This document shows, one piece after another, positions 1-64,000 of a stretch of DNA of 64,000 nucleotides (within the stretch, counting starts at the first letter, position 1; each line of letters opens with the position of its first letter). The translations under genes were made by a program, and so were the position numbers. Under the pieces are notes generated by a model. It made no database searches, was not told the DNA's origin, and saw nothing but the letters and a program-made list of their open reading frames with translations. Source of the DNA: Chrysoperla carnea (taxonomy: Eukaryota; Arthropoda; Insecta; Neuroptera; Chrysopidae); the NCBI RefSeq assembly GCF_905475395.1, contig NC_058342.1:30896140-30960139 (forward strand), written 5' to 3'.

Positions 1-882
1 AACGATTAAAAATATTGAACGTAAACAATATTTTGATACAGGTTCTAAAACCCCAATTCCTGATCCCTGTTGATTATTAAAAAAAAAAATTAAAGGATAA
101 GGACACGTAATATTTTTTTGGCTTAAAAAAATGACTTGCTCTTAGACCAAATGGATCTAATAGTTTGTCGAAAAAACTGGAAACAGAAGGCAGGATTTAG
201 GGACTCCAGAGCCTTTATCAATATAAGATAATTTTTTTAATTTCTTGCCGTTTCACAAGTGTTGAAATTTATTTTTTGTTCATTTTGAGGTTATGTCTCA
301 AGAAAAAAAAGTTGAAAAGTTCGCACTTGTTGATTCTAATTTTCTAGCATTTCTAACTTGGAAATTAAAAGTTATCAAAATGTAATTTTGTACTTTTTAA
401 CATAATTATATCCCAATCGAATCCATACATCTGTTTATTTTTGACTTAAAATCCTTTAAGTGATTTTACGTGACATATCATCTGTATTGACCGGAAAAAT
501 TCAAAATTCAACAAGAACTCGCGTAGAGTTTTTTAACATAGAGTTTCAAAACTATGAGCAAAACGCTAAGAATAAACGTTTGAAATCTATCAAGCATATT
601 GTCCAAATTGAGTTAACTTTATATCTAAAAAGGTTAAAGGGCCTCCACCAAATGTTGGCTCCAAGGTCTCCGAATTATAAATTCGGCTCTGATTAATCGA
701 TGTTGTACGCGAAGATAGATGTATGTAGTTCCTAGCGTGTGGTTATTTTGTAGGGAGGAGGTGATATAAAATTTTCAACACGAGAAGTTTTAAGTGGCCG
801 CACAACTTATGGGAGATATTAGTTCTAAAAACCTCTTTAATGGGGTAAACCCGATAAGTCCTGGTTATTAAATTAACCGTTA
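1..882. other. AT-rich sequence without a recognisable gene
   Basis: No coding exon is recognised. I looked here for the missing 5' exons of Rheb (P-loop of the GYRSVGKSS type and the switch I segment) in both orientations and did not see them. The short open frames have no recognisable composition or motif. Confidence 0.5.
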
Positions 883-1322
883 TAAGGATGTATAGGAGGT
901 ACAATCAAATTCAAAAAATTACTAAATATTAATTTGAGGAATATTTTAACTATTCGACAATCCTGCTAAGGAAGATACTATCTACCGATTCTAATTGGAA
1001 CCTTTTTGCAGGTCACCTTATAGACATAGAATGTTATACAGGTGTAATGTTTCGCCATAATTATGATGATGAGTAATTTTTCGAAAGAACCGCATACTTT
1101 GCCAAATAAATTAATGGCAAATCCAGGTTCAGAGAGGGGACATGCGTCTACTGTTTTCTTATAAAAATGGCAAAATAACGTAACCGTAATTGAAAATTTT
1201 AGTAATTTTAGGCACAAAGAACGTAATGCTCTTTTAGTTATGGACTGAATTTTATATCATATTAGTTAAAATATTCATCAAAATATATTTAATCGTCGAC
1301 TGTAGTTCCTATACATCCTTAA
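883..1322. mobile_element. TTAA-type MITE (non-autonomous DNA transposon)
   Basis: The left end reads taaggatgtataggaggtac and the right end is its near-perfect inverted copy (tgtagttcctatacatcctta), giving 20-22 bp terminal inverted repeats around about 440 bp with no coding capacity. The termini resemble those of the elements at 7559, 9162 and 32547 (taagg-a/t-tgta), so I place them in one family. The TTAA flanks suggest piggyBac-type integration, which is an inference. Confidence 0.6.
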
Positions 1323-1799
1323 ATAATGGAAAGAATAGAGTAGATTAAAATTTAAGTGAGACCGACGGAGAAGAGTGTAGATATGAGTACATAAAATAAA
1401 ACATGTTTCATTTTCGATGTTAATTTTTAAATGTGCCGCCATTTTGATGTACAAGTGACAAGTGAAAACATCCCGGCAAGAACATATATATAAAGGGCGT
1501 AAGACTAGAGTGGTGAAGATAGCAGAAAAAAAAGGTGCCTACTTGCGTACTTTTTTTCGTTGCGTACTTTTTACTGCGCGTCAGGCTGTCTTTTGTTTCC
1601 ATCAATTGAACAATTTTAATTCTTTTCAATCATTTGACAACCGAAGGTGTAGTACAAAGTACGCAACGACCGATGACTAGACCCCGCTCAGATAGGCGCC
1701 TTAAATTCAGTCAGGGGCCCTTATAGCTCGGCATAGGAGGTTTCATGTCCTTAATACATATGTTCTTGCATCCCGGTTAACAAACTGTCACTGACCATT
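1323..1799. other. No gene seen
   Basis: Nothing is recognised apart from possible further decayed LINE sequence from about 1690 onward, leading into the fragment that follows. Confidence 0.4.
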
Positions 1800-1996
1800 T
1801 GAGCCAGCTTCTCTTTGACGACCTCTCTGATCTAAAGTCCATTGACGTCAAAGCACTCCTGCTGTTCTTAAACAGCTCAAAATGGTTCATGGATTAGTGG
1901 CCGGGGATGGGCCAACCCTTTAACGCTATCACAACGGACCCCATGGTCTAAGTGTGCCCCACCCCAGAATAGCCACTCTAACCTAACCTAACCTAT
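1800..1996 (+). mobile_element. LINE 3' end with (AACCT)n tail
   Basis: The sequence from gacctctctgatctaaagtc to the tail matches, in reverse complement, the LINE at 49374-50225 almost base for base. Shared landmarks are gtggccggggatgggcc, atcacaacgga, tggtctaagtgtgcccc and tagccactct. It ends in three AACCT units. No open frame remains. It is a 3' fragment of a non-LTR retrotransposon. Confidence 0.75.
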
Positions 1997-2315
1997 TATG
2001 ATTTCAATTTTACCAATTTTTTTTATCAAAATAAATTATCGGAGATTTCCTGATATATAATCCAGTTTTTCCCGGGTAGTACCAAAAATGCGGGGTACAT
2101 TTAAAAATAACATCGAAAATGAAATACCCTTCTCATCGATTCTCCCTCTCGGCCAGTCTAATTTTAATTTTAGTTTACTGTATAATTTACAACTGGGTAA
2201 CCTTTTAGTGAAGAAAAAACTGTAAAAATTCATGAACCTACTGATCAATAATTTATAGCTTAGCAGTTAAGAAAATTATATGCCCATCTGTTGAAAGGAT
2301 CTTTTGAAATTTTAG

Positions 2316-3845
2316 CATTTTCGAAGACAACACGTGTAAATTCACAAGATTATGATGTAAAATTAGTGGATACCGCCGGACAAGATGAGTATTCAATATT
2401 CCCCGGACAGTATAGTATGGATGTACATGGATATGTTTTAGTTTATAGTATTACTAGTCAAAAATCATTTGAAGTTGTTAAATTAATTTATGAGAAATTG
2501 TTAGATGTTACCGGCAAAGTACAGTAAGTATACCTTTTATCTTTATTAAATATCTATTAAGGTTGATAAAACATTAAGGTAGGCATGGGCAAATGGGACT
2601 TACAGAAGTTCCTCGGATTCCTTACTTAAAATACGAATAAGACAGTGGCAGCCTAACCAGCGGCAACCTAAAATACGAGTAAGACAAAGAGACAACATTT
2701 ATTTTCTATCTCATTATTAATAGAGAAACTGAGATAGGTAGAAGAGTCGTATACCCGTCTCGCTCCCTCCTCTATGAGTATTGCGGCCTTAGATAAAGAG
2801 ACACACAATACAGTTATAAAAATGGTGACTTCGACTTAAAATAACTCGTCCATGCCTGCATTAAGGCAATATATTATATCGCAGCCAACTAGCATAATTA
2901 GCCTTTCAATTAACAGTTTAACCTTTTTACTAAAGGTGTCGATCAATAAGCGGCCTAAACGATATTTAGCCATTCAATGAAGCAGCTAGACTAATGACTT
3001 TGATCGATAACTTTTAACTATTCGCCTATCCTAGTCATTCTAATTTAGTTCCACTTTCTGTCACCTGCCGCTGAAACCCACACTCTGTCAATATGGCGTC
3101 GGAAAGTAATAATATTATTGATGTTTCTCATGGTTTGTATACTTGAGATGTTTTATCGATTTTTACAAAGGGAGGAAATTTCGTAATAATCAATTCGACC
3201 AGCACCTCAAATTTCCTCTTTCCTTTAATTATACCATGATGATTTACTAATAATATAAAATTTTCGTAGTGTACCAATAGTTTTAGTCGGCAATAAAACT
3301 GATTTACATATGGAAAGAGCTGTCAGCACCGAAGAAGGACGTCAATTAGCTGAAAATTGGAAAGCAGCATTTTTAGAAACTTCCGCAAAACAGAATGAAG
3401 TAAGTACAAAATAATTAAAGACCTAGAACCATTTCGTAGAATCTTGGAATACCTAAAAAGAGGGAAAAAGGGCTTTCTCTTAGAAATTATTTGAGTGAAA
3501 CGGGCGTTTGAGATGGCTCATTTCGTGCCAACGGTAGGCTGCTTCGTTCCTTTTAACGCTAGAGTGACCCGGTATCCAGATCAATCTAATTGTGTTATTC
3601 AGTGCCAGGCAATTAAGTTTCACGATTGGAATCTTAGTCACCGGGATATGTTCGTATTTTTTTTTACTCTTGAAAAAACTACTCCTTAATTCTAATATAC
3701 TTACTTGACCGTCAATTTAATCGAATTTTTTTCAAAATGTGATGTTTTTTTTCAGTCCGTTGCAGACGTATTCCACACATTATTGATGGAAATTGAAAAA
3801 GCTGATGGTAATATGCAAGAAAAATCAAACTGTGTTATTTCATGA
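2316..3845 (+). CDS. Rheb: Rheb GTPase, 3' three coding exons (5' part missing)
   Basis: Rheb is a small Ras-family GTPase that, when GTP-bound, activates TOR complex 1 on endomembranes. Exons are 2316-2523, 3270-3399 and 3756-3845; introns start GTAAGT and end TAG or CAG, and phases match (the His codon of KVHVP spans the first intron). Encoded are the G3 box DTAGQDEYS, Rheb-typical segments such as [16 protein letters not shown], the G4 box NKTD, the G5 box ETSAK, and the C-terminal CVIS, a CAAX box for farnesylation. That gives about 141 residues against about 184 in the family, starting near residue 42 (ENT/F). The exons with the P-loop and the effector threonine are not visible upstream, so they lie beyond the window or beyond a large intron. 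Intron 1 holds a dispersed repeat and intron 2 a LINE scrap. No in-frame stop or frameshift is seen, so the gene looks intact. Confidence 0.95.
2580..2865 (-). repeat. Dispersed repeat family B, copy 1 (Rheb intron)
   Basis: It lies in the first visible Rheb intron and is shared with 27330-27602 and 56565-56795. Landmarks in the reverse orientation are tgtgtctctttat, gaggaggaagcgagac, gtatacgactcttctaccta and tgtctctctgtcttactcg. It is about 230-290 bp, non-coding, with no clear terminal repeats. The class is unknown, possibly a SINE or MITE. Confidence 0.65.
3490..3640 (-). mobile_element. Possible LINE coding fragment in Rheb intron
   Basis: The stretch ttttaacgctagagtgaccc resembles the RNase H segment of the LINE at 50100 (tctttaacgccagagtgact). 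It is heavily decayed and the match is short, so the assignment is tentative. Confidence 0.35.
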
Positions 3846-3891
3846 ACAATGAGACTGTTTTCCACACATATAAACAAAACACACACACACA

Positions 3892-3897
3892 AATAAA
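3892..3897 (+). terminator. Polyadenylation signal of Rheb
   Basis: An AATAAA hexamer lies 46 bases after the Rheb stop codon, following a short (AC)n run. A short 3' UTR ending here is plausible. It is unproven, because later AT-rich sequence holds other candidates. Confidence 0.4.
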
Positions 3898-4673
3898 AGC
3901 GATAAAACGGTTCTAATCAAGAATTCAAACTGTATAAAATCAAAATTTAGATCAATTTCAAAACGGGAATTTTCTTTTGAGTTTTTTACTTTTCATTTAA
4001 TTTTTCTTTAATTACAAATCGTTTTGAACTTTGTTTTGGGGTAATTTTTATGTTTTTCTTTTCTTTTTGCTTTTTAAGTTTTTGTTTTCGGATAATATCC
4101 AGAAAAAATGTATGTAATTTATAATTCAGATAATCGCTTTTTTGGAGCTAATCAAATTTTTCAATTACGGGAATTAGAAGAAAATCAATTATTAATGCCA
4201 TTCCTTATTAATTTTTGAGTACGTGATATTTTTATAATTTTTAAGGGACAAAATACTTTTTTTTTTGAACAAACAATGTTAATCATCGAGGAAATTTCGA
4301 TGAGCTGTTAAACCTAATCACGTCGTCTTTTGAAGTGACGATGAAAGCACAGGCTAAGTCTCGAAAAGCTGTAATTAAAAAAATTATTTAGAAAAATTGG
4401 ATTATTTACACCTACGTGGATAACTCTTCATGCTGAAAGATCTTCCGCGGAAATCATTTATCTTTCTGGGTCTCCCCACACACCTCTGTTCAAAAGTAAC
4501 CTTATCAAATTATTTGTGTAGAATTTTGGGGGTTTTACAAATTTTGATTTAGAATTTTCCAGAGAAATTGTTTTTGGTTATTCAAATTATAAAATTTATT
4601 AATTGTTCAAAATTAAAAGAAAGTATCCCCCTTAACTAATTTTCGATACATTTTTTTTCGGATAACTCCATAT
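3898..4673. other. No gene seen
   Basis: AT-rich sequence downstream of Rheb, possibly longer 3' UTR. No element boundaries or coding motifs are recognised. Confidence 0.4.
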
Positions 4674-5152
4674 AACGGGTGTTTACTTTTAAGTTAGGAC
4701 TACAAATCTATTAAAAAAAGCGTGTTTAAAAAAATTATCTCCGGTAGTAGGGCTTAAATATAGAGAAAATTTAGTCCCTTTTATCTGAAATTTTTTTAAA
4801 TGTGCTTTTACCACAGATTTGTAATAATCTAGGCCACTAAAATTAGTATCTTGAAAATTCTAAACTGTCTTTCATGTAGCTGTCAATATACAAGAGATAT
4901 TGGTCTTGTTTAGCATTATTAAAAGTGCGTTTGCGTCAACGGCCATGCTTTCCCTGGAGCTAGCTCCCCTATACTTTTGACTATGAAAAAAATTTATTAA
5001 GGGTGGATGCTATATTTACAAAAAGAACTAGCTCGCTGTTTTTCAACTGAACAAGAGAATTTGCTTCACTGTGAGTCTATTTTATTAGAAGTCTGTGATT
5101 TTCAAAATAATTATGTAATGTTAATAATACCAACTTAAAAGCAAACACTCTG
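4674..5152. mobile_element. MITE with about 25-bp terminal inverted repeats
   Basis: Left end acgggtgtttacttttaagt and right end acttaaaagcaaacactctg are inverted copies of each other, with TA beside both ends. The interior of about 480 bp has no coding capacity. The features fit a Tc1/mariner-type non-autonomous element. Confidence 0.6.
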
Positions 5153-6895
5153 TATATTTTTTGTTTCATTTTTACATCTATTCACAAAAAAATAAAAATA
5201 TTTTTGTTGTTAATTTTATGTATATATTATATAATTAGTTAAGAAAATTTAGCGACATATCCGTTTCTATCATAAAATCAAACATAACCTCAAAAGCGAA
5301 TTGACTTATGGTCCTATTTATTTTTAAAGAAAACATTTTTAAAGCATGCATTTTTTTTATATTTTTTGTCATAGATGTTTACATATTCGATTTAGATATG
5401 TGCAAAAAACTGCCATATTTAATATTGAATTTTTTGTAGTATTAATTAAAGATGGCGAAGTTATGGTACGGGTGGTAAAAAGGCACTAATCTGTTTAAAT
5501 TTCGAAGAATTTTTAGTTAATACATGTTAAATAAATTTTTTGAGATTATCTTTGCCTCTTATATCTCCAATTTTACTTCGACGTGAATTTTTCCTTGTTA
5601 ACGTTTGTTCCAAACATGCGGGCGGCAAATTTAAGAAGCGGAAAAATGGCAACCACTTACTCTCAAGAAGACCGAGACTTCTTGTCTAAGAGAGGAGGAA
5701 AATACAGACTTGTACACGTGCCCCCTTCATCCACTTACCAGCTGGTCTACTTGACTAGCGCTAAAGAGTAAATGGCAATCACTTACTTTCAAAAAGACCG
5801 TGACTTCTTACTCTTGTCTAAGAAGAAAACAGAGGCGACAAATTCCGTTTTGCACGCGGGCGCTTCTCATCCACCTACTAGCAAGTCTGCTTGATACAAA
5901 CGACTTCTGAATAATAACTGAACGTCCAAATTGATTGAAATTTTCAAAAGTATCTTCCAACCTATCAACAATCGCTGGATTTGCCAATTTCGTTGACTCC
6001 GTACTTCAGAAGAAAACTACCTTATTCGAATTAATAATCGGTATGTAAGCTTCTATGATTATTTTTTAAATGTGACGTAACTTACTTTTAAGCAAATTTT
6101 TTAAGCAATAATTAAAATTACTATTCAAATGATAATAGATAAATAATAAATAGTAAATAAAAACCGTATTTTTTCAAATGCTTTTAAGTATTGTTGGAAC
6201 ACTGTTAAAAAATTGTAAGCTTTTTAAGTATCCAAAATTTTGTTCAACGATTTTGGGAAAGTTTTTTTATGTTTATTTTTTTATTATTGAGTGATTTTCA
6301 AAATAAATTGAACTGAAGGAGTTCTAATATTCAAGGGACATTGGGAATTGGAAATTCATTTAATTTACTTCAATTTTACAGAATTAATTTGGTTAAGCAT
6401 CGAAAGGAATATATCTGCATTTGCTTCCATAAAAAAATCCAAATTCTTTTAACTAAAACCAAAACAGTTTCGCGATTAAGGAAAATGTCTTAATCAAATT
6501 GGGCTATGTAAAAGGGACCTTTTCTTGGGCTTAGGACTATCTTAATTTATTTAAATTTATCTCTTTCTCTACAAAAAATGATTCGAAATATAATTTTTTT
6601 TGTAGACAAACAAATTAGAATTTCTTTGATTCGTATAACTTTCTCCAAAATCGTTCGTAACAATCAAACGTACGTTTCAAAAATTACTTGACTTTTGGAG
6701 AATATTTTGAGTAATTTTTGTGACTCAAATATGGTATTTTGACCAATTTGATTTGGTAGTATGATAGAAATTAATTGAATTAATTAAAATTTTTATGAAA
6801 TATATTTGTAATTTATTTTAATCATTAATAAAAATAATTAAAAAGAAAAATTTACAAAAATGATTAAAAAAAAAAAAGAATTTAAAAAAAGCATA
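5153..6895. other. No gene seen except an imperfect duplication
   Basis: Apart from the duplicated segment at 5646-5910, listed separately, this AT-rich stretch shows no coding exon, RNA gene or element end that I recognise. Confidence 0.4.
5646..5910 (+). repeat. Imperfect tandem duplication of about 130 bp
   Basis: Two adjacent copies begin atggcaaccacttactctca (5646) and atggcaatcacttactttca (5773). Both continue through gaccg-gacttctt and end near ccac-tac-agc-ggtct. An open frame of 62 codons crosses the first copy only. The second copy is out of frame and interrupted, so I regard this as non-coding or a remnant of an element. Confidence 0.5.
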
Positions 6896-7174
6896 CAGTT
6901 AAAGTCGTTTATAACGACATTGAAGCGATCCATAATTATTGTCGTTGTATCTCCAAGTTCTTGTCTCACAGTAAGGTTCAAAATAAAGTGAACATGACTC
7001 AAAATAAAGCTAGTAATGTCCAAAATTTTTGGTCTTTGTAGACAACTAATTCTAATGATTGGTCGTTATAATCGATATTTCGTTTTTTCCGATGTTGTTA
7101 TAAACGAATTTGAATTTAGTTTGGATTTGCTAATTTGTCGTTGTAAACGATTTCACTATAATCGATTTTCACTG
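6896..7174. mobile_element. pogo-like MITE
   Basis: Left end cagttaaagtcgtttataac and right end (reverse complement) cagtgaaaatcgattatagt are imperfect inverted repeats, with TA directly outside both. The ends carry the cag-t-aa-tcg-ttataacgac wording common in pogo/Tigger-type MITEs. No coding sequence remains. A lone related end occurs near 11444. Confidence 0.6.
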
Positions 7175-7558
7175 TATGTGTATTAAAAATCAAAAAAAAG
7201 TTAATCAGAGGTCGCACATCACACAAAAAATTTTTCTTTTCTATTTTCTTTTTTAAATAAATGGAAAATATACTCTGAAAAAAATAATTTTTTAAATTTT
7301 ATAAAAAAAATCACACTTTTTTCTATTTTTATGGAAAATGTATAGAATATGAAAAATAATTAAATGTGTTCCTTAGTTACAAAAAAAAAATTGGTTTATT
7401 TTTATTTTTTTTTTAATTACAGTAAAGTTTCACTAATCCGGATCTATTAACCCGGCATCCTTGTAGCGACAAAACAGAACATAGCCGTTGTGGTCGGGTA
7501 TATTTTACCCATGTATATCATTGTACATTGAAAATTTCTGTATTGGGGTAATAAGTAC

Positions 7559-7954
7559 TTAAGGATGTACGAGCGACCGGGCAATCTTGATTTTTTTATA
7601 TGAAGTTGGACTGAGTCTAAATCAATTCTGAAAATTTTAGGGAGAGTTGAGAGTCGAGAAAAGTAGGCATATTTAACATTGGTTTTATGGGAAAACGGTA
7701 GACAGATGATATGTTTTCATAAATTTCTTCAAAACTAGTCGGTGGAAATTAAAAGAAAAACTATTTAAATTAATATTAAAACCTATTATTTTCAATTTTG
7801 ATGGTGAATTATTTTATAACTTGATAATATATAAGACATATTTTTCGTCTACATTCATGAAGCTATTACAAAATTCATCATCAAAGTTAAAAATAAGGTA
7901 CAAATAATTTCAACCACAAGTCGAAACTTGCCTTGATGCTCGTACTACCTTATA
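7559..7954. mobile_element. TTAA-type MITE
   Basis: Starts ttaaggatgtacgagc and ends gctcgtactaccttat, so 15-17 bp inverted ends bound about 395 bp. The interior is AT-rich and shares the phrases ttcaattttgatggtgaatt and cgtctacattcatgaag with the element at 32547-33196, confirming family membership. Confidence 0.6.
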
Positions 7955-8429
7955 ACAGATCAACAATTCAGATTTTTATTTATAGATTACTTGAATGTTC
8001 GATCAACTTTAAAGTAATAATTCAAAAATATATTCCTTGACTAAAGGCTTGCAAAAATTTTTCGTGAAAGATCTCGAAGTAAATTGTTTGCCCTTAAGTT
8101 GGAAATTTTGAATTAATAATAATCGTTTAATTAATAAGAATACAATCATTACAATTGTGACGTACTTTGTTCGTAAACCGACACACGTTAAGTATCGTCA
8201 TACTGCATTTAGATACATTTAAAAAGGAACATCCGGTAGGAACGAAGTACCTATACAATCCGCAAAAACAAAAATGCGACACTTTTTGTTACGTTAAAAA
8301 TTCACAATTTAACTTTGTTATTCATGGTCTTTTGGGGAGGGGTCCTCTATGCTCTCCTTGAGAACAAACAGTCAACCGCGAGATTTCTTCGTGTAAGACA
8401 TGCTATTTTAAGCAGATGAAGCTATAAGA

Positions 8430-8600
8430 TTCTGTCGAGGCCAGGCGCCACGTAGAAAACTCAAGATGACGCCGGGATTTCTCCCTGGATTGATGAAACC
8501 AAGGTTTCGAACCCAAACATTTTAAACCTGACGCCATGTAGTTTCTTGTGGGTGCAAATCGTTCTCCAAACAGGCCCTATAAGAGGGATTATCAGAGATT
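8430..8600 (-). mobile_element. Decayed LINE fragment
   Basis: Shares gtcgaggccag, ggatttctccct, gaacccaaacatt and ttctccaaacaggccctata with the LINE at 49640-49870 in the same orientation. No usable frame is left. Confidence 0.65.
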
Positions 8601-9161
8601 TATGGTATGTATTTCAAATTTCCAAAATCTCTGGACAAGTTATAAGAAAATTGTTTGGCGATATGACTCTTTGAATGTATCTTTGGTATGCGATACTATT
8701 GTTAATATAGCCCGATTTGAAAATCAGTATAAACTTTATAAATGAAATTTTCTTAGTATGCGATGTTTTTGTTGCTAGAAAATTTCCATTTGCATGTCTC
8801 AAACTCCTGGAAAAGCAAATTTAATGTTCTCATTGTAATTATAAAATGTATACTGACTTTTTAATCATCTATATTTTTCACTTTTATTAAAATATTTGAA
8901 TAAATTTTTTGAAAGTTTGATAAAAGAACTTGATAATGAAGTGTTTTTCAGTTTCGGGAATAAACAGAATTAGATAGATGGAGTTAAAACTGGTTGTTTA
9001 TCGATATTTATGGTGGATTATTAATTATCCTGGAAATGATAGGAAAATGGTTTGATCGAACCACGAATCACATATTCTGAATATTCACGAGTTCCTTTTA
9101 TTAAATTTTGATAAAATTTCAAACTATTCCTAATCATTATCAAACTTAAGCTAATTTACAT

Positions 9162-9716
9162 TTAAGATAGTATAGCAGTATGAAGACGGGAAACAGTTTA
9201 GTCAAATTCATAGAATATTAAACTAGATAACGTCATGGCCCAAAACTTTCGATATGATGAATGAGAGAGAAGACTGCTAGTGAGTATCCATGTGTCCCTG
9301 TCTAATCTATATGACATTGGCTACATATTGTTTACATTATTGTAGAGCCACAAAATCTCTATGCATCATATGATTATGTCATATGACTATGACAAGGACA
9401 CAGGGAAACTCACTGGCAGTCTTCTCTTCATTTCATCATGTAAGTGACATTTGGTGTCCGTGGCAATCAACTATTAAGTTTGAAAGTCTTACTCGGTAGA
9501 GGCGCTGGAATTCGTATGCAATGATTTTACATTAGCTCTTATAGGCTATTTCTCTTCTATCATATTCTGTTTGGGTAAATCATTACTGTTTGGGTAATGT
9601 TAGTTTTCTGTTATAGGCGTATCTGTCAGAGAAACGGAGGTTAAACCCCATTATTATTCTATGATCTTTTGAATAAATTTTAAAATATAACACTCGATAC
9701 TGCTATACTACCTTAA
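9162..9716. mobile_element. TTAA-type element with 19-bp inverted ends
   Basis: Left ttaagatagtatagcagtat and right atactgctatactaccttaa are inverted repeats with TTAA at both extremities. It is about 555 bp, non-coding, and contains the separate palindrome at 9254-9440, which may be a nested insertion. Confidence 0.6.
9254..9440. repeat. Palindromic element with 50-bp arms
   Basis: The arm 9254-9303 (core gagaagactgctagtgag) is matched in reverse complement by 9391-9440 (core ctcactggcagtcttctc). The loop is 87 bp. It looks like a fold-back MITE sitting inside the larger TTAA element. Confidence 0.65.
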
Positions 9717-10080
9717 CAAAATTCTAGGATCAGAGATGACACTGGAAATGTAAGCAATAATGTATATTAAGAAAAAAATATTCGGGCTTGATTTAATCTC
9801 CCGATATCCTCCAAGAAATCAAATCGTAAATTGATATAAAAAGTCAGTGAAGGCCTTTATATATATTTCACATGATCCTTTTTAAATAAATTTCCCCATC
9901 CCTACTACCTCCGATGGTGGAATTCCATCGATATAGGATGGTTTAGATTAAATTATAAATCTTAAAGTCTTAGTTAACTTCGGGATGGGCATAAAAATAC
10001 CCTAAAAATGTATCTTCTCTATTGTAATTTGTATAAATTCATATGGTTTTAACGTATAAGCCATATTGGTTTATTGTCAT

Positions 10081-10420
10081 GTCATAGACGGCAAATAACA
10101 TGGCTTCTAATTGATTACCGCCATCCATCAAGACTATAAGAGAAGGAGGCTAAACTCTGGATCTCAGGCAATGCATTCGATGGGTTCATATACGTCCGGC
10201 ACTTGTAAGTTCGCTTATCTGAATTTGGCGGCGCTGATTGCATCTCACGACCATGCTTATTGCTCAGTTCAGATAAGCGAACTTACAAGTATTGGACGTA
10301 TATGAGACCATCGAATTTATTGTCCGAGATCCAGAGTTAAGTCTTCTTCTCTTATAGTCTTCATGTCGGCACCAATCGCCTGAGTTTGGCGCAGAAATCA
10401 TGTTAGTTGCCATCTATGAC
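10081..10420. mobile_element. Fold-back element with about 150-bp arms
   Basis: Sequence from gtcatagacggcaaataaca rightwards is mirrored by sequence ending catgttagttgccatctatg. Long internal matches are gactataagaga, aactctggatctc, catatacgtcc and acttgtaagttcgcttatct. The central loop is only about 50 bp, so the transcript would form a near-continuous hairpin. Non-coding. Confidence 0.7.
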
Positions 10421-13400
10421 ACTACGGTACGGAAATGTGGCTTCTGTTTGATTTGCCGTCACTTGCCGTGTCAATGAAGCTGAGTTCTAAGAATAACTTA
10501 TGAAGAAATATGATTAAAGAAAGCTCATAGCCAAAGAAATATGGTACAAGAATTCTTATTGGATGATCGTAAAACGCATCAATTTCGCGTTGTATCGCGA
10601 ATTTTATGAGCCGCGTATAATATGCAAGATGAGCCGGTATGTAAGTTACATGAACAATGGTTGGGCCAAGCGAACGCCGGTTGGGCTAATGTTCAAAAAA
10701 TATGTCATGCGCAAAACGAGACGCGTTTCACAGTCTCGTATCGGCTTATGTTGTTTCCTTTACGCTATGATTTTATGTGTGTTTGATCAGGATTTGATAG
10801 TTTTATAAATGTTTTTTGGACTCATGTTGTAAGTTAAAATTGTAAGTCCCCTTGCTTTGTAATGTGTTTTTTTCTATGACTTGAGCATATGTACTAAGAG
10901 AAGAAGGGTGCATGAAAAAAATAAAACAATTGAATAGAGAGAGTCCTGGTTGACTTTTGCAGACCATAAACTTGATTTTGAAAGTTGATAACTAAAGAAT
11001 ACGGGCAAATATAAAGCTCATCAGTTTATTTTTTGAGTTTGGAGTTTGGGGTAAACGAAAAATTAACTTATTAGCTTCTATATGTATTCCCCAGAGTTTC
11101 ACTCAATGTCATCGAAATTCAATTTCCTATAAAAAAATAGTGAAAGTTATATTATTTTTTCATGAATTCAACATTTCCTAATTTGAACGCCAGATGTCAG
11201 AATGATATGCATTGTGGAGTGAATTTTTTGAATAGTATGTATCCTCAAGTTCAATTTTTTGGTATAATTTTAATTCACTATTTAAAATTTTTATGATTAT
11301 ATTAAAATTTATAAAAACAAAACAAGAATTATTGTAGAGGAGTATATTTCAATAAATATGTTCTATTTTTTTAATAAAACCAATTGTCTAGTTTTTATTT
11401 TAATTCTTTGATGGTGATTCTTCCTTTCCAATTTATTTCTACAGTCAAAATCTGTTATAACGACATTGACGGGATTTGCATATGAAAGTTTCTTTTTTCA
11501 ACAACAATGGCTCTGGAAGTCGTGTATTGTTTATTAACAAACATCAAAATAAAACCTGCTGTACACGACATAAAGAGCCTACTGAATCGATTATAGTACT
11601 TCTAAACTCAAGTCCAAATTTGGTGGGTTTGGAAAAATCTATTAGTCTACTGAGCTCATACCACACGTTTTTTTGAAACGAACGCCTTCCAAATTTAACA
11701 CTCCAGGCATTGATAAGCCATCTTTCTTTTTTCGAAAAAATACATAGCGAGTTCTAAATTTACGGAAAAAAAACGTGTATTAAAATAGGGTGCTGTTTTG
11801 GATTGCTTCAAGTATTTAGTGTATTCGTAGTAAGTAACAGGCAGTATAAAAAAACCGATCACTTTTTTAGACTACGCATTTTCTACGATCATGTTTCAAG
11901 TAGTTGAAACTGTATCGTGTATAGCAGGCTTAACAGACAAAAAAAAGATAACAGATGATTGGTTTTTGTCACATGGACGATGACATTTAACGATTCCCAA
12001 TGAATAATTATAATTTTGTTTACAACTTTTTATTTTTCAAATAAAATAATATTTATTATTATCCAAATATTTGAAAATTATTTACCCTGATAACATAAAA
12101 ATCTCAAATAAAGAGTAACCCTAATGAAAAATACAAAAAAAAAAAAATCAAACCATAATAAAAATTCGATATAGGTACAAATTATGAGCGAAAATTTTTA
12201 ATATTTCTCTCAGAAACACGATTTTGTATTTGCATTCAACATGAAATCATTGTAAAATTCAGTACTTAAAGTTGCCTAACATAATAATTCCTATCGATTA
12301 CCTCTTTTTTCGAATTTGAGTGAATTTAACGGCAGAAGTTTCTAGTGAGTCATTTCATCGGAACAACAATGTGGAAGTTTTTGTGATTTGTGTGAACAGA
12401 AAAAAAGTTTGTGTTTATTTTTTTGGTACCGTGTAATTAAAATTGTAAGTACAAAATTTTTTTTGGAAATTTTTTTATCACAAATATGGATTAGTTATGC
12501 ATAACCTATAAAAAAAAGTTTACCGTAGTAAAAAATTTATTGTTTATTTTATTTTTTTTCGATAAAATTCCTTATTTATTGTACTTTTCAACTTGATCTT
12601 GAAATATTTAATTTATGTTTTAATTATTTGGTAATCTTTTTTCAAAGGTAATAAATTTGCATTCCTTTTTTTAAATAATAAGCAAATATTTGTACATGTG
12701 CAAAAAAAGTTGTTTTTTTTGTATTCAGGTCAAATTTGCATAATTTGTTTTGTAAATTAAATATTATTTTTCAGTTGTGGCGTCAGCCTGTCAGTTGTTT
12801 TTGTTCAAAAGTTTTCTTAATACCCGAATATTATTGATCAATTAGTCCGGCGGACAGGCAAGATGTTTTGTTTAAAATTTCTCTGATGATTTTGAGTTTT
12901 TCCTTAAAAATACTGTTTATGATTTTGATCAAATTTTATGAGAAAATTTTTCTTGTGGTGGTTGATAAAGCAAATTGCATTGCTTCTGTCAAAAATATTC
13001 TGAATATTGGATTCAAACAAAAAGAGATGCAATTCCATAATGCGTTGATTTAAAATGGATTGAAATGGTCATCCAAAATTTTAATTGGTTCAATTATTGA
13101 AAATTTGATACACCAATAATTGGTAATTTTATAAATCTATCAATTATTTGTTCAATGAGGTTGAATAATTGAAATTTATCGGTTTTTTGTGAAGGAAATT
13201 CGTTCTGGTTTTAGAATATTAGTGATTTATATTTTCCTACTTTCCTTTCATGTGAGCAGAAGTCAACTTGACGCAAATCAGATAATTCTACCCCGAAACG
13301 AGTTTTTGTTTTGGAATTTGATAAAAATCGGCATATAAGGTAATTTTGACCCGGAAACTACAGAAATCCAATGTTTTTGACGATTAGAAAAACAGTTTGC

Positions 13401-14659
13401 GAAATAATCGATTCGAGAAATCGTTCTACGTATGGAATTTTGAGGTATATTTCAAAAGCTATACATCCAATCGTTAAATGAATCCAATATTTGCATTTTT
13501 GGGTCAATATTACCCCATATTCAGAGGTTTATAGAAATTTTAACAAAAATCCAGTTCTTTTGACTAGTAGGTAATAAATCGATTTGAGAAATCGTCTTTG
13601 TTATATGAGATTTACGATTGAAAACAAAAATTTTCCTAAAATTTAATGCGATTTGTTTTAAGTATTTTTGAATCACGTTGCGTTTTTCCATTTTTTTCCC
13701 TTGATTATAGTATTCTTAACAATTAAGATTTCTTTAATCATGAACAACTTTACCTTGACGTAAAAATTATCAAAACTTAAATATTTCTTGGTTAATAAAA
13801 TTTTTATTATGTTTAATAAAAATTAAGACGTATTTGCATTGTGTCACAGAATCAATTATTACTGAAATAATATAAAAAACACGTGAGAAGCAGAGCTCCA
13901 TCACTAACGTCATATTTCTCCCTCATTATTTTTTTTTATATTATTAAAAGGTTCGTTTGATATTTTTGTTTCCAAGAAACATTCAATATACCTTCATTCT
14001 TTTAGAGATCGCCCATGCCAATTTACACAATTTAAATGAAATGGATGACATTATTTTAATTATTAATGTCATAATTTTTCAGTTTATTTTTAATAATTTA
14101 ATCCAAAATTTATTGATTTTTATTTACATAAAGTATCATTAATTCGATAAAGTTATTTTGAAAGTTTTTACCAAAATATAACCTTCTAAATAATTGAGGA
14201 CGATTTTATAGTGGAGCAGATACGAACGTGTCCATCGGGAAAATATTTCAGATTTAATGTCTATGAATAGTCACGTTCGAAAGATTGTATAATTTAAAAA
14301 AAAATTAAATTAAAGATTATATATTAAGAAATTTTGGACTGAGAATTGACAATTGCTTAATTTACCAAATCCGTTGCCGAAAATTAAAGAAGGTAATCGA
14401 TTGAATACAATTTCTAGGCAATATTACATGCACGTTTTGAAAGTTGTCTACTAAAATAAATTGTACTGTTTTGGGTAAAAGTTGTTTCTAATACACATCA
14501 ATTTTTATTTTTAAATTAAAGCTATTTTCGATTCTACTTTCAACAATCTACTTTCGATTCGATTATGGCCAAAATTTTGACTTCTGCTACTGTCACACAG
14601 GAAGTGTTAAATAGATGCTTCAGGATGCTGAAACATTAGGAAACATTTTGGTTTAGGTG
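10421..14659. other. No gene supported
   Basis: Long AT-rich stretch. Items seen are a lone pogo-type end near 11444 (cagtcaaaatctgttataac), a leader-like segment around 12250-12445 that ends in a GTAAGT donor (weak), and 13290-13560, which shares taaggtaattttgacc with the tandem repeat at 45.5 kb. The short open frames show no recognisable protein. Confidence 0.4.
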
Positions 14660-14882
14660 TTCATAAATTGTATAGCGTGTTCAGGACGTGAAAGGTGAGG
14701 TCGAGTTCGTAATTGAGCAACATAGATCAAGTGGGTCTTGGGTCCATAGGACCCATCTTGTAAATCGTTAGAGATAAAACAAAAGTTTAAATGTAAAAAA
14801 TGTTTCTTATTAAAAAATTAACAACTTTTGTTTGAAACATTTTTTCGTAAACATCACTGTTTACCTGTGACGTCCCAAATTA
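14660..14882 (-). repeat. Dispersed repeat family A, fragment
   Basis: Contains ggacgtgaaaggtgaggtcg, gtgggtcttgggtccatagg and aacttttgtttgaaacattt, landmarks shared in the same order with the copies at 29056, 61805 and others. Only the middle third of the element is present. Confidence 0.75.
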
Positions 14883-14888
14883 CACGAT

Positions 14889-14935
14889 TTTATTATTATT
14901 ATTATTATTTTATTATTATTAGTATTATTATTATA
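14889..14935. repeat. (ATT)n microsatellite
   Basis: An interrupted run of att triplets directly following the family A fragment. Confidence 0.8.
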
Positions 14936-15318
14936 GTCTTTCTTAGTATTAAGGTCCGCCTTCTCATTTATATTAAATCTTAATCGTACCTAGGCAAAAA
15001 TTTTTATTTTTCAAATAACAAATTTCAGACAAAAATTTAAAGTTACACATTCTTCATTTTCTTCTTAAGTTTTACATGGAAATGTGTTGTTGAACCTGAA
15101 GAGTTTAAATAAGATAAATTTAGTATTTTGATGCGCTATTTTAATAGTATTCTAAAAAGTTCGACTCGGAGCAAGAACGCCGTCAAGTGGGGAAGATAAA
15201 CAGGAGAGGGCAGTTGGATGAAAGAAGTGATCGTTTGACTTTAATTTTTGGCAAAAACCATGGACCTACACCTATTATTGTTTTTATGTGCTAGCGGATA
15301 GAAAAATAGACGGATATA

Positions 15319-15638
15319 CAGCGTGTTCTGTTATTGATAGCAGAAAATTATACCAGTAAATTAAGCTTATCAAGGCAAATGGAAAAACTCTTTACTAAAT
15401 TTCGATCTGAGGCCTGATTCAATTATTGTTTTATGATAGTCCCCTCTATATTCTAAAGGGACACCTACTACTTTAATGAATTCGGTAGGTCTGTGAATTT
15501 ATAAATCATTCTTTTTTCCCCATAGCTATATCTCCCGAATCAGGCATCAGATCGAAATTTGGTAAAGAGCTTTTTCATTTGTCTTGATAAGCTTAATTTA
15601 CTGGTATAACTTTCTACTATCAATAACTGAACACCCTG
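15319..15638. mobile_element. MITE, about 105-bp inverted arms, TA flanks
   Basis: Left cagcgtgttctgttattgat and right atcaataactgaacaccctg are inverted. The arms stay similar inward through agcttatcaagg-aaatgg and aaatttcgatctga. TA lies on both sides. It is 320 bp and non-coding, and sits just beyond the 3' end of the lectin gene. A second, interrupted copy is at 60660-61152. Confidence 0.75.
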
Positions 15639-15721
15639 TATAGCAAAAAAACTGATTATATTATTTTACTGATTAATATTTCTAGTCTTTATAAAAATTT
15701 TAAAAACTTACTGTGCAAGAT

Positions 15722-16474
15722 TTAACATTTTGTGTCGATTTCAGATTCACACACAAATGGTTCATCAAAATGACATACAAAATTGTACAAACCAATACTG
15801 CTAGGTTCTACAAAGAGGGCTCCACATTGTTCATAGGGTTCATTATCAGGTTGACCTATTCCCCAATGAGTGTATTCTGAGTAGCTTGTGTCTCTTCCTG
15901 TAAAATAAATTTTATAAATCGAAACGGTAAAAATTTCTTACCGTGTATAATCAAGAACTGAATTAATAATCATTGACCATCATGGCTAAGATTAAGGTCA
16001 AATTCAAGGCCACTATTAGATTGTACGGTCGAAATCCTACAACTTTTGTCTTAGTAATTCTTTTTATAATCATTTTCTAAAATTCAGAGGGAGTCTCGAA
16101 CTTTTTGAGCATCATGTATATAATTTGTCAAATGCTTTAACGTTGAGAAACTGCTCGTTTCAGAATTTAACAAAAAACTAATTTGCTCGATCTGACCTAT
16201 TACCTTTTGCTTAAAAAAATTAATACATACCATCAATTGTAACCCATTCGCCAAGTTTGAAAAAGTCATGATACCCAACAAAGATATAATCGTCTAAGGT
16301 GGCACCAATTACATTTCCGTATAAGTTGGCGATAAATGATTCTTCTTCCACGGAATTAATTATTGTTAAATGCGCTCCTTCACTCTCACAAACGCGTCGT
16401 GCTTTTACCCATGTCGTTGCATTGTTGTGAAATTTATATAAGCTACCGTTATGGCTTATGTAATCTTGATGAGT
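15722..16474 (-). other. C-type lectin domain 3 and C-terminus
   Basis: Exons 16474-16231 and 15897-15722. Motifs are ARRVCESEGAHLTII, FVGYHDFF, GIGQPDNEPYEQCGAL, LYNFVCHFDEPFVCE. This domain has diverged: the LDD of CTLD1 and CTLD2 is LYN, so the second half of the calcium/sugar site is altered. The chain ends ESEIDTKC, an additional unpaired-looking Cys as last residue, which might allow disulphide-linked dimers. A GTAAGT lies six bases after the stop codon. Confidence 0.9.
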
Positions 16475-19400
16475 CTATAAAAAGTTATTGAATTGTAAAG
16501 ATAGAATATTCAGATCTAGGGAGGATACCTCCTTTGACTTAACAGTCCTCTCGGTAGGATCATAAACAGCAAGTTTCTGAGATAACATTAGGGTATTCTA
16601 CTATTTTTGAAAAAGTACCTCAAAATGTTGATTTTGCTAATAAAAAGCCACCAAAAATTTATTTCGGAAAAATACACAAACTTTCTTGCCAAAAACTTGA
16701 ATTTTAAACCTTTTTCAAACTGTCAAAAACACGGGCATCCAATTTGATGACGTAATATCGGTATCATTATTCGAAATAACACAAATAAGTTTGACAGATA
16801 CATTCATAGACATCTGATTATAATAAATATAAATACTTATTATCTATGTATATATTATACCCAGCTCTCTACACTGAACTAACTGATGGTGTATGACTCA
16901 TACCGATATGACATCACAGCCTTGCACGCGTTTTAGGTCACATGATATACAGTTTAAAAATTACGATTTTTAATTTTAATATTTTAAAAGAAAAATGTAC
17001 TTTTATGACTTGAAATCAGAATATTTAAGTATATTTTTACATAAATTTTTTCTTTTTTCAAATTTCATAATTTATTTTTGACTAACGATAATACCCTATT
17101 GAAAAAATTGATCCGGAATAGCAACCCTTATATACGATTTTATTCAATATCTTAGAAATTGTTCGACAAGACGAATATTTTGTTTGTTTTTTTCAAGCCA
17201 AAATGATTCTAGAAAACGATTTGTATCCAAATCGTACCCAAAATAATTTTTCCCAATTTTTTTAAGGGGTTGTCATTTCAAATAAATGAGTTGGGATCAT
17301 ATTTAGATAAGACTTCACTTTTTTCTTCAAATCGAACGATCGAATCAAAATACTAATCAAAAACTTACACCTTAGGATATGGGAAATTGGTAGTAAAATC
17401 TTATTCATTATTATTGGATTAGTTACACTTACCTTCTCGATTGGCACATCAGTCTATAAAATAAATTTTTTCAATTAGAAAAGTTTCTGATAGTATTTCA
17501 AGCTTTTATGCTAATTTACAGAATGTACTTTTCTAAACAGTTTTATTTGAGCTTGATTAATAAATCTTTACTTACTGTGGTCGGAATTGTAGGTGTAGTT
17601 GGATTTTTGGTGGGGTTTGTAGTCGACTCTGTGGGAGTTGTGTGTTTTCCTGTGGTATTTGTTGTCTGATTTTCGGGAGTATTCGGTACTGTGGGAGTAG
17701 TGTTTTCAACTGTGGTTCCTTCTGTTGTAGGCTATAACAAAAATGTTTTGAATTGGTGCTCAAAAAGGGAAACATCTCTCTTAAGATACTGATCGGAAAA
17801 AGAGATAAAATTAACATTTTTAATTCTTTTAGTAATTATACTTTTAGTAATTTAGTAAAAGCTTGAAGCGCTCAATTTAAAATATCAAAAATGGATCGAA
17901 ACGCTTCATCTACTCCACATTAAAATATCAAGACTGAATCGGAACGCCTAATTATTTCTCAATTCTTGATATTAAGCGCCTCAAGCTTTTGCTTTTGTCA
18001 GAAATTTCTACTTACTTTAGAATTTCCATTATTTTCAGTTTTGTTCGAAACTTCGTTACCGTTTGACATTTCACATACAAAAGGCTCGTTATATTGGCAA
18101 ACGTAATCATCTAAACCAACGACTTCGCCTATAGATAATGCTGCACAGTTTTCATAGGGTAAACTGTTATCAGGTTGGCCTGGTGCCCAATGCATGTATC
18201 CAATTTTTTTAGCCGATTGACCTAGAAATTAATGTTAATTGTTTAGAAGTTTACTAAATTTTAATTAGAATTTGAAAAATTCATATATACCGTCAATTGT
18301 AAGCCACTGTCCTGGTCTGAAAAAGTCATGATATCCAACAAAAATAACATTAGGATGGAATGCCCCAAATACAGCTTTATCATTGTATAAACTAGCAATA
18401 AAAGCTTCTTCTTCATGGGAATTAATAATTGCTAAATAACCACCTTCGTTTTCGCAAATGTCTCGTGCATCTGACCATATTGTAGCATTGCTGTGGAATT
18501 TATACAACTTTTCTCCGAAGGAAGCGTAGCCTTTAGGAATATGCTAAAAATTATATAAAACCATAAGTAACATTTTATTGGCTGAAGTTAATATGTTCTG
18601 TCCCGAAATAGAGTCCATCATGATTGTTTTAACCTGAAGTGATAAGGTCTTAAAATATATGTACTTCAAGCAAGTCAGAAACAAATTGTAGTTAAGTATC
18701 GCATATTTCGAATTTAGGTTTACAAATGGCTTTTGGTTAACAATGAATTCTTACTTACATTGGAATTGGTATTATTTGAATTGTCGCCTGGATTAGTGAC
18801 CTGTAGCAAAATAATTTCAAATATTAAAGAAGATTTTTCTAAGTAATTACTTAAATTACTGATTGGCCAAGATTTAGCTTTACAAATGGTTTTTAGTCTA
18901 TAATTAATTCCTACTTACATTGGAATTGGTATCATTTGTTGGATTTCCATTGGAATTCTCGTCTGGATTAGTAGTCTGTAGCAAAATTATTTTAAATATT
19001 AAATTAAGTTTTTCTAAGTAATAAGTTAATTACTGATTTGTCAAAATTTAGCTTTACAAATGGTTTTTAGTCTATAATTAATTCCTACTTACATTGGAAT
19101 TGGTATCATTTGTTGGATTTCCATTGGAATTCTCGTCTGGATTAGTAGTCTGTAGCAAAATTATTTCAAATATTAAATTAAGTTTTTCTAAGTAATAAGT
19201 TAATTACTGATTTGTCAAAATTTAGCTTTACAAATGGCTTATAGTCTATAATTAATTCCTACTTACATTGGAAGTGGTGTTATTTGTTGGATTTCCATTG
19301 GAATTCTCGTCTGGATTAGTAGTCTGTAGCAAAATTATTTCAAATATCAAATTAAGTTTTTCTAAGTAATAAGTTAATTACTGATTTGTCAAAATTTAGC

Positions 19401-22400
19401 TTTACAAATGGTTTTTAGTCTATAATTAATTCCTACTTACATTGGTGTTGGTATCATTTGTTGGATTTCCATTGGAATTCTCGTCTGGGTTAGTAGTCTG
19501 TAGCAAAATTATTTCAAATATTAAATTAAGATTTTCTAAGTAATAAGTTAATTACTGATTTGTCAAAATTTAGCTTTACAAATGGTTTTTAGTCTATAAT
19601 TAATTCCTACTTACATTGGAATTGGTATCATTTGTTGGATTTCCATTGGAATTCTCGTCTGGATTAGTAGTCTGTAGCAAAATTATTTCAAATATTAAAT
19701 TAAGTTTTTCTAAGTAATAAGTTAATTACTGATTTGTCAAAATTTAGCTTTACAAATGGCTTATAATCTATAATTAATTCCTACTTACATTGGAAGTGGT
19801 GTTATTTGTTGGATTTCCATTGGAATTCTCGTCTGGATTAGTAGTCTGTAGCAAAATTATTTCAAATATTAAATTAAGTTTTTCTAAGTAATAAGTTAAT
19901 TACTGATTTGTCAAAATTTAGCTTTACAAATGGTTTTTAGTCTATAATTAATTCCTACTTACATTGGAATTGGTATCATTTGTTGGATTTCCATTGGAAT
20001 TCTCGTCTGGATTAGTAGTCTGTAGCAAAATTATTTCAAATATTAAATTAAGTTTTTCTAAGTAATAAGTTAATTACTGATTTGTCAAAATTTAGCTTTA
20101 CAAATGGTTTTTAGTCTATAATTAAATCCTACTTACATTGGAATTGGTATCATTTGTTGGATTTCCATTGGAATTCTCGTCTGGATTAGTAGTCTGTAGC
20201 AAAATTATTTCAAATATTAAATTAAGTTTTTCTAAGTAATAAGTTAATTACTGATTTGTCAAAATTTAGCTTTACAAATGGTTTTTAGTCTATAATTAAT
20301 TCCTACTTACATTGGAAGTGGTGTTATTTGTTGGATTTCCATTGGAATTCTCGTCTGGATTAGTATTCTGTAAAAAAATTATTTCAAATATTAAAGAAGG
20401 TTTTTCTAAGTAATTAGTTAATTACTGATTGGTCAAGATTAAGCTTTACAAGTGGCTTTTAGTATACAATTTATTCTTACTTACGTTGGAATTGTTTTTA
20501 TTTGAGTTGCCGCCTGGATTGGTTTTCTGTGGACAAATTATTTCAAATATTAAAGAAGTTTTTTTCTAAGTAATTAGTTAATTACTGATTGGTCAAGATT
20601 AAGCTTTACAAGTGGCTTTTAGTATACAATTTATTCTTACTTACATTGGAATTGTTTTTATTTGAGTTGCCGCCTGGATTGGTTTTCTGTGGACAAATTT
20701 AATCAAATATTAAAGAAGTTTTTTTCTAAGTAATTAGTTAATTACTGATTGGTCAAGATTAAGCTTTACAAGTGGCTTTTAGTATACAATTTATTCTTAC
20801 TTACATTGGAATTGTTTTTATTTGAGTTGCCGCCTGGATTGGTTTTCTGTGGACAAATTTAATCAAATATTAAAGAAGTTTTTTTCTAAGTAATTAGTTA
20901 ATTACTGATTGGTCAAGATTAAGCTTTACAAGTGGCTTTTAGTATACAATTTATTCTTACTTACATTGGAATTGTTTTTATTTGAGTTGCCGCCTGGATT
21001 GGTTTTCTGTGGACAAATTATTTCAAATATTAAAGAAGTTTTTTCTAAGTAATTTGTTAATTACTGATTGGTTAAGATTAAGCTTTACAATTGGCTTTTA
21101 GTATACAATTTATTCTTACTTACGTTGGAATTGTTTTTATTTGAATTGCCGCCTGGATTGGTTTTCTGTGGACAAATTATTTCAAATATTAAAGAAGTTT
21201 TTTTCTAAGTAATAAGTTAATTACTGATTGGTCAAGATTTAGCTTTACAAATGGCTTTTAGTCTACAATTAATTCTTACTTACGTTGGAATTGGTATTAT
21301 TTGCATTGCCGCCTGGATTAGTATTCTGTAACAAAATTATTTCAAATATTAAAGAAGGTTTTTCTAAGTTATTACCTACTGATTATTCGAAATCAAACTA
21401 TTAAAAATTATTTTAGCCAAAAAAATATGTATAAGGAATTTCTGAGTAATTATGGATTATTCGAAACAGAATGTTTTCAGTCTAAGAGTTATTCATACGT
21501 ACATTGGGAATAGTGGTATTTTGTCCATGTCTTTTAGTTTGGGACTTCGAATTAAAATTTTTTTTTGTAATAATACTGACTTTTAACTCATAGCAAATCT
21601 TACTTACAATTTGGTTACCGCTTTCAGGATATTCCTGACTGTTTGATATTTCACATATAAAAGGTTCATTAAACTGGCACACATAATCATCTAAACCTTC
21701 AGTGTTGGCATCCCCTATAGCTAATGCTGCGCAATTTTCATAGGGCAGGGTGTTGTCTGGCTGCCCGGGTGCCCAATGCATGTAACTCAATTTGCTCACA
21801 GATTTACCTTTAAATTAAAGAATTCAATATGTTTATTATTATCAAAGGATTTGAAAAATTAGGATATACCATCAATTGTAAGCCATTGTCCTGGTCTGAA
21901 AAAGTCATGATATCCAACAAATATTACATTGGGTCGGAATGCCCCAAATACTTTTTTGTCGCTGTATAGACCTGCGATGAAAGTTTCTTCTTCATGGGAA
22001 TTAATAATTGCTAAATAACCACCTTCTTTTTCACAAATGTCTCGTGCTTCTGGCCATATTGTTGCATTGCTGTGGAATTTATACAAGCCGTTGCCAAATG
22101 ATACGTAACCTTGAGGAAGCTACAATATAGAAATTATTTTAAATATTAGAATTTTCGGATAACTAATTATGTGGAATTATTTCTACTTACTGTGGAAGTA
22201 GTATTTTTGTTATCACTTCCGTCTGAGGGTTTGCTTAAAGAAGTTGTGGGATTCACCGTAGGTGCGCCTGTGGTAGCTTGTTCTTTTCGAGTTGTGGACA
22301 TATGTTCTTGGGTAGTTTGTTCTGTGGAAGTTTGTGGTTTAGGAGTTTTGGAAACATTTTCTTGAGTAGTTTGTTCTGTCGAAGTTTTTTGTTTGCCAGT

Positions 22401-24741
22401 TGTGGGAATATGTTCTTGGGTAGTTTGTTCTGCCGGAGTTTGTTTTGTGGAAGTTTGTACTTTAGTAGTTGATCCTGTGGACGCTTGTTCTGTGTGAGGT
22501 TCTGTAGAAGCAGATGTCACAATACTTGGAGTTGTGGTAGGTTCTGGGGTGGTAATAGCTTTTCTGGTGGTAGAGGGTTCTGTGGTGGCAGTAGGTTCTG
22601 GAGTGGTACTAGATTGTGTGGTGATAGTAGGTTCTGGGGTGGTAGTAGCTTTTCTGGTGGTAGAAGGTTCTGTGGTGGCAGTAGGTTCTGGAGTGGTACT
22701 AGATTGTGTGGTGATAGTAGGTTCTGGGGTGGTAGTAGCTTTTCTGGTGGTAGAAGGTTCTGTGGTGGCAGTAGGTTCTGGAGTGGTACTAGATTGTGTG
22801 GTGATAGTAGGTTCTGGGGTGGTAGTAGCTTTTCTGGTGGTAGAAGGTTCTGTGGTGGCAGTAGGTTCTGGAGTGGTACTAGGTTGTGTGGTGATAGTAG
22901 GTTTTGGTGTGGTAGTAGCTTCTGTGGTGGTAGTAGGTTCTGTAGGGTTAATAGATTTTGTAGGGTTAGTAGGTTCTGTAGGGTTAGTAGGTTCTGTAGG
23001 GTTAGTAGGTTCTGTAGGGTTAGTAAGTTCTGCAAGAGTAGTGGCAGTAGCGTAGAGATCCCCATAAGGAAAACTAGCGGACGCTATTGCAGGACCGCCA
23101 TAGGGGAAAAACTGTAACAAAATTTTTTCAGTGATTAATAAAATTGTATTAAAAACCAATAAAATTGACTTGTTCGTCGACTAAAATGTGATACATATAT
23201 GGCTTGGCTTGTAGGATTTATACAGGGTGTCTCCGCTTCCATATTATTCAAGACATAAGTGTGGAAATATATTTTATCCAAAATTTTTGTAATTAAGATT
23301 TTAATTAAAACATTAAAAATAATATGTTAAGGACAGTAAACCGCCATTGATTCAATTCGGCTCTTAATATAATTATCGAATTGAACAATTTTTCTATTGT
23401 CAATGGAATTTCTATACCAGTCAATGGATATTTTCTGTGCTTAAAGCTAAAAAATTAAATACAACTTACCGGATCCGCAGTAGCTGATGTACCATAATAG
23501 TCGTAAAAATTTAACTGTAAAAAAATTAATTTGTGTGATTACAAAATCAATTAATATGTATTCGTGTTTAGGTGGTTTTCCCAAAAATATAGTTTTTCTC
23601 AACCTTTTCAAAAATGAAATGGTATTGTGTTGTTTCAACGCTCTATTAAACCATGTTTTGTTTAATTTAATTTTTCGAGACAAAAACTGCTGTAACTTTC
23701 AAAGTTACACTCTGACTCTATCTATTTTTTGCGGCTCAGAACACTTAATGTAATACCTATATATTATAAAAGCGAAAGTAACTGTGTCTTAGAAATTACT
23801 CAATGGATTTGAACGAAACTATAAAATAATATAGCTCATACATCATAATAACACATGAGCTATAATTTAGAAATATTTTAAATTTAAAAATATAAAATAA
23901 CCAAAATAAATTTTATTTTTTTGACTTTTTACTGCGCTATCTGTGAATATCATTGTGAAGCATAAATTAAAGATGTCTGTAAAAATAGTGAGTAAGATAC
24001 AATTTATGGTACTTGTTAAACCAAGGTTTTTTTGATATACTCTACGCATGATGAAAATTTTATAGTTTAAAAAAATTGAAAACTGTACATATATTTTTAC
24101 CGGTGTAAAACAATCTCTGTCGCTATTTCGAGTGTTATCGATGGGGGATCAAGTAAGAGCAAGGAACGTAAACCGGGGTGGATATCATGCTAGTGTTAAT
24201 TTTTCTGAAAGTTATATTAGTTTTTTTACAGACAAATTGAGATTTAAATGCCTGAAGCATGTGTTTTGGCCTAAATAAAGGCTTAAGAAACCAGTCTAAG
24301 GGTTTTATCCAATTCAAATTTAGTGGACTCAACTCCACCTAAAACTTTACTTCAATTCCATCGCGCAGTTGGTTTAAAAGAAGCTAAATAGTTACTTTGA
24401 TTCCGAATGACTTGTGTGAATCATAATTCTATTGACTCAACTTCGGTTTTATATATTTTTCTTAGTGTACAACTTGAGAAACAGCTTGTTCCAAAATTTA
24501 ACGAAAAGTAACTAATAATTCCCAATTTACTTTGACTCTTGGAATTGTATATAAATCAAAACTTTAAATTAAATAGATTCACGGACTTTTCAAAGTTAAT
24601 GTGTAATCCTCTCCTATATACGCTTAGAGTCGTCTAGATGGTATGAAAATCGTTATAAATAATTTCTCTACTTACGTCGGTAGCTTCACTTCCAAAACAT
24701 ATCACTGACAAAATCAATCCACAAATTGGAATTAAATTCAT
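15722..24741 (-). CDS. Secreted protein with three C-type lectin domains, mucin-like and micro-exon-encoded Asn-rich linkers
   Basis: Exons, in transcript order: 24741-24676, 23514-23470, 23111-22191, 22119-21870, 21807-21608, about 17 micro-exons between 21544 and 18759, 18543-18291, 18221-18016, 17731-17576, 17453-17433, 16474-16231 and 15897-15722 (stop TAA). Introns start GT (mostly GTAAGT) and end AG. Every junction is phase 0 except the phase 1 intron inside each lectin domain, just after the ITIDG segment. The product is about 1,128 residues: signal peptide 1-20, Thr/Pro region 38-344, CTLD1 about 345-494, Asn-rich linker 495-777, CTLD2 778-930, linker 931-989, CTLD3 990-1128. No transmembrane segment is seen, so I infer secretion. 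Insect C-type lectins often recognise microbial sugars or act in gut or salivary secretions; which applies here is unknown. Joining everything in one transcript is my inference from phase continuity and the absence of internal promoters. Two or three shorter genes remain possible. Confidence 0.8.
17433..17731 (-). other. Second Thr/Pro linker exons
   Basis: Exon 17731-17576 (52 codons) reads PTTEGTTVENTTPTVPNTP and continues as Thr/Pro/Asn-rich sequence. It is followed by a 21-bp exon, 17453-17433, encoding TDVPIEK. Both are phase 0 with good splice sites. The composition resembles the mucin-like exon 3 without its 30-residue repeats. Confidence 0.75.
17858..17992. mobile_element. Short palindromic element in a lectin-gene intron
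   Basis: Begins aaaagcttgaagcgctcaat and ends gcgcctcaagctttt, inverted ends of roughly 25-30 bp. A second copy is embedded in the fold-back element at 55.6 kb (55855-55972). Non-coding MITE-like unit. Confidence 0.65.
18016..18543 (-). other. C-type lectin domain 2 exons
   Basis: Exons 18543-18291 and 18221-18016 encode a domain very like CTLD1: ARDICENEGGYLAII, FVGYHDFFRPGQW, APGQPDNSLPYENCAAL, GLDDYVCQYNEPFVCE. The exon boundary lies at the same glycine codon as in CTLD1, so the two arose by duplication. A Ser/Asn-rich tail (NKTENNGNSK) leads into the next linker. Confidence 0.9.
18759..20367 (-). repeat. Micro-exon array, 57-bp type (nine exons) and terminal 42-bp exon
   Basis: Nine 57-bp exons have left ends at 18919, 19093, 19267, 19441, 19615, 19789, 19963, 20137 and 20311, a spacing of exactly 174 bp. 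Each encodes TTNPDENSNGNPTNDTNSN or the variant ending NNTTSN; the one at 20311 starts NTNP and that at 19441 ends NDTNTN. A last 42-bp exon (18759-18800, VTNPGDNSNNTNSN) precedes CTLD2. All are symmetric phase 0 with consensus splice sites, so any number can be included without a frameshift. The repeats lack Cys and are rich in Asn, Thr, Ser and Pro, suggesting a flexible glycosylated spacer. Confidence 0.9.
20485..21544 (-). repeat. Micro-exon array, 42-bp type (six exons plus one divergent)
   Basis: Exons of 42 bp with left ends at 20485, 20645, 20805, 20965, 21124 and 21284 recur every 159-160 bp. Each has a pyrimidine-rich CAG acceptor, a GTAAGT donor and phase 0 at both ends. The usual product is KTNPGGNSNKNNSN; the most 5' member reads NTNPGGNANNTNSN. 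A further 42-bp candidate at 21503-21544 (SQTKRHGQNTTIPN) has a weak acceptor and a GTACGT donor and is less certain. The intervening introns, about 118 bp, are nearly identical. Confidence 0.85.
21608..22119 (-). other. Exons 4-5: C-type lectin domain 1
   Basis: Exons 22119-21870 and 21807-21608 form one CTLD. Visible are ARDICEKEGGYLAII (first Cys), FVGYHDFF in the position of the usual WIGL, the motif GQPDN, the conserved Glu-Cys of YENCAAL, and LDDYVC and FICE with the last two Cys. QPD in place of EPN is associated with galactose-type ligands, and LDD stands where WND is usual. The four canonical Cys are present and no stop is seen. Confidence 0.9.
22191..23111 (-). other. Exon 3: mucin-like Thr/Pro/Ser region with 90-bp repeats
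   Basis: 307 codons open in one exon bounded by CAG acceptor and GTAAGT donor. It starts FFPYGGPAIASASFPYG, then about five TNPTEP-type hexapeptides, then four near-identical 30-residue units (containing TTTPEPT and TTEPSTTRKA) at an exact 90-bp spacing, then a TSTEQTTQE-rich tail with degenerate 17-19-residue repeats. Dense Thr/Ser beside Pro predicts heavy O-glycosylation and an extended stalk. Long open frames in other frames and on the opposite strand here are by-products of the repeat. Confidence 0.85.
24676..24741 (-). other. Exon 1: signal peptide
   Basis: The exon encodes MNLIPICGLILSVICFGSEA followed by TD. It has a hydrophobic core and a small residue (Ala20) before a likely signal peptidase site. 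It ends exactly at GTAAGT in phase 0, and the next exon (23470-23514) encodes LNFYDYYGTSATADP. Confidence 0.85.
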
Positions 24742-24774
24742 GATTGATAATTCAATTTGAGTTGAAGCTCGAAA

Positions 24775-24809
24775 TGATATTGTTTTTTAATTCGATTAGC
24801 TTTTATATA
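24775..24809 (-). promoter_or_regulatory. TATA box and initiator of the lectin gene
   Basis: On the minus strand TATATAAAA begins at 24809 and an initiator-like TCATTT has its A at 24775, about 32 bases after TATAAAA. The implied 5' leader before the ATG at 24741 is about 34 bases. The spacing fits a TATA-driven, probably tissue-specific or inducible, secretory gene. Confidence 0.65.
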
Positions 24810-24811
24810 AA

Positions 24812-25206
24812 TGAAAAATAACATCTGGTATTTAGACAACTTGGAGGTTTTTTCAATATTTAACTATTTGAGTTGAACACTTAACCAAACAAAACAAATT
24901 TAAAAACAAATCGATTATTTATGTAACTAATCCAATAGTCTTATTAAATAATCAAAATTTTCCATTCTCAAGTTTATATTATCTCCAAAAAAAAAGCACT
25001 GTCGTGCCATTGCATTCCCGTATAGGGAACCGTAGCCAAATATACAGGGAATTTGAAAACTGTCTGTATGAGAGAGTGGGTTAAACACGAACAGTTGAGT
25101 TTTGGGATATCATGAAATTATTTCAAAAAATTTTTTGGCTGTCATTATTTTTATTGCAAAACATTATTTTTTTTATAATTATCCGACGAAGTATTTAGTT
25201 TCGTAG
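24812..25206. other. Upstream flank of the lectin gene; nothing else seen
   Basis: AT-rich sequence upstream of the TATA box. No recognised exon or element end. Any distal regulatory sites cannot be told from background by eye. Confidence 0.4.
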
Positions 25207-25770
25207 TACAGTGGGACCTGAATAAGGGAGAAACCTCCTTAACTGGAACTCAAGATAAGGTTCCAACACTTTGGCACTGAATTACTTATGTCAGTGGAAC
25301 GAAGCAAACCTCTTTATCTGGGATTCGTTCTTTTGATTTAATCATCATAGTTACTTCTATAACTGGGACAGCGAGTGAATTTTATATGTGTTAACCTCTG
25401 TAACTGAGAACTGAGATCGTTTTGTTTGTTTACTTACTTATTCTTATTCTACCCGCAAATTCCGCATTTAACCAATTTTGAGCCTCAATGATCTTCAGTT
25501 TTAGTTTTGCTTTACTATCATATATGCATGTTTATTTGAAAAATACGAACGAAAGCTCAAATCGTTATCAGTACCTGAAAAACTGTAGTTAATATCCGTT
25601 TATGGAAGTGGGAAGACATGCGATGAAGTCTGTGTCGAATTTAATGTGCCAAAATCTACTCTTTGTAGAATAATTTAGAATAAAGATAAAGCGAGACAAA
25701 AGTTGACACTTTCCGCCCAGAGGAGAGAAAAATAATTTTTTTAACTTAAAAACGAAATTGAATGTGCTTA
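25207..25770 (+). pseudogene. pogo/Tigger-like transposon with decayed transposase N-terminus
   Basis: A TA followed by cagtgggacctgaataaggg marks a left end. From 25541 one frame reads KYERKLKSLSVPEKL, stop, LISVYGSGKTCDEVCVEF, NVPKSTLCRII, stop, NKDKARQKLTLSAQRREK. That is the Psq-type helix-turn-helix found at the start of pogo, Tigger and CENP-B-like transposases. The two in-frame stops and the absence of the DDE catalytic part show a dead, truncated copy. It lies behind the promoter of the lectin gene, in the opposite direction. Confidence 0.8.
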
Positions 25771-26689
25771 AATAAAAATAAGTTGGAAAAACTTTTTGGT
25801 ATGAAGATGATTCAATTTTATTGCTCCAAAGTGTACATGTGTAAAATAGTGTGTACACGTGATAATCATATAATTTTGAATGATTATAACAATACAATAA
25901 TTAATTCTAACAATTGTTATTTAATGTTAATGAAAAGTTATTAAATGCTAATGAAAAACAATTATTTAATGTATGAAAATGAAAATTTTGATTAGAGTTT
26001 TTTTTATTCACCAATTAATGTGAAATAGTTTCGACCATTTTAGGCGTCCTTACGTCCGATAATTTGCGAATTTTTTGAAGACATACTAAAAATGGTGATA
26101 ATTTTTTTACTTCTTCTAGAGGTCCACCGAATTCGAATTTGTGAACACATTATCGAGATTTATGTAGTAGATTGGTGCATTTGTTTTGAAACAGAGTATA
26201 CTTGAAATACATTGATAAAGTTTCCTGTGAGTTTTTATTACGAAATACATTTTCTTGACGCATTTTGATAATTAACTGATATTTATTCGAATTTCTTGAG
26301 AGTTTGTTGATAAACCATCGTGGCGGTGGTACTACCTTAAATGGAAAATTCTTTCTTTAAAGGTAGATTTTTTTTGTTTGAAAATTTGGAATTTTTTTTA
26401 TTAAATTATGTTTTGAAAGAAATAGTTTACAAATAGTATTTTACGAGTATTTAGTGATATTTTGTCGCCATTTTATCTTCATGCCGAAGTCCGTATCGAA
26501 TTTTTTACATAAATTTTCTAATTTATAAAGAAAAATATGAATTATGTATTTTTCTTGAGTTATTTATTTAAATACATAAATATTAATTTAAAATGGGTTG
26601 TCAAGTATGAGTCAAACTAAACTACTAAGGGTGACATACAACATTCTAAATCGGAATATAAAAAAATCGTTATTGAAACAGTTTGTCAT
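25771..26689. other. No gene seen
   Basis: Only a lone TTAA-MITE-like right end near 26320-26337 (ggtggtactaccttaa) is recognisable. Otherwise AT-rich. Confidence 0.4.
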
Positions 26690-27003
26690 TTTTTAACTTT
26701 TGTTCTATCTCCATTTTAACTTTTGATCCTACGGACCCAAGACCCAATTGACCCATGTTGCTCATTTACGAACTCGACCTCACTTTTTACGTCCTGGGTA
26801 TGCTATAACAATTTCAGCTTGATATCTCTTTTCGTTTTTGAGTTATCGCGTTGACAGACAGACAACCGAAAATGAACTAATTAGGTGATTTTATGAACAC
26901 CTACACCAAAATTTTTGTTGTAGCATCAATATTTTTAAGCGTTACAAACTTGGGACAAAACTTAATATACTATGATATATTTCATATATACTTGGTATAA
27001 AAA
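26690..27003 (+). repeat. Dispersed repeat family A, copy
   Basis: Landmarks in order: cctacggacccaagacccaa, ttgctcatttacgaactcga, cagcttgatatctcttttcg, gacagacagacaacc, aattaggtgattttatgaac, gcatcaatatttttaagcgt, tatacttggtataaaaa. The 3' end is complete and the 5' part is missing. Confidence 0.85.
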
Positions 27004-27329
27004 GTATCGTGAAAATAAAAAGTAAGTCGTGAATGAACTTTCAAAATCTAGAAGGCCTTATACTTTTATGAATACGGAACCATACAAAATTTAAACTTAA
27101 ATATTGTTCTCACGTTAATTTAATCTTAATATTTATTTTTCATCGAGTTAAGTCTGCAGTATGATGTCAGAAGGTTCTTATGTAAATTTATAAGGGGCCA
27201 TTTATTAATTTCGTATTACGATGATTTCTTGCGATTTTATAAATGCGCGTTTCGATAGACACGAAGGGTGTACCACTGGATTGACGTAGGTGTATGTAAC
27301 ACTAACCATAAATATTAAGTTATTTTAAG

Positions 27330-27602
27330 TCAAAGTCACCATTGTTATAAGTTTATTGCGTGCCATAAAGTTTATTGTGTGTCTCTTTATGCAAGTACGC
27401 ATTGCTCATAGAGGAGGAAGCGAGACAAGTATACGACTCTTCTACCTATCTCAGTTTCTCTAATAGTAATGAGATGGGTAGAAAAAAATGTTGTCTCTCT
27501 GTCTTACTCGTATTATTGGTTGACACTGGTTAGGGTATCACTGTCTTATTCGTATGTTAGATACAGAAGTCTGAGTGGCTTCTCTAAGCCACGTTTGCCC
27601 AT
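27330..27602 (+). repeat. Dispersed repeat family B, copy 2
   Basis: Same landmarks as the copies at 2580 and 56565, in plus orientation (tgtgtctctttatgcaag, gaggaggaagcgagac, gtatacgactcttctaccta). Non-coding. Confidence 0.7.
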
Positions 27603-27875
27603 AGATGTTTTAAACTAAACATGAATATTTGATCCTTTTCCTAAACATGATTGATAAAATGATTGTCTATTTTTTCTATAAATGCCAGAAAACTCAGAGA
27701 TCATCCTTTTTGTAAAAAATTTTTATTTTACAGATTTTTATATTGGTTTAAGGATGATACATTAATTATTACTAGATATTAAATATACCTCCCGTTCCCC
27801 TCACTCAATTTCATTTTTCCGCCATATTCTGCGCCAAGGTTCAACAATTTTTGTAATTACTATTTACTGAATCCT

Positions 27876-28377
27876 CCCACTCAAGAAAAGCTTGCGAGGA
27901 TGCCATACCAAGAAGGTCTTAACAGATTAGGAGATAATCTGAAAAACCAACAATTAAAGGCATGGACCAGCTACGAGGGAGGGCGATTCACCAAAAGCCT
28001 GTTGGGTGAAGGAAACTCGCTCGGTAACAGAGCCGAGGAGATCTTGAAACGAAACAGAGCTGACATAAGAGTCATCGTAGAGTTACTCACAGGGCATGAT
28101 AACCTCAACAAGTTCCAACATCAGATTGGAAAAAGACAATCTCATACAGCAGCGAAGGAAATGGTTTGGTCCGGCCATAGTCGAACCAGATGAAATTAGG
28201 AAACTCAGCGCTAGGCAAATCCTGGGTTTCAGTACATCAGTTGGCTATAATAGCCACTGAAAAGCGTAGCGGGGATAGAGTACAAGGGTCTATTTGGCTA
28301 GGTGCTCTGAACCATTGCTTCGAGGCCCGATGCTCGAGCATGGCCCGCTAACCTCCATACCCATACCCATACCCATA
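27876..28377 (+). mobile_element. 5'-truncated LINE with (CCATAC)n tail and 11-bp target duplication
   Basis: Flanked by tactgaatcct at 27865-27875 and 28378-28388. The open stretch 27900-28193 encodes the end of a reverse-transcriptase polyprotein (RADIRVIVELLTGHDNLNKF, which resembles the segment following RNase H in I/R1/Jockey-type elements). About 150 bp of 3' UTR and a tail of cccata repeats follow. It is the freshest LINE insertion in the window, judged by its intact duplication, and is dead because almost all coding sequence is absent. Confidence 0.85.
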
Positions 28378-28388
28378 TACTGAATCCT

Positions 28389-29055
28389 AAAAATTTAAGT
28401 AAATTTTATGTTTGTAAATAAATTTTTCTATGTACCATGCTTTGTATATCTCACCATCAGGTCACTTTTTTATAATGACACTTTAGAATTAGATGGTGCG
28501 ATTATTTAATCCGCCCTTGATTCAAACATTCATGGTCATTGGTCATGTAATATAAATGTCAATACGTAAATGACTCAAATAATAAGCTGAATATATTAAA
28601 TGAATTGAAATTATGACAATTCGATTCTAAAACATAATCATTCCTATCCTAAATGTATTATGGTACTACAGTGAAACCCAATAATAAACCAAGAGAAGTA
28701 AATCAGAATCAATTAGATTTACTTGATCCCTGTCAGATAATACGGCACATTTTTTAGAGAATTTGAATGAATCTAATTTTTTTTTCTAAAATTCGAATAG
28801 GATTTATAAAATAGGATAAAAGTCCATTTCTAAATTCTATCGATTTCTGACGTAATATTTAACAATGATTTCATTAAATCAATATGTAATTTTTGGGTCA
28901 ATGAACTGTCAATAGCATCGATTAATTATCACTTAACTGTCTATTTTTAATACCTTTAATTATTGTTTTAGATTAATCATTTATCCAGGTCAATAGACTT
29001 TTAATAATAACACAATTTTTTTTTTGGGTAGAAATTCTAATCAAGTAAGCTTGTT
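28389..29055. other. No gene seen
   Basis: AT-rich and without recognisable element ends or coding motifs. Confidence 0.4.
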
Positions 29056-29545
29056 ATACCATTTATATATGAAGCTACGAAAAAAATTTTTGTGTAGTTG
29101 TTCATAGAATCACCTAATTAGTCCATTTCGTCTGTCTGTCCGTTTGTCATCACGATTACTCAAAAACGAAAAGAGATATCAAGCTGAAATTTTTATATCG
29201 TGCTAAGGACGTAAAAAGTGAGGTCAAGTTCGTAAATGAGCAACAATTGTCAATTGGTCTTGGGTCCGTAAGACCCATCTTGTAAACCGTTAGAGATACA
29301 ACAAAAGTTTAAATGTTAATAATGTTCCTTATAAAAAAATAAACAACTTTTGTTTGAAACATTTTTTCGTAAACGTCACTGTTTGCCCGCGAGAGCGCAA
29401 ATTGTTTAGTATGTATTATATGGGAATCTCAGTTATGTATGTGTGACATTTATGTACGTATAATGTGATAGTGTCATCAACACTGTCTATGCATGTTATT
29501 TCAACAATTAACTCAGTCAATTGTTTATTTTCACTTGTTTTTAAA
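29056..29545 (-). repeat. Dispersed repeat family A, near-complete copy
   Basis: Reverse orientation. It runs from the ataccatttatatatgaag end through gaatcacctaattagtcc, ctgtctgtccgtttgtcatc, cttgggtccgtaagaccc, aacttttgtttgaaacattt and atatgggaatctcagttatg to acaattaactcagtcaattg. No open frame. One of the two longest copies. Confidence 0.85.
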
Positions 29546-31257
29546 ATGAAATCAGTATTATTTTTGTGTGTAAAAACTGAAGCCATTGCGTTGTCGTGTT
29601 TTTCCGTCTCGATTTAATTCACGATAACAAATCAGATAAATATTTTAATTATATATTTGAGAAAATTATTCTTTACAAGAAAAAAAATGAGGAAGTTAAA
29701 TTAAGTAATCACGACAAATAATCAAAAATTATAATTATTCTGATGATGTGTCCTTCAACACTCCAACTAAATATTTTTTTAACTCCTACAAAAGTTTTTG
29801 TTTATTTTTTCATGTTCGTGTTAAGACCCAGTAAGATGGAAAATTTGTATTAAATTCTTCAACCATTTCATTGTGAGAATATTGAATCACGCATAGTGGA
29901 GTATTATACCAAATTTCCGGATAAAATTCAGAAAACTCTTTAGTTTTGCATTGAAAGTTGTTTTTTGGTGCACTGAATCAAATTAAAATTATGGCAACCT
30001 CATCCCGAAGTTGGCTGTCTCATATTGAAATAAAGTAAAAATACTTTCAAACAATTTCCTAATGATTGAAGAACAAGTACAGCTAAATATTTGTATTTAC
30101 AATAGAATGGGATTGAATTTAAAATATGAATTCATTGATACAAAATCACTAAAGTTAAATAAACAAAATCATTACTTCTATGAAAGACATTGATTTTAGT
30201 TTAAAGTCATGCATTTTATTGATGAAAAATAAAATTGTACTTAGTTGAAATAAATAATCGTGTAAATAAAGCAAATCGATGAATTAAACGAAAATTAAAT
30301 TAAAATAACATATCTTTACGTTTGCTTTAAATATAGAAATAGGTTAGTAAGAAAACATATCTATCATGTTTAGTCCATATGTGATTGAGGCAATCACATG
30401 AACATTGTTGTTACTAATAGACAGAGAATTTAAAATAAACGAATTGATCATTTTTATAATATATAGGATATTTTTGCACTCTAACAACCCTTGATAGCGC
30501 AGTGGACTTAAGACACTAAAATCAATAGTAAACCATATGTCGCTGGTTCACGAAGAAATCTTATTCTTTTTTTAAATAAACTTAATAGCAGGTATCAACC
30601 TTTAATTTTTTTACTTGCTCATGTAGTTGTGACAATCACATTACTATTTTGTTTAAATATTTTTAAGTGGTAAAACCAATAAAAAAAATTTGTTTAAAAC
30701 TATGTCGTATTTCAAAACAACAATATTTGAAATTTATGTTTGTGTCAACTTCACCACCCAACCCCGTACGATAGTTGCATCACATTCGTGGCACCATTCG
30801 CCATATTTGATCTCGCTATGATATTGAGCTAACCTCATATTGGTATTAAGAATTTTGTTTTTCAGTTTTGGATTTCTAAAAATGTGATTTTTTAAATTTT
30901 GAATTTTTGCTATAAAGACCTTGTGATTCCATTGTTTGGATTAACGCAAAAAAAAATAACAATAGGACCATTATAAAGACACCTTCTGGAGTTTAAAACA
31001 AATACACGCTAACTATTTCAAAAGGAAAAATTAATTTTATGTAATCACATTAATTAATTAATTTGTTATAAATAATATAACAATTGAAATATATTTTAAA
31101 TAACACAAAAGATTTAATAGATTAAGGTTATTTTACATTAAAATTAATTTTTTTTTTGTTGGTTATGTAAAACTCTTAATTGATATTCACAATTGGTGTG
31201 TAAAATTAATAATTATTACGTATGAATTATGCCATATTAAAATTTTTTTAAATCAAA
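29546..31257. other. No gene seen
   Basis: A weak tRNA-like segment at about 30486-30556 (gatagcgcagtgga then gctggttcac) may be the head of an old SINE. The rest is AT-rich and unremarkable. Confidence 0.35.
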
Positions 31258-31661
31258 ACACGTGAAAACAAACAATTGACTGAGATAATTGATAAAATAC
31301 CATGTAAAGACAGTGCTGATTTTGTTATAAGGAACATTTTTTACATTTACAACGGTTTAAAAGATGAGTCCTATTGACCCAAGACACAATTAACCTATAT
31401 TGCTCATTTACGAACTCAACCTTACTTTTTACGTCCTAAGCACGCTATAAAAATTTCAATTTGATATCTCTTTTCGTTTTTGAGTTCGACAAAATCGTGA
31501 TGACAAACGGACAGACAGACGAACAACCGGAAATGGATTAATTAGGTGATTTTATGAACACCTTTACCAAAATTTTGTTTGTAGCATCAATATCTTTAAG
31601 CGTTACAAACTTATGACTAAAATAAGTATACCTTGATATATATTACATAGATGGTATAAAA
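31258..31661 (+). repeat. Dispersed repeat family A, copy
   Basis: Starts cacgtgaaaacaaacaattg and ends agatggtataaaaa. It contains ggacagacagacgaacaacc and aattaggtgattttatgaac. An internal deletion removes part of the 5' half. Confidence 0.85.
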
Positions 31662-32439
31662 AGTGAAATTGTGAATTTAGATTGAAAAGTGAGGTTTTTC
31701 ACTTGACGGCCGAAAAATTTAGTTTTTAACCGAAATCTCAGTTAAAATAATTATATTGAGTAAACGATATAATCCTGGAAGTTTTCGAGGTCACGAAAAT
31801 TCGACTGTGGCCAGAACAAAAGTGAAAATTAACTATAAACTCCCTTTCGACTCTCGATAGTGTAAAACTCGATTTATTATCAAAAAAAATTAGTTTTTTG
31901 ACCCTGATTTTACATTTATTATGTAATTGCACTTTCGATTTTTATCTATTACAATACATTGGCCGTAAATCATAAAATTTTAACTGATTTGGGATCAGAT
32001 AATTCGTCAAATAAATTAATTTATCCATATCTTATTAAGTTAATAAAGCAATTTTCATAATTATTACCAATTAAATAAAAAAAATTCGCAAATAATAATT
32101 ATAATAAAAGAGATAAAAATATATCTATTCCGGAATATCAATTGTACGTCTTACCGTGACCTTCAATATATAAACTACACACGATACAAATTTACATACA
32201 CACATAAATACATACATAATAAATATAATGCATTCATTATATGTTGACTAAATTAATTATATTGGTCTAAGAGCTGAGTGGCTTTTTTGAGTACATATTT
32301 GAGGCACATTGAAAATATTTAAGTTGATAATTTGCGAATATGTGGATGGTGAAATCGACAACCTGGCTTGGAGGTTGGGGGGCTTTTAGTGACCTATGCA
32401 ATTTTTAATTTGCAATTTTTCCTATGTAAAAAATGTTTT
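31662..32439. other. No gene seen
   Basis: AT-rich. No coding motif or element end recognised. Confidence 0.4.
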
Positions 32440-33335
32440 TGAGGCACTTTGAAACTGACACCATTTTAAAGTCTATCTATATTCAGTTAGACAAGTTATC
32501 ATCGCCTGGCATGATTTGGTGGGGGCTAAAATAGCCTGGCAGATGATTTAAGGATGTATGAGCATGACAACAATGTTTGATTTAAAGGCTCAAAATTTGT
32601 TTGTAGGTAGTCTTTTACTCAAAGAATATGTGGTTAAAATTTCAGTATAGGTAACCGTGCAAATTTTTAAGAAAAAAGTCATTAAAAATCGATATAAAAT
32701 ACATTGGCTCTTATGGAGGAATCTCAAAAAACGACATATTTTGGAAGTTTTTGATAATTTTCATTTGGAATGAATGAAAACAAATTTAAAAAAAAACTTT
32801 TTAATAGAAAGTAAACATATTAGCAATGAATTAGAAAAGAAAAAAACTAAGTGTCACCGTCCATATAAGGGATGTAAGAGCAGGGTAGATTAAGGGTTGA
32901 AATTATTTTTATCTTATTTTCAACTTTGATGATGAGTTTTGTTATAACTTCATGAATGTAGACGAAAAATAAGAATAAAATTTTTCGATATGTGCCTTGG
33001 TTTTCGAAATATCGAAAGCTAAATAATTAAACAAAATTTTCAATTTTCGATATTTTGAAAATTAAGCCAGATATCGAAAAATTTTATTCTTACTTTTCGT
33101 CTTATATCGTCAAGTAATAATATAAATTTATCATCAAAATTGAAAATATCTATTTTTAAATTTGTGCCCCCACTACCATGCTCATACATCCTTAAATAGT
33201 GCATTTTTATCATCTGCACTATTTAAGTCATCTGCCAGGCTATTTTAGCCCCCACCAAATCATGCCAGACGATTATATTTCGTATGATTGAATATTAGAC
33301 TTTAAAATGGTGTAGATTTCAAAGTGATATATCAT
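32440..33335. mobile_element. Outer fold-back element interrupted by a nested element
   Basis: Left arm 32440-32547 (landmarks accattttaaagtct, ggcatgatttggtggggg, ctaaaatagcctggcagatg) is mirrored by the right arm at about 33219-33335 (catctgccaggctatttta, cccccaccaaatcatgcc, agactttaaaatggt). The arms exceed 100 bp. The loop has been filled by the TTAA element at 32547-33196. Confidence 0.7.
32547..33196. mobile_element. TTAA-type MITE nested in a fold-back
   Basis: Left ttaaggatgtatgagcatg and right catgctcatacatccttaa are perfect inverted repeats of 19 bp including TTAA on each side. Interior dyads (aaaatttttcgatat / atatcgaaaaattttat) give further hairpins. About 650 bp, non-coding. Confidence 0.75.
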
Positions 33336-33619
33336 CATAGATCATTTGACAATGGTTCAAATCGCGGAATCAAATGATCGAGGATGAACACATAGAGTGC
33401 CGGTATTAACTGCCAGCGCTCACTCCGATTTGATACAATCAGATTCGTGAATTTTCCATCTTGAACTCCATCCAGCGGCTGTTTTATATAATACGATTCC
33501 CAAAAACCTCTATTAACAAAACATAGAGAGCAAAGAGTATATCTAGAGAGGAAATATATTAATTAATTAGCATTTCAATTGATTTAAATGAATATATAAA
33601 TATATTTGATAAACATATA

Positions 33620-34016
33620 CAGTCAAACCTGGGTAAATGAGAACTGGATAAGTGAGAAAACTCTATAAGTGAGAGTAATAGCCAGGAGCCGTCATTTTAA
33701 GCTCCCAAAACCTTTATAAGCGAGAAACAGAAACCTCTATAAGAGAGAGTCGTTTTTCCCTCATGGACCTCCGTAAGTGAGACTGCTACTTATCTATACC
33801 TCTATAAGCGACAGTCGAGCTTTATTTATTTATATTGTTTAGGAGACTTATTTACTACATTCGTACTTCCTGTGACTTGTTATTGCTGCGTACACCTATA
33901 ACAGAGAAACGCTATCCATGTACCTGCATTAGCGAGAAACTCGGGTTAGTGAGAAATCTCTATAAGCGAGAATGAGATTGTGCTCCCTTGAACTCTCGCT
34001 TATACAGGTTTGACTG
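33620..34016. mobile_element. pogo-like MITE, copy 1
   Basis: Starts cagtcaaacctgg and ends aggtttgactg, with TA at 33618-33619 and 34017-34018. The interior repeats gagaaa-ctctataagtgaga phrases derived from the termini. It is related, in opposite orientation, to 59192-59465. Confidence 0.85.
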
Positions 34017-34242
34017 TATTTTGTTTTATCATCATATTCATATCCTTAACACATTTATTCCATGTTATTTAATTAATCGTATTGTTTTGTTTTGCTGTTT
34101 CAAATTGATTCAACATTTATTAGTTGCACAAATAAATTAGTGATTGCTAGTCTATTTCAGCCATTTCTAGAAAATCGACACTCCGTGTCATAAAAAATGC
34201 AAATGTTGTATCATTCTAAGTGTTACAACTATAACATTATAT

Positions 34243-34272
34243 GTTAATTCAATTCAATTCAATTCAATTTAT
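34243..34272. repeat. (AATTC)n microsatellite
   Basis: About five tandem ttcaa pentamers. Confidence 0.8.
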
Positions 34273-34348
34273 TCATTCTTTTTTTAAACAATACAATATT
34301 GTACAGAACATGTCATTAAAAGGGATAGGGAAAAAGAATACATACATA

Positions 34349-34822
34349 CATGTCACACATATATAACTGATATTGCCATATAATACATACTATACAATTT
34401 GGACATAATTTGCGCTCTCACGGAAAAACAGTGATGTTTACGAAAAAAGTTTAGTTTATTTTTTTATGAGGAACATTTTTTATATTTAAACTTTTGTTCT
34501 ATCTCAAACGGTTTACAAGATGGGTCTTACAGACACAAGACCCAATTGACCTATGTTACTCATTTACGAACTTGACCTCACTTTTTATGTCCTAAGCACG
34601 CTATAAAAATTTCAGCTCGATATCTTTTTTCGTTTTTGAATAATCGTGATGATAGACGGACAGACGACAGACAGGCAGACACACAACCGGAAATGGACTA
34701 ATTAGGTGATTTTATGAACATCTATACCAAAATTTTGTTCATATTATCAATATTTTAAGCGTTACAAAGTTGGTACTAAACTTAGTATACCTTGGTATGT
34801 TTCATATACATGGTATAAAAAT
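34349..34822 (+). repeat. Dispersed repeat family A, near-complete copy
   Basis: Runs from tgtcacacatatataactga, gcgctctcacgg and cagtgatgtttacg to gacagacaggcagacacac, aattaggtgattttatgaac and catatacatggtataaaaa. Non-coding. Confidence 0.85.
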
Positions 34823-35049
34823 AAATAAAGCTAGAAAACTCAAAATTTATCACTCTAAAGTTTTTCAAAATGATAATTTTATCTATCGTTTAAGTATTTA
34901 CTTTTATATTTATTCAATTCAGTTTTTTATAAATAATAAATGAAATTGGATCATATTTTGTTTAAAATTAGAAAGTGTGGTTAAACTGTTTAAAAACTTT
35001 TACTATATGTGTTTCTTATATTTTGTGTTATATATCACATCTTCCAATA

Positions 35050-35121
35050 GCCGTGATCGTCTAGTGGTTAGGACCCTACGTTGTGGCCGTAGTAACCCAG
35101 GTTCGAATCCTGGTCACGGCA
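35050..35121 (+). tRNA. tRNA-His (GTG anticodon)
   Basis: 72 nt. The acceptor stem GCCGTGA pairs with TCACGGC before the A at 35121. The D arm is TCGTCTAGTGGTTAGGA. The anticodon stem CTACG/CGTAG holds loop TTGTGGC with anticodon GTG at 35083-35085. The T arm is CCAGGTTCGAATCCTGG, giving a clean internal B box. No intron. A T-run beginning near 35151 serves as RNA polymerase III terminator. The wording matches the usual animal tRNA-His, and the helices are intact, so it is probably functional. In mature tRNA-His an extra G is added at position -1. Confidence 0.95.
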
Positions 35122-35484
35122 ATGTGCAAGCATTGTCACGGTGGAAGTTATTTTTTTTTTTTTTATTTTTTTATTAGTTATTAATATTTAATTATAAAAA
35201 AAATTAATTTTTTTTAACGCAAACTAAATTAACTTCTATTTCTATTTTTAACTCCTGAAACTAAAAGAGGTATGTTAGTTTTGAAACTTGTATGTTTCTA
35301 TCTGTCTGGTGGTCAACTCTTGGCGCAAAGAGACGGTTATATGTTAACGTGTGTATCTGTGTTTCTGCCTGTGGCATCCTAGCTCCTAAATGAATAAATC
35401 ATTTTTGATTTAATTTTTTTTTGTATAAAAAGGTGATTAAAGTGTTTCAGAAAATGGATAAAAAGATACACATTTAAGATTTTG

Positions 35485-37012
35485 AAACCCACTAATTTTG
35501 GGTTCTTTTTTTCAGCTGTGATGTCAGTTTTTCGCTAGCTATTACTAATGTGCTTAATTCCAGAACCAGGACTCCACAATCTTGAAACCTATTACAGCTT
35601 GGTTAATTTTGATCGCAAATTTGAAAAGTATGACCCAAATTTAGTAGGATTGCATACTTGGTTTATATAAATTGGACAAAATTTGGATGTGATAGAGCAA
35701 AATTAATTTTTTAGGATTCTGATGACGTCATAAAGTTCAAAAATTCGATTTTTTTGATAACACAGGGAAATTTTATCCGATTTTATTGGAATTTTTTTTG
35801 AAACCCACTAATTTTGGATTGTTCTTTTCAGCTGTGATGTCAGTTTTTCGCTAGCTATTACTAATGTGCTTAATTCCAGAACCAGGACTCCACAATCTTG
35901 AAACCTATTACAGCTTGGTTAATTTCGATCGCAAATTTGAAAAGTATGACCCAAATTTAGTAGGATTGCATACTTGGTTTATATAAATTGGACAAAATTT
36001 GGATGTGATAGAGCAAAATTAATTTTTTAGGATTCTGATGACGTCATAAAGTTCAAAAATTCGATTTTTTTGATAACACAGGCAAATTTTATCCGATTTT
36101 ATTGGAATTTTTTTTGGAACCCACTAATTTTGGGTTCTTCTTTTCAGCTGTGATGTCAGTTTTTCTCTAGCTATTACTAATGTGCTTAATTCCAGAACCA
36201 GGACTCCACAATCTTGAAACCTATTACAGCTTGGTTAATTTTGATCGCAAATTTGAAAAGTATGACCCAAATTTAGTAGGATTGCATACTTGGTTTATAT
36301 AAATTGGACAAAATTTGGATGTGATAGAGCAAAATTAATTTTTTAGGATTCTGATGACGTCATAAAGTTCAAAAATTCGATTTTTTTGATAACACAGGGA
36401 AATTTTATCCGATTTTATTGGAATTTTTTTTGAAACCCACTAATTTTGGATTGTTCTTTTCAGCTGTGATGTCAGTTTTTCGCTAGCTATTACTAATGTG
36501 CTTAATTCCAGAACCAGGACTCCACAATCTTGAAACCTATTACAGCTTGGTTAATTTCGATCGCAAATTTGAAAAGTATGACCCAAATTTAGTAGGATTG
36601 CATACTTGGTTTATATAAATTGGACAAAATTTGGATGTGATAGAGCAAAATTAATTTTTTAGGATTCTGATGACGTCATAAAGTTCAAAAATTCGATTTT
36701 TTTGATAACACAGGCAAATTTTATCCGATTTTATTGGAATTTTTTTTGGAACCCACTAATTTTGGGTTCTTCTTTTCAGCTGTGATGTCAGTTTTTCTCT
36801 AGCTATTACTAATGTGCTTAATTCCAGAACCAGGACTCCACAATCTTGAAACCTATTACAGCTTGGTTAATTTTGATCGCAAATTTGAAAAGTATGACCC
36901 AAATTTAGTAGGATTGCATACTTGGTTTATATAAATTGGACAAAATTTGGATGTGATAGAGCAAAATTAATTTTTTAGGATTCTGATGACGTCATAAAGT
37001 TCAAAAATTCGA
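35485..37012 (+). repeat. 316-bp satellite, five units with a 632-bp dimer period
   Basis: The marker cagctgtgatgtcag recurs at 35513, 35829, 36145, 36461 and 36777, exactly 316 bp apart. Units 2 and 4 share variants (ctaattttggattg, cagtttttcgctagc, taatttcgatcgc) and units 3 and 5 share others (gggttcttcttttcag, tttttctctagc, taattttgatcgc), so the array is built of two-unit blocks. Every unit contains the palindrome TGACGTCA. A divergent single unit lies inverted at 42309-42563. Confidence 0.95.
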
Positions 37013-39286
37013 TATACTTGTCTTATCAAAATTTGATAAAATTTGCATGTGATGAACTTTTGTTTTAATTTTTTCATAAACTAAAAGATTTAATACAATT
37101 TTAGATTAAAAGTTCTATACTTAGTATAGAGACACTCTACTAATGTAAATAATATAAACATACCTATATTTCATCATTAACTTGAATGAAGTGTCAAATT
37201 AACTATTTTAAAGTAGTTAGTGATAAGAATGATAAGAATTGGTTACATTTATATTTGTCAATTGCTTGTCTATTTATAGGTTAGGTTCATATTATTGTTA
37301 TTGTCTGTAATACGTGACCATGTTTTTTATTTGACCAAATAAAGGACGAACTTATTGAAGCTATTTAACGTATTCGCACCGTGTGTGAGTTTTATTGGAG
37401 GCGTTTCCATGGTAACGATACTTTAATTATATAATTGTATGGATTGCATTTATGACTTACATTGGAAATTTAATATTATTGTCTCACAAATTTAAATAAA
37501 TAATTATGATCATTTACATTTGAAAAATAATATTTGTGCAATTTGATTTCTTATTTTTACAATTTGTTTTTCAATAATGTTAATTTGACATTTTTTATAA
37601 CATTAACATGTAAAGAATTGCAAATTAGTCATAACAGTCTCCTTTATCGCAAAAATTTATCACTGGAAGCGCTGGCATCGATTTTATTGTCCCTACAATA
37701 ACTACGCACACAACGAATATAAACAGAAGAAATTTCTTCATGTTTTATGAAAATATTTATTGAAATAATCATAATTTACATATTTTTATTATGCCATTTA
37801 TTTTTTACATTTATTTCAAATTTTTGGGTACGTTTTATAAGTCAAAAGTCCTTCATACATTATACTTTTAATAACTTGTTCTATCTTAACACATTATACC
37901 ACTAATATGAGAGTGAGACTTTACATTTCAATGGAAAACACTGATGACGTTTTTACATTTTAAGTTTTTTCATGAGATCAGAAAATGATAAAAATTTGTT
38001 AAGTAAATAAAACAACGCTATTAGAATTCAATTTGAAAGTTAAAAATGCATTTGATTAAATCAAAAACAAATTCACTGATGACCATGTCATTGATTCGAC
38101 AACCAGAGAGCTATGGGCAAATACTAATGAGTTGATAATGACTTAATAAAAGTGAGTTCATTTACACGCTTCTCTGTAAACGTGATTATAAAAAATTTTG
38201 TTTTTGTGTTTGTGTTTTGATTATTAAGTATTTTTTATCAAGGTAGAATATCCGTAAACCCTCTTTTTATATCCTGTATATATGAAATATATATCAAGGT
38301 ATACTAATTTTAGTCTCAGGTTTGTAACGCGTAGAAAAACTCTTCTACAGCTTCTGTTCAAAAACAACTTAATGTATGACGAAATGTATTTGGTATATGT
38401 ATACATACGATGTCTAAGTATTATGTACAATCTCGTAAGGGCCATCACTAATCTTAAGATGATCTGGTATGATATCTAGATACGGAATACTAAAAGGGAA
38501 ATTTTATTAGAAAAATATTATAAATTGAGGGAATACAAAAGTAAATATTTTCCAAGAATGGGTTGGTACTTAATACGAGTAAAAATAGCAAATTTCTTAA
38601 TAAAAACGTTATCAGTTCAGTGCCGGTGTTTCACATTTTGCCGGGAAATTTCATATTGTATTCACTTTTGAAAGTAATATTAAATGTAGAAAATATGTGC
38701 GATTTTCAAAAACTAACTTTTTTACCGAATGAAATAAAATTTTGAGTAGATGATGATCCTTTCTATATTGTTTCATAAAAATCGATTTAGTAGTTATTAA
38801 GAAAACTCCTGAAACTGCTTAGACTTACGTAAGGACGTTTATTACGCACGAAGGAAGAAAGACCTAAGCTCACTAAAAACTAAAAAGTATAAAATAAAAT
38901 TTCACTTCAAATAAAAATCACTTAAGCTATTCAAAACCTTAATATTCAATTTTTTTGCAAAACATTTAATTGGTATTGGACACAAAATTTAAATTAAAAT
39001 GAGTAATGACCTTATTGTTAATCGAATTATTTGTCTAATTACTTCCCCAAAGTATTATGTATTCATATCGAATAGTTCCTAATTTGTTTTTTACAAATTT
39101 TTTTATAATAATAATATGCAAATTTTATTTTGAAGGTTTTATTTCTTACTTTTAAAAAATCTTTATCAATCATATTTTAATGAATTCTAATTGTTTTTTT
39201 GGGGGTCAAAATTCCTATTATGTATATTATTGTCATTTGTTCAAAAATCTTTGCTTAATGGCGAGGAAAATGAAATAAGAGGCGTT
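37013..39286. other. No gene seen
   Basis: Contains only a family A end fragment at 38275-38340 (atatcaaggtatactaattt, minus orientation). Otherwise AT-rich with no coding motif. Confidence 0.4.
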
Positions 39287-39830
39287 AAAATAGGGAATAT
39301 TCATGTATTTTTTTAAATATTTTTAATTCATTGTTTACACCGTTATAACATAGTAACAAATATAAATACTGTTTGTAATTAAGTGTAAAAAATATTTCAA
39401 ATAGAGAATAATTTTGAGATGCTTAAACGCAGTCCTTTTGGCGCTCTCTATTGATGACGTATTAATATGTGAGCTGTCAATTGGTGACAGTTCAATGTAT
39501 AATTTACACTTTCAAAAAGTTTTACAATCCAGAATTTACACACGTTATTATTAAGTTTTCTAATAAAAAGCCGTAGAATAATATAACTCAATGTAATATC
39601 GTACAAAAAATTAGTAATTAATACCATACAATATGTCAACAAATATGACAAGCCACATACTATGACGTCACGTCCGTTTTAGAAATTTGAATTTCTCGCA
39701 CTGAATTTGTACTTTTATTAATTAATTTTAAGTAATTAAAAAGATATGAATTACTAAAAAAATGGTTTAGTTGAAATGTCTAGCCAATAAAGTTACAGAA
39801 AAAAACTTGAACATGAATATACCCTATTGC
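39287..39830. mobile_element. Element C, copy with both inverted ends
   Basis: Left aatagggaatattcatgta and right acatgaatataccctatt are inverted, about 20 bp. The interior contains tttggcgctctctattgatg, gtcaattggtgacagttcaa and ccacatactatgacgtcacg, which recur at 52741-53105 and 53777-54001. About 545 bp, no coding sequence. Non-autonomous DNA transposon is the likely class. Confidence 0.65.
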
Positions 39831-40464
39831 GGTGGTAGAAATAAATAAGTTGCCTGCAGTATATCCACTACTTCGCATTCTATAATGACTGGCGCAATCA
39901 ACGATTATATTTTTTAAATGTATAGTCTTTCGTCATATAAAGGATTGGTCGCCACATTACAGCCGGTATAACGGGACAAATTTTCTTCAAAGGTCAAACA
40001 AATCTTTTTAAAATGAGAGTTTTCTATATCTGTGTTCAATTTATTATGTAACGAAGTGGTTATTTGGAAAAACGTGTATGCAAAAATATCAATCATCCCC
40101 ATTTCTATTTCAAAAGAATGTAATTATACGTGTTTTCCTGTTTTTCATTTAGTAAATTATGTAAATTAGAAAATTTTTCATGATTACTTTGTCACCTTTT
40201 ATTAAGTATGTGTACATATTAGGAAAGTAAATGAAGTTGTCTCCGTATTTTTTCTGTTTCTTTGTTTGTACGAATAGACGAAGAAACGAAGGAATAAATT
40301 TCGAAAAATTTGAGCAGTAAGTCGATTTTGAATGCGGTTTTCGGAATTCGATTCGTTAGAGCATCAGGAAATTTTGTGACATAGTCTGATTTATAAGAAA
40401 TTAAAAATATGCAATTAGCAGTTAATATTAAATTCACAATTTGGTTACTAGTGACCAAAATGAT
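39831..40464. other. No gene seen
   Basis: AT-rich, nothing recognised. Confidence 0.4.
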
Positions 40465-40960
40465 TTCAAACTTATTACACGTGGGTTTTTGGGTTTGCTG
40501 AACACGAATATCGTGACAGAATAGGTCTCAGGTGTACCTGGTGCTCAGAGTAAACGATTCTCCATCGTCTAGTGGAGTTTCTGGGAAATTTGTTGTATAA
40601 TCGTGCCAAATTCATTACACGAGGGTTTTTGAGGTCGCTGGACACGAATATCATAACAGATTTGGTCTCAAAGATACCTGGTGCAACGTAATTCCCGTCG
40701 TCTCCCGGAGTTTTTGAGAAATTCATCATATAATCAATCCAAACTCGGTACACGGGGGTTTTTAGGGTCACTGGACAAGAATATCGCTACAGAATCAATC
40801 TCAGAGGTACCTGGTTCAACGGTATCTCCGTTTCCTACTGGAGTTTTCGAGAAATTCGTCATATAATCAGTACAAACTCATTACTCAGGAGTTTTTGGAA
40901 TCGCGGAACAATAATATCGTGACGGAATTGGTCTCGAGAGTAGAATATCGCTATTATAAA
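40465..40960 (-). pseudogene. Decayed coding minisatellite, about 133-140 bp units
   Basis: The marker tacac-gggttttt recurs at 40476, 40616, 40749 and (degenerate) 40882. On the minus strand successive units spell variants of SSDLKNPRVMNLARLYNKF and NSKN-VMSLY-LYDEFLENS, with frameshifts and stops between them. The units therefore once encoded repeats of about 44-45 residues. 40475-40771 remains open for 98 codons but shows mixed frames. I do not recognise the family. Confidence 0.5.
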
Positions 40961-42308
40961 AGTGAGGAAATATGGTACAGCACATTGAGATGTATAATGT
41001 GGTAGGCATCTTTAGACTTTTTATTCAATGAAAAAATCAACTGAATGTAACTCGTGGCTCTGATATTTTAGCGTTAAAATCAAATTCACAGAGTCGAAAA
41101 TAAACTTCGAATAATCAATTTATAATTAAAACTATATTGTGATAATTGCGTGTTGATGAAAATATAAATAAAAAACAAATAATTTTATATTTCCATAATG
41201 ATATGGGCTGTTTTTAGAGTCGTTTAACAGGTTTCTTAGTGATTGACATGTTTGTTTTAAACCGTAAATAATTCATGTGTAGTTTTGATTAACATGTTCA
41301 AAACACTCATGGCGGTAATTAATTTACTAAATATTTTTTATTGAAGTGTTTCACTAAAACGTGAATCGTTATCAATTTTTTTTATTGCACTTATGTGACT
41401 TCGTGCAAAATGTCGTCACGTGTCCGTAAATAAGCAAGAAATCGTTTTGTCTTAATATTAAATTCAAAAATTCGTAGCGCAAGAGCTGTGTTGGCTAAGC
41501 GAATTTCCTCAGAGATTGAAAAAAATAGCACATTTCCTAAGAATTAATGAAAGGGAAATATAATTATTTCAAAGTTTTCCACTATAAATGTTTAAAACGC
41601 TGTTTCTTTTACATAAAAAATTTTAGACCTTTCTAATAAAACAAAAATATTGTTTTTTCATTATGGAAAATTATAAACAATTTTTTAAATCACACTCTGG
41701 TGTTAAAAATTATTATTAAAATAAGAGAATAAAACAATTGAATTATTGATATTTTAAGATATTTTAACATTGATCCTTATGGGAAATCACAGATTATATT
41801 TTATTTCACAAAATTGGACGTTAAGATTTTCAGTTCTTTGAAGGCCCCTAAAAATTTAACTGGTTCATTATGATATAATAATGGACAAATATGCCAAGGT
41901 TCATTAAATTCTGAATGCAAAGTCTATTACCGATAGTACTACCTTAAGGAACATGTTTTTAATTTTATCAAAATGAATTCTTTAAAAAATTTGTATTTGG
42001 GAAACTTGCACTTTAAGCTATTTTTTAAATGAATTTTCCCTTTTTTCCAATACACACAAATTCTTTCACATTAAATTTTTTAGTTTTTCCTTAATCTATT
42101 TTTAAGAAATATGCCTTTTGTGTTAATAACAAAAAATACCCTGTGGCGTTTATAAAGTCTAATAATGTAATAAATAGATACGACAGGTCTGTATTTACTT
42201 TATTTTGACATGTTTATTGCAAAGATACATTAATTATTCCACCAAAACTCAATTTACAATTCAGAAATATATTCACATTTAATTTGTTTAATAATAATTG
42301 CCTGTGTT
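40961..42308. other. No gene seen
   Basis: AT-rich. A lone TTAA-MITE-like right end occurs near 41930-41947 (agtactaccttaa). Confidence 0.4.
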
Positions 42309-42563
42309 ATCGAAAAAATCGAATTTTTGAACTTTATGACGTCATCAGAATCCTAAAAAATTAATTTTGCTCTATCACATCCAAATTTTGTCCAATTTAT
42401 ATACACCAAGTATGTAATCCTACTAAATTTGGGTCATACTTTTCAAATTTGTGATCAAAATTAACGTAGCTCTAATAGGATTCATGAATGTGAAGTCCTG
42501 GTCCCGGAAATAAGCACATAAGTGATAGCTAGCGAAAAACTAACATCACAGCTGAAAAGAATG
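42309..42563 (-). repeat. Isolated unit of the 316-bp satellite
   Basis: Reverse complement of the 35.5-37.0 kb unit: atgacgtcatcagaatccta, tctatcacatccaaattttg and tcacagctgaaaag are all present. It is diverged and has no tandem neighbour, so the repeat also exists as a dispersed element. Confidence 0.85.
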
Positions 42564-45544
42564 AGTTTGTGATATTTTGTAAGTCGAATAATATTAATAA
42601 TTCGACATCCATACGTATAATATGCTTTTTATCTCAACAAAAGTGTATGTACACTTTTAAAAAATACTACCAGTGTTTATTTAAAAAATATAGAAATTCA
42701 TTACAAAAATATTTGTCTAGTGTACCTAAACATAGAGGGCAAACGAGTGTTTTATATACTTAATTTTTTCGAATGCAATCTGGTGCAATGATCTTAAAAT
42801 TTAATGGCTATAGTACAACTGAAAAGGGCATCAATACAATCAATATCTAATAAATTCGTGTATTGGAACAAAGCCATTATTGATAACATAAATAATCCGG
42901 CTAAGAATTTGGCAACCTTGTAAACATCTCACAGATGTGAGATGTCTCATAAACAATAAACAATTCAATCAATTTTTTAAATCTGAAACTGACTGAACAA
43001 ATAAATAAATTTAGTTTAAAACAGTGTACAGACTAGGAAGAGCGCTGGTCTCAAATAAAAGTTGTGAGTTCGATACCCACTCGAGTGTAGTTTTCATCCA
43101 TACCTAACATATGGATGTTAAAAAATGTTAAATCGGTAAAAAAGACCCCGAAAAAAAATTACGAGTTAGTTGGGTTGAGTTTGTCGACTATAGAAGATTT
43201 GGATAGATTCTGAAGTTTGTAGCCCTTGCGTTGAAAAATAGGCCACTATAAGCAGAAATTTTTTTCCGGACCTACTTTTTCGGGTCTATTATTTCGTAAA
43301 TCCTGCTCAGACATATCCTTAAATTTCAAAGATATACTCTTGTAGACTATCTATGTTGAATATATATACGTCTATGTTTTCGTTTCTGTTGATGCATAAA
43401 TGAACGAAGTCGGTTAGTATGAGATCTACGCACTAACGCCATCTGTTGATGTATAAGCGAACGAATTACGTTTACAAATATTATTTACGTGATACAAATA
43501 TTATTTTGATTTAAATTCAATGAATATAAATTAGTTGCTAACTTGACTAGTCATGAAGCATCTAACAAGGGAAAAATATGATCTTAGTGGTGGAGCTTTG
43601 CTGTTCAACGAGTTTTTTAATCTATTTTAAATAGATATAAAATTTATTTGTGGATATAGAATTGAATGATTGTTATCATTTCATAATCATATTTTTGAAA
43701 AATCATAAATTAGTTGGCACAATATTCGAATGCGTCATTTTGTATGTCCTACACATCTTGTCAACTCACATGTCACATACAATCAACTGACATGAACATT
43801 TGATGCCTATAAGTTTTACATCTTTTGAAGAAAAAAAAATTGAACTTTATCCAAAATAAGACATGTGACAACAAACAGAATTCATAATTTGTGTATCAGT
43901 GCTTAAGGTATTTCTAACGACATGAAACTGAAAGTAGTTTTTCACGAAAATGCGAAAAGAGTAAGTTTTCAACGACATAAAGTTGTAAAACCAATTGTAG
44001 AAGAATTTTGTAAATGGATATAGGAATCAAACTATTTTGAAGACATTTTTGAACAATTGTAATTCGCATTTGTACTACAGGAAGTAACTTTCCAAATAAA
44101 ACTAGATATACGGGGTGGCCTTAAAGTATGGAAACCCCCAGTTAATTTGGCCATTATAGCTTCTTGGCTTTATTGACCAGGATTGCCCCTCTTGCCTTAT
44201 GAAATAAGATATTTGACCTTAGAATGACCTTGAAGGTCATGGTCAAAGTCATATTTGGACGTAAAATATTCTGCTCTATTTGGAACATTTACGAACATTC
44301 GACTTGGTTCTTTACTTGGAGTCTTAAAAAACCTTTATCATTAAAAATTTTCAAAAAATCAATTTTTGTTTAGATTAAGAAGTTTCTTAGTATCATAGAA
44401 ATACTCTCCTAAAATTTTTCTAGACGTTTTCTGAGTCATTAGATTAGACAAACATTTTCTATGTTGTAGCTTGAAATCGATGGAATAAATCGCTCTTCAT
44501 GTGGAATTTTGGTTGATACCTGAGAAACTACAAAATTGAACCCAATTTTAGTATTTTTTTGGGCCGAGATACATCGAGTTGCACCAAATTCTGAAATAAA
44601 AACTGTTGGAAAGCTAAACGATGGATTACATCCTATTTAGGGTCAAAGCATCCCTAATTTGTTTATTTATATACATGGTGTTTCAAAAAGAATGGAAACT
44701 CCTGGAGATCTCACAGAGTCAGCGAGAAAAAAATGAAAAACACCATATCCGACGTATTTTTTGCCGAAAAATCCAATGGTGACTTTGGATTTTACTTTTT
44801 ACATAACCTTAAATCTACAGCGAACCAAAAAACGATTTATCGAATACGAAACCCCTACTTTTTATTGTGAATTTGAAAACAAGTCGAATAATCTAAATTT
44901 CAAATTACTACCCTGTCTAATTCACCTGACACACAAGAGTATTACTTAATCACATACAAGACGCATTCAGATTACAATAAAAAGAAAAAATCTATTCACA
45001 TTCATAAAAATACCAAACTGTGATAAAACACAAAAAAAATACTGCAAATAATTCCACACAAACTGTAACTTTTGAACTTTTTTATCACTTAAAATTTAGA
45101 TCTTCCTGAGCACTCCCTTAAAACTATTATATTGGGTAAGGCTCATATCGGGTCCCTTAATTGATGAAAATCAGACGTGTGTGTTTAGTGTCCTGAGGTT
45201 TTTAGAGTTTACTCCGAAACTCTTAACAATAAGAGATAGAATGTTCTGGTTGGGTAAGAAAGTTCAAGTTATTGGTTTATTGTGCCTAATTTCATTCTAT
45301 CCCCATTTGATTATGTTAAAGAGACGAAAAGGGGATTGATACATTCTTGAGAATGTTCGGGGGAGGGGGTAGTTTGTTAAACTTTTTGTCCTGACTCGAT
45401 TACAATAACTTCTATTTATTATGTTTTTCCAAAAACGTGAATAGAAGTTTAAAGGGGGAGAAAAAAAATCACATTGTTTGAACTTAAAACAAAACATGCA
45501 CAAAAAGATTCATGAGCATCAGAGCCCCATCACTTCAAGTCATC
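42564..45544. other. No gene seen
   Basis: A weak tRNA-like remnant lies at about 43030-43085 (gaagagcgctgg ... gtgagttcgatacccac). Mariner-like end phrases (ggggtggccttaaagtatgg near 44110 and tggtgtttcaaaaagaatgg near 44680) suggest old transposons without visible partners. No coding exon. Confidence 0.35.
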
Positions 45545-46665
45545 TTTCCCTTAAAAAAATTGCAAACAATTTTTTTCTCTCCGATTTTGATAAAACTCAG
45601 TATAAAGGGTAATTTTGACTCAAAAAATACAAAAATCGTATTTATTTGATGATTGGGCGTATAATTTTTGAGATAATGTCAGAAATCGCTCTAAAAAATC
45701 GTTTTTCTCAGAAACTATTATTCTAATCGTAAAATAAACACGATTTTTGAAGTTTTTGGGTCAAAATTACCTTATAAACTTAATTTTATTGAATTCCAAA
45801 AAAAACATTTTTTTTGTGATTTTCTCGATTTTTTCAAAGGGGTACCCCTTAAAAAAATTCCAAAAAATCGAAAAAAAAATTTTCTCTCCGATTTTGATAA
45901 AACTCAGTATAAAGGGTAATTTTGACCCAAAAAATACAAAAATCGTATTTATTTGATGATTGGGCGTATAATTTTTGAGATAATGTCAGAAACCGCTCTA
46001 AAAAATCGTTTTTCTCAGAAACTATTATTCTAATCGTAAAATAAACACGATTTTTGAAGTTTTTGGGTCAAAATTACCTTATAAACTTAATTTTATTGAA
46101 TTCCAAAAAAAACATTTTTTTGTGATTTTCTCGATTTTTTCAAAGGGGTACCCTTTAAAAAAATTCCAAAAAATCGGAAAAAAATTTTTCTCTCCGATTT
46201 TGATAAAACTCAGTATAAAGGGTAATTTTGACCCAAAAAATACAAAAATCGTATTTATTTGATGATTGGGCGTATAGTTTTTGAGATAATGTCAGAAATC
46301 GCTCCGAAAAATCATTTTTCTCAGAAACTATTATTCTAATCGTAAAATAAACACGATTTTTGAAGTTTTTGGGTCAAAATTACCTTATAAACTTAATTTT
46401 ATTGAATTCCAAAAAAAACTTTTTTTTTTGTGATTTTCTCGATTTTTTCAAAGGGGTACCCCTTAAAAAAATTGCAAAAAATCGAAAAAAAATTTTTCTC
46501 TCCGATTTTGATAAAACTCAGTATCAAAGGTAATTTTGACCCAAAAAATACAAAAATCATATTTATTTGATGATTGGGCGTATAATTTATGAGATAATGT
46601 CATAAATCGCTCCCAGAAACTATTACTCTAATCATTAAATAAGCACGATCTTGAAGTTTTTGGGT
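45545..46665. repeat. Tandem repeat of about 307 bp, nearly four units, each a hairpin
   Basis: The marker ctctccgattttgataaaac recurs at 45577, 45884, 46190 and 46498 (spacing 306-308). Within a unit, gggtaattttgacccaaaaa and tacaaaaatcgtatttattt are mirrored by aaataaacacgatttttgaa and tttttgggtcaaaattacct, so each unit folds on itself with arms of about 45 bp. The short open frames crossing it lack protein character. Confidence 0.9.
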
Positions 46666-46880
46666 GAAAAGCCACTTCAACAATAAAAAGTCTATAAAAT
46701 GAATATTTTTACCACCGAAATTGGCTATTAGGTTTTTTGTCTAAATTCACACTCCAGTCATTTCACACCGAGTGTGATTTTTACTAAAAAACTAACTTCT
46801 GTCCACAGTGGATGGAGTCAGCTTCCTCAATGTTTAAATCAAGGTAGACGTTTGTGGTGGTGAATGATACTAAAGATCTA

Positions 46881-47136
46881 GGTTAGGTTAGGTTAGGTTA
46901 TATTATATTGGCTGTCCATGAAGGACACACTTAGATCTATAGAGCCCATTGTGATACCATATATTTGTTTTACCACCTTTCCGCTGATAATTTCATTAAT
47001 CAGCTCCTCAATTTCAGAGGCTGAGTGCACCTCCTTCATGCATATACCATGAACTACACCAGCCCATCACAACTACCCTAAGCATACCGCAGACGGATTT
47101 GGTTACGCCTTAACCAACTGAGCTAATAGAGCGGAC
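46881..47136 (-). mobile_element. tRNA-headed SINE with (AACCT)n tail, 13-bp target duplication
   Basis: Flanked on both sides by tactaaagatcta (46868-46880 and 47137-47149). The minus strand reads a tRNA-like head with A box tagctcagttgg, a body with gtgatgggctggtgtag and aaggaggtgcactcagcctc, and a tail of four AACCT. Compared with the copy at 51482 it lacks about 46 bp that include the B box. Confidence 0.9.
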
Positions 47137-47371
47137 TACTAAAGATCTAAGGAACGCGTGGAAAAACAAATGTTTCTGACAATTCGGCTATTAATAAACA
47201 CACTCCACAAGTGCCATAAGTCTACATTTTCGGAGGAAAAATTATTTAAAAAAAAAAAAGTTACTACTGCCTGTGTTTTAAAACCTTGACAAAGTATAAA
47301 TTATTTGAATAATTCTGATTTGATATCATTTAATTTAACGAGAGCCACAGTAGAAGTGTTTTATTTAGTTC

Positions 47372-47404
47372 AGTGTACAACGATTTATTAATACAAGCAG
47401 TCAG
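47372..47404 (+). promoter_or_regulatory. Inr plus DPE core promoter
   Basis: TCAGTG places +1 at the A of 47372. AGTCA occupies +28 to +32, exactly where a DPE (RGWYV) belongs in insect TATA-less promoters. The sequence after it looks like a non-coding leader and ends in the consensus donor AAAA|GTAAGT at 47687. The first exon would be 47372-47686, but no coding continuation is recognised in the window, so the downstream exons may be beyond it. Confidence 0.4.
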
Positions 47405-47687
47405 TATTTGAAAATAAGACGGCGATTCACGATTGTTTAGCAACACACTCCACCGATTACATACATCAGAACTCAGTATACATACATGCATGCAACTTGT
47501 CTGTTTTGTGCTACGAATGAAGCTATCAACTTAGTATACATAAATATCTTACAAGCGCAACAAGTTTTTTATTTATTTTTGTTGTTGTTGAAAAGTACTC
47601 CGAGAAAGTTACGTGTTTTTATTTGTTCTCAACAATTAGAAAAAAGGATTTCAGTGTTTTATGAAAAAAAATTTTTTGTTTGAAAAG

Positions 47688-49373
47688 TAAGTACCAAAAA
47701 AATTTAATTCCGAATTAAGTTATTTTCGAATTTAAAAATTTTCGTAATATATTTAGAAACATCAAACTGTTTGCGTATTTTTTTGTAGACGAGCCAGAAT
47801 ATTTTGTGAATGCGCGCGTAATGTGAATCGCGTGATATATACGTTTTATCGCCAAAATTTTGTTATGTAAAAATGTTTAACTATTTTTGGTTTTTGTAAT
47901 TGTTTAATTAGACCAAATAGTATGGTCGTAAATTTTTTTCGTAATTTTTTTTTAATCACCAATTTTGTCGTAAAAGAAAATCCGTTCAAAAGTTGGTGCT
48001 TTTTCGAAACAAAAATTTTCCAAATTTTAGAGTAAATTTAATTTAAATAATATTTTTATTCTTACAATTTGTTTCTGGGTAAAGTTACAGCAAGCAAAAT
48101 GAGTTTTTCCCTAAAAGTGTTTTCGAAGACATTTCTAACAAATTAAAATTGTCGAAATTGCGGGAAAACTATTAATTTTTCTTATGCAAATTAACTATAA
48201 GGGATTTAAATGTTGTAAATGAATGGAAACTTGAAGAATTTTCATTCAATTTCCACAAGTCGAGTTGTTTTTGGAAATATCGTCGAAAAACCATGGATTG
48301 GTATGTCAATAGTAATAAAAAAATGGAAAAATAGGAATTAAGTGTTTATTAGTGTATCAAAAAATTGAAGTCTTTTAGGTGAAAATTGTTTAGGAATAAA
48401 ATTTGTTTTCAAAACAAATTTCAAAAAACAAAGTCAACCTTGAAAACGCCCACTTAAAAATAAGGAAATACGTTTTTTTAATTACTTAAAATACGGGACT
48501 GGTAAATTTAAAAAAAAAAAAAAAACTGATTTTTCTCCTGAGTCAGGAAAACTTTTTCAACTGACGTCTAAACTACAAAAAACGAAAATCAATTTTTCAT
48601 TTTTTTCATACCTTGTCATTGAAACTGTTTGCGTGGGTTGTTTATTTGTTTTAATGTCTGATGACGAAAAAATTTGTATTCTGAAACGTCCAAAATGGAA
48701 ATTTCCAAAAAAGTAAGCATTATGAATAAATTTATTTTAACTAGATTTTATAAAAAATATATAACAAAATTTGCATTAAAAACTGGTCGAGTAAGTAGCT
48801 TTTTTTGTAAGGGTCAAATTAATTTGCAATAATTACTAAGAATTACATCAGAAATAAAGGTGTGCGTGCTTTTTATTGCTTAGATAGCCAAAAAAAGTTT
48901 ACAAATTTTTTGACAATTGGACATTATTTGTGTTTGTTAAATCGTAGCCTTGTGTAACATTTTAAGGGGGGTCCGTTTGTAATCTTAAAAACACCTGACG
49001 CAATAGTACCCATTCACTTTAAATGATATCTTTGGTAAGAGACGAGCCCACCTGACGTCACTGTTAACTAGAATTTTCATTGCATGTTTAAGACATGTAT
49101 CTGTTTCATTTTACAAATATATGTGTCTTTGTTTTGTGGTTTTAAATACGTGACGTTGTACACAATCGCCGTACCGCGTCTTGCCTCAGACAGTTCGTAC
49201 AGATCATCTATACTTATACATGGTTGTGTTAATAAATGAATTATTTATTCTTTTTAGCATTGTCATGAACTCAAAATCATTTTGAAATTTCATTTATTTT
49301 TTGTGGACTAATTTTTTTCAAAGAAACGGAAATCATTACACAAGGGTTTATTTCTTTTTATACGAACCTTATA
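47688..49373. other. No gene seen; possible long intron
   Basis: AT-rich, few repeats recognised. If the promoter at 47372 is real, this would be intronic. Confidence 0.3.
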
Positions 49374-50225
49374 AGGTTAGGTTAGGTTAGAGTGGCTGTC
49401 TTGAGGTGGGGCAAACTTAGACCATAGTGTCCGTTGTGATACCGAAAAATAGTTGGCCCGTCCCCGGCCACTACTCCATGAACCATTTGGAGTTCTTTAA
49501 GAACAACAGGAGTGCTTTGACATCGAAGGACTTAAGGTCGGAGACGGAGAGGAGTAAATAGATTAATACCACCGTCCAAGTGGTCCACTGAGCCTTACTT
49601 GAGGACAGCCTACCACGTGGAGGTGAAATGCTTTCCAGCGAGTGTCGAGGCCAGAAAGGCGACAGCTTTTCCGCCGGAATTTCTCCCTAGGATCCCAAAG
49701 ATTCAGACCCAAACATTCTATAACTGACTCCTTAAAGGTTTCTACAGATGCAAGTAATATTTGTGGAGATTTAAGGCTTTGCTGAATGTGGCTTTGGCGC
49801 CCTGTAGGTTTCTGCAGTTGCAAATAACATGTATATAGGCTTCATCGTACTCCAAACAGGCCCTATAAGTCGAAATGCCAAGGATCCCCACATTATGTAA
49901 GTTATAGTTCAATCGAGAATGTCCTGTCAAGAATACCATCACCCTTCTGAAATGTATTATAGTCAGTTTAATCCTAGCACAGTCAAATTGCCTAACTGTG
50001 GTTGTATAAATCTCGGGGCATTTTGCTCTGGGAAGGACAGGCTCAGATGAAAGAGGTGTTTGAGAAGAGTATTCTCGTTTCAACAAGTCCGCGGTCTCGT
50101 TTTCTTTAACGCCAGAGTGACTCGGTGAACTTTCGGTTCACAAGCCTTTTTTAACGCGAGGTCCTGGGCGGTAGCCCATGTTCGCTGTACCTAAAACTAG
50201 CGGGGATATTCCGCTAGAGTATGGA
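49374..50225 (-). pseudogene. LINE 3' end: RNase H tail, Cys-His segment and (AACCT)n tail
   Basis: On the minus strand HSGVKENETADLL (end of an RNase H domain with its His and Asp) runs into LKREYSSQTPLSSEP, then RVMVFLTGHSRLNYNLHNVG and a C-x-H-x-C-x-C-like segment (CLEYDEAYIHVICNC). Such an arrangement follows reverse transcriptase in RNase-H-bearing non-LTR elements (I/R1/Jockey group). A 3' UTR and (AACCT)n close it at 49374. The reverse transcriptase proper is absent and frames are broken. Fragments of the same element lie at 1800, 8430 and perhaps 3490. Confidence 0.85.
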
Positions 50226-50795
50226 TAAGGAGTTAGATGTCGCATATTTGTGTCATAATTCATAAATTCAATTCATTTTCATTGAATCATTAATTTTATT
50301 CCAATAGGAATAAGAAATTTATTGGGACCTATCTGGATTACAAAAAATTCATTCATGACCTCTTTAATATAAACCATTTAAAACCCTGATCTTTTTAATG
50401 GAAAATTTTTACCTATTTTTCAATTTATCAGAAATTGTAATTAACGTGAATAAATGTAAATTAACTCACGTTTGCGGTTTTCAATTGAAAAAAATTCATA
50501 TAACTACAAAAAAACACAATCTATAATTAATTAAAAAAGGATAGATACATGCACAAATGAATCCAATTAACATGAACCAGAGAATAACCCTCTAAGTGTA
50601 TGTTACGTTGTACTAATTAGTAGGAATTATGTTCGATTGGTTCATTTTTATTGCATTGGAGTGTATCGTATGGAGCCAGCCAAATAAAACCACAAATAGT
50701 TATTCAATATCGAACAATTAAGGTAGTATGTCCGTAAACATATGGAAATGCAATACTTTTGTATAAAATGAAATAAAAATTTGAGTAGACGATTT
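50226..50795. other. No gene seen
   Basis: AT-rich; one lone TTAA-MITE-like end near 50720 (ttaaggtagtatgtcc). Confidence 0.4.
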
Positions 50796-51022
50796 CGACC
50801 TCAGTTTTTACATCATTAGCACGATGTAAAGATTTCAGCTTGATATCTCTTTTCGTTTTTAAGTTATCATGTTGTCAGACGGACAGACAGGCAAATGAAA
50901 ATAAAATTTTATGACCACCTATACCAAATTTTTTTCGTAGCATCAATATTTTTAAGCGTTACAAACTTGGGACTAAACTTAGTATACCTTGATATATATT
51001 ACATATATACATGGTATAAAAA
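50796..51022 (+). repeat. Dispersed repeat family A, 3' part
   Basis: Contains cagcttgatatctcttttcg, cagacggacagacagg, gcatcaatatttttaagcgt and the terminal atacatggtataaaaa. Confidence 0.85.
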
Positions 51023-51470
51023 CGAAAAAAAAAAAATAATAAACACTTTTACGTTTACGTGGTTAACTTTTTTTTGTCTTGGCCTTGAAAATTTGTTGTA
51101 AACAAGAAACAAGTAAGGACAATTCATAAAGTGATAAAGTACTTAAGTGCCTTTTTTTCAAAGCACCTTTATAATGAATAGAAAGTAATATTTTTTTATC
51201 CACTTAAGTGGTTTATCCCCCACTTTCATAAATATTTAATCTTGAATAAACTACTTAAAAGTCATATTTTATAAAATAAATGCGCAACATCGTTTTTTTT
51301 GCGTGCATATTTTATCTGAGTTAATTTCAGTTCTAACTGTATTTTTAATGGGTTTTATATTTGTTGTAAATAGTTTTTCAATCAATTACTGGAACAAATC
51401 TATTTATTTCTTTGCAAAATTTTATTTCAAAATTTACCACTGTTACAACAGTAAAATCTACCGGGTGTTT
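51023..51470. other. No gene seen
   Basis: AT-rich; nothing recognised. Confidence 0.4.
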
Positions 51471-51481
51471 AATAGAGATTT

Positions 51482-51775
51482 GTCGCCCTGTTAGCTCAGT
51501 TGGTTAAGGTGTAACCAATTCCGTCCGCGGTATGATTAGGGTAGCGGGTTCGATTCCCGCCTTCGCAACAAAAATTAATTTAATTAATAGTTGTGATGGG
51601 CTGGTGTAGTTCATGGTACATGCATGAAGGAGGTGCACTCAGCCTCTGAAATTGAGGAGCTGATAAATGAAATTATCAGCGGAAAAGGTGGTAAAACACA
51701 TATATGGTATCACAATGGGCTCTATAGATCTAAGTGTGTCCTCGTGGACAGCTAATATAACCTAATCTAACTTAA
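51482..51775 (+). mobile_element. tRNA-headed SINE, full-length copy
   Basis: The head carries A box tagctcagttgg and B box gggttcgattccc, followed by the body shared with the copy at 46881 and a degenerate aacctaatctaactt tail. Flanking aatagagattt / aatagggattt (51471-51481, 51776-51786) is a target duplication with one change. The head does not fold into a clean cloverleaf (anticodon region disrupted), so it is not a tRNA gene. Confidence 0.9.
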
Positions 51776-51786
51776 ATAGGGATTTT

Positions 51787-52740
51787 AATACTAAGATGTT
51801 AGTGTCATGAGTTGAGAAAATGTAAACCATATTTTTTGCACTCTAATGCTTTGTAGTGAAATAATGAGTTATTTTTGGCTCTACAATACCATGCAACAAC
51901 AAAAATATATAATATATTGTGTGCAAGTGATGCTTATAAATTTGATAATATAGATATCGCTCTTCAATCATCAATACCTATAGTCGTCTCTGTTCATCAA
52001 ATGATTGATCTTCGATGAACTCATAATTAAATTAAAATTTTGTTTTGATATCATCGACAACCTTATATTTTGATGGTATTATAAACTACAAGATTGTCTA
52101 AATATTTTAGATAGAATATCGAAATTGGAAAGGATAACCTCTATCATTCATCATTTTTTCAGCCAATTTTGAACGATAAAATAATGATAAAAAGCCCGGT
52201 GTCCTAGGAATTTTTTGTGATTTTTGAAAACTTTGTTAATAAAAAAATGTATTTATAAAGTTTTATTGAAATCCCTAGTATTATCCATTCCTTGCATATC
52301 TCCTTAAATGTTTTGTCTTTAAAAACAGTTGAGAAAATATCATCTGATTTGATCATCAAAGAACAACTATAAAACTGCTTGATTAATTTTTTATGGTTGC
52401 TCTAATTTTTGTGACACCGGGTATAATATTTGCGTTGTTTTTAATAATTAACCATTTAAATGAAAGTAAATATATAATTATATTATTAAATTCGTAAATT
52501 CTTCGAATCAATTAAATATCGTGTTCTTAGCATATTCGTGATTATATTTTTTTACTATGTTCAGTTTTGCTGTTATTTTTTGCAATGTGTTTAGATAAAC
52601 AAATTTTTATTGGTGTAACAAATTCCTAACAAATTAAGAGGCCATCAATTAATTATTCACAAAATATTAAATTTAAAAATAAAAAAATTAATTAAATTAG
52701 TTAAATTAGTTTCCGAGAAAATTTTTCAAAGATTTTATTG
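51787..52740. other. No gene seen
   Basis: AT-rich; nothing recognised. Confidence 0.4.
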
Positions 52741-54001
52741 TGACGTGACGTCATAGTATGTGGCTTATCAGATTTGTTGACATACTGTATGGTATTAATT
52801 CCTTATATTTTGTATGGTATTACCATGGATATATACTATAATTACTACATACGTGGGTATTACAGCTGTAGTACGTAACAGTACATTGAACTGTCACCAA
52901 ATGACAGATCACATATTAATACATCAGTAACAGAGAGCGCCAAAAGGACGGTGTTTAAACATTTTAAAATTATTAATTTTTTTAAACATTTTTTACACCT
53001 AATTTCAGCATTTTTAAACAGTATTTATATTTTTTACTATGTTATAACGGTGTAAACAATGAATTAAAAATATTAAAAAAATACATGAATATTCCCTAAT
53101 ATGGAGGTATTGAACTCGAAATTTGTATTTATGTTTTTTTCGGTGCTTGAAGCCACGTAGACAAAAAAAAAATAATTGGAAACATTTCAATTTAAGAAAT
53201 ATGCAAATATTGATTGATTCTAATTAAATGAATTGTCATATTATTGGATGACGTCTTGTCTGCTACTCTCATAAATTACAAACAGTTGTGTTATTAATTT
53301 ACGTAAACGAGATCACGTTCTTAATTGATTGATTATTTAACATCAATTTAAATTTAACTAAATTATATCACAGCATAAAAAGATGTGTCAATATTCTATT
53401 TAGATACACCAGTGTTATTCCACTATTTTAACCCTTAACTACTGGCATATAATAGGGTCTTACAAAAAGGATGTACCCTAAGTTTTATGACATTTATAGG
53501 AAAAAAAAAGACAATTATTTTATTATGTTTAAGAAAAGGATAAAATATACATGTTTAGTTTAAAATATTTATTTATTTATGGTTAAAAAACATATTTGAT
53601 TTTTTTTGTAACGTATTTGTTGTACCCTCAGGATCATTCATCCAAAATAAAAATAAGGGGGAGGCACCCCCATAATAATTTAATAACCTACCCTTAATTT
53701 GCGCAGTAAAAGACGATTTTTGAGAGAAGACCAAGAAAGATTAAACGTGGTTCTATATTTGTTTACCACTTATATATAAACGCCGTACTTTTGGCGCTCT
53801 CTGTTAATGACGTATTAATATGTGATCTGTCATTTGGTGACAGTTCAATGTACTGCTACTGTACTACAGCTGTAATACCCACGTATGTAGTAATTATAGT
53901 ATATATCCATGGTAATACCATACAAAATATAAGGAATTAATACCATACAGTATGTCAACAAATCTGATAAGCCACATACTATGACGTCACGTCCGCTTTA
54001 A
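52741..54001. repeat. Two inverted element-C copies facing each other
   Basis: 52741-52968 and 53777-54001 are near-identical inverted arms of about 225 bp (tgacgtcatagtatgtggct / agccacatactatgacgtca at the outer edges; gagagcgccaaaag / cttttggcgctctc inside). Similarity of the left copy to element C continues to about 53105 (tttacaccgttataac region). The spacer 53106-53776 is AT-rich without a gene. Confidence 0.8.
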
Positions 54002-54152
54002 TATTGAGTGTAGATATGTATCTAAACAGGCCGATGTTTTCAACTCATTTCAGAAATTTAGTGGGAATTTCTAAGGGAATAAATCGTTGTAGTAAATAAC
54101 TCTCAAATTTTATCATGGTGTGTTTAGTGTCTATTGGATTTTAATATAAAGA

Positions 54153-54405
54153 CAAGTGAAAACAAACAATTGACTGAGTTAATTGTTGAAATACCCTGTA
54201 TAGACTTGACCTCAGTTTTTAGGTCCTGAGTACGCTATAAAAATTTCATCTTGATATCTCTTTTCGTTTTTGAGTTATCGTGTCCACAGACGGACGGACG
54301 GACGGACAACCGGAAATGGACTAATTAGGTGATTCTATGAACACCTATACCAAAATTTTTTTCGTAGCATGAATATTTTTAGGCGTTACAAACTTTGGAC
54401 GGATA
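54153..54405 (+). repeat. Dispersed repeat family A, deleted copy
   Basis: Starts aagtgaaaacaaacaattga, jumps from the 5' end directly to gacctcagtttttaggtcct, and continues to gcatgaatatttttaggcgt. The central third is missing. Confidence 0.85.
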
Positions 54406-55575
54406 TTTAATGGAAATGTTTTAACAATCTTGTAAACCATACACATATAAAAATGAACAAAAATAAAGGTATCTTTTGCCTTTTGATTCAATGAAAAAAT
54501 CAACTAAGTTGTTTAAGTATGACTTACATTTGTTTACTCATAGCGTTGAAATTGAATTTAATTACTTATTTCTCAAGTTTTGTAAATTTCTTGTTACATT
54601 GCAATCGCAGAGCAACTGCCTTAATTGATTTTGTTCTGAACGATTAATCTATAATCGTGACAAGGAAATATGACTCATATTTTTGGCGAATGAACAAATA
54701 CAAACAAAATGATGCAATCAAGAAACATAGACACACCTCTTTTTTCCAATGTGCAAAAAAAAAAAAATCAGCAGTCAATTCGACGTCAGCAATAATAAAT
54801 AATACAATTAATCTTGAATTTGTTAATTATTTTATTATCGTCTCCGTTCAAAGGTCAAAATGAATGTTTGTCACGTTTACTTAATAAATATAAATAATTT
54901 GTTTGTTATATAATTAGATTTTGATCCATGGTCTAATGAGTAAAAAAAACTGATGATTTTATATTTTTGTGTAAATAGTTTAAAAATTTTTTACAGGTGT
55001 CTCTAATTATACAGTTGAACTTAAATCAATTTTCGATTTCAAATGGGAAGATACCTAAATATTTGATATTAAAAGACCCTAGACACAATACAATGGTTTT
55101 TGATTTCCCTCAACCCTGAAAATTTCTTCCCTTCTGAGCCCTTCAAAGGTTATGCCCACATTAGATATTAATTTTTGGTTTCGATTAAATTTTTTGAAAC
55201 TACATTTTTCGAGGTGATTGGCATGATATCTGAAGTTCTACTTGACTGATTCCTATGAAATTTGGTGGGAATCTTTTTTTATAAATCTCTCTATCAAAGT
55301 CGAAGTCAAACTGGTTAAATCTTTAAGAGATCAATTTTAAATTAGGTAATTAGAATATATTTATACATGTAATTAATACGCATTTGTTAGAAATGAAATG
55401 AGAGTAATAGAAAAATAATTATTAGCGGAAGTAACCTTCATTATTTCCGTGATAGTTTTTTTATTTTTTTTGTTTTAACAAAAACATTAATAAACACTAA
55501 ACAACCATAATTTAAGGGTTCCATATCAAAAATTAATTTAAAAAAATAAATAATTTTACAATTTTACAAGCTTAT
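54406..55575. other. No gene seen
   Basis: AT-rich; nothing recognised. Confidence 0.4.
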
Positions 55576-56250
55576 ATTTAGTTTCACCTGTCCCGTTGTC
55601 CAAGTCCAATTTGATCCACTTCCTGGTTTCCGATTTAGTTGAAATTTTGCATGCACATTTAGTTTGGATGACAATGCATGGTAAGGTTGTGGCGTCCTAA
55701 TTTTCCCATCGCTTCCACCATATTTGATATATATACATTGTTTTTAATCTTAAATTAAAAATTTTATTAAAAAATACTTTTTAAGGGACAAGCTTTTATT
55801 GTACTAAAAAGTAAAAAATAATTGTATCTATGAGTATTCATACCCGACTGTTTGTAAAAGCTTGAAGCGCTCAATTTAAAATATCAAAAATAGATCGGAA
55901 CGCCTCATCTACTCCACATGCCTAATTATTTTTCGATTCATTCTTGATATTAAACGCCTCAAGCTTTTACAATAAGTCGAGTTTGAGTGAGTCATAGATA
56001 AAATCATTTTTTACTTTTTAGTACAATAAAAGCTTGTCCCTTAAAAAGTAATTTTTAATTTAAGACTTAAAAAAATGTATATATATATACATATATATAT
56101 GGGAAATCAGGACGCCACAACCTTACCATGCATTGTCATCCAAACTAAATATGCATGCAAAATTTCAGCTCAATCGGAAACCGGGAAGTGGATCAAATTT
56201 TACTTTTAAGATTTGATTACAGACAGACAACGGGACAGGTGAAACTAAAT
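55576..56250. mobile_element. Large fold-back element with about 250-bp arms and nested palindrome
   Basis: Left atttagtttcacctgtcccg is mirrored by right cgggacaggtgaaactaaat. Matching phrases inward are gatccacttcc, gcatgcacatttagtttgga, caatgcatggtaaggttgtg and gggacaagcttttattgtac. The loop holds a copy (55855-55972) of the small palindromic element found in the lectin gene intron at 17858. Confidence 0.85.
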
Positions 56251-56564
56251 AAAACCTTCTAAAAAAAGGAGATTAAACTAGTTTCGTAATTGTAGTACCT
56301 ACCGATTCCCCTTTCTTTTAGTAATTAATAAAAAAAAGTAATTTTATTTATTATTTGAACATACATCACGAATTAAGTTTTGTAATAATTAAAATTTATT
56401 CATAAATAATAATTTTTTTTTTGATTACAATGCAATTCTCTTTTGATTATGTTTATGATATAATCATTTCAGGGACCTTTCAGCAAATAAAAATGCTTTT
56501 TTTTAATCAAACGGCGTTGTACACATTAATTCAATAAAATCGAATCTGAGTTATTTGAATTAGA
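56251..56564. other. No gene seen
   Basis: AT-rich; nothing recognised. Confidence 0.4.
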
Positions 56565-56795
56565 AGTCAACATTGTTATAATTTTATTGTGTGTCATAAA
56601 CTTTATTGTGTTTCTCTTTATCCAAATCCGCATTGCTCATAGAGGTGGAAACGAGACGGGTATACGACTCTTCTACCTATCTCAGTTTCTCTTATAGTAA
56701 TGAGATAGGTAGAAAAATGTTGTCTCTCTGTCTTACTCGTATTTTAGATACAGAAGTATGCGAAGTTTCTCTAAGCCACGTTTACCCATGCCTGG
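56565..56795 (+). repeat. Dispersed repeat family B, copy 3
   Basis: Shares gtatacgactcttctaccta, tgtctctctgtcttactcg and ttctctaagccacgttt with 27330-27602. The short open frame across it is incidental. Confidence 0.75.
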
Positions 56796-59191
56796 TTTAA
56801 ACTAAACAAAGGTTTTAATTTCTATGCTAATAAAAAAGTATTTTTTATACCATCAATGTCGGCTCAATATTTTTGAAATTATGATTCCAAAATATTTATA
56901 TCATATTTCATTATTTTTTTCATAATCATTAAAATTTGACTCCTTCAATGATTATTTTATCACGTTATAAGTGTGTTACATAAAATCTGTGAACCTTATC
57001 CCTCAAAACATTCGTTTTATCACTATTTTATGCAATTTTTTTTACTACAAATTTTGATAAGAATTTATTTTAAATTTTATTACAAAACATTCCACTGCTT
57101 CCTTGATCAATCGATTAATAATCGTTCTGTTTTTTTAAATTTACCCTTATCGTTTTTTTTTTTTCCAACGGCCGTTAAAATTTTGGTGTACTTATTTTTG
57201 GCGCCTAATTTTAAAACTATTTCTGATAAATAGTCAAACTTTTTGTTCCTACACAAGTCTCTAAAAAAAAATTTGTAGTAATTAAACTAATTAACCTTTT
57301 TTTTTCCTTTTTTTCTAGTATGACATTTTTAATTAATTTTTCACTTTAAGACAATTCTCAATGTAAACAATTTAATTTTTATTTGTGTAAATTGTAAATT
57401 GAAAAACTTATTTTTCTTAGAATATAAAATAACATATAATTAATATTTTTTTTTAAGTAAAACATAAATAATATTATAACTAATATTGTTTAACTAAGAA
57501 TTTTCTTAATTAAGTAAAAAATAAGTATATCTTTATTAGTCATAGTACAGTATTAATCGGCGCTTCTTTCTTCGAATGGAAAAATTTGACTTATAAGAGA
57601 TCCGTCGATTTGTTTTCCAAGTGAAAATTATCAAAAACTTTTAAAATATGTCGTTTTAAACATGTATTCTTTGAGTTAAAGTCTACTTATACAAAAATTT
57701 TGAGACTTTAAATACAATAAGTACCAATTTGGGTACTAATTTTCACTGTACTCTGTTGAAAATTGTGGGCGCATATACAGATCTTTTCCTTGGATTCGAT
57801 ACGGTTTTACCGATTTACGCTGAGCTTTTATATCGTAGCTCATAGCACGTGTTTAAACATCTGACTAGTGAATTATTTATTTATTATTAAAATTCAACTT
57901 TAAAATTTTTTTTTAGATAATTTCTGTTGAGTTTGCGAATTAAAACCTTATAAAATTTTATGCCCAAATACATTTATTACTTGAGTCATACGCCTGAAAT
58001 TACTTAATTATGATATGATAGTTATTTAATTATGATATTGTTGGTGCTGCTTAGCTCATACAAAATTTTTTAGCTTAGCTGGTAATAAATTTTTAATACT
58101 TGATATGCGAAGTAATTCATATGATAACTAATTCATAGACCAATTCTAGCCAATTTTATAGTAAATTTACAAAAATATATATCAAAGTATACTAATTTTA
58201 GTCCCAGGTTTGTAACGCTTAGAAAAAACTATCTAAAATATTTAGACAATCTTGTATTTAGACACTAAGCCTCTCGTAAACAATGCTATTAATAAGATTA
58301 TTACAACTTGTCAAGCGCAATATAATTAAATCGTAATTATAACAATTATTTCTTCTAAAAAATCTTATCTAATTAACTAGTTTGACCTTTGCGAATAATT
58401 AAACTCAATGACAATTTGGAAGTAATTTATATCATACCTGACATAATTTAGCGAAACTTTAGCACGATTTTAAATACTTATCAACACGCAAAATTATTTT
58501 AATAATATAATTGTTTTGAAAACAAGTTGGTTCCCAATTTTGTTAGTTTCCAATGAAACTTTAACAGTTTAACTTAGCAAAAAACCCCGCATACAATACA
58601 TTGATTTGTGATTTCGGTTAAAATCTTGTGAAAACTATAGACTAGGGTAGTTTTGGTCATGCTGATGAAAAGTTCTTATGGATATCTTCGCTTCCGAGTT
58701 CCCTTCAAAAATTTTGCCTACATGAAGGGCTCGAAAGAGAAGGGTTTTTGAGGGTTGAGTCTATAAGAAATTTTTTTTAAATCAACAAAACCTAAAAAAA
58801 CAGAAACAGCTTGGTTAAAAACAAATCGAAATCGTCTTTTATCAGACTAATCAGTTTCTTGGAAAATTTATCTTATCAATGAAAGTTGAATACCCTGATC
58901 AAGAAATTAAAAGTAGTTCGAATCACGTTTTTCTATTTAAGTATAAATAAATTTCACGTGATGTAATATAGCGAAACCTTTTAACATATGTAATAAATAA
59001 ATGATTAATGAAACCTTTGTTTTGATCATCTACTCAAATCAATTGATTGAAAACAATATAAATGAATATTTATTAATCTGTCTTAAATATTCAATTGATG
59101 ACTTCTCAATAAATTTAAACTTGTTTAAAACAATTAAAATATTCTTTTTTTTTTCGAAAGGGAAACATAATTTTATGCACTTTATGGAATA
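56796..59191. other. No gene seen
   Basis: AT-rich. A family A end fragment sits at 58165-58232 (minus orientation: tatatcaaagtatactaatt, gtttgtaacgcttag). No coding motif recognised. Confidence 0.4.
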
Positions 59192-59465
59192 CAGTCAAAC
59201 CTGGATAAGCGAGAGTTCAAGGGAGCACAATCTTATTCTCGCTTATAGAGGTTTCTCACTAACCCGAGTTTCCAGTTAATGCAGGGACATGGGTAGCGTT
59301 TCTCTCTTATAGAGGTACGCAGCAACAACAAGTCACAGCAAGTACGAATGTAGTAAATATGTAATATGATAAAATGACTGTCGCTTATAGTGACGGGTCT
59401 TGGCTATTAGTCATACTTATAGAGATTTCTCATTTATCCAGTTCTCACTTACCCAGGTTTGACTG
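59192..59465. mobile_element. pogo-like MITE, copy 2
   Basis: Starts cagtcaaacctggataag and ends cccaggtttgactg with TA on both sides. It is the inverted relative of 33620-34016, about 120 bp shorter, sharing gggagcacaatc-tattctcgc and tcgtacttgctgtgacttgt (reverse complement). Confidence 0.85.
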
Positions 59466-59787
59466 TATAACTTTTTTCATTTGGTAATATACCCAACTTT
59501 GGTAATATATTGCTTTGTTACTTCCGTTACTATTCGCTCCATCATGAGTGTTTCGAGGTAAAGGCAGATCAGTGAAGTTTCCCTCCCTGGACCTGGTCTA
59601 AGTGTTGGTTTATGTCAAAGTATTGTTGAATTTATGAAATTTTTAGACCAAAAATATTTTATTTGCATCCCTCTAACGCTAAACTAAACCAACTTAATTA
59701 TATCTAAAGAATAATATTACGTAACCGGAAGCTTAACCATACAAATTTTCCAATAACACCATTATCAAAATAAAATGTATTTAATAT

Positions 59788-60140
59788 TATAAAAGTGAAA
59801 ACAAACAATTGACTGAGTTAATTGTTGAAATAGCATAGGCAGTGTTGATTACGCAAGCGTTTGTTTTTTTACGTCATAAAAGTAAAAAAAGATAGCCACT
59901 CTTAGATAGCCACATATACATTACATACATATCATGGAGACATAACTGATATTCCCATATAATACATACTATTTTGCGCTCTCACGGGTAAACAGTGATG
60001 TTTACGAAATGTTTCAAACAAAAGTAGTTTGTTTTTCTATAAGGAGCATTTTTCACATTTACATTTTTTTCTATCTCTAACGATTTACATGATGGGTCCT
60101 ATGTACCAAAGACCCAATTGAATCTGATCACGCTTTAAAA
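59788..60140 (+). repeat. Dispersed repeat family A, 5' half
   Basis: From aagtgaaaacaaacaattga through actgatattcccatataata, gcgctctcacgggtaaacag and gggtcctatgtaccaaagac. It lacks the usual 3' half. Confidence 0.85.
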
Positions 60141-60659
60141 AAACTACCAAAAAAAAAAAGGTAAAAAGGTAAAAATGTCAATTCTGTTTCTGTTCCCACT
60201 TTTACTCTACATTATTATTATAAAACAATAAAAACTAATAATATTTGAATAATGATAAAACAAACAATGAGTGCATCATGTACTTCAATACTTGGTAACT
60301 TGGTTAGTTTGACGTCAAAATTCACATTAAAATTTATATTCAAATAACGTTTTGAATTATTTTGAAGCGAAGTCAATGTTTTAAAATTATTGTTATTTAT
60401 TATTAATATTTAAGTGTCTGATGAAAACGGTAAATATTGCAACAATTTTTAAAAAATTTTTATTTTCAATTATTTTGGAAAAATTTTATCATATTTATTA
60501 TGATTTGTGAAATGTCATAATTTTTAATGTACAATTATTACTGTCATATAACTTTTTAATCAGTTCCCACCACTTCCTTTTTTAGCGGGCAAAAACCCTT
60601 GCAATTCACCCAAAAATTGGTATTTATAATCTCTGCTATTTAAATCAGAAGTTCCCAAA
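60141..60659. other. No gene seen
   Basis: AT-rich; nothing recognised. Confidence 0.4.
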
Positions 60660-61152
60660 TTGATAGCAGAAAATTATACCAGTAAATTAAGGGGACTAAA
60701 TTGTGACACACTGCAACTTTGATAGAGCATTGTGTTATCATAAGAAATTATGTGATACTTATCTTAAGTGTATTGTACTAATATTAATACAAAATGTAAT
60801 CCACTCCGTATGTTGATACCTCCCACATCTAAGTGTCTCTGTATTGGTGAAATAATTTGTTAAATATGTATTATTTTTTTGTTGTCTTTATTTATAACAA
60901 AATAGTTTTTTTTAGTATTGCCTACCCAATTAAATCAATTTATAATCAATTATTGTTTTATGATAGGCCCTTTATGTTCTAAAGTGACACCCACTTCGTT
61001 TCTCGTGAATGTATAAATCCTTCCATTTTTCCCATAGTCACATCTCCCGAATTAGGCCTCAAATCTAAATTTGGTAAAGAGCTTTTCCATTTGTCTTGAT
61101 AAGCTCAATTTACTCTTATAAATTTCTGCTATCAATAATGGAACACCCTGTA
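60660..61152. mobile_element. Second copy of the 15.3-kb MITE, interrupted
   Basis: The left piece tgatagcagaaaattatacc is followed by about 255 bp of unrelated sequence. The rest of the element then resumes at caattattgttttatgatag and ends gaacaccctg beside TA. The extra segment may be an insertion. Confidence 0.7.
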
Positions 61153-61804
61153 TAAAGCATTTGTTTAAGTAACATTATTGTCCCCCTGAAACACGGCCCC
61201 TCGTTCCTCTTTTTATAGCAAAACTTAAAATAATATATTCTAAAAATTCTTCTTCTATGCTTCCTTTCCTCAAAGTCCATGTTTCTGTTAACCCAATGAC
61301 GTCATATTTTTTGGAATTATTTCAATTTTTTCCAATCTTGATTAATACTAACAGGCTTCAAATTCAATCCAAAATTCAATTGACCAACTCGTTATGAATA
61401 TTCCGTTGTAAGAATCCGGTTTTTCAAATTTCGTCTGAAACAATCAAAATTGAAATAAATTAAACGTGATTTATTTTGTTGAGATAAAACCACCGTAAAC
61501 CAGTATAATTTTTAAAAAAATTAATAAATAATAAAGTCAAATTATAATAATTATACGGCTGTTAAACCTATAAATAACAGTTTAAATTATGTTTGATTAA
61601 TAATTTTATCACTTTGTAATGAAATGTTACAATTAATTACTTAATTCTACAATAAATATGTATTTAATTATTAAATAAATAAATAAAGTTGGAAAAAACA
61701 TCTTATTATCAATTAATCTTCTCACTATGGTGGTAATTCATTGGAAAATGGAGAGTATATCTGTATGATTTTCCCTTAAACTTTTTTAAATCTTTGCTTT
61801 GAAG
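61153..61804. other. No gene seen
   Basis: AT-rich; nothing recognised. Confidence 0.4.
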
Positions 61805-62275
61805 CAATATATCAAGGTATACTAAGTTTAGTCCCAAGTTTGTAACGCTTAAAAATATTGATACGAAAAAAATTAGTAAATTTTCGGTTGTCTGTCTGTC
61901 TGCCCGTCTGTCCGTCTGACAACACGATAAGTCAAAAACGAAAAAAGATATCAAGCTGAACTTTTTATATCGAGCTTAGGACGTAAAAAGTGAGGTCGAG
62001 TTCGTAAATGAGCAACATAGGTCAATTGGGTCTTGGGTCTGTAGGATCTATCTTGTAAACCGTTAGAAATAGAATAAAAGTTTAAATATAAAAAATGTTC
62101 CTTATAAAAACATAAACAACTTTTGTTTGGAACATTTTTTTTGTAAACATGTATAGTTTGTATTATATGGGAATATCAGTTATGTATGTGTAATGTGACA
62201 GTGCAATCAACACTGTCTGTAACATGGTATTTCAACAGTTTACTCCGTCAATTGTTCGTTTTTTTTCACTTTTTA
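61805..62275 (-). repeat. Dispersed repeat family A, near-complete copy
   Basis: Reverse orientation: caaggtatactaagtttagt, gtctgtctgcccgtctgtcc, gtcttgggtctgtaggatct, atgggaatatcagttatgta, ttactccgtcaattgttcg. Lacks only the gtgattttatgaacacc segment. Confidence 0.85.
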
Positions 62276-62699
62276 TTATTAAAATGATGATGAAACAATA
62301 ATCAAAATTACATTTGATTTCTCAAAAAATTTATTTTTATAATAGGTGTTAAAAATTTATAAAAAAAAAATTTATTGCGAAATGCGCACCAAATTTATAT
62401 TATGAGTAATTTTGACAATTGTGGCGTCATCAATTATATGTAGATAAGAAAGTAATTTTATCAGAGGTATGCATAATTTTTAATTAAATAGATAAACGTC
62501 TATCTTGAAAGTAACTGTTAGCACCATAAACTTCAACACAGTTAAAACTGTAGACCATAAAAAAAAAGCAATGAAAAAGTACCTAGAACAGCGGTGGAAA
62601 AAAATAATAATGGAGTTTAACCTCCGTTTCTCTGATATATATGCCTATAACAGACGCCACCCATATCATTATTAGTTAATCTTTATTTAAAAAAATTAT

Positions 62700-62901
62700 A
62701 TTAATATATACAATTTACATTTATGATTTGGGTGGATTCGGTTAATTCGTTCTTATCGAAGCGACGACAATGTGATCAATTTTACCACCCCATTAATTTA
62801 GTTTTAATTGCTCACACTGCCGCTGCCTTTTTCGAACCCGCAACCGAAGTCTAACAAACGGTTAAAGTCTAACGGTTTAGACCGCTTGACTACTTAGCCG
62901 C
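62700..62901 (-). mobile_element. Probable second SINE family, tRNA-like head
   Basis: On the minus strand gcggctaagtagtcaagcgg (A box) and ggttgcgggttcgaa (B box) lie about 60 bp apart, with a long variable region as in Ser/Leu-type tRNAs. A non-tRNA body follows to about 62700. Only one copy is in the window, so the family is inferred. Confidence 0.5.
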
Positions 62902-63239
62902 TTTTTTTAAGAAGGAATCCCCTCTAAAACCCCATAAATCGTGCATAAAACAGATTCATAACATACCCCATTGCATAAGTCTATATTTTGTGTATGGTTG
63001 ATACTTTTTCAAGGTAAAATCTCCTGAGTCTACTTGGTGAAATTTGGAAGGGAGATACTTTGTCGTCTGCAGATAAGACACGATTTTTTACTTCAGAATT
63101 CTTATGGAAATATATTACATGCGAACGTAATCGCGGCTACTATATAAATAATTTACAATATGCATTTTTTGTGTAATCTGACAGCATAATGACTACTTAA
63201 TGACGTCATACATTTGTTAAGGTATAACGTTCTCTATAG
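62902..63239. other. No gene seen
   Basis: AT-rich; nothing recognised. Confidence 0.4.
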
Positions 63240-63690
63240 TCAAGTACATTATTGGGGGACGTAGCTTGCAAGAAATACCTTCTACCGCACTCGATTCTGA
63301 GCCATTTGCTTTATTTCTCTCCAGGTTTTTCCTTCTTCTTCTATCCCTTTCTCGACTGACTTATTCCGGGTATCCAGGCTATCTGCGGTTTTCCACGTTT
63401 TCTGCTTGCTTGGGGGTTGCAGTATAGAGCTTATCGGCTGATAGTATTATGGCCTTCTTAAAGTGTGGCCTATCCACCAAAACTTTATTTTCGTTGATGG
63501 GGCTTTGGCTTACTCTTCTTATCAATTTCTCATTCGTAATTCTTTCTGGCCAGTGTATATTGAGACATTTGTTTGTGAATACTTAATTTTCATTTGTTTT
63601 TGTCACTTTCCACGTCTGGAAACCATACAAAAGGGCTAATTTTACATTGCTGCTATATACGTACACTATTTTTGATAACAGACGTGTACC
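63240..63690 (-). pseudogene. Decayed LINE polyprotein C-terminus
   Basis: On the minus strand, with frameshifts, one reads VKLALLYGSETWKV, LNIHWPERITNEKLIRRV, and later KRGKP, IEEEGKTWREIKQMA and RVR-KVFLASYV. This is the typical end of one group of non-LTR polyproteins (the GKRGRP ... TW ... A-dR--W pattern). Stops break every frame, and no tail or 5' part is visible. It is a different family from the (AACCT)n LINE. Confidence 0.65.
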
Positions 63691-64000
63691 TGTACATAAT
63701 ACTTTGACATCATATGTAAACATATACAAATAATACACACACAGCTGCATATCATAAATTGTTTTTTTTTTGTGTGTATCTATTTAGCAATTCTCAAAGG
63801 AGTGGTTATTCTTAACATCTACTCAAAATTTTGTTTCATTCTGTAAAAAAGTGGATTTACTGATAACAAAATTATTTTTTAATTTCCAGGAAAAATATTA
63901 TTAATTTAGCAATTCTAAAAGGGATAGTTTTTCTTAACTCAAAATTTTATTTCATTCTGTAAAAAAAGTGAGTTTACGGACATTCTATCTTAAATAATAT

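Follow-up and report, generated by a model that had tools for sequence, protein, structure and literature searches.

The window, the whole stretch of 64,000 nt of Chrysoperla carnea DNA analysed here, contains on its minus strand a series of predicted exons whose predicted joining yields one open frame of 3387 nt coding for 1128 aa. Upstream of exon 1, a TATAAAA motif is found at 24807 and an Inr-like TCATTT at 24777 on the same strand. Exon 1 (24676–24741) carries the start codon and, as judged by eye, a likely signal peptide, and is followed by exon 2 (23470–23514; 45 bp, phase 0/0) and exon 3 (22191–23111), a mucin-like PTS region with T 37%, P 15% and S 10% of 278 residues and with a coding minisatellite (90 bp x 4.5, 97% matches) lying inside the exon. 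The first lectin domain, CTLD1 (21608–22119), is split into exons 21870–22119 and 21608–21807 by a 62-bp phase-1 intron. CTLD2 (18016–18543; exons 18291–18543 and 18016–18221) lies beyond the micro-exon array described below, followed by a second PTS linker exon (17576–17731; 156 bp), a 21-bp micro-exon (17433–17453; phase 0/0) that by eye is unlike the array, and CTLD3 (15722–16474; exons 16231–16474 and 15722–15897), which ends in the stop codon. No membrane segment was seen by eye after CTLD3.

The preliminary description had assigned the array to a lectin gene, and profile searches bear this out. The first-half exon of each of the three domains exceeds the Pfam cut-off of 22.6 bits for Lectin_C (PF00059), with 25 bits for CTLD1, 27.4 for CTLD2 and 30 for CTLD3, and CTLD1 matches 108 distinct solved sequences at E values up to 0.001 (the best 60 of the 108 being listed). 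The QPD sugar motif can be read from the translation of all three domains; no WND motif was found in them by eye. The domain scores together with QPD place the protein among the C-type lectins, with sugar binding putative. Its coding sequence looks constrained, as the CTLD1 and CTLD2 exons share 77% aa identity at a dN/dS of 0.19. A profile built from the three domains finds its own six exons and no further lectin domain in the window (next match E 0.85), and searches with Rfam at the gathering threshold and with ARAGORN returned one tRNA and nothing else. We considered that a separate gene may start at CTLD2, as the frame leading into it within the preceding 215-bp intron is open for 68 codons with ATGs, but a stop is formed at the acceptor, which makes unspliced read-through from that intron into CTLD2 impossible and a separate gene improbable. 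A gene on the opposite strand at the array was rejected, given 58–66 stops per plus frame, a longest open stretch of 52 codons and the absence of a strong donor. The predicted product is a three-domain C-type lectin, probably a secreted one.

Between CTLD1 and CTLD2 lie 16 consecutive predicted, open micro-exons (18759–21325, minus strand), all in phase 0 at both ends as had been described, of which seven are 42 bp (m1–m6 and m16) and nine 57 bp long (m7–m15). The 42-bp exons m1–m6 (20485–21325) repeat in units of 159–160 bp, the 57-bp exons m7–m15 (18919–20367) in units of 174–175 bp that form a three-unit (522-bp) higher-order repeat, and m16 (18759–18800) is a distinct edge copy. The 15 unit lengths, earlier given as 160 or 174 bp, are 160 (four units), 159 (two), 174 (eight) and 175 (one), and each of the 15 introns between m1 and m16 measures 117 or 118 bp. 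Tandem Repeats Finder reports a period of 174 x 14.9 at 18774–21303, with a score of 3284 that is the highest of its 26 rows. Every one of the 15 tandem units holds both exon and intron, in agreement with the earlier view that genomic DNA is being duplicated, and within these units GC content is 0.35–0.39 in exons and 0.20–0.25 in introns. The 16 core exons comprise nine distinct DNA sequences. Including the divergent exon mX, the array contributes 849 of the 3387 coding nt (25%), and because each array exon is a multiple of three, the loss or skipping of any copy stays in frame, as the preliminary description had argued; the length polymorphism and many isoforms that it drew from this would be hypothetical consequences.

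Consensus splice sites had also been noted, and indeed all 16 core copies are flanked by an ACAG acceptor and a GTAAGTA donor. When scored with a matrix built from the 10 other donors of the gene, the core donors reach 10.1–10.9 bits, a level attained by 12 of the 5495 GT dinucleotides lying outside the gene, and the best other GT in the array scores 5.6 bits on the minus and 4.7 bits on the plus strand. Acceptor strength differs between the 42-bp and 57-bp blocks: the acceptors of m2–m6 score low, at 1.3–1.6 bits, and 784 of the 4828 AG dinucleotides outside, as well as 11 of the array's 128 further AGs, do no worse, suggesting that these five exons may be skipped. The proposed 17th, divergent exon, a 42-bp candidate (mX, 21503–21544), has an open reading frame in the right phase, but the splice sites on its two sides are weaker than those of the core (acceptor 4.1 bits, donor 6.6 bits), and the 63 bp preceding it, nominally an intron, contain no stop and are divisible by three. 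It is thus plausible as a 17th exon but may instead belong to the preceding lectin exon.

A feature that is new here and absent from the preliminary description is an N-glycosylation sequon split by splicing. The micro-exons from mX to m15 end in Asn and the next begins with X-Thr, so that each of the joins from mX|m1 to m15|m16 forms a sequon; the joins CTLD1b|mX and m16|CTLD2a form none. When order is ignored, all 272 donor-acceptor pairs (17 x 16, the copies being related) generate the junction sequon. Across m1–m16 the middle codon of the junction codes for N, K, T or V, while the Asn and Thr codons on either side of it show synonymous changes only. Each micro-exon contributes two or three sequons, except m16 with one, giving 36 in the 283-residue array, whereas its two flanks, of 494 and 351 residues, hold 3 and 7, respectively. 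This density follows largely from composition: the array is 39% Asn, for which composition alone predicts 28.5 ± 3.7 sequons, and 152 of 5000 shuffles reach 36.

The description of the units as nearly identical applies to neighbours within a block (mean identity 96%; 90% from one end of the 42-bp block to the other). It does not extend across blocks: 42-bp and 57-bp units share 75% identity with gaps counted and, without gaps, 76% in exons and 85% in introns. Within m7–m14, identity is 98.5% at lag 3 vs 96.8% at lags 1 and 2; the trimer signal is weaker over m7–m15 (97.3% vs 96.3% and 96.0%), and the raw lag identities are 95.0% for 522 bp vs 94.6% for 174 bp. The two blocks and the three-unit repeat suggest that the array grew by unequal exchange, a process that would leave both the lag-3 excess in m7–m14 and the edge exons m1 and m16 distinct from the inner copies. 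As the copies have remained similar in their exons as well as their introns, the expansion appears to be recent. The array introns resemble the intron between the PTS exon and CTLD1 (z 4.3), a likeness that is not specific, as a further intron of this gene scores almost as high (z 4.2). A search for related loci matched 1 stretch in viral contigs and 38 in genome contigs, with 0 confirmed in either, and is little informative since the collections were of viruses and prokaryotes.

Starting from the exon structure, reading frame, sequon layout and duplication pattern, all read directly from the DNA, we propose, with a probability of about 0.75, that the array is an exon-bearing minisatellite coding for an N-glycosylated linker of adjustable length in a three-domain lectin, where splicing, glycosylation and the role as a spacer are inferred. 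A genomic unit of ~160 or 174 bp, in which an acceptor and a donor enclose an exon of 14 or 19 codons, would have been amplified within the lectin gene. Serial splicing would then link CTLD1 to CTLD2 by a spacer of 269 residues (283 if mX is included) that is rich in Asn and probably disordered. From mX to m15, one sequon per exon would straddle a splice junction (Asn | X-Thr), and because of this split and of phase 0, the gain, loss or skipping of a unit inside the array keeps both the frame and the junction sequon. Unequal exchange between units, perhaps along with exon skipping, could then change spacer length and glycan number stepwise, and the glycan-stiffened stalk might set the distance between the lectin domains. 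Coding minisatellites usually change protein length within one exon; here, the unit that is duplicated comprises an entire exon together with its two splice sites, so that a single tandem array could determine how long the protein is, how many glycans it bears and which isoform is made. A more far-reaching version, which we regard as speculative, is a splice-assembled glycan counter in which sequons are kept split across phase-0 junctions, each included exon adds a fixed length and a fixed number of glycans irrespective of the exons it is joined to, and exon number is the means by which a cell or a population adjusts lectin spacing.

The repeats could alternatively be a non-coding satellite within one 3-kb intron, with the open, splice-flanked stretches being chance or relic and CTLD1 joined directly to CTLD2. 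Such a join would be in frame, as skipping the whole array is phase-compatible, and the weak m2–m6 acceptors fit this possibility. Exon vs intron divergence gives no support for coding constraint either, exons being no better conserved than introns: in four of four copy pairs tested singly the exon differs more than the intron (p 0.07–0.50). In 20000 neutral simulations (four diverged copies, the 57-bp type cut to 42 shared bases), 71% remained free of stops. Nonetheless, we consider a satellite improbable given the strong donors of all 16 core copies, which are rare elsewhere, and the retained sequons. Furthermore, from m1 to m16 the sole difference in exon size is 15 bp and in frame, whereas the introns align with single-base gaps only, and three other tandem arrays yielded no candidate symmetric open exon on either strand, even at thresholds 2 bits below the minima of the array. 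An array whose copy number was inflated or collapsed during assembly is very improbable; long near-identical repeats are a known assembly hazard, but the copies differ from one another, those at the edges stand apart, the array shows both a two-block and a trimer structure, and its ~2.6 kb is short relative to a long read.

Two further explanations overlap with the exon-bearing minisatellite. If the exons are spliced in as neutral passengers, a step common to both readings, spacer length and glycan number would be irrelevant and the minisatellite tolerated because every unit is in frame. The similar divergence of exons and introns (pooled micro-exon pN/pS ~0.56, from few events), the large contribution of composition to sequon density and the second coding minisatellite in exon 3, which suggests a gene tolerant of linker change, favor this reading; against it, the junction sequon pattern and the 2.5% of neutral simulations in which the copies stayed free of stops and retained every pairwise junction sequon as well as an internal sequon per copy are suggestive only, and we hold it to be possible though rather unlikely. 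Somewhat less likely is that diversity itself is the function, with many exon combinations generated as in micro-exon genes, which would be compatible with the preferred reading. All array exons are symmetric, the junction sequon is preserved in every tested pairing and block-specific acceptor strength could make m2–m6 optional; yet the 16 core exons code for just seven distinct peptides, with m2–m6 sharing one, so skipping alters length more than content. In Dscam-type mutually exclusive exons, one copy per transcript is chosen by intron pairing. No such docking was detected between two array introns and six flanking introns (12 duplexes, 100 shuffles each, lowest z −1.3), and the predicted folding of two array introns and of two units is slightly poorer than that of shuffled sequences (z 0.5 to 1.7).

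The exons of fibrillar collagen code for Gly-X-Y, which the 42- and 57-bp exons of the array do not. As in collagen, with its multiple 54-bp exons (excerpt of PMC5395295), the array consists of multiple exons of fixed in-frame length. In schistosome micro-exon genes, symmetric exons of 6–36 bp account for ~80% of the coding region; these genes encode mostly secreted proteins and have been proposed to vary by exon choice (excerpt of PMC5825161). The array shares their many short symmetric exons, but these are 42 or 57 bp, make up 25% of the coding nt and are tandem near-copies between folded lectin domains. The likeness to micro-exon genes and to collagen exon arrays is one of style, and the array belongs to neither. 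The parallel drawn earlier to micro-exon and aphid bicycle genes holds for style but not for exon size, coding fraction and phase: bicycle genes also have many small internal exons of a single phase in genes for secreted proteins, an arrangement of similar-sized exons that is rare in most genomes, but almost all are in phase 2 (excerpt of PMC9168663), in contrast to phase 0 in 17 of 17 array exons here. Insect C-type lectins are grouped as CTL-S, IML and CTL-X, defined by a single CRD, a pair of CRDs, or a CRD accompanied by other conserved domains, and QPD is the galactose-type motif (excerpt of PMC9954269). The present protein shares Lectin_C domains with QPD but, with three CRDs in one frame (assuming one transcript) and PTS and Asn-rich linkers, fits none of these groups. 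Among the matches listed from openly licensed PubMed Central, in the excerpts returned, no insect C-type lectin built this way is described, in agreement with the earlier statement.

Intragenic tandem repeats in human genes, half of them within coding exons, alter coding length, and those at exon-intron boundaries affect splicing and form new introns (excerpt of PMC2812944). The lectin array is likewise a tandem DNA repeat spanning exon and intron, but an entire exon flanked by its two splice sites is contained in each unit and recurs 16 times. It offers a compact, testable system for the spread of exons by unequal exchange and for the handling of 16 near-copies in series by the spliceosome, and raises the question of whether selection acts on sequons that exist only after splicing.

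The micro-exon array lies within a lectin gene on the minus strand, which extends from about 24.8 to 15.7 kb. The predicted exon order begins with a signal-peptide exon, recognised by eye, then an exon of 45 bp, a long mucin-like (PTS) exon and two exons encoding the first C-type lectin domain (CTLD1); these are followed by a divergent exon, mX, the micro-exons m1–m16 and two exons for CTLD2, and finally by a short PTS exon, a 21-bp phase-0 exon (17433–17453) and two CTLD3 exons ending in the stop codon. Joining these exons yields a single 3387-nt open frame that encodes 1128 residues. Upstream of the predicted start lie a TATAAAA motif (24807) and an Inr-like TCATTT (24777). In all three lectin domains the first-half exon scores above the Pfam cut-off for Lectin_C and a QPD motif can be read, which a beetle lectin paper describes as galactose-type (PMC9954269). 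The three domain pairs have dN/dS values of 0.19, 0.36 and 0.28, so that the lectin domains look constrained. The long PTS exon contains a coding minisatellite (22537–22943; 90 bp × 4.5, 97% matches), a second, conventional repeat linker in the same gene. The 215-bp intron preceding CTLD2 (18544–18758) holds a stretch of 68 open codons in the CTLD2 frame, terminated by a stop at the acceptor.

The core of the array (18759–21325) consists of seven 42-bp and nine 57-bp exons, all phase 0 at both ends, as the preliminary description had proposed, with 117- or 118-bp introns between them. Of the 15 repeat units, 4 are 160 bp and 8 are 174 bp long, the two lengths given in that description, and the others are 159 bp (2) or 175 bp (1). 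Each of the 16 core exons is flanked by an ACAG acceptor and a GTAAGTA donor, and together they represent 9 different sequences at the DNA level, encoding 7 different peptides. The proposed seventeenth exon, mX (21503–21544), is 42 bp long and in frame, but its weaker splice sites make it less secure. Because the 63 bp between CTLD1 and mX (21545–21607) lack an in-frame stop and are divisible by three, so that their retention would keep the frame, mX may instead belong to the end of the CTLD1 exon.

Using a matrix built from the ten non-array donors of the gene, we obtained donor scores of 10.1–10.9 for the 16 core copies. Counting both strands, 12 of the 5495 GT sites that lie outside the gene reach such values; the best other GT within the array scored 5.6. 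On an acceptor matrix that likewise rests on ten sites, m1 and m7–m16 scored 8.2–12.7, matched by 61 of 4828 outside AG sites. The acceptors of m2–m6 reached only 1.3–1.6, equalled or exceeded by 784 of the same 4828 sites and by 11 of the 128 further AG sites within the array. Intron retention after mX or any of m1–m16 would lead to a stop within 13 codons. In three other tandem arrays of the window, no candidate symmetric exons were found on either strand with thresholds relaxed by 2 bits.

Asn makes up 39% of the peptide encoded by the array, including mX, with Thr at 18% and Ser at 11%. Its 283 residues contain 36 N-X-S/T sequons, compared with 3 in the preceding 494 residues and 7 in the following 351. 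This density stems mostly from composition, as residue shuffling gave 28.5 ± 3.7 sequons and at least 36 in 152 of 5000 shuffles; the placement of the sequons says more. From mX to m15, every exon has a sequon across its 3′ junction, split by the splice join into Asn and X-Thr, besides one or two that are internal. A sequon forms whichever of the 17 donors is joined to whichever of the 16 acceptors (272 of 272 combinations), although these are related copies and not independent, and none forms at the join into mX or out of m16. At the junctions of m1–m16 the middle position, where a sequon allows free choice, holds N, K, T or V, while the codons of the junction Asn and Thr show synonymous changes only. 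In m2–m6 one internal sequon has disappeared and another has arisen two residues further on, leaving the count unchanged.

The array exons are most likely spliced in series into an N-glycosylated spacer that would join CTLD1 to CTLD2 and adjoin the separate, O-glycan-type PTS region. Since every unit is phase 0 and the sequon is split by the junction, units could be gained, lost or skipped within the array with both frame and junction site kept. A choice of isoforms among the micro-exons is possible but not needed to explain the array, and no Dscam-like intron pairing was found. The confidence placed in the isoform reading and in a neutral one overlaps with that in the serially spliced spacer, since the splicing step is common to all three.

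Speaking against the spacer reading, exons are not more conserved than introns: between the 42-bp (m1–m6) and 57-bp (m7–m15) blocks identity is 76% for exon and 85% for intron, and in single-pair comparisons the exon diverges more in four of four pairs, without significance (p 0.07–0.50). Pooled pS (0.27) and pN (0.15) lean towards constraint, with shared events counted many times over the 36 pairs of 9 distinct exons. In a neutral simulation, four diverged copies were derived from the majority sequence with the number of random changes set per copy (20000 runs, 57-bp type trimmed to the shared 42 bases). All junction sequons were retained in 16% of runs, all internal ones in 28%, an open frame in 71% and all three in 2.5%, which is suggestive but no proof, as a star tree was assumed and mX excluded.

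The described near-identity of the units holds for neighbours within a block (mean 96%) but not between blocks (75%). Identity among m7–m14 is 98.5% at lag 3 versus 96.8% at lags 1 and 2, indicating a 522-bp higher-order repeat; inclusion of m15 weakens the signal (97.3% versus 96.3% and 96.0%), and raw sequence identity is 95.0% at 522 bp versus 94.6% at 174 bp. The peptides trace this trimer as NNTTSN, NDTNSN, NDTNSN over three rounds, except that m12 ends in NDTNTN. Together with the distinct 42-bp-type edge exons m1 and m16 and an m15 intron that by eye appears a mosaic of both unit types, the higher-order repeat is the pattern expected from repeated unequal exchange. The 42-bp exon is perhaps the older form. 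Introns at the array edges resemble the array intron (z 6.0 after the second CTLD1 exon, 8.5 after mX, 8.4 after m16). The likeness is weaker for the intron that separates the PTS exon from CTLD1 (z 4.3), and another intron of the gene gives nearly as much (z 4.2), so this likeness is taken as non-specific and not as a sign of origin.

The kinds nearest to the array are schistosome micro-exon genes (PMC5825161), bicycle genes (PMC9168663), collagen 54-bp exons (PMC5395295) and human internal tandem repeats (PMC2812944), the last being the only one of the four from which no tested feature was missing. Human tandem duplicated exons are treated in PMC9741552. Among the matches listed from openly licensed PubMed Central articles, titles and abstract openings apparently included neither an insect lectin with tandem micro-exons nor splicing-made sequons, the splicing query returning general papers on splicing.

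Elsewhere, the window contains a Rheb GTPase gene fragment on the plus strand (2264–2524; Pfam Ras 8e-14, solved Rheb chains 7e-26). A plus-strand tRNA-His gene (35050–35121) lies about 360 bp ahead of a tandem array of 316 bp × 4.9 (35480–37013, 98%), which, like another of 306 bp × 3.4 (45572–46612, 96%), has no exon-like structure under the criteria used. A diverged array of 133 bp × 3.5 with 74% matches occupies 40467–40940.
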